From assembly GCA_913060565.1 (NCBI GenBank), contig CAJXRU010000036.1:1-32456 (forward strand): a DNA stretch of 32,456 nt, given 5' to 3'. How positions within the stretch are numbered: position 1 is the first letter of the stretch; every line of letters starts with the position of its first letter. A program made the position numbers and the translations under genes. Of the stretch, positions 1 through 32,456 are shown in pieces. The notes below the pieces were generated by a model. It saw only the letters and a program-made list of their open reading frames with translations. It made no database searches and was not told the DNA's origin. Source of the stretch: an uncultured Gammaproteobacteria bacterium (lineage in GTDB: Bacteria; Pseudomonadota; Gammaproteobacteria; Enterobacterales; Psychrobiaceae).

Positions 1-37
1 CTCTTCGTCGGCAGCGTCAGATGTGTATAAGAGACAG
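1..37. other. Nextera/Tn5 sequencing adapter (not genomic)
   Basis: Positions 5-37 are the Illumina Nextera read-1 transposase adapter: TCGTCGGCAGCGTC (5-18) followed by the 19-base Tn5 mosaic end AGATGTGTATAAGAGACAG (19-37). The four bases before it (ctct) would fit the end of an i5 index. Genomic sequence therefore starts at 38 and this edge is a contig end with untrimmed adapter. The GTG at 23 and the residues MYKRQ read from it are artefacts. Confidence 0.98.
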
Positions 38-751
38 CCGGTTATCATGGCGCTGTTAAGCGTGTGGAATACGACGTTTTTGGGCTATCAATCACAAGCC
101 ATATTACCCTATGATCAGACGCTGCATATGTTGGCTGCCTATCTACAGCAAGCTGAAATGGAATCTAACGGCAAATCGGTTTCTACATCTGGTCATCAAA
201 TAAGTTATCCGACTGTACCAACCATTTGGGGGGGCGTCGGCATTAACGGTCAGCATGCGTTTTATCAATATTTACATCAAAGCAATAATATTGTACCAGC
301 GGATTTTATTGGTTCTGTGGAAAGCGTAACACCCGTTCAAGGGCATCATGAAACATTGATGGCTAACTTCTTTGCTCAGACGCGAGCGTTGATGACAGGT
401 GTTAACGATGAGCAGGTTCGTGCAGATCTTGCGGCAAAGGGACGCAAAGCAGATTATATTGATCAACTTGCCCCTCACAAAATTCATGCGGGTAACCGAC
501 CAACGAACTCATTACTAATTCAGCGATTAGATGCTCACACTTTAGGTAGCCTAATTGCGTTATACGAACACAAAATATTCGTCCAAGGTGTCGTGTTGGG
601 AATTTGTTCATTTGACCAATGGGGTGTTGAATTAGGTAAGGGACTCGCCGCCGATATTGAACGTGAACTCCATTGTGCAATCGTCAATGAATCTTTTGAT
701 AGTTCAACTAAGGGATTAATGTCTCATTACCTAGCCAAAAAGTCTGCTTGA
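38..751 (+). CDS. pgi: Glucose-6-phosphate isomerase, C-terminal part (5' truncated)
   Basis: Phosphoglucose isomerase interconverts glucose 6-phosphate and fructose 6-phosphate in cytosolic glycolysis and gluconeogenesis. About 237 residues are present, roughly the last 43% of a protein usually near 550 residues; the rest lies beyond the contig end. Family landmarks are QAILPYDQ, MESNGK (holding the catalytic Glu), GINGQHAFYQYLHQ (the conserved His region), GNRPTN, and the signature FDQWGVELGK with the active-site Lys. The C-terminal end (DSST.GL...Y) is also normal. The reading frame continues by chance into the adapter, so no start codon of this gene is in the window. The stop is 76 bp before dinB, which has its own promoter. 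Confidence 0.96.
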   Translation, partial: PVIMALLSVWNTTFLGYQSQAILPYDQTLHMLAAYLQQAEMESNGKSVSTSGHQISYPTVPTIWGGVGINGQHAFYQYLHQSNNIVPADFIGSVESVTPVQGHHETLMANFFAQTRALMTGVNDEQVRADLAAKGRKADYIDQLAPHKIHAGNRPTNSLLIQRLDAHTLGSLIALYEHKIFVQGVVLGICSFDQWGVELGKGLAADIERELHCAIVNESFDSSTKGLMSHYLAKKSA

Positions 752-761
752 TAACTAAGGA

Positions 762-790
762 TTGACTGCAAGGTTAACTTGTTATTAAAT
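762..790 (+). promoter_or_regulatory. Predicted sigma70 promoter of dinB
   Basis: TTGACT at 762-767 and TTAAAT at 785-790 are separated by 17 bp, close to the sigma70 consensus. The LexA box follows directly at 792-807, where transcription would start. Position relative to dinB and the operator supports the call; it is inferred from sequence only. Confidence 0.6.
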
Positions 791-791
791 A

Positions 792-807
792 CTGTTTTTA
801 CATACAG
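792..807 (+). promoter_or_regulatory. LexA (SOS) box upstream of dinB
   Basis: CTGTTTTTACATACAG matches the gammaproteobacterial LexA operator CTGT-N8-ACAG exactly, with the usual AT-rich centre. It lies just downstream of the predicted -10 (785-790) and 20 bp before the dinB ATG, where bound LexA would block initiation. This predicts SOS induction of dinB, as in E. coli. Confidence 0.88.
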
Positions 808-827
808 CTAGTTGATGGCAAGAAACA

Positions 828-1904
828 ATGACCCAGCGAAAAATTATTCACGTTGATATGGACTGCTTTTATGCAGCTGTTGAAATGCGTGATAATCCTG
901 CGCTCGTTAACCAAGCTGTGGCTGTTGGCGGTAGTCGAGAGCGTAGAGGTGTCATTTCTACCTGTAACTATAAAGCGAGAGAGTTTGGAGTTCGTAGTGC
1001 TATGTCGACAGGGATGGCGCTAAAACTTTGTCCATCTTTAGTGCTGATGCCTAGTCGAATGCATGTTTATGTTGCGATTTCAAAACAAATTAGACAGATA
1101 TTTAATCGTTATACTGATTTGGTTGAACCTCTCTCGTTAGATGAAGCTTATTTAGATGTTTCGGCGTGTGAACAATGCCAAGGCAGCGCGAGTCTTATTG
1201 CAGAAAAAATTCGTCAAGAAATCTTCGAAGAGACTGGAATTACGGCTTCAGCAGGTGTTGCCCCCAATAAGTTTCTAGCTAAAATAGCATCCGATCTCGA
1301 CAAGCCTAATGGACAATACGTTATTACGCCAAGTGATGTCGATGAGTTTTGTCAGCAACTGTCACTGCGAAAAATTAGCGGGATAGGGAAGGTTACAGCT
1401 ACTAAATTAGAAAACTTTGGTTTAGTGAATGGTCATGACGTTAGGCAAGCAGAACCCGATTTTTTGAATAGACATTTTGGAAAACTGGCAGAGGTTTTAC
1501 TCGCTCGATGTTACGGCATTGATAATAGTATGGTGAGACCAAACCGAGTCCGAAAATCCGTAGGTGTTGAGCGTACGCTGCCACGAGATTTAGCGACGCT
1601 AGATGAGTGTTTTTTAGAACTTACTAAACTAATGCCAATGCTCAATCAACGTTATGCAGCCACTCGACAACTTCCGATCCATAAGCAAGGCGTTAAACTA
1701 AAATTTGACGACTTTCAATCAACAACCGTAGAGCAGGCTGTTGATGCGTATGATGAATCTATTTATATGACATTATTGACTGACGCCTTTGAACGATCGC
1801 AAGGACGACTTATTCGTTTAGTCGGAATCAATGTTGGTGTGCGCGAAGAAGTTAGCGACCAAAAACATGAAGGCGAACAATTACCACAGCTAGATTTATT
1901 TTAG
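828..1904 (+). CDS. dinB: DNA polymerase IV (Y-family translesion polymerase)
   Basis: Error-prone Y-family polymerase that bypasses lesions such as N2-dG adducts; 358 residues, against about 351 in E. coli. The N-terminus IIHVDMDCFYAAVE holds the first catalytic Asp (D10), and SLDEAYLDV near residues 103-111 holds the second acidic pair. The palm, helix-hairpin-helix (KISGIGKVTATKL) and little-finger (RKSVGVERT) segments follow in order. The last residues, QLDLF, match the consensus clamp-binding pentapeptide, so the beta-clamp tether is intact. The gene is preceded by a promoter and a perfect LexA box. It ends convergently, overlapping the tail of the downstream pseudogene by 9 bp. Confidence 0.97.
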   Translation: MTQRKIIHVDMDCFYAAVEMRDNPALVNQAVAVGGSRERRGVISTCNYKAREFGVRSAMSTGMALKLCPSLVLMPSRMHVYVAISKQIRQIFNRYTDLVEPLSLDEAYLDVSACEQCQGSASLIAEKIRQEIFEETGITASAGVAPNKFLAKIASDLDKPNGQYVITPSDVDEFCQQLSLRKISGIGKVTATKLENFGLVNGHDVRQAEPDFLNRHFGKLAEVLLARCYGIDNSMVRPNRVRKSVGVERTLPRDLATLDECFLELTKLMPMLNQRYAATRQLPIHKQGVKLKFDDFQSTTVEQAVDAYDESIYMTLLTDAFERSQGRLIRLVGINVGVREEVSDQKHEGEQLPQLDLF

Positions 1905-2758
1905 CGTTAATGACCGTAAGGTGAGTTTTATTAGCTTTTTTTTACTCATATCAAACTCGATCCTTGGTGCTTCATTTTGATAACGCTGATACGGAGCCAT
2001 CATGGGGTGGGTTTCAAAATGCGTTTTAAATTTGCCATTTTCTTCCAAAATCTCAAGGCCACGTTCAATTCTTGCTTGTAGTTTTTTATTCTTTTTGTGA
2101 ATAAAATAGCGACTGGCTCTGGAGGATTTAAAGGCTAAATTCTTTTCTACAGTGAGCTCTGGGTTTTTATCAAAATGTTGATAGGCACCGTAAAGCTCAA
2201 CTGGCAATATGTCCATATATCCTTGCTTAAGCAGTCGGTAGACATGGCTAAGTTTCTTTGCATAACTAAATTGAGCTGATGTTTGGCGAAGGGATCTATT
2301 TTCCGATTGAAGGCTGTACGACCTATTTTAAATGCGCGCATCTGGCCTAGCGATGAAATGTCGTCAAATCGTTGTTGTTCTCCCTGACGAATTAATCCAA
2401 TGGCGATGCCGCCATAACCTCTCAATAAATCAACATTTATTAATTTTAATTTTGATTTGTGCTTTACATGAGGTTTCCCCAAAGAATATCAAGGTCTTTT
2501 TCATTTGCTAATGCATAATGCAGTCGCTCACCTCTCATTTTCACTTTGCTAGGCAACAGAAGGTAATCGCCAAATTCTGGTTTACTTGCTTCTAATGTCA
2601 TGCGAAGTAACCCCCAAAAAATAGGAGTTTCGTTCATATTCTGCCGCATTAAAATTAACAACTTTGCCACGCTTATAGCGAATGATATCTTTCGCACTGG
2701 CAGGTATTACGATTAATATTGATAACAGGCAAACAAAGAGCGCGGGTTTTGAATTCAT
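1896..2758 (-). pseudogene. Broken periplasmic solute-binding protein family 3-like gene
   Basis: Reading down the minus strand from the ATG at 2758 gives a signal peptide (MNSKPALFVCLLSILIVIPA-SA) followed by IIRYKRGKVV. The homology then continues only by changing frame three times: near 2610-2622 (C/A homopolymers), near 2476-2484 (CCCC/AAA) and near 2320. The stitched pieces read WGLLRMTLEASKPEFGDYLL, DILWGN, LLRGYGGIAIGLIRQGEQ, YRLLKQGYMDILPVELYG, and a C-terminal segment ending in LTLRSLTLK. This resembles the roughly 290-residue periplasmic binding-like proteins (SBP_bac_3 fold) common in Alteromonadales, and the 863-bp span fits that length. Neighbouring genes are intact, so decay is more likely than poor sequence. 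The intact gene at 13723-14544 belongs to the same broad superfamily. Confidence 0.78.
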
Positions 2759-2824
2759 TGTTTATAAAACTCTCTTTAAGAACGAGTATGTAAAAAAAGC
2801 ATATAAACAAGATAACAATAGTTA

Positions 2825-2857
2825 TAGCAATTGTCAGTGGTAAAATGACAATTGCTA
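2825..2857 (-). terminator. 12-bp perfect hairpin downstream of pepD
   Basis: TAGCAATTGTCA (2825-2836) and TGACAATTGCTA (2846-2857) are perfect inverted arms around a 9-nt loop. The hairpin lies 13 bp past the pepD stop codon. No clear T-run follows on the minus strand, so it may be a weak terminator or a 3'-end stabilising stem. Confidence 0.5.
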
Positions 2858-2870
2858 ACGTGGTTATTGG

Positions 2871-4331
2871 TTACTTCTCACTAACAGGAATGTTTTTAAG
2901 AATTGCCAATGTAAGTTGCCAGAATCTTTCAACGGTATCGATAAGTACCTTCTCATCGGGAGAATGAGGGAAACGAATAGTTGGACCGTATGACACCATA
3001 TCCCATTGTGGGTATGCGTCTTTAAACAGACCACATTCAAGACCTGCATGGATAACCATGATTTTAGGTACTTCACCAAATAGCTCATTATAGGTATTGC
3101 GAACGACGCCCATAATTTGCGAGCTAGTATCTGGTTTCCAACCTGGGTATGCACCATCAAATGCTACTTTTGCACCGGCTAATGACAAGATAGAGCCGAT
3201 AGTGTTTTGTGCATCCAAACGGCGTGAGTCCATCAATGAGCGGATCAGGCATTGAACATGAATGTGTTTTGCGCGTGTTTGAATAACCCCAAGATTGTTA
3301 GAAGTTTCAACAACACCCTCAATTTCATCACTCATGCGAAATACGCCATGAGGAATCCCATATAAAGCAGCAATGAGTCGTCGTTGTAAATCAAGCGTTA
3401 AAACGACATCGCTTGCTTCACCAGGATCAACAAAAATCGCTAGATCAGGTTCAACAGCTGCGAGCTCTTTTTTAAATACTTGAGTTAATTTAGCAACATC
3501 TTCTTTAAAAGCGCTGACGTTACTTGACGGTAATAATATCTCTGTGCTGGCTTCGCGAGGAAGCGCATTACGCAAGCTACCGCCATCGATACTGACAATA
3601 CGTATTTGGTACTTGTCTGCAAGTTCAAATAAGACACGAGTCAGTATTTTGTTGGCATTGCCACGGCCTAAGTGGATATCAACGCCTGAATGTCCACCTT
3701 TTAAACCTTCCACAACAATTGAAAATGGCGTGTGATCTGCTGGTGCCGTTTCATATTCGATTTCGAAAGTCGCATTAGCGTCAACGCCGCCAGCACAACC
3801 CATGTAGACTTCGCCTTCATCTTCTGAATCTGTATTTAACAAAATTTCGCCATCTAAATAACCAGATTCAAGGCCAAAAGCTCCTGTCATACCAGCTTCT
3901 TCATCGACGGTGAATAATGCTTCTAATGGTCCATGTTCAATTGCATCATCTTCTAAAACTGCAAGCGTCGCACAGAGGCCAATACCGTTGTCGGCGCCCA
4001 AGGTAGTACCATCAGCAGTTACCCAATCACCATCAATAAATGGCTTGATGGGATCTTTAGTAAAGTCATGAACTTTATCGTTGTTTTTTTGCGGAACCAT
4101 ATCAAGGTGAGCTTGCATTACGACACCTTTGCGATTTTCATAACCTTGCGTTGCTGGCTTTTTAATGATGACGTTGCCAACCGTATCGCGAGTTACGCTT
4201 AATCCTTTGGTCGTAGCCCAGTCAACGATGTGTTGTGCAATGGCTTCTTCGTGCTTTGATGGATGTGGAATAGCACATAGCTGAGAAAACCACTTCCATA
4301 CAGGCTGTGGTGTTAATGTAGATAAAGGCAT
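2871..4331 (-). CDS. pepD: Aminoacyl-histidine dipeptidase (cytosol nonspecific dipeptidase, M20)
   Basis: Cytosolic di-zinc peptidase that cleaves dipeptides, including carnosine-like Xaa-His, in peptide turnover; 486 residues, the length of E. coli PepD (485). Metal and catalytic motifs of the M20 family are visible: QAHLDMV (H75, D77), GADNGIG (bridging D114), DEEAGM (E144/E145), NTDSED (D168), and a C-terminal IHAGLECG histidine. The lid/dimerisation domain lies between roughly residues 190 and 400 (GLKGGHSGVDI, NALPREA). The start at 4331 is preceded on the minus strand by AGGA at suitable spacing. It is a single-gene unit, divergent from the purine permease. Confidence 0.96.
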   Translation of the reverse strand: MPLSTLTPQPVWKWFSQLCAIPHPSKHEEAIAQHIVDWATTKGLSVTRDTVGNVIIKKPATQGYENRKGVVMQAHLDMVPQKNNDKVHDFTKDPIKPFIDGDWVTADGTTLGADNGIGLCATLAVLEDDAIEHGPLEALFTVDEEAGMTGAFGLESGYLDGEILLNTDSEDEGEVYMGCAGGVDANATFEIEYETAPADHTPFSIVVEGLKGGHSGVDIHLGRGNANKILTRVLFELADKYQIRIVSIDGGSLRNALPREASTEILLPSSNVSAFKEDVAKLTQVFKKELAAVEPDLAIFVDPGEASDVVLTLDLQRRLIAALYGIPHGVFRMSDEIEGVVETSNNLGVIQTRAKHIHVQCLIRSLMDSRRLDAQNTIGSILSLAGAKVAFDGAYPGWKPDTSSQIMGVVRNTYNELFGEVPKIMVIHAGLECGLFKDAYPQWDMVSYGPTIRFPHSPDEKVLIDTVERFWQLTLAILKNIPVSEK

Positions 4332-4421
4332 GATTGAAATCCTAAGCTAAAATTTGCGGCGTATAATAGCACAACTTCCCGAGATATTTTTAGTGTCTAC
4401 GACTTTCGTCTAGTTTAATCT

Positions 4422-4479
4422 ACCGCTGATCTCAATATTAGCATTGATAATCAACCAGCATGGCCTCATAATCAGCGGT
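4422..4479 (+). repeat. Inverted repeat in the leader of the purine permease gene
   Basis: ACCGCTGAT (4422-4430) and ATCAGCGGT (4471-4479) are perfect 9-bp inverted arms enclosing 40 nt, which include a short TTGAT-A-ATCAA palindrome. The structure ends 38 bp before the permease ATG. It could be an RNA leader stem or two operator half sites. The known purine-riboswitch core (TTTCTACC type) is not present. Confidence 0.6.
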
Positions 4480-4517
4480 TAATAACCCATCTAATAAGTC
4501 GACAACAAACTAACTTC

Positions 4518-5819
4518 ATGATTGAACAACTATTTCAATTAACAGCACACCGCACTGATCTTAAGAAAGAAATTATGGGCGGGCTGACGACATTTTTAAC
4601 CATGGCCTACATTTTGTGCGTAAATCCATTGATTTTGGCACAAGCAGGTATGGATAAAGGTGCTGTGTTTGTGGCAACGTGTCTCGCTGCTAGTTTTGGG
4701 TGTCTTTTAATGGGCATTATTGCCAATTATCCCATAGCACTTGCGCCGAGTATGGGATTGAATGTTTTCTTTACCTATAGTGTAGTGATTCAATTGGGCT
4801 ATACATGGCAAGTAGCGCTTGGCGCGGTGTTTTTATCTGGCGTCGTATTTTTAATCATAAGTTTATTTAGAATTAGAGATCTTATCGTTAATAAAATACC
4901 GCTTTCGATGCGACAAGGCATTGCTACTGGCATCGGATTGTTCCTCACCTTGATTTCCCTTAAATTAGCCGGAATAGTAACCTTTGATCAAACTCGTGGT
5001 TTGGCGATGGGCAATGTGTTGTCCTTTGAGACCTTGATGTGGGGTATCGGCTTACTAACCATGATTGGTTTCGCTGCTCGAGGTTGGCGTGGTGGAATGA
5101 TTGTGGCAATTATTATTATTACAATCATAAGTTTAGTTAGTGGTAATACAGAAATTCATGGTGTGGCTTCCTTACCACCTGATGCAATGACGACCTATAT
5201 GGCGATGGATATAATGGGCGCCTTAGACGTTGGGTTGCTTAGTATTATTTTTGCCTTCTTATTTGTTGATTTATTTGATTCTGCAACAAGTTTAGTGGCC
5301 GTCGCACAGCGCGGCGGATTACTCAATACAGCAGGGCGATTTGCGCGCTTTGGCCGTGCATTATTTGCCGATGCAAGTGCGACTTTATTTGGGGCTAGCT
5401 TAGGAACGTCAACGGTGACAACCTATGTCGAAAGCACGGCAGGCGTTGCTGCTGGTGGTCGCACTGGCTTAACATCTATTGTTGTCGGGGGATTATTTCT
5501 TGTTGCAATTTTCCTTTATCCATTGATTGATGCTGTACCTTTAGCTGCCGTATCACCGGTGATTTTTTATGTGGCGACCTTAATGTTAGCCGGTCTTATT
5601 AATGTGGAATGGGAAGATTTAACAGAAGCGATTCCTGTTGTTATTACCGCCATTGTTATGCCACTCACGCTATCCATCGCTAACGGTATTGCCCTAGGCT
5701 TTATCAGTTACACTTTTATCAAAATAGCCTCTGGGCGTTATAAGCAACTTAACTCATTGGTTGTTATATTGACCTTATTTTTTGTTGGTCAGTTGTTACT
5801 ACTTTCTCCTAAAATATAA
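4518..5819 (+). CDS. AzgA-family purine (adenine/guanine/hypoxanthine) permease
   Basis: Inner-membrane proton-coupled nucleobase importer of the AzgA branch of the NCS2 fold (related to E. coli AdeP/AdeQ and GhxP/GhxQ); 433 residues, the family length. The N-terminal GGLTTFLTMAYILCVNPLIL, APSMGLNVFFTYSVV and LFVDLFDSATSLVAVAQRGG motifs are characteristic, as are the half-helix motifs GTSTVTTYVESTAGVAAGGRTGLT and PLAAVSPVIFYVATLMLAG. About 12 to 14 hydrophobic segments can be seen. Sequence alone does not tell adenine from guanine/hypoxanthine specificity. The gene lies in the same window as guaBA and a purine-type phosphoribosyltransferase, which fits salvage. A 9-bp inverted repeat is found in its upstream region. 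Confidence 0.93.
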   Translation: MIEQLFQLTAHRTDLKKEIMGGLTTFLTMAYILCVNPLILAQAGMDKGAVFVATCLAASFGCLLMGIIANYPIALAPSMGLNVFFTYSVVIQLGYTWQVALGAVFLSGVVFLIISLFRIRDLIVNKIPLSMRQGIATGIGLFLTLISLKLAGIVTFDQTRGLAMGNVLSFETLMWGIGLLTMIGFAARGWRGGMIVAIIIITIISLVSGNTEIHGVASLPPDAMTTYMAMDIMGALDVGLLSIIFAFLFVDLFDSATSLVAVAQRGGLLNTAGRFARFGRALFADASATLFGASLGTSTVTTYVESTAGVAAGGRTGLTSIVVGGLFLVAIFLYPLIDAVPLAAVSPVIFYVATLMLAGLINVEWEDLTEAIPVVITAIVMPLTLSIANGIALGFISYTFIKIASGRYKQLNSLVVILTLFFVGQLLLLSPKI

Positions 5820-5908
5820 TACTTTATTACTTGATTTGTCACGGCGCTGTGGTAATTTCTCTGCTTTAATCTTAGTTGGTAGTCGCAGCAAGCGTATTAA
5901 GGTCAATA

Positions 5909-7450
5909 ATGAGTATATCGACAGACGGTAAAGAACGAACGTTCTCAACCGAACAACAATTAGTTTCTATCACTGATACACGTGGCATTATTGTGTATGC
6001 AAACCCCGCTTTTTGTGAAGTTGCGGGTTATTCCCTTGAGGAACTGTGTGGGCAGCATCATAATATCGTCCGTCATAAAGATATGCCAAAGGCTGCGTTT
6101 GCTGATTTATGGAAAAAGCTTAAACATGGCCGCTCATGGCGTGGAATGGTAAAAAATCGTTGTAAAAATGGTGATTTTTATTGGGTTGATGCTTATGTTA
6201 CGCCACTTTATGAAAATAATCAGGTCGTAGCGTATCAGTCTGTACGTGTAAAGCCTCAACAAACACATATCGATAAGGCAAATGCGTTATACAGTGCCAT
6301 CAATAGTGGTAAAAATCCTAGCAAGGGATTATTGTCTCCATTGATGAAAACTGGACTCTGTAGCGTATCAGCCATTGGTATTTTGTTGTCTAGCGTGATG
6401 ATAGAATCATCGCTAACCACCTTATTTAGCGTTGGTGCATTTTTAGCACTGGCGATCGCTACACTAAATCAAGAATTATTTGTCCTTCCTAGATTTATTA
6501 AACAAGTAAAAAATGATATCGATTCGCCGTCTCGTCATATATTTTCTGGCGGCGGAGCGTTAGGCGTATTGGATTATCCGAATCAACTATCGCAAGCAAA
6601 AATTAGAACGATATTAGGTCGAAGTCGTGATTTAGGTAGTAATTTAGTCGACGTATCAACTGAACTGGACGGTGCATCATCAGCTAGCTTAGATGGTTTA
6701 CTTGCGCAAAAAAACGAGTTATCTCAACTGGCAACAGCCATAACTCAAATGAGTGGGGCTATCAGTGAGGTAAGCCAAAATACAATCGATTCAAGAGATC
6801 GGGTAGACAGCGTAAGCGTTCAATGTGATGACGCGATTAATGCATTGGAGCACTCCAAAGAACAGATCTCATTCCTAGGTAAAGGTATTGGCGATTCAGC
6901 ACACGCGGCAACTGAATTGATAAGTGATGCTGACGAAATAGCGACCATTATGTCTGAAATACAAGGCATTGCTGACCAAACGAATTTGTTAGCACTTAAT
7001 GCTGCCATTGAAGCCGCCCGTGCAGGAGAGCAGGGCCGTGGCTTTGCTGTTGTTGCTGATGAAGTCAGAACGTTGGCGAGTCGTACACAAGTGGCAACAG
7101 AACAAATTCAAAAATCTGTTGAGACATTGCAGCAAACGCTTAGTGATTGGAGTCAAACAATGTTTGATAGTCAAAAAACAGCCGATGATTGTAATGATAA
7201 GAGCGAACACGCACTAAATGTTATGCACAACGTTGTCACTGCAATGCATGAAGTGAATCAATTAGGTGAGCAAATTGCCGCTGCTGCCGAAGAGCAAAGT
7301 ACGGTAGCGTCTGAAATTTCAAACAACGTTATCCATGTCGACGGAATTGCGCAAAGTAATACTGAAATGAGCCAGCAAGTTCAAGCGCAATCAGCGGCCA
7401 TAAAGTCATGTAGCGCCGACATCCATAAACTCAGCAAGACGTTTAAGTAA
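5909..7450 (+). CDS. Aer-like PAS-domain methyl-accepting chemotaxis protein
   Basis: Chemoreceptor with an Aer-type layout of 513 residues: an N-terminal cytoplasmic PAS domain (about residues 15-120), a hydrophobic hairpin near residues 155-200 anchoring it in the inner membrane, and a C-terminal MCP signalling domain. The PAS segment [18 protein letters not shown] matches the FAD-binding region of Aer, including the conserved R-H-x-D and Trp residues, so redox or energy taxis is the likely role. The tip motif [20 protein letters not shown] and [15 protein letters not shown] bind CheA/CheW. No NWETF-type tail for CheR/CheB is present. The ATG at 5909 is preferred over the in-frame codon at 5876 because AAGGT lies 5 nt upstream. 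Confidence 0.92.
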
Positions 7451-7475
7451 TTTATAGGGGCAGTTTTGATATTTC

Positions 7476-7514
7476 AAATACTAAGTGGGCTACTGACCAG
7501 CGCACTTAGTATTT
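7476..7514. terminator. Bidirectional hairpin between the MCP gene and xseA
   Basis: AAATACTAAGTG (7476-7487) and CACTTAGTATTT (7503-7514) form a perfect 12-bp inverted repeat with a 15-nt loop between two convergent stop codons. The arms carry A/T runs at both outer ends, fitting a two-way terminator, though the T-tract is short. Confidence 0.6.
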
Positions 7515-7545
7515 TAGGTCGTATTTAGGCCTGAACTTGTGAATA

Positions 7546-8889
7546 TTATTCACTGATAAGAGTGATTTTAGAGGTGACTTCTCCTTGATTTAATTTTGTC
7601 ACCAAGATATCACCTGCTGTCAGGTTTGATGCTTGAGTTACTACCTGTTTTTTCTCATTTAACGTAATACTGTATCCTCGCGCTAATGTAGCAATCGGGC
7701 TCACAGAATGTAATTCTCGCATCAGTCCTTGATAGCGCGCTTGTTGCGTCGTGAGTTGTTGTGAAATTGCATGATTAAGTCGCGTTGCTAATTGTTGATT
7801 ATGCGCAGCATGTGCACTAATTTTAGCTTGCGGAGACTGTTGAAGAAGACGCTGCATTAACTGCGCTAATCGTTGTTCATTATTATGTAGTTTTGCCGAC
7901 ATAGTCGTAATGATTTGATGATTAAGTTCGTCAATGTATTGGGCTTGTTGTGCTAATTTAAACTTCGGATCTTGTGCTTTTAAGCGACTTGTCAATTCAT
8001 GAAGTCGTTGACGCTGGGCGTGAATATTATTACTGATGGCATGATGAAGTTGACGTGCAAGCATTGTGCATTGCTGTTTTTGCTCTTCGTTGCTCACACT
8101 TAAAATTTCTGCGGCAGCAGATGGCGTCGGCGCACGATAATCAGCGACAAAATCACTAATAGTGACGTCGACTTCATGGCCAACAGCGCTGATAATCGGC
8201 AACGGTGAATTGAAAATCGTATGGGCGAGGTATTGATCGTTAAAGCACCATAAATCTTCCATTGAACCACCGCCACGCGTTAACAACAATACGTCCACTT
8301 CATTACGACTATTGGCTTGCACGATGGCGTTACTTAATTCTTGAGCGGCTGTGTGTCCCTGTACTTGTGACGGGTAAATGATTACATCAACCAGTGGATT
8401 ACGGCGTTTGAGTACCGTTAACACATCGTGAATCGCTGCTCCTGTCGCGCTGGTAATGATACCAATCTTTTTAATACCGTTAGGCAAGGTTTTTTTATGT
8501 TCACTACTAAACAGCCCTTGAGCGGCAAGATCACATTTTAATTGCTCAAACTGTTGCTGTAATAAACCATCGCCAGCCATGTCCATGACATCAACGAGTA
8601 ATTGATAGTCGCCACGTGGTTCATAGACACTAATATTTGCTTTAACCATCACTTGTTGGCCATTTTGCGGCCTAAATTTTACTGCTCGATTACGTCCTTT
8701 AAACATCGCACACTTAATTTGTGAGCGCGCGTCTTTTAACGTGAAATACCAGTGGCCAGATGAGGCTGCAACAAAATTCGAAATTTCAGCATTGACCCAA
8801 ACACGGCCAAAATTGCCTTCGAGCAAACGCTTTATTTCACTGTTTAGTTTGGAAATGTTATAGATATTGGCACTGGGAGAGTTGAGCAT
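7546..8889 (-). CDS. xseA: Exodeoxyribonuclease VII large subunit
   Basis: Large subunit of the single-strand-specific nuclease ExoVII, which with XseB degrades ssDNA in repair and recombination; 447 residues, against 456 in E. coli. The N-terminal OB-fold is clear (VWVNAEISNF, GHWYFTLKD, IKCAMF, about residues 25-100). It is followed by the catalytic core motifs IGIITSATGAAIHDVL, LLTRGGGSMEDLWCFND, ISAVGHEVDVTISDFVAD and RAPTPSAAAE. A long Gln-rich coiled coil (about residues 270-390) and a C-terminal LARGYSIT motif complete it. The small subunit xseB is not in this window. The gene sits upstream of and divergent from guaBA as in many gammaproteobacteria, but with a phosphoribosyltransferase gene and a palindromic element between them. 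Confidence 0.97.
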   Translation of the reverse strand: MLNSPSANIYNISKLNSEIKRLLEGNFGRVWVNAEISNFVAASSGHWYFTLKDARSQIKCAMFKGRNRAVKFRPQNGQQVMVKANISVYEPRGDYQLLVDVMDMAGDGLLQQQFEQLKCDLAAQGLFSSEHKKTLPNGIKKIGIITSATGAAIHDVLTVLKRRNPLVDVIIYPSQVQGHTAAQELSNAIVQANSRNEVDVLLLTRGGGSMEDLWCFNDQYLAHTIFNSPLPIISAVGHEVDVTISDFVADYRAPTPSAAAEILSVSNEEQKQQCTMLARQLHHAISNNIHAQRQRLHELTSRLKAQDPKFKLAQQAQYIDELNHQIITTMSAKLHNNEQRLAQLMQRLLQQSPQAKISAHAAHNQQLATRLNHAISQQLTTQQARYQGLMRELHSVSPIATLARGYSITLNEKKQVVTQASNLTAGDILVTKLNQGEVTSKITLISE

Positions 8890-8967
8890 AGTTGGAACAA
8901 GCTGATAAAAATTATTACTCAGTGTATAGGGCTATATAAGGAGAAACAACTGTTTATCGATGAGAGT

Positions 8968-9061
8968 AGGGCTATTGTCTGCCCAAGCGACTTCAAGATG
9001 CAGGTTTTTCGACTTGCTGAAGACTAGCACCTTGAGGTGGCTTGGGTATAGCAATAGCCCT
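8968..9061. repeat. 94-bp imperfect palindromic element (MITE/REP-like)
   Basis: Terminal arms AGGGCTATTG (8968-8977) and CAATAGCCCT (9052-9061) match perfectly. The inner arms 8982-9001 and 9027-9046 are inverted copies identical at 17 of 20 positions (CCCAAGCGACTTCAAGATGC against the complement CCCAAGCCACCTCAAGGTGC). They are separated by a 25-nt loop, and small asymmetric bulges lie between outer and inner arms. It sits between the phosphoribosyltransferase stop and the xseA start and codes for nothing. Size and architecture suggest a non-autonomous mobile or REP-type repeat; in RNA it would be a long hairpin. No clear target duplication is visible. Confidence 0.72.
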
Positions 9062-9090
9062 TGTAATTATTAGTCACGATATGACAAGGA

Positions 9091-9657
9091 TTAGTCTTCC
9101 ATTTGCGCGACGCGATCGCGTAAGAAATCCATACCAGGTTTATCGTTAAGCAATTCGTGTTTGGTTAATCCCGTTAATTCGTGGGGGAAAACCAGCCATT
9201 CATTCGTTTCATATAGGTAGAAATCAGGCGTTCGATCCGTTTTATTATTTTCAGGCTTAAAATAAGGCGTCGCAATCTTCATTTGAGGCGTATTCTTACG
9301 ACATTTCTTCGTAAGATCTTCAATAATTTGCGCAACACTTAATCCTGTATCATAAACATCGTCAACAATAAGTAATGTATCTTCTGAGTTTACGTTGCGG
9401 ATAATATAATCTAATCCGTGGACCCGAACATTTGAAACACGCTCTTCAATACCCGTATAAGAAGAAGTACGAATCGAAATATGATCTGATTTTACACCAA
9501 AGAAATCTAGTAGCTCTTGTACCGCAATCCCAACAGGAGTACCGCCTCGCCAAACGCCAATGATGTAATCAGGCTTGCAGCCACTGTCCAATACTTTTAA
9601 ACCGAGTTTATATGAATCGTCTAAAAGTGTTTGTGCGTCGATATATTTTTTAGTCAT
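9091..9657 (-). CDS. Purine-type phosphoribosyltransferase (HGPRT/XGPRT-like)
   Basis: Type I phosphoribosyltransferase fold of 188 residues. The PRPP-binding loop LLIVDDVYDTGLS is clear, and the N-terminal IIGVWRGGTPVG is the pyrophosphate-loop segment. The family transfers phosphoribose from PRPP to a nucleobase; hypoxanthine, guanine or xanthine is the best guess because of similarity to COG2236-type enzymes and the position next to guaBA, but the base is not proven by sequence. The start is placed at 9657 because GGAAAA lies at good spacing before it. An in-frame ATG at 9667-9669 would add MENQ but lacks a ribosome binding site. The gene is divergent from guaB and followed by the palindromic element. 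Confidence 0.85.
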   Translation of the reverse strand: MTKKYIDAQTLLDDSYKLGLKVLDSGCKPDYIIGVWRGGTPVGIAVQELLDFFGVKSDHISIRTSSYTGIEERVSNVRVHGLDYIIRNVNSEDTLLIVDDVYDTGLSVAQIIEDLTKKCRKNTPQMKIATPYFKPENNKTDRTPDFYLYETNEWLVFPHELTGLTKHELLNDKPGMDFLRDRVAQMED

Positions 9658-9835
9658 TTGATTTTCCATTAGGGTGATAGCAACATCGCCATATTGGGAA
9701 GGAAGTATAGCAAAAGCTAACTAAGAAAAATTAGATTTTTATCAATTGTTGGCTTTAATGACAACAAAAAGGGTGTTTTTTACAATTTTGTAACGACATA
9801 TTGTGGTTTATCGTTAAATTAATCGCAAATATTGA

Positions 9836-9864
9836 TTGTGCAGTAGGCACTATTTCCCTATAAT
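9836..9864 (+). promoter_or_regulatory. Predicted guaBA promoter
   Basis: TTGTGC (9836-9841) and a perfect -10 TATAAT (9859-9864) are spaced by 17 bp, 50 bp before guaB. The sequence around the -35 (tcgcaaatattgattgtg) carries a weak PurR-like half site (GCAAA). I do not call a PurR operator because the second half is poor. AGGTGAG (9900-9906) is the guaB ribosome binding site. Confidence 0.65.
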
Positions 9865-9914
9865 ACGTCGGCAATATTTAATCCCTTTTATATTCATTTA
9901 GGTGAGATGTTGCA

Positions 9915-11384
9915 ATGCTAAGAATCGCTCAAGAAGCTTTAACTTTCGATGATGTTCTACTAGTCCCAGGACATTCTACTGTGCTGCCACACACGGCAGA
10001 CCTTCGCACTAAACTAACAGAAAAAATTCACCTTAATATTCCAATGTTATCTGCATCTATGGATACAGTAACTGAAGCCCGTTTGGCTATTGCATTAGCT
10101 CAAGAAGGCGGCATTGGGTTTATTCACAAGAATATGACGATTGAACAGCAAGCGCATGAAGTTGAACTGGTTAAAAAGTTCGAATCTGGCGTTGTTTCTA
10201 AGCCGGTTACTGTTGGCCCTGACGTTACAATTCGTGAAATTAACGAGATGCGTGACCGCTTAGGTTTTTCTGGTTTCCCTGTAGTCGATAACCAAAATAA
10301 CGTATTAGGCATCATTACGTCACGTGATGTTCGCTTTGCGACGAACTTAGATAAGCCGTGTAGCGCGCTAATGACGCCTAAAGAAAAGCTAGTCACAGTC
10401 ATAGATCCTACCGATTCAGAAAATGTATTACACCTAATGCACGAGAATCGTATTGAAAAGATCGTTGTGGTTGATGCGCAGTTTAAATTACAAGGCATGA
10501 TCACCGTAAAAGATTTCCAAAAAGCTGAAGATAAGCCAAATGCGTGTAAAGACGAGCAAGGCCGCTTACGTGTAGGTGCTGCTGTAGGTTGTGGTGCTGG
10601 TACTGATGAGCGAATCGCTGCATTGGTTGAAGCAGGCGTTGATGTATTATTAATTGATACCTCACACGGTCATTCGCAAGGCGTGTTAGACCGTATTAAA
10701 CAAACACGTACACAATATCCTGAACTTCAAATTATTGGTGGTAATGTAGCAACAGGTGCTGGCGCACTTGCTATTGCTGATGCTGGTGCCAACGCGGTTA
10801 AAGTGGGTATTGGTCCAGGTTCTATTTGTACAACACGTATTGTTACAGGTGTTGGTGTACCGCAAATTACGGCAGTTTCAGATGCTGTTGACGCGTTAGC
10901 AGGCCGTAATATTCCTGTGATTGCTGATGGCGGCATCCGTTTCTCTGGTGATATCGCCAAAGCCTTAGTTGCTGGCGCTAACTGCGTCATGATGGGCTCA
11001 ATGTTCGCTGGCACTGAAGAAGCGCCAGGTGAAGTTGAACTATATCAAGGTCGTTATTACAAGTCTTATCGCGGCATGGGATCTATTGGCGCGATGGATC
11101 AACGTGATGGTTCATCCGACCGTTATTTCCAAACCAGCAAAGAAGCATCAAAACTTGTGCCTGAAGGCATCGAAGGTCGTGTTGCTTACAAGGGACCAAT
11201 TTCAAATATCATTCATCAACAACTTGGTGGTATTCGCAGTGCAATGGGCTTGACTGGTTGCGGCACGATTGAAGCGTTAGGCACTAAAGCTCAATTCGTA
11301 AAAATTACTTCAGCGGGGATGGGTGAGTCTCATGTTCATGACGTAACTATTACCAAAGAAGCACCAAACTACCGCATGGGTTAA
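9915..11384 (+). CDS. guaB: IMP dehydrogenase
   Basis: Oxidises IMP to XMP with NAD+, the committing step to GMP; 489 residues, against 488 in E. coli. The N-terminus [17 protein letters not shown] is typical. Two CBS domains, seen around ITSRDVRF and [10 protein letters not shown], occupy about residues 95-205. The catalytic loop [15 protein letters not shown] carries the nucleophilic Cys near residue 306, and [27 protein letters not shown] and the flap follow. The start is supported by AGGTGAG 8 nt upstream. It is the first gene of a guaB-guaA operon with a strong promoter and a short intercistronic hairpin before guaA. Confidence 0.98.
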
Positions 11385-11402
11385 TTCCCTACAGTTCATA
11401 AC

Positions 11403-11424
11403 AAGGGCATCGATTGGTGCCTTT
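11403..11424 (+). terminator. Intercistronic hairpin between guaB and guaA
   Basis: Bases 11403-11411 pair with 11416-11424 (AAGGGCATC with GGTGCCTTT, nine pairs including two G-U) around a GATT loop, followed by a T-rich stretch. It looks like a weak intrinsic terminator or processing stem that could lower guaA expression relative to guaB. Confidence 0.45.
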
Positions 11425-11451
11425 ATTTACTTAATTTTTAAAGGGTTATTC

Positions 11452-13023
11452 ATGAGCAACATACATGATCATCGCATACTGATTTTAGATTTCGGTTCAC
11501 AATACACACAGCTGATCGCGCGCCGAATTCGTGAAATAGGTGTTTACTGTGAACTTTGGGGTTGGGATGTTTCTGAGGAAAAAATCCGCGAATTTAATCC
11601 TAACGGTATTATCTTGTCTGGTGGTCCAGAGTCGGTAACACTCGAGGATGCGCCAGTAGCACCGCAATATGTTTTTGAAGCGGGTGTGCCTGTATTAGGT
11701 GTGTGTTACGGCATGCAAACAATGTCTGCACAACTTGGCGGTAGTGTTGAAACATCATCAGAGCGTGAATTTGGTTATGCCAAAGTCGAGCGCGTTGGCG
11801 AATGTGAGTTATTTAAAAATATTGAAGATGAAATCATTGATGGCAATGCATTTTTAGATGTATGGATGAGCCATGGTGATAAAGTCGCGACTATTCCATC
11901 ATCTTTTAAAACGATAGCAAAAACCGACAGTTGTCCTTTTGCTGCAATGGCTGATGAAGAGCGTCGTTTTTACGGTGTTCAGTTCCACCCTGAAGTGACT
12001 CATACTAAGCAAGGCGGTCGTCTTCTAGAGCGTTTCGTAGTAGATATTTGTGGATGTGAAAAGAAATGGACACCGGGCTCTATCATTGATGATGCTGTCG
12101 CTCGTATTAAAGAACAAGTTGGTGATGATGAGGTTATCCTTGGTCTGTCTGGTGGGGTTGATAGTTCAGTAACGGCGATGCTAATTCAACGTGCGATTGG
12201 CGATAAACTAACATGTGTATTTGTCGACAATGGTTTGTTACGTTTAAACGAAGCGGATCAAGTGATGGAAATGTTTGGCGATCACTTTGGGCTAAACATC
12301 GTTCACGTTGATGGTGAAAATCGTTTCTTAGACGCACTTAAAGGCGAAGATGAGCCGGAAGCTAAGCGTAAGATTATCGGCCATGTATTTGTCGACATTT
12401 TTGATGAAGAATCTAAAAAGTGTGAAAATGCAAAGTGGTTAGCACAGGGCACAATCTATCCTGATGTGATTGAATCTGCGGCTGCTGGCACTGGTAAAGC
12501 ACATGTTATCAAATCTCACCACAATGTAGGTGGATTACCAGATGATATGGAAATGGGCTTGGTTGAGCCGTTACGTGAACTCTTTAAAGATGAAGTACGC
12601 CGTATTGGTTTAGAGCTAGGTTTGCCGTATGACATGTTATATCGTCATCCTTTCCCAGGGCCTGGTTTAGGTGTGCGTGTACTTGGCGAAGTGAAGAAAG
12701 AATACTGTGATTTATTGCGCCGCGCTGATGCTATTTTCATTGAAGAGCTGCATAAAGCCGATTTATACCACAAAGTAAGCCAAGCATTTACCGTATTTTT
12801 GCCGGTTAAGTCAGTGGGCGTCATGGGCGATGGTCGCAAGTATGATTGGGTCGTTTCGTTACGTTGCGTCGAAACAATTGATTTCATGACGGCGGTGTGG
12901 TCACAACTGCCTTATGATTTACTGGGTCATGTTTCAAATCGTATTATTAATGAAATTGATGGCATTTCTCGTGTTGTTTACGATATTTCAGGTAAACCGC
13001 CTGCGACTATCGAATGGGAATAG
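11452..13023 (+). CDS. guaA: GMP synthase (glutamine-hydrolysing)
   Basis: Amidates XMP to GMP using glutamine and ATP; 523 residues, against 525 in E. coli. The class I glutamine amidotransferase domain (about residues 8-200) has the nucleophile in GVCYGMQ (C85) and the His/Glu of the triad in FHPEVTH (H179, E181). The ATP-pyrophosphatase domain has the P-loop LSGGVDSSV (about 232-240). The dimerisation domain ends in [10 protein letters not shown], the canonical C-terminus. It lies 67 bp after guaB on the same strand and is followed by a strong intrinsic terminator that closes the operon. Confidence 0.98.
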
Positions 13024-13051
13024 TCTTTTAATTTCTTAAATAGTATTTGCT

Positions 13052-13631
<580 letters not shown>

Positions 13632-13722
13632 CAGCATAAAGTTTGAGATAGTCGTCATAAGTACTTGGCTGGAGGCTCATTTAGCGCTAGGCTAAATAAA
13701 GGCCATTGAAGGAATGCGCATT

Positions 13723-14544
13723 ATGACTAAAACCATCTCAAACCTCCGCAATAAATCCTTATTGTTTGTTGGTTGGTTATTGTTTTCGATAAGCGCGTGT
13801 GCAAAGCAACAAGAAATACTTATCGTTGCAGATGATAGCTATCCACCTTATTCCTATGTTGAAAACAATGAGATAAAAGGCATCTATATTGATTTAATCA
13901 ATCTTGCCGCTCAGCGATTAGCAAAAGACTACAAAATTAAATTCGTCGCTATGCCTTGGAAACGGGCATTGCAAGAAGTTAAGCTCGGCAATGCCTTCGC
14001 GGTTATCCCACCTTATATTCATAGTCACAAACGAGATTATATTTGGCCGTATTCTGCTGCACTCGCATACGAACGCGTTGTTGCACATTGCCATGATTCG
14101 ATAGATCTTCGAGAGCACTTGTTGATGCAAAGTGATAAACCTAGCAAACAAAGTATTAATGTTGGCATTAACGCGGGGTATATGATTCTAAACGAACGCC
14201 TTAGCCAAGCAAAAGCTCAAGGCCTTATTAAAGTGTGGGAAAATCGCAGTACTAAGGCGAACGTGCTAAAACTAATTAATCGTCGCATAGATTGTTACCT
14301 TAACGATCCTCTATCGACGAAGTGGGTGTTAAAAGGCATTACAGAAAGTGACAGTTCGCTCAACTTTAAAGAGATACATCAAACGATCGAAGTGATGGTT
14401 CAAACTGCCCATATTGGCTATAGCAGTGATGAGAACAATCGCTTTAAGTTTAAAGATGACTTTGTGAAACGCTTTGACAAGGCATTAGCCGCCGTTAAGC
14501 GAGAAAATGCCTTGGATAAAATCGTTGCTCAATACGTCCATTAA
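13723..14544 (+). CDS. Periplasmic solute-binding protein family 3-like protein
   Basis: Exported protein of about 273 residues with a periplasmic binding-protein type II fold (SBP_bac_3). An N-terminal hydrophobic segment (LLFVGWLLFSIS) ends in SACAKQQ, which can be read either as a lipobox (ISA-C) or as a signal peptidase I site (ACA). The mature N-terminus EILIVADDSYPPYSYVENNEIKGIYIDL is the classic ligand-domain opening, followed by MPWKRALQEVKLGNAFAVIPP and WPYS. No transporter permease or ATPase is adjacent, as is usual for such orphan proteins in Alteromonadales; the ligand is unknown. The ATG at 13723 is chosen over 13714 because GAAGGA abuts the first ATG and is correctly spaced for the second. 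Confidence 0.85.
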   Translation: MTKTISNLRNKSLLFVGWLLFSISACAKQQEILIVADDSYPPYSYVENNEIKGIYIDLINLAAQRLAKDYKIKFVAMPWKRALQEVKLGNAFAVIPPYIHSHKRDYIWPYSAALAYERVVAHCHDSIDLREHLLMQSDKPSKQSINVGINAGYMILNERLSQAKAQGLIKVWENRSTKANVLKLINRRIDCYLNDPLSTKWVLKGITESDSSLNFKEIHQTIEVMVQTAHIGYSSDENNRFKFKDDFVKRFDKALAAVKRENALDKIVAQYVH

Positions 14545-16350
14545 TTACCACTGACGGTAAACAGGGTAACGGCCATGTGATTTATCATAAAATGGTGACT
14601 GGCGATAAAACCACGCTAATCTGGCACGAGGATCATTCGCAAAATCTTTATCTGCTCTTAGTTTTTCTTCAAACTCAGTACGTAGTGCCGGAGACTGTTT
14701 TAACATTTCCTTTGCCATGGGAACGACCGCATAGCCTTCAATATATTCGGTGCGTTGGAAAATAGTGTTAAAGAATCCCCATTGGAAAAGAGAATCACTG
14801 GCCTGAGGTTCTAATAACATGAACGCCAATTTACCTAAGGGCTGATCTAGACTTACTTTCACCGCCCCTATCGGCAATTCAATATTTCCTTGGTGACTGT
14901 TAAAGCTTGCTTTAACGCGCATTTCACCCTCATAAGGGGATTTGCCGAATTTTGGTTTTTCAACCTGTAGCTGCTCTACATTAATTATTCTTGGCTTAGC
15001 GAGTACTTCAGTAGCAATACCATGGCGTTTAATCGTCTCGATAGCTTGTGTATATTGCGGTAAAATCCAATAGGCTTGCGGCAATTTGGTTACTTGCTCT
15101 GGTACATTGCGGTCAAACCATGGCATATCGTAATGCTTTGGCTTTCCTGTCCATTTGACTTGCTTAGCACCAGAGATAGGATCGTCGAAATGCTCAAAGG
15201 TAACGCCTTTGAATTTAACGGTGCGTGGCTGATTATAACCCCAACTTAGTGGTAAATGGGTTGGCCTTGCATCCTTGTCCGCCGTGATAGCTTGCTCAAG
15301 TTGATGAGTAAATTTATCCACAATTTTCATCGACTGTTCAATTAATACATAAGTCCCCAAAACTCGTTGGCGATAAGGCTTTAACGAATGATTTTCAACA
15401 AGAACTGTTGGAATGTGCCGAGCAGCGCCATAACCATCACTATAACGTGGTGACGGGCTCCAACCACTAATACCTTTGTCAATATTTCGATTATCCATCG
15501 CAAAGACTAAATCACCAGGCACATGTCCTTGCATTGTTAATTCATTATCCAATACAGGGCGGTAATGTTGATTGAACCATTGCGCGATGGCTGGTGAATG
15601 GCTATGTGAACCGCTGGTGCCGTAGGTAATATCATATTGATAGTCAACGCCGTCGGTAACATGAAGATCGAGATATAAGCTCGGCTCAAAACGGTTTAAC
15701 AAGGCAATCATGCTTTGCATTTCAACGCTTTGAACTTTGGCGTAGTCGCGATTAAGATTAATATTTTGGGCAGTAGAGCGCCAGCCCATATTGCTCGGGC
15801 CACGTTGATTAACGCGATGATATTTTGATTTATTCTCGTGACCATCAACGTTGAAAATTGGCACAAAAAGTAAATCTACATTAGCCAACAATTGGGTTTT
15901 CTTGCCCATTGCAACATCACGAAGCAACATCATTCCTGCGTCTTTACCATCAATTTCGCCGGAATGAATTCCAGCTTGTGCTAATACCTTAGGGCGCTTC
16001 TTATCGTTAAAATTTGAAGATACATGCACCAAAATTAGGGGCTTTCCGAGGGCACTTTCGCCAAAGGTTGATAATTTTATCAAGGGCGACTTGCTAGCTA
16101 ATGTTTCGAGGTATTGATAAGTTTCTTGGTAAGATGGTGTTGTATTAAAGCCGTTTTTTTCAATAGGTGTTTGCCAGCGCGGGTCGTTATTAATAAGAGA
16201 TTCACTCTCGCCATGCCATTCAAGTGCAGGTGGTAAGAGTTTTGAAGGTTCTTGAAAGTTAAAAACAGTATTTTCACCAGCAATCGACATACCGTTAAGG
16301 ATTAAGCAAAGTGATAAGACGGAAGGTTTAAGCAATGAATGAGGTTGCAT
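14545..16350 (-). CDS. Secreted M14-family zinc carboxypeptidase
   Basis: Exported metallocarboxypeptidase-type protein of about 601 residues. A signal peptide (MQPHSLLKPSVLSLCLILNG-MSIAGE) is followed by the M14 catalytic domain. Numbering from the longer form starting at 16377, zinc ligands are seen in GIHSGEIDG (H138, E141) and DLHVTDG (H239), the substrate motif is NLNRDY (N209, R210), and a candidate catalytic Glu is in PTVLVENHS (E328). This domain covers about residues 80-360; the C-terminal 240 residues are an unassigned beta-rich region. Start 16350 gives the better signal peptide; the ATG at 16377 is possible. Its stop directly abuts that of the convergent upstream gene with no bases between. 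Likely role: periplasmic or extracellular peptide degradation for nutrition. Confidence 0.88.
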   Translation of the reverse strand: MQPHSLLKPSVLSLCLILNGMSIAGENTVFNFQEPSKLLPPALEWHGESESLINNDPRWQTPIEKNGFNTTPSYQETYQYLETLASKSPLIKLSTFGESALGKPLILVHVSSNFNDKKRPKVLAQAGIHSGEIDGKDAGMMLLRDVAMGKKTQLLANVDLLFVPIFNVDGHENKSKYHRVNQRGPSNMGWRSTAQNINLNRDYAKVQSVEMQSMIALLNRFEPSLYLDLHVTDGVDYQYDITYGTSGSHSHSPAIAQWFNQHYRPVLDNELTMQGHVPGDLVFAMDNRNIDKGISGWSPSPRYSDGYGAARHIPTVLVENHSLKPYRQRVLGTYVLIEQSMKIVDKFTHQLEQAITADKDARPTHLPLSWGYNQPRTVKFKGVTFEHFDDPISGAKQVKWTGKPKHYDMPWFDRNVPEQVTKLPQAYWILPQYTQAIETIKRHGIATEVLAKPRIINVEQLQVEKPKFGKSPYEGEMRVKASFNSHQGNIELPIGAVKVSLDQPLGKLAFMLLEPQASDSLFQWGFFNTIFQRTEYIEGYAVVPMAKEMLKQSPALRTEFEEKLRADKDFANDPRARLAWFYRQSPFYDKSHGRYPVYRQW

Positions 16351-16434
16351 AATGTTAACTTGTTGGAAAAAGGTCATTATTATACGAAGAGCTTCTTTTG
16401 CAAAGTACTAATTAGAAACAATTTATTTAAAAGA

Positions 16435-18201
16435 TTAAATACCAAAGACGCTGTTTTTTCCTGCGCGTTTACTTTGATATAAGTAATCATCGGCGACTTT
16501 TAATAGCTCATCCAAATTTAATGGATTGTTGCGTGTATGCAGTGCATAACCTATAGAAATAGTCGGGTGAATGGCTGCATCGCCGTAGATGATATTTAAA
16601 TCACATACCGCTTTATTAATACGTGACGATATGTCGTTCAACTGCGTCTTTGACACCGATTGACACATTAAGACGAATTCATCACCACCCCATCTAAATA
16701 GCGTGTCTTGGGCGCGAATTTCAGCATTAATGGTTTCGACAATTTTCTTTAATGCAATATCACCACCGCCGTGACCAAATTTGTCATTTATTTTTTTAAA
16801 ATCGTCGCAATCGATCAGCAGAAGCCCGAATGAGGTGTCGAGATTTTTATCCTTCGCTAATTTTTGTTTTACAAGTGGCAAAAAATGTTTCAAGTAACTT
16901 CGAGCATAAGCGCCAGTCAACGCGTCTTTCATGGAAATAGCTACTCTCATTGCCATTAAGCGATGACGAATGAAAAGTGACACAGAAATACCAATAAAGA
17001 TAAATAACACGGCCGCTAACCACATCACTGTATTATGTCGCTCAGTGTAGGCTTTTTGAGCCGCTAAGTCGCTAGATAGCACACTATTCTCAAGTGCGAT
17101 CATTTTATTCTTTTGACGGAGTCCATTAATGCGTTTATCCATTATGGTTAGTAAACTAATGGCATTTTTATTATTGTCGGAATGTAAAAAATCTGTGTAA
17201 GCACTAAGATGTTCTAACGCCGTTTGCGTATTATTTTGACGTTGATAAATATTACTTAATAAATAGTTTAATTCCGCTTTTCCAGAGAGATGATCTAATC
17301 TCTTGGCATACATCATACTCGTTTGAGCATAACTTAGTGCCAAGGCATCATTATGCTGAGTGTAATTGAGCGTTGCTAAGTCAAAATTAATCAAACGTAA
17401 TAGGCGAACGTCATGCTCTAAGGTTGCTATGGTTAAAGACTGTTTCAACCATTGTTCACTGATATCATATTGTGGAATCATTTGATGGGCGAGACCACGT
17501 AATCTATCGATATATCCTTGTGCATAGTCCATGGTTTTGGCAACTGAAGAAGCTTGCTCAACGATATCAATAATTTCATGTGCTGATAATTTCTGAGATT
17601 TTAGTCCAGCATTCGCTAGATAGAGAAGAGCGAGTAGCTCCGTATTCTTAAAGTTATTGTGACGTGAAATTTTTAAGGCGCTTTCAAGTGGTGTAAATGC
17701 AAGACCGCTTAGACCAAGCTCAATATAAGATTGCCCTAATCGATTTAACGCAATGGCTTGGCCGCGTTGATGTTGATGTTCAAAGGCATAGTCAGCCATT
17801 TGTTGTACGTAGTAAATGGCAGACGCGTAATCACCACGGTTAAAATAAACCCAGCTAATGTGATTTAGCGAATCAATTTTATAGCTGTGGCTTGCTGTTT
17901 TATTGAGAGCGGCGATTGCTTTTTCTAAGTAGGTATTTGCTAGCGTAATATTGCCATTATTTGTTTCAAGTTTGGCAATAAGGCCGAAGATAGGCGCCCT
18001 AATACCGTCAAATGAATGCTCATTTATGGCTTGTAAGGTATCTGAAATATACTTGTTGTTAGCGTTGTTATTTAAATGAACGACTTCAATTAGCTGCTCA
18101 TAAGCTTGAACAGCACGAGCTGAAACAACAGTCGATTGAGCAGGGAACGCACTAAGCAGCATGACTAATAAAGAGATAGCAATGAAAATTCGTAAATGCA
18201 T
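16435..18201 (-). CDS. TPR-sensor diguanylate cyclase (GGDEF)
   Basis: Synthesises cyclic di-GMP from two GTP; 588 residues. A signal peptide (MHLRIFIAISLLVMLLSAFPAQS) is followed by a periplasmic region of TPR-like helical repeats (about residues 30-350, e.g. SWVYFNRGDYASAIYYV, NRLGQSYIELGLSGLAF), a short coiled coil and one transmembrane helix (TVMWLAAVLFIFIGISVSLFI, about 395-415). The cytoplasmic GGDEF domain follows, with MKDALTGAYARSYL at its start, LLLIDCDDFKKINDKFGH and RWGGDEF. RAQD lies five residues before the GGDEF motif and fits the RxxD inhibitory I-site, predicting product feedback. The signature is intact, so activity is likely. The signal sensed by the TPR region is unknown. 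Confidence 0.92.
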   Translation of the reverse strand: MHLRIFIAISLLVMLLSAFPAQSTVVSARAVQAYEQLIEVVHLNNNANNKYISDTLQAINEHSFDGIRAPIFGLIAKLETNNGNITLANTYLEKAIAALNKTASHSYKIDSLNHISWVYFNRGDYASAIYYVQQMADYAFEHQHQRGQAIALNRLGQSYIELGLSGLAFTPLESALKISRHNNFKNTELLALLYLANAGLKSQKLSAHEIIDIVEQASSVAKTMDYAQGYIDRLRGLAHQMIPQYDISEQWLKQSLTIATLEHDVRLLRLINFDLATLNYTQHNDALALSYAQTSMMYAKRLDHLSGKAELNYLLSNIYQRQNNTQTALEHLSAYTDFLHSDNNKNAISLLTIMDKRINGLRQKNKMIALENSVLSSDLAAQKAYTERHNTVMWLAAVLFIFIGISVSLFIRHRLMAMRVAISMKDALTGAYARSYLKHFLPLVKQKLAKDKNLDTSFGLLLIDCDDFKKINDKFGHGGGDIALKKIVETINAEIRAQDTLFRWGGDEFVLMCQSVSKTQLNDISSRINKAVCDLNIIYGDAAIHPTISIGYALHTRNNPLNLDELLKVADDYLYQSKRAGKNSVFGI

Positions 18202-18341
18202 TATCGTTTGTACTGCTGTTAGTGGTTATCAATAAATCACAGGCATAATAGCATTAACGGCGGTGAATGGTAGTTAAATTAAAAGATTTCGCAATGACAC
18301 ACATTGCTTTAATGAGACACTGTTTAGGTCGGTAATTAATG

Positions 18342-18373
18342 AGGTGTGCCAGTAGGTTATGGCACACCTTTTT
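18342..18373 (+). terminator. 10-bp perfect hairpin after hisI
   Basis: AGGTGTGCCA (18342-18351) and TGGCACACCT (18360-18369) form a perfect stem with an 8-nt loop, 7 bp beyond the hisI stop. The run of five T (18369-18373) is on the plus strand, so canonical polarity is plus, although the only adjacent transcript end is the minus-strand his operon. It may act as a stabilising or weak terminating 3' stem for his mRNA. Confidence 0.55.
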
Positions 18374-18376
18374 AGG

Positions 18377-18984
18377 TTACTTATGGCGTGAACGCAGATT
18401 ATCCATGATCTCTGTCAGTGGCACTTCTTTACCTCGCAGCAGAACCAGCAAATGATAAAGTAAATCAGAAGATTCGTTAATTAATTCATCACGGTCATCT
18501 GTCGCAGCAGCAAGAGCGACTTCAACACCTTCTTCACCTACTTTTTGTGCCATGCGTTTAACGCCGCTATTAAACAATGACGCCGTGTAGCTGCTTTCGT
18601 CGCGGTCGGCATAACGCGCGTCAATGACTTGATTGAGTTGGCTAATAAAATCAAGATCAAAACCGTTTGAATCAGCAAAACAGCTTTGAGTGCCAAGATG
18701 ACACGTTGGGCCAGCCGGCTGCGCCATCACCAATAATGTATCTTTATCACAATCGATGGCCATATCTTTGACATGGAGAAAATCACCCGAGGTTTCACCT
18801 TTGGTCCACAAGCGATTCTTCGTTCGGGAGAAAAAAGTCACCTTCATGCTGGACAATGTTGTATCGAGCGCTTCTTGGTTCATATACCCGAGCATCAAAA
18901 CTTGACCATTAAAACTGTCTTGTACAATCACAGGTAATAGATTGTCGACTTTTTCCCAGTTAATAGCGGTTATTTGCGTCGTTG

Positions 18985-18991
<7 letters not shown>
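18377..18991 (-). CDS. hisI: Bifunctional phosphoribosyl-AMP cyclohydrolase / phosphoribosyl-ATP pyrophosphatase
   Basis: Catalyses steps 2 and 3 of histidine synthesis (HisIE fusion); 204 residues, against 203 in E. coli. The N-terminal cyclohydrolase domain (about 1-115) has [26 protein letters not shown] and the zinc region [10 protein letters not shown]...[12 protein letters not shown]. The C-terminal pyrophosphohydrolase domain (about 120-204) has [20 protein letters not shown] and [14 protein letters not shown], the all-alpha NTP-PPase metal site. It is the last gene of the operon, overlapping hisF by 7 bp, which implies translational coupling. Confidence 0.97.
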
Positions 18992-21102
<2,111 letters not shown>

Positions 21103-21103
<1 letters not shown>

Positions 21104-22170
21104 TACAACACACCTTTACTACTTGGAAGCTGAGTGCCTTCCACTTTAATCGCTTGGCGTAGAGTACGGCCAAAAGACTTAAAAATGCCTTCGACTAAGT
21201 GGTGACTATTTTTGCCTTCGCCTTTGATGTGTAGTGTTGCGGCCATTGCACTTGATAATGAGTGGAAGAAATGAGGCACCATTTCGGTTGCCAGTTCCCC
21301 GACACGTTCATTAGTGAACTCGGCATTAAATTCAAGCCAGCCACGACCTGATAAATCCAGTGCACAAGTACACAAGCATTCATCCATTGGCAGTGTAAAG
21401 CCAAAGCGGCCTATTCCGCGTTTATCACCGAGTGCTTTAGCAAGGGCGTTGCCTAAGGCAATTGCCGTATCTTCGACGGTGTGATGATCATCGATGTGTA
21501 AATCACCGCTGACTTGTGCATTGAGCTCAAAGCCGCCGTGAGTGGCAATTTGATCGAGCATGTGATCGAAAAAACCAATGCCGGTAGAGATAACGCTACC
21601 ACCTTGTTTGTCTAAATTGACACTGACGCTAATTTGAGTTTCATTAGTATTGCGCACTACGGTGGCTGTGCGTTCTTTGACTGTTAACGCGCGGGCAATA
21701 TCGTTCCAATTAAGGCTCGTTGGGCAATATTTAAATGATTTGAGTCCCATGTTGTTAGCCAAATCAATATCTGTTTGACGATCGCCAATGACATAGCTAT
21801 TCTCAAAATCGACACGGCCAGCTTGTAGCAAGTCTTTTACCAAGCCAAGCTTAGGTTTTCGGCAGTGGCAATTGTCTTCGTCAAAATGCGGGCAAATCAG
21901 CACCTCTGAAAAATTAACACCTTGGGAAGCAAAAATTGCCATCATTTTATCGTGGGCTAAGTCAAAGTCTGCTTGTGGGAAACTTGATGTGCCAAGACCA
22001 TCTTGATTAGACACCATGATCAATTCATACCCAGCCTGTTGCAGCTGTAATAGTACGGGAATAACGTTAGGTTCAAAGACTAACTTTTCTAGCGTATCGA
22101 GTTGTTTGTCGACGCTTGGCTCCTCGACTAAGGTGCCGTCGCGATCGATAAATAAAATTTTACTTCTCAT
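21103..22170 (-). CDS. hisB: Bifunctional histidinol-phosphatase / imidazoleglycerol-phosphate dehydratase
   Basis: Fusion enzyme for steps 6 and 8; 355 residues, identical in length to E. coli HisB. The N-terminal HAD phosphatase domain (about 1-165) has the nucleophile motif [12 protein letters not shown] (D9, D11) and a zinc-binding loop [11 protein letters not shown]. The C-terminal dehydratase domain (about 168-355) has two metal-binding histidine motifs, DDHHTVEDT and NSHHLVEG. This fused form is typical of gammaproteobacteria. It is separated from hisC by an unusual 103-bp gap holding degenerate short repeats. Confidence 0.98.
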
Positions 22171-22273
22171 GTCTTATCTCTTTTGAATTCGGTTCAACTT
22201 TCAGTATGCTAATTAAAAGTGCTCTAACTACAAGTGTCCTAATTAACAGTGCTGTTGTTAAATGTTCTTTGAG
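22171..22273. repeat. hisC-hisB intercistronic gap with degenerate AT-rich repeats
   Basis: Four related segments follow one another with a period near 15-16 bp (gctaattaaaagt, gctctaactacaagt, gtcctaattaacagt, gctgttgttaa) around 22207-22262. The phrase gctaatta recurs inside the hisC 3' end just beyond the gap. Other junctions in this operon overlap or are 5 bp or less apart, so this is the only sizeable gap. Confidence 0.5.
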
Positions 22274-23341
22274 CTAAGCAGCTGTCTGCTTAGCTATGCT
22301 AATTAACGCCGCTGTCAGCTTTTTCATTTCTTCACCGCTGCCAATGCTAAATCTCAAGCATCGCTCCAACGTGGGGACTTGTGATTGATTCCTTACTACA
22401 ATGCCCGCTCGGCCAAGTTCACTAAACCAGTTATCATTGTTAAAACGAACCAGCACAAAATTACCACCAGAGTGATAGACTTCTTCTACACCTTGAAGGG
22501 GCGAAATATCATTTGCAAACTGCTGGGCTAGTTGATTGAGTTCGCTTACTTGTTGGCGCATTTGTGCAATGCCATCAACCGTAAGTGCTTGCGCTGCAAT
22601 ATCGCCTACGGGGGCTGAAATCGGGTAGGGCGCAATGACCTTTTTTGCCAGATTAATAATGTGCTGATTAGCCAGCATAAAACCACAACGCAGCCCTGCA
22701 AGTCCAAAGGCTTTTGACAACGTGCGCAATACCACCACGTTGTTATATTGATTGATTAAACTTGCGCAGGTTAGCTGCGCTGAAAATTCAATATAGGCTT
22801 CATCAACCACAACGATACATTGCTCGCTTGTTGCTTCAATTATCTGCTCAATATCCTCAGGCGTTATGGTTGAACCCGTTGGATTATTCGGGTTACAAAT
22901 AAAGAGTAACGACGAGTCTTTAAGCTTAGCGGTTAAGTTACTTTCGAGTTGCCAATTTGGCGTTAGCGGCACTTCATTCACTGCAACATTGCAAGTCGCG
23001 GCGCTAATGGCATACATGCCATAGGTCGGCGTACAAATGGTAATACTGTCTTTACCGGGTACGCAAAACGTTCGGATCAGTAATTCAATGGCTTCATCGG
23101 CGCCGCGCGAGGCTAATATTTGGCTGTTATCTAGTTTGCTATATCGGGCATAGTTTTCAATCAGCTGCGCTGGCTGAAATTCGGGATAACGATTATATGC
23201 AGGCTCGTTATTGGCAAAAGGTGATTCATTAGCATTGAGCCAAATATCACCAGAGCCGCCAATACGACGTGCCGATTGATAGGGCGTCATCGTTAATAAT
23301 TCGGGACGCGCTAGGCGATTAATTAAAGAAACATCACTCAT
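22274..23341 (-). CDS. hisC: Histidinol-phosphate aminotransferase
   Basis: PLP-dependent class II aminotransferase converting imidazole acetol phosphate to histidinol phosphate with glutamate, step 7; 355 residues, the family length. NPNNPTGS, VVDEAYIEFS and the PLP-lysine motif RTLSKAFGLAGLRCGF (Lys near residue 210) are present, with the C-terminal LRFSIGS arginine motif. AAGGA precedes the ATG at good spacing. It lies 4 bp after the hisD stop. Confidence 0.97.
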   Translation of the reverse strand: MSDVSLINRLARPELLTMTPYQSARRIGGSGDIWLNANESPFANNEPAYNRYPEFQPAQLIENYARYSKLDNSQILASRGADEAIELLIRTFCVPGKDSITICTPTYGMYAISAATCNVAVNEVPLTPNWQLESNLTAKLKDSSLLFICNPNNPTGSTITPEDIEQIIEATSEQCIVVVDEAYIEFSAQLTCASLINQYNNVVVLRTLSKAFGLAGLRCGFMLANQHIINLAKKVIAPYPISAPVGDIAAQALTVDGIAQMRQQVSELNQLAQQFANDISPLQGVEEVYHSGGNFVLVRFNNDNWFSELGRAGIVVRNQSQVPTLERCLRFSIGSGEEMKKLTAALISIAKQTAA

Positions 23342-23345
23342 TTGG

Positions 23346-24632
23346 TTATCCTTTAGCGTTTAATCGAATTGACACAGCATTAGCGTGGGCATCTAATCCC
23401 TCAGCCATGGCCAATGGAACAATTGATGATTCTAGATTGTTAAGTCCTTCAAATGACAATTCTTGCACCGTAAAGCGACGTGAAAAATCAGCCAGACTTA
23501 AACTTGAGTAGCTGTTACACATTCCGTATGTCGGTAATACGTGATTAGTACCACTAGCGTAATCGCCGGCAGACTCTGGGCTCCACTTTCCTAAAAACAC
23601 TGAGCCCGCCGCATATATGTCAGTTAATACATCGCGTGGCTGCTCGGTTTGAATAATTAAATGCTCAGGCGCATAGTCATTGGAAATACTAATCGCTTCA
23701 TCGATATCACGGCACACAATAATTTTACTGTGCTCAAGTGCTGCGCGGGCAATATCAGCGCGACTTAGTGCCGTTAATTGTTCGTCGATAGCAGTTGTCA
23801 CATCACGCGCCAGCTGCTCACTGTCGGTGAGTAGGATAGTTTGGGAATCGGTGCCGTGTTCTGCTTGAGATAACAAATCCGCTGCCACAAAGGCGCCATT
23901 TGCATATTCATCAGCAATTACTAACACCTCCGATGGGCCGGCTGGCATGTCAATTCCTGCTCCGCCAACGGCGTTTGATACTTGTTTTTTAGCTTCGGTA
24001 ACAAATTTGTTGCCGGGGCCATAAATCTTATCAACACTTGGCACCGTTTGTGTGCCAAACGCCATGGCTGCTACGGCTTGCGCACCGCCAATTTGGTAAA
24101 TAGTGTCAACGCCGCACAGCTGTGCAGTATATAAAATGACATCAGAGATTGGCGGCGGACTACACAAAATGATATTTTTGCAACCTGCAATCACAGCAGG
24201 AACAGCGGTCATCAATACGGTTGATGGTAGTGGTGCGGTGCCACCTGGCGCATATAAACCAACACTGCGAAGCGGTTGAGTGCGCAGTTCACATTGCACC
24301 CCCTTAACGGTTTCCACACTAATATCTTGCTGCGTCTGTGCACGGTGAAACTTTTCGATGTTTGATTTAGCCAGTGCGATGGCTTGTTTTAACTCGTCAC
24401 TAATACTTTGACTAGCGGTTTCAATTTGCGCCGCACTAACAGCAATCTCGTTAAGTGACGTATTATCAAAGCGCTGGGCATAATCGCGCAGCGCATCATC
24501 GCCTTGCATCTTAACATTGTCGATAATATTACTTACTTGCGTATGTAACATCGCAGAATCTTCAAGCGCTGGTCTGGCGAGCTGCCGCGTACGCTCTTGT
24601 GGTGATAATGAAGACCAAACTAGTGTGCGCAT
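23346..24632 (-). CDS. hisD: Histidinol dehydrogenase
   Basis: Zinc- and NAD-dependent enzyme that oxidises histidinol to histidine in two steps, the last in the pathway; 428 residues, against about 434 in E. coli. Conserved segments include LYAPGGTAPLPSTVLM, IYGPGNKFVTEAKKQV, IDMPAGPSEVLVIAD (a metal-site region), LLSQAEHGTDSQ and GDYASGTNHVLPT. It begins 5 bp after the hisG stop, as second gene of the operon. Confidence 0.98.
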   Translation of the reverse strand: MRTLVWSSLSPQERTRQLARPALEDSAMLHTQVSNIIDNVKMQGDDALRDYAQRFDNTSLNEIAVSAAQIETASQSISDELKQAIALAKSNIEKFHRAQTQQDISVETVKGVQCELRTQPLRSVGLYAPGGTAPLPSTVLMTAVPAVIAGCKNIILCSPPPISDVILYTAQLCGVDTIYQIGGAQAVAAMAFGTQTVPSVDKIYGPGNKFVTEAKKQVSNAVGGAGIDMPAGPSEVLVIADEYANGAFVAADLLSQAEHGTDSQTILLTDSEQLARDVTTAIDEQLTALSRADIARAALEHSKIIVCRDIDEAISISNDYAPEHLIIQTEQPRDVLTDIYAAGSVFLGKWSPESAGDYASGTNHVLPTYGMCNSYSSLSLADFSRRFTVQELSFEGLNNLESSIVPLAMAEGLDAHANAVSIRLNAKG

Positions 24633-24637
24633 AGTAT

Positions 24638-25534
24638 TTATCCCAGCATTTTTTCAATTGGCATAACAAGAATCGAACTTGCACCAAGGGTTTTAAGCTC
24701 TTCCATCGTTTCCCAAAATAGGGTTTCGCTACTCACAGCGTGAACGGCAACCATGCTGTCGTCGCTTGTTGGTAAAATGGTTGGATTCTCTGCGCCGGGT
24801 AATAGTGAAACGATTTTATCAACATTAGTTTTAGGCGCGTGTAGCATGATGTATTTTGATTCACGTGCTTGAATAACACCATTAAAACGAGTCATTAATT
24901 TATCAAGTAATGCTTGTTTTTCTGGAGATAGAATCTCCATTGATTTAATTAATACGGCTTGGCTTTGAAAGAAAACTTGTGATTCTTTTAAGCCGTTCGC
25001 TTCAAGGGTGGCACCAGTAGAAACCAAATCACAAATCGCGTCGGCGATGCCTGCGCGCGGCGCAACTTCTACCGAGCCTTTTAATGTCACATTGGTGTAT
25101 TTCACGTTTTCACTATCGAGATAGCGAGTGAGTAAGTGCGGATAAGAAGTGGCAATACGTTGGCCTTCAAATTGCTTCACATCGGTGTATTCAACTTCAG
25201 TCGGAATAGCCAGCGATAGACGACAACCACCGAAATCGAGACGCTTTAACACTTCATACTCACTAGGCGCATTGGCCGCGATGCGTTCTAGTTCTGTCTC
25301 TTCAAGTTCATTCTCGCCAATAATGCCTAGATCACAAACACCGTCCATAATCAGCGTTGGAATGTCGTCATCGCGTACCAACAATAAATCGATAGGTTCG
25401 TTGGTACAGTGAGCAATTAGACGTTGTGAGTTGGTATTAAACTTAATACCGCTGCCTTTTAAAAGTTTCTTGGCTTCGTCTGATAGGCGACCTTTCTTTT
25501 GGATCGCGATACGTAATCTATTGCTCGTTTGCAT
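24638..25534 (-). CDS. hisG: ATP phosphoribosyltransferase (long form)
   Basis: Condenses ATP with PRPP, the first and feedback-controlled step of histidine synthesis. From the ATG at 25534 the protein has 298 residues, matching the long hexameric HisG (299 in E. coli), which has its own C-terminal regulatory ACT-like domain and needs no HisZ. Key motifs are [39 protein letters not shown], and the PRPP-binding segment [14 protein letters not shown]. The C-terminus [12 protein letters not shown] is typical. The upstream ATG at 25549 would add MEYET, but it overlaps the GGAG ribosome binding site for 25534, so the downstream start is preferred. Expression is controlled by the attenuator just upstream. 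Confidence 0.97.
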
Positions 25535-25553
25535 TGTTTCATACTCCATAAAT

Positions 25554-25583
25554 AAAAAAACCTCTGGTGAGCCAGAGGTTTTT
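25554..25583 (-). terminator. his attenuator terminator stem
   Basis: On the minus strand CCTCTGG pairs with CCAGAGG around CTCA (25561-25578); flanking A and T runs extend the stem, and seven T follow (25554-25560). It sits between the his leader peptide and hisG. Its 5' arm (CCTCTGGC) can instead pair with the upstream segment GCCAGCGG, giving the antiterminator. Confidence 0.92.
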
Positions 25584-25596
25584 ATTTAACTTATAA

Positions 25597-25624
25597 CCGC
25601 TGGCAGAATCGTCATCTTTCCAGC
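25597..25624 (-). promoter_or_regulatory. his attenuator alternative stems (antiterminator segments)
   Basis: On the minus strand GCTGG (25624-25620) pairs with CCAGC (25603-25599), forming the early hairpin. The overlapping segment GCCAGCGG (25604-25597) can also pair at 7 of 8 positions with CCTCTGGC in the 5' arm of the terminator. This gives mutually exclusive structures chosen by where the ribosome stalls on the leader His codons. Confidence 0.8.
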
Positions 25625-25641
25625 AGAAAATCTCCTGAAAA

Positions 25642-25689
25642 TTACCGGATAATTAGATGATGGCGATGATGATTCAGAAAATTGGTCAT
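25642..25689 (-). CDS. hisL: his operon leader peptide
   Basis: Fifteen codons on the minus strand encode MTNFLNHHRHHLIIR, with four His codons in the run HHRHH, followed by TAA. The size, position upstream of hisG and the following terminator/antiterminator stems are the standard layout of a his attenuator: scarcity of charged tRNA-His stalls the ribosome in the run and allows antitermination. E. coli has seven consecutive His codons; here an Arg interrupts the run. The ribosome binding site is weak. Confidence 0.9.
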   Translation of the reverse strand: MTNFLNHHRHHLIIR

Positions 25690-25732
25690 TTGTAAGTTAA
25701 TCGTTAAATTTTGTGTTTCAAAGATGTTAGTA

Positions 25733-25761
25733 ACATTAGGCGAGGGCGTTGGTAAATGCAA
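25733..25761 (-). promoter_or_regulatory. Predicted his operon promoter
   Basis: On the minus strand TTGCAT (25761-25756) and TAATGT (25738-25733) are separated by 17 bp. Initiation would fall near 25726, about 37 nt before the leader-peptide ATG, a typical distance. Inferred from motif and position only. Confidence 0.5.
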
Positions 25762-26063
25762 CGCTTAATTTCATTAAATCATTAGACAAAAGGCTATTAC
25801 TTATGGCTTTTTTATCTTTGTTAGTAAAACAATATAAATAATCGATTGTTTATAGGGTTAACTATCAGTTTGGTCGTTAACTTGACTATACATGTATGTG
25901 TCATCATAAAATATTGCTGCCTAAATTGGTGTAATGATTTATGATTAATGCGTCTCTAAATAATTGAAAATAGTCGAACTTAAGCGGGTCGCGTTAATAT
26001 TTCGTTAAGTTTAAGAGCACGACTATTCCAATGGACAAAAAAACTATTATTAAAGGAAACACT
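25762..26063. other. Divergent intergenic region, his operon / mscS
   Basis: About 300 bp of AT-rich non-coding DNA between the his promoter and the mscS start. TTGACT at 25882-25887 with ATAAA-type sequence around 25905-25912 is a weak candidate promoter for mscS. I see no other gene, repeat or RNA motif here. Confidence 0.4.
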
Positions 26064-26897
26064 ATGGATAACTTTTCTACAGAAAACTTACAGAACTTGA
26101 TGAATCAAGGGGCTGAAATGGCGATGTTGTACTTGCCCAAATTAATCCTCGCTTTACTGACCCTGATCATTGGCTTTTGGGTTATTGGTAAGATTGTCAA
26201 AGGAACTACTAAGGTACTAAATGCTCGTTCCGTTGAAGCGACATTACAACGTTTCTTATCGAGCTTGATTGGTGTTGGCTTAAAAGCAATGCTTATAATT
26301 AGTGTCGCGTCTATGGTTGGCATTGAAACCACTTCATTTGTTGCTGTGCTAGGTGCTGCTGGTTTAGCGATTGGTTTGGCACTGCAAGGTTCATTATCAA
26401 ATTTTGCAGGTGGCGTACTTATTCTATTCTTCAAGCCGTTTAAGGTTGGCGATGTTGTTGATGCGCAAGGCTATGTTGGTGTTATCAAAGAAATTCAAGT
26501 ATTTAATACGATTGTAACAACGTTAGATAATGAGCGAGTGATTATTCCAAATGGCGTACTGTCTAATGGTCCTATCAAAAATCTATTTGCTGAGCCAACA
26601 CGCCGCGTTGATATGACGTTTGGTATTAGCTATGACGACAATGTACAGGGTGCTAAAGAAGTGATCCGTCAATTGGTTTTAGCTGATGAGCGTTTACTAG
26701 AAGAAGAAAACGGTCATGAGATCTATGTCAGTGAGCATGCAGACAGTTCAGTTAACTTATTAGTACGTGTATGGTGTAATTCACCTGATTACTGGGGCGT
26801 TTATTTTGACATGCATGAGAAAGTGAAACTGGCATTTGATGAGCAAGGTATTACAATTCCTTACCCGCAACGCGATGTACACATGAAAAGTGCTTAA
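26064..26897 (+). CDS. mscS: Small-conductance mechanosensitive channel (MscS type)
   Basis: Inner-membrane channel that opens on hypo-osmotic stretch; 277 residues against 286 in E. coli, so it is the short three-helix type. TM1 (MLYLPKLILALLTLIIGFWVI) and TM2 (LKAMLIISVASMVGI) precede the pore helix TM3, GAAGLAIGLALQGSLSNFAG, with its Gly/Ala packing. GVLILFFKPFKVGDVV and VNTIVTTLDNERVIIPNG-like sequence (FNTIVTTLDNERVIIPNG) form the beta domain, and a C-terminal alpha/beta vestibule follows. The start at 26064 has AAAGGA correctly placed; the in-frame ATG at 26031 lacks one. It is followed by an intrinsic terminator. Confidence 0.95.
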   Translation: MDNFSTENLQNLMNQGAEMAMLYLPKLILALLTLIIGFWVIGKIVKGTTKVLNARSVEATLQRFLSSLIGVGLKAMLIISVASMVGIETTSFVAVLGAAGLAIGLALQGSLSNFAGGVLILFFKPFKVGDVVDAQGYVGVIKEIQVFNTIVTTLDNERVIIPNGVLSNGPIKNLFAEPTRRVDMTFGISYDDNVQGAKEVIRQLVLADERLLEEENGHEIYVSEHADSSVNLLVRVWCNSPDYWGVYFDMHEKVKLAFDEQGITIPYPQRDVHMKSA

Positions 26898-26919
26898 TAT
26901 TCTATGGGTATAATGATAG

Positions 26920-26944
26920 AGCCAGCATAATTGCTGGCTTTTTT
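26920..26944 (+). terminator. Intrinsic terminator after mscS
   Basis: AGCCAGCA (26920-26927) pairs with TGCTGGCT (26932-26939) around TAAT, followed by a run of six T ending at 26944. Confidence 0.92.
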
Positions 26945-26982
26945 ATTGAATGCAAGAGAGATGAGAGGTATTTGTAGCTATT

Positions 26983-27513
26983 TCAAGTTTGCGAATCAAG
27001 ATTGTTTTGCTTAAAAATAAAGTAAATTGAACAACAAAAAATCATGCTCATAACTAGCCACACAATAAACGCTACAATACCAAACCAAATACTTGTCTTA
27101 ATATTTTTCTGATAATAAGTAAGCTTGTTATCAATACTACTTAATTTCGAAACATAGGGGTTCCCAAATGGCGAAGGAATAAATGAAATATTCACTCTAT
27201 GATTCACAGTTGCAATAACTTGTTGTTGCGTTTTTGACAAACGGGCAAATAGCTCAATATCTTTTTCTGTTGATGATATATGCAATATTTGACGGCCCGC
27301 TTTTTTTCCTTCTAATTTAACTAATTTAACTAATTTAACTAATTCACCAACAATCACTTTTGGTTGAGTACCTTGACTACGCCACTTGTACCATTTTATT
27401 CCATTCTTTCCTATGTCAATAATCATTGTAATTACCGCTATAGATAGTACAACCAGCATCAATTTAATAAAGAAAACTCTACTTCGCTTACTTAATTTAG
27501 AATTCACTATCAC
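26983..27513 (-). CDS. Unrecognised protein with two membrane segments
   Basis: I do not recognise this 176-residue protein. A basic N-terminus (SKLSKRSR) precedes a first membrane segment (VFFIKLMLVVLSIAVITMII, about residues 13-32). A middle region of about 100 residues follows, probably outside the cytoplasm, with the repetitive stretch ELVKLVKLVKLEG and a SFIPSPFGNPYVSKLSSIDNK segment. A second membrane segment (SIWFGIVAFIVWLVMSMIFCCSIYFIF, about 142-168) ends the protein. The start is GTG at 27513, or the in-frame GTG at 27507, which has AGGT nearby. It is more AT-rich than its neighbours and not linked to any operon. Coding character is likely but unproven. Confidence 0.6.
   Translation of the reverse strand: MIVNSKLSKRSRVFFIKLMLVVLSIAVITMIIDIGKNGIKWYKWRSQGTQPKVIVGELVKLVKLVKLEGKKAGRQILHISSTEKDIELFARLSKTQQQVIATVNHRVNISFIPSPFGNPYVSKLSSIDNKLTYYQKNIKTSIWFGIVAFIVWLVMSMIFCCSIYFIFKQNNLDSQT
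27312..27344 (-). repeat. 9-bp tandem repeat within the unrecognised gene
   Basis: The unit CTAATTTAA occurs three times in perfect register plus a partial fourth copy (CTAATT). On the minus strand it encodes repeated VKL. Because the unit is a multiple of three, slippage would change protein length without a frameshift. Confidence 0.9.
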
Positions 27514-27874
27514 ACCTACATAAAATTAGGTTCCAGTTAATAATCCAATCTCTTATATGGAATAAGTACCCAAGATATGACTCAAGTTAGTTTTACCAAT
27601 TAAATCTAAAGAGTCTATTCGTAGCGTGCAGTAGCAACGGAGCTATACATTGACCGTAACAGACTAGCAGGTAAATAATCGACTTTATATATGGATATTA
27701 ACAAGCATGTTGCTGTTAAAGAACGCAAGGGTGTAGAAAAATGACACAGGAACTCGTTGTAAATGTAGTGATTGGTATTGGTGCCATTAAAATCAATGAG
27801 TGCGAGGATCATAATGCTTCCATAGCGTTAAAGATAGACTATCGCGATCTTAGTGGCGATAGTCTATAAAACCG
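27514..27874. other. Gene-poor stretch upstream of rlhA 3' end
   Basis: About 360 bp with no convincing gene. A 42-codon reading frame on the plus strand (27741-27869, MTQELVVNVVIGIGAIKIN...) has no ribosome binding site and ends inside the hairpin at 27834-27867. A 65-codon frame on the minus strand (27615-27812) shows no recognisable motif. It may be remnant DNA. Confidence 0.4.
27834..27867 (-). terminator. 12-bp perfect hairpin downstream of the U32 protein gene
   Basis: ATAGACTATCGC (27834-27845) and GCGATAGTCTAT (27856-27867) form a perfect stem around a 10-nt loop, 7 bp past the stop of the minus-strand gene at 27875. The T-tract after it is weak (CTTTAA), but the position fits a terminator or 3' stabiliser. 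Confidence 0.6.
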
Positions 27875-30157
27875 TTATAGTCCGTTGTGATATTGAACAT
27901 TTGTTGATGCAGGCACAAGGGTATCTAAGGCACTCGATACTTCATGTTGTCCCGCTAGTAACAGTTCAAACTGACGAATTAACTCGGCCTTGTCTGGTGA
28001 CGCTTTATCACCGGCGCCAATGTTGGTTAGGTCAATCATAAAGCCATCAAACAAGTGGCTTAAATCGTTAATAATTTCCATATTCATAAACTGATCTTGG
28101 TTATAAATACTCGGGTAACCGGCTTTTTGCTTGTCGATAGCGAACGAGTCACCTTTTAGATTGGTAATGCTGGTGGACTTGTCACAAGAGAGCATACAGC
28201 CGTTATCAATGCGCGGCTTGTCACAACCAACACTTTGCTGGAAGAAACATTGGCGACTGGTCATCAACAAGATTGGATGATAAATGCTATACATCATCTT
28301 GAAGTTTTTTGGACGCGCTATCGTTTGAATTTGCTGACGGTTAATTTCATTGGAAATAAAGGCGCCGCTACAATCAAATGATTCTTGTAATGCCAACAAT
28401 GCATAAGAATTGGTGGTATTTAAAAATGGTCCAGCAATCCACTTGATGCCTAATTCATAAGCGCGACTGGCAATCCCTGTATTATTGGTGACGATGAGCT
28501 CTGGCTTCACTTGCTCGAGAATAGTGACAGCTACATCGAAATCTTTACCAATAAGCACGGGTGGGAACCAAGGAATTAAACGTGGATTGTCATTGAGAAA
28601 GTCGACGTATTTAGTACAGCCACGTTTATAAGCATCTGGCAGTTTAAAGTAGATGTCTGCATCGGTTAATTCGCCTAAATGTACATCGCTTTCATCACAA
28701 ATGAGTAAAGATAGGGCGGCTGGTGCATCAATATCGGCTTTAGGGTGTTTTTCAAGTGTTGGTAGTAGCACTTCAGGCAGGATTGCTTGGCCGTCATTGA
28801 GTTGTTTGGCTACGTCATTTTTTAAGGCTGTTAAGGATTTAAATGATAAGCTTAAGCCTTGTGCTAACTCATCTGAATTCATTGATTCGAGTGTATATTG
28901 CGAGCTATTTAAGTTTTTAAAACGTTTTACTAAATCATCATGCGTTGTATTTGATGATTGCGTGCTCACCAATACTTGATCTGAGTGTATTTCAATGACG
29001 CGTACGACAGGTTTACTATTTGGCAGCGGTGACGCTTCAACAATAGTGGCCGTAACCGTGAGCGGCATATTTTCAGCACCGCTAAATGAAAGACTTAGGT
29101 TCATTTTTTCGATGCTTAGATATTTAATTTTTTCGTTGACATCAGCTTGCAATGCATCACGCTCTTGCGATAATTCCTGCTTGGTATCGTGAATCTGAAC
29201 CACTGATATTGCATTTTTAGCATTTAGCGCATGATTAGTTGAGTTATCACGAGGGTTCTCAATAAACATCGATTGGTTTAAGTCGCCTTTTAAGAACTTA
29301 TTGGTAAGATCGCGATTGAAAACCTTGTACAAACGTTCACCGTCTTGCGTTAATTCGCCTGTTTCTAAATAGCCATCGATTTGTTTTCTAAAGCTATCGA
29401 TAACGGTGTGTACGTAACTGGCGCCTTTAATTCGGCCTTCAACCTTAAATGAATGAACACCGACATCGACAAGCGCAGGTAAGTCAAAAAATGCTGAATT
29501 GTCTTTGAGGTTAAGGGGAAAGTTATTGCCTGAATTGGTGGTTTCATATTCTTCACGGCAGGCTTGAGAGCAGCGACCGCGATTACCTGAGTTACCGACA
29601 CTGGCGGATGTTGAATAACACAGGCCAGAAAAGGCAACACATAGTGAACCATGCACGAAGACTTCCATAAGTACGTCTTGCTCTTTACCAGCGATCGTCA
29701 TAGCGGTAATTTCACGGAGATTCAATTCACGGGATAAGTTAACTCGAGACGCCCCAAGTTTTTTCAAAAACGGGATCTGACCAATATTATGAGTCGTCAT
29801 TTGAGTCGATGCGTGAATATCTAAGGTTGGAAAATGCTTTTTAAGTATATAAAGCATGCCAATGTCTTGCACAATAACGCCATCTAAAGTGGTATTAACC
29901 AGTCGACTGAGTAACTTTGCTAGGGTCTTAAATTCACGTTCTAAAATGACAATATTTAATGTCAGAAATATTTCACAATCGTATTGATGGGCCAAGCGAA
30001 TACAGCCAACCAATTCGTCAAACGAAATATTCGACGCACGGTTTCGTGCATTAAAGGCATCAAGACCACAGTATACGGCGTCTGCACCTGCAATAATGGC
30101 GGCTTTGATTGCTTCTATATCACCACCGGGGGCGAGTAATTCAATATTTGGTTTCAT
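27875..30157 (-). CDS. rlhA: U32-family protein of RlhA type (23S rRNA C2501 hydroxylation)
   Basis: Annotated by tradition as peptidase U32, but members of this family act in prephenate-dependent RNA hydroxylation (RlhA, TrhP) or oxygen-independent ubiquinone synthesis (UbiU/V). The N-terminal barrel opens with IELLAPGGDIEAIKAAIIAGADAVY and carries the Cys cluster HGSLCVAFSGLC...RGRCSQAC (C173, C180, C196, C200), followed by VHSFKVEGRIKGASYV. A long middle domain (about 330-450, DUF3656-like) points to RlhA rather than TrhP or UbiU. The C-terminal part has a second Cys-rich segment, SRQCFFQQSVGCDKPRIDNGCMLSC. At 760 residues it is about 100 longer than E. coli RlhA (653). Assignment to RlhA rests on architecture, so the symbol is tentative. 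Confidence 0.8.
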   Translation of the reverse strand: MKPNIELLAPGGDIEAIKAAIIAGADAVYCGLDAFNARNRASNISFDELVGCIRLAHQYDCEIFLTLNIVILEREFKTLAKLLSRLVNTTLDGVIVQDIGMLYILKKHFPTLDIHASTQMTTHNIGQIPFLKKLGASRVNLSRELNLREITAMTIAGKEQDVLMEVFVHGSLCVAFSGLCYSTSASVGNSGNRGRCSQACREEYETTNSGNNFPLNLKDNSAFFDLPALVDVGVHSFKVEGRIKGASYVHTVIDSFRKQIDGYLETGELTQDGERLYKVFNRDLTNKFLKGDLNQSMFIENPRDNSTNHALNAKNAISVVQIHDTKQELSQERDALQADVNEKIKYLSIEKMNLSLSFSGAENMPLTVTATIVEASPLPNSKPVVRVIEIHSDQVLVSTQSSNTTHDDLVKRFKNLNSSQYTLESMNSDELAQGLSLSFKSLTALKNDVAKQLNDGQAILPEVLLPTLEKHPKADIDAPAALSLLICDESDVHLGELTDADIYFKLPDAYKRGCTKYVDFLNDNPRLIPWFPPVLIGKDFDVAVTILEQVKPELIVTNNTGIASRAYELGIKWIAGPFLNTTNSYALLALQESFDCSGAFISNEINRQQIQTIARPKNFKMMYSIYHPILLMTSRQCFFQQSVGCDKPRIDNGCMLSCDKSTSITNLKGDSFAIDKQKAGYPSIYNQDQFMNMEIINDLSHLFDGFMIDLTNIGAGDKASPDKAELIRQFELLLAGQHEVSSALDTLVPASTNVQYHNGL

Positions 30158-30316
30158 GCTCTACAACTTTGCTACTGTGCTATTTTTTTAATGGCGGGGA
30201 TTTTACGCAGTTATTAGCAATGATGATAGATCTATCTAGTTTGGTAATGTCTAGAGATGGTAGAATATGTGAATTAATAACCGAATTTAACCTATTTATT
30301 AGAAGAACATTAGTTG

Positions 30317-30970
30317 ATGCGTGACTTTCCATATCTCTATTCTTTACGAAATTGCCCGTTTGCGATGCGCGCTCGACTCGCAATTTATAAATCCGCACTG
30401 CCCGTGGCCATTCGAGAGGTTGACTTACGCAATAAACCCAGCGCCATGCTTAAAGACTCTCCTAAAGCGACTGTGCCTATTCTCGTTGTATCGCCTAGTC
30501 TAATTCTTGAAGAAAGTTTGGAAGTAATGCTATGGGCGTTAGCACAAAATGATCCGCAGAATTTATTACGTCACGATGACGATGATAAGTTCAACGACAT
30601 ACTGGCGCTAATTTATCGATTTGATAGTCAATTTAAATCGGCGCTTGAAGATTATAAATGCGCGAAACGCTATCACGAGGATAATCTCAGTGACCAACGT
30701 GCCGTATGTGAGGTATTCATCAAGGACTTGGAGCAACGATTAGCTGGGCACCAATTTGTTTTGGATAATCGAGAAAGCCTAGTGGATATTGCTATTTTAC
30801 CCTTTATCAGGCAATTTGCTCGTGTTGAGCGAAAATGGTATGTCCAATCGCCGTATCCGCATGTGAAGCGCTGGCTTAACAGCTACTTACAACATGCTAT
30901 ATTCTCAAAAGTAATGACTCAATTTCCATGTTGGCAATCTGGGGATGCTCCTGCAATTTATTGTGCTTAA
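30317..30970 (+). CDS. Glutathione S-transferase family protein
   Basis: Protein of 217 residues with a GST layout. The N-terminal thioredoxin-like domain reads PYLYSLRNCPFAMRARLAI, with a CPFAMR motif (C13) in the position of the catalytic residue of Cys-type GSTs and glutaredoxin 2. It is followed by KATVPILVV with the cis-Pro and LEESLEVMLWA (the ESxxI glutathione-binding turn). The C-terminal helical domain (about 90-217) includes LVDIAILPFIRQFARV, the N-capping box region. Function is likely glutathione-dependent reduction; the substrate is unknown. The start is the ATG at 30317; the TTG just before it (30314) is not used. It is divergent from rlhA and convergent with the DUF3108 gene. 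Confidence 0.88.
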   Translation: MRDFPYLYSLRNCPFAMRARLAIYKSALPVAIREVDLRNKPSAMLKDSPKATVPILVVSPSLILEESLEVMLWALAQNDPQNLLRHDDDDKFNDILALIYRFDSQFKSALEDYKCAKRYHEDNLSDQRAVCEVFIKDLEQRLAGHQFVLDNRESLVDIAILPFIRQFARVERKWYVQSPYPHVKRWLNSYLQHAIFSKVMTQFPCWQSGDAPAIYCA

Positions 30971-30995
30971 TTCTACTTACCTATCCTGCTTGAAA

Positions 30996-31028
30996 TAAAA
31001 ATGCCGCTATCATCAATGATGCGGCATT
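30996..31028 (-). terminator. Intrinsic terminator of the DUF3108 gene
   Basis: AATGCCGC (31000-31007) pairs with GCGGCATT (31021-31028), and the inner bases ATCAT/ATGAT extend the stem. On the minus strand it is followed by TTTTTATTT. It lies between two convergent genes and may work in both directions. Confidence 0.85.
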
Positions 31029-31055
31029 ATCGATAATAATTAGATAACTTGGAAA

Positions 31056-31784
31056 CTAGTCGAAGTGTAGCCAATTTAGTTGTAAATCTGCTTGCTCTTG
31101 GCCATCTTTATACTGGGTCATTTTTACAACGCTGTAATTTAATGAAGGTGCAATCCAGATCAGAGTATTACGCGTTGAGTTTTCACGAACTCGGCGCAAT
31201 TTAATTGCTTCGAATCGGCCAATAGGTGTTTTGACTGTTTCTGTTCCTACACGTTCAAATATGTAATTGGTTTCTTTTCCACGACGGACCATGTGATAAG
31301 ACAGTATTTTCTTCTTTTCAATGAGATCTTTACGCAGTGCTAATTGATAAATGAGTGGATCAAACGTGAGCTGAATAGGACGAAAGGTCTTCTCATTGTT
31401 TTTATAGACAGACGTTATGCTTTCTTTTGAAAACTGAATTGTTTCTTCGCGATCCCGCCCAGTACCGGTGCGCTCATAGCGATAATTCTTTGACACGAAA
31501 ATATCTTTATCAATCGAAAACTCACTGTTCTCTTTTCTCGTATCTGAAAGTAATAGCCATTTAATGTTGCTGCTTGATGACAATTTATAGCCGTCTTGCG
31601 TCGTTGCGAGTTTTCTGTGCCCTTTGCCCAGTTCGCTGCCTTTTCTAAAGAGCGCGTAACTTGCTTGATAGGGGGCTAAGGCATTTGCCTTTTCTGGAAT
31701 ATTCATTTCGCTTGTTGATGCAAAAGATGGCACCGCAAATAAACAAGTCGCTAAAAATGCTGAGCGTTTTATTATTTTTATCAT
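31056..31784 (-). CDS. DUF3108 family exported protein
   Basis: Protein of 242 residues with a clear signal peptide (MIKIIKRSAFLATCLFAVPSFA-STSE). The mature part is rich in beta strands and reads LAPYQASYALFRKGSELGKGHRKLA, TFDPLIYQLALRKDL, FERVGTETVKTPIGRFEAIKLRRVRE and TLIWIAPSLNYSVVKM, matching DUF3108. This periplasmic family has a beta-barrel-like fold related to LolA-type lipocalin folds and no proven function. In related Alteromonadales it often lies near purN/purM, which are not seen here. It is divergent from the DUF3025 gene and ends at a good terminator. Confidence 0.85.
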   Translation of the reverse strand: MIKIIKRSAFLATCLFAVPSFASTSEMNIPEKANALAPYQASYALFRKGSELGKGHRKLATTQDGYKLSSSSNIKWLLLSDTRKENSEFSIDKDIFVSKNYRYERTGTGRDREETIQFSKESITSVYKNNEKTFRPIQLTFDPLIYQLALRKDLIEKKKILSYHMVRRGKETNYIFERVGTETVKTPIGRFEAIKLRRVRENSTRNTLIWIAPSLNYSVVKMTQYKDGQEQADLQLNWLHFD

Positions 31785-31824
31785 ATTTTGTTGTTCCTAA
31801 TTGGCGGTATGCAATATAAAAGCG

Positions 31825-31855
31825 TTACAATACCGATATCTAGTAAAGGTATAAT
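31825..31855 (+). promoter_or_regulatory. Possible promoter of the DUF3025 gene
   Basis: TATAAT (31850-31855) is a perfect -10 located 14 bp before the ATG at 31870. The nearest -35-like element is TTACAA (31825-31830), with a long 19-bp spacer. Initiation would leave a very short leader of about 8 nt. Confidence 0.4.
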
Positions 31856-31869
31856 GGTTTGTATAAGTG

Positions 31870-32456
31870 ATGCAACAGTGGCAAGCTGATTTTTTTAAGA
31901 AATCGCCTATTTTTAATGATTTAAATCGTCTTTTAGGCCATAAAGGTTGGTTGAGTTGGCCAAGTTGCGAAGAATTAAACAAATTACTACCCAATGATTT
32001 GGCTAATTATCAAGGTCAACCCTTAACCTTGGTTGAACAAAATGACGAATTGCTAAGCGATGGTATTTATTACGAGCAACGAATTTTTGAACAAGGGCTT
32101 GTCCCCACGCGTCCTGCGAATTGGCATGACTTCTTTAACGCCCTTATCTTTTTACTTTTCCCACAAACTAAAAAAGAAATGAACCGTCTTCATGTGGAAC
32201 ATATGGTGCAGTATGGTAGTCATAAGCGTACGCCGTGTCGTGACGCAATCACATTATTTGATGAATGCGGTGTGATCATTGCTTACAGTGACGACGATAT
32301 AATGGAGCATTTAAGCAATCATGAGTGGCGTGAAGGATTTGTTGATAAAAGATCATTCTGGAACAAAAAAGTGAGTGCAACAATAATCGGCCATGCTAAT
32401 TATGAAAAATCACTCGATCCTTACATCGGATTTACTGGTAAAGCACTGTATTTAAA
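31870..32456 (+). CDS. DUF3025 domain-containing protein (3' truncated by window)
   Basis: The reading frame from ATG 31870 runs open for 195 codons to the window edge. It starts MQQWQADFFKKSPIFNDLNR and contains YYEQRIFEQGLVPTRPANWHDFFNALIF, FPQTKKEMNRLH, KRTPCRDAITLFDECGVIIAY and GHANYEKSLDPYIGFTGKAL, all fitting the DUF3025 family (usually about 250-270 residues). Function is unknown; it looks cytosolic with no signal peptide. It is transcribed divergently from the DUF3108 gene across an 85-bp gap. No stop is in the window, so the C-terminus is missing here. Confidence 0.85.
   Translation, partial: MQQWQADFFKKSPIFNDLNRLLGHKGWLSWPSCEELNKLLPNDLANYQGQPLTLVEQNDELLSDGIYYEQRIFEQGLVPTRPANWHDFFNALIFLLFPQTKKEMNRLHVEHMVQYGSHKRTPCRDAITLFDECGVIIAYSDDDIMEHLSNHEWREGFVDKRSFWNKKVSATIIGHANYEKSLDPYIGFTGKALYL

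Follow-up and report, generated by a model that had tools for sequence, protein, structure and literature searches.

The DNA upstream of the histidine operon in the analysed window, a 32,456-nucleotide stretch of genomic DNA, almost certainly encodes a ribosome-mediated transcription attenuator of hisGDCBHAF(IE). Ribosome-mediated attenuation is a control long established for his operons. All parts of the complete his attenuator proposed in the original prediction were found on the minus strand and in the expected order, and the reading was strengthened by His-rich leaders in relatives, by covarying hairpins and by two alternative folds. The attenuator is regarded as genuine and ordinary, being new solely as an instance.

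The first gene of the operon, hisG (24638-25534, minus strand), scored above the cut-off of the NCBIfam models TIGR00070 and TIGR03455. Judged from the sequence, its start most likely lies at 25534, because a GGAG motif is located nine bases ahead, at 25547-25544; the ATG at 25549 is in frame but lies upstream of this start, which corrects the original prediction. The genes hisD, hisC, hisB, hisH, hisA, hisF and hisIE occupy 18377-24632 on the minus strand, each with an NCBIfam model above cut-off. Two terminator-like sites, one per strand, were observed right after hisIE (18291-18370). A divergent gene at 26031 was mscS-like, with 227.5 bits falling below the curated cut-off of 321 bits.

A putative promoter, weak by consensus, precedes the leader on the minus strand. 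It consists of a -35-like hexamer TTGCAT (25756-25761) and a -10-like hexamer TAATGT (25733-25738) separated by a 17-nt spacer, each matching three of the six consensus bases and each recurring in the genus, the second as TA.TGT. The window-derived pattern TTGC..-17 nt-TA.TGT was found in eight of the nine genus genomes, at a distance of 60-73 nt upstream of the leader ATG, and was recognized by eye in the ninth (G004); it gave no match in Aliagarivorans. The promoter claimed in the original prediction was thus retained as regards the hexamers and their recurrence, and qualified as regards its strength, as a consensus promoter scan reported no promoter at TTGCAT/TAATGT. An inverted repeat, GCGTTG-N7-CAACGC, lies over the -35 hexamer (25744-25763); it was rejected as a conserved element, since it was not retained in the relatives listed.

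Translation of positions 25689-25642 on the minus strand yielded the predicted 15-residue leader peptide, MTNFLNHHRHHLIIR, followed by a stop codon, and similar leaders were present in all nine genus genomes. The control codons, CAT CAT CGC CAT CAT (His His Arg His His), occupy 25657-25671. A short His-codon-rich leader ORF is therefore located ahead of the first his gene. When the 300 nt before hisG were shuffled with dinucleotide composition preserved, a short ORF with at least four His in five codons did not occur in any of 5000 shuffles, and no other short ORF in the window reached this density, apart from the same frame read from TTG 25761. AGG-containing stretches were noted ahead of the leader ATG in three related loci (L088-L090).

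Six minus-strand segments can be arranged into alternative helices. Segment A (25673-25683; codons 3-6, before the His codons) forms 11 pairs with segment B (25629-25641), which directly follows the leader stop codon, and this agrees with the early hairpin that had been predicted. Segment B may pair with A or with segment C (25617-25626), the latter helix joining 25641-25635 with 25623-25617. Segment C may alternatively pair with segment D (25595-25604), through 25626-25620 and 25603-25597. The partner of D is C or segment E (25571-25583), the 5' arm of the terminator, which pairs with D or with segment F; F and the seven-T run of the terminator together span 25554-25567.

The intrinsic terminator between the leader and hisG (25583-25556, minus strand) contains 12 pairs and has, as proposed, a run of seven T residues (25560-25554). 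In the region 25400-26100, both strands included, four terminator-like sites were detected compared to 0.4 expected. The mutually exclusive antiterminator is formed in the window by D:E, with GCCAGCGGUU (25604-25595) facing AACCUCUGGC (25580-25571), and is accompanied by covariation in relatives. The pairing itself was as predicted, with the count revised from seven of eight to nine of ten. A 172-nt fold gave z = -5.54, and none of 200 shuffles was as stable.

Comparison with Rfam gave a divided outcome. At a relaxed threshold, the His_leader model (RF00514) matched 25663-25551 over its full length with 40.5 bits (E 2.8e-5), which is under the gathering score of 49 bits, so that the window falls outside RF00514 as curated; no Rfam model reached its gathering score anywhere in the window. 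The same model also yielded 36.4 bits on a different terminator of this genome (C186:688-807, L002). This site was rejected as a second his leader, since it begins where a long coding sequence, presumably that of elongation factor G, ends and extends into the terminator of that gene. Because of this match at another terminator, the case for the attenuator was not rested on the Rfam score. Among the nine genus genomes, eight carried a His_leader match no more than about 75 bases upstream of hisG (E up to 0.001), two of them passing the gathering score (61.3 and 54.4 bits), and G000 and G006 each had one extra match elsewhere in the genome. G004 gave no match, yet its leader contains six His codons.

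The original prediction had proposed a comparison of leader codons across Colwelliaceae. This family assignment is probably wrong, the genus of the window probably being Psychrobium, which NCBI places in Shewanellaceae. Psychrobium was mentioned in none of the 20 papers listed. The hisG gene was found in all nine genomes of the genus and, in an order-wide sample of 197 genomes, in at least 179. With the hisG of the window as query, the best 80 of 583 named loci were used; together with the window, eight further loci of the genus and 102 others taken from the order-wide matches listed, they gave 191 loci, and removal of 15 with identical upstream DNA left 176 distinct regions.

The leader frame was conserved in this comparison. 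A short ORF with at least three His in seven codons was present within 400 nt of hisG in 173 of the 176 distinct sampled regions and in 9/9 genus genomes, and at least four His in seven codons were present in 166 of the regions; these counts take the best ORF per region, the chance expectation having been computed just for the window, under the stricter criterion. No His-rich leader was found within 400 nt of hisG in the other three regions (L118, L120 and L162). The genome of L162 is about 1.1 Mb in size. In G005 (L089), approximately 55-60 extra bases separate the attenuator from hisG, which has an apparent GTG start.

Helices A:B, B:C, C:D, D:E and E:F could be drawn in all ten sequences compared (nine of the genus and one of Aliagarivorans), a count that rests on best duplexes without a shuffle control. 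Under the same absence of a shuffle control, the best A:B duplex contained 8-13 pairs in each of the ten. D:E was weak in G004 and G008, at about -9 kcal/mol.

For A:B and E:F taken together, 93.3% of 195 cells were paired (1/500 shuffles as high), and the covariation score was 0.176 compared to 0.128 in shuffles (2/500 as high). Four pairs showed two-sided changes (18/500 as high); the number of pair types, 13, was not above shuffles (70/500 as high). Every measure dropped when the partner strand was slid. In E:F alone, nine pairs were counted, with 97.7% of cells paired over the ten sequences. The seven pairs of B:C were formed in 100% of 70 cells and scored 0.210 compared to 0.135 in shuffles (0/500 as high); four of them were invariant, only one had two-sided changes (472/500 as high), and pair types were not above shuffles (500/500 as high). 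All these scores are inflated by the relatedness of the rows and by the reading of the structure from the same rows. A matched change was also observed between D and E: GCCAG in D of the window, G001 and G007 is replaced by UUCCAG in G002, and CUGGC in E by CUGGAA, which indicates that the antiterminator has been kept.

It is very improbable that the element is instead a constitutive 5' terminator which merely dampens the operon, with the leader left untranslated. Such an arrangement would agree with the terminator being the most stable element and with the finding that no clear Shine-Dalgarno sequence lies at 25690-25720, ahead of the leader ATG; it is opposed by the retention of the His-rich frame in nearly all regions (173/176) and by the covariation of the alternative helices.

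Two ribosome positions were compared by folding the RNA of the window up to E. With the ribosome at the stop codon, C:D folded and E remained open (-12.9 kcal/mol), whereas with the ribosome on the first His codon, B:C and D:E folded (-18.7 kcal/mol). Eight rows were listed in this test, six of them from the genus (G004, G006 and G008 excepted), and the stalled-state fold B:C with D:E was obtained in five of these six, the exception being G002, in which the stalled RNA up to E kept C:D. L160, the E. coli-type leader, gave essentially the same stalled fold. For Aliagarivorans, D:E was folded in both states up to E, so this simple test does not separate them. Once F was present, the best fold contained E:F whichever the state, in all eight rows listed, which implies that the choice must be made while transcription is under way, in agreement with the accepted model.

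As an attenuator, the region would operate as follows. RNA polymerase would start at about 25726 and transcribe the leader. With charged tRNA-His plentiful, the ribosome would cross HHRHH, reach the UAA directly before B and cover B; C:D would then pair, E would be left free to form E:F, and transcription would end near 25554. With histidine scarce, the ribosome would stall on the His codons, covering A and freeing B, so that B:C and D:E could pair, the terminator would be blocked, and hisGDCBHAF(IE) would be transcribed. Without translation, A:B would form and favour termination. Assuming ribosome footprints of the usual size, the first His codons would be the most influential stalling sites.

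The region resembles hisL of E. coli and Salmonella (RF00514) in its placement before hisG, in its His-rich leader peptide and in the opposition of B:C and D:E to C:D and E:F, with a terminator ending in a U run. As had been stated, its His run is shorter: four His codons are split by one Arg, compared to seven consecutive ones in the E. coli type, including L160. Segment A precedes the His codons in the window, whereas in L160 it overlaps them. Under a wider duplex search, it was clear of the His codons in eight of the nine genus members and overlapped them by 4 nt in G004. Over 173 leaders, a crude assignment without a shuffle control placed segment A clear of the His codons in 75, overlapping in 96 and after them in two; with 75 leaders of the first kind, its position is not special to the window.

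In the available part of a survey of Shewanella, hisG is listed among the operons with a leader peptide and a terminator (PMC2659441). Compared with such predicted his attenuators of marine gammaproteobacteria, the window appears to use the same control, and no difference in kind was found. Lower histidine sensitivity resulting from fewer and interrupted His codons is plausible under the model of Elf and Ehrenberg (2005), whose available text describes a calculated sensitivity that drops with the fraction of regulatory codons (PMC1183508).

Most probably, a His-to-Arg change that was tolerated accounts for the Arg codon. An Arg inside the His block occurred in nine of 173 leaders, namely six of the genus, two of the Aliagarivorans kind and one other (L165). 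That it is a selected second sensor, through which arginine shortage would also de-attenuate the operon, is considered unlikely. The idea draws on the position of the Arg, which lies within the run, at codon 9 of the leader, in six of the nine genus genomes and third in the run (HHRHHH) in L047 and L141 of the Aliagarivorans kind. It also draws on the hisG tree of 16 rows, where the Arg label needs at least three changes, of which one falls to Aliagarivorans and two to the genus (gains, or a gain and losses). Repeated gain at a similar place, with retention for arginine coupling, would make this a two-amino-acid his attenuator of Psychrobium and Aliagarivorans, a proposal to which we likewise assign little probability.

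Against a second sensor, His runs were uninterrupted in three of the nine genus genomes: codon 9 was His in G004 and G008, and the unbroken run of G002 was one codon shorter. All Arg codons in His blocks were CGC or CGT (the latter in G003 and L165), each one transition from CAC or CAT, and other one-step interruptions were present, with Tyr in L178 and L189 and Gln in L069. In addition, CGC is common: in 21 genes of the window it makes up 114 of the 357 Arg codons. The sensing of arginine supply tentatively suggested in the original prediction was thus not substantiated.

Published work bears on both sides of this question. According to the available part of Chevance et al. (2014), who tried each of the 64 codons in place of His5 in the Salmonella leader, his responded to serine starvation with Ser-Ser at His4-His5, which would favour a second sensor; CGU and CGA at His5 de-attenuated strongly, CGU partly via the preceding CAU, and AGG gave the strongest de-attenuation of the sense codons (PMC4046918). 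In contrast, CGC at that position gave significantly weaker de-attenuation than either CGU or CGA (PMC4046918), and one Arg in five codons would be a small regulatory fraction in terms of the available text of PMC1183508. By analogy, an arginine effect as a by-product is possible.

It is highly unlikely that the Arg codon is retained so that CCGCC in the run can pair with GGCGG further downstream in the RNA. Both motifs occur in G005 and G006, and the lowest z among 11 rows listed was -2.84 (L089); against this, the mean z over 153 leaders was -0.59 and that of the window -0.53. A general helix between His codons and the downstream region was likewise rejected after comparison of the 153 leaders with dinucleotide shuffles (median z -0.39), z being below -2 in 23 of them.

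A well-supported his attenuator is added for a little-studied genus, whose His run shows single-step variation without disruption of the RNA switch. The importance of the finding would rise only if the arginine codon were a second sensor.
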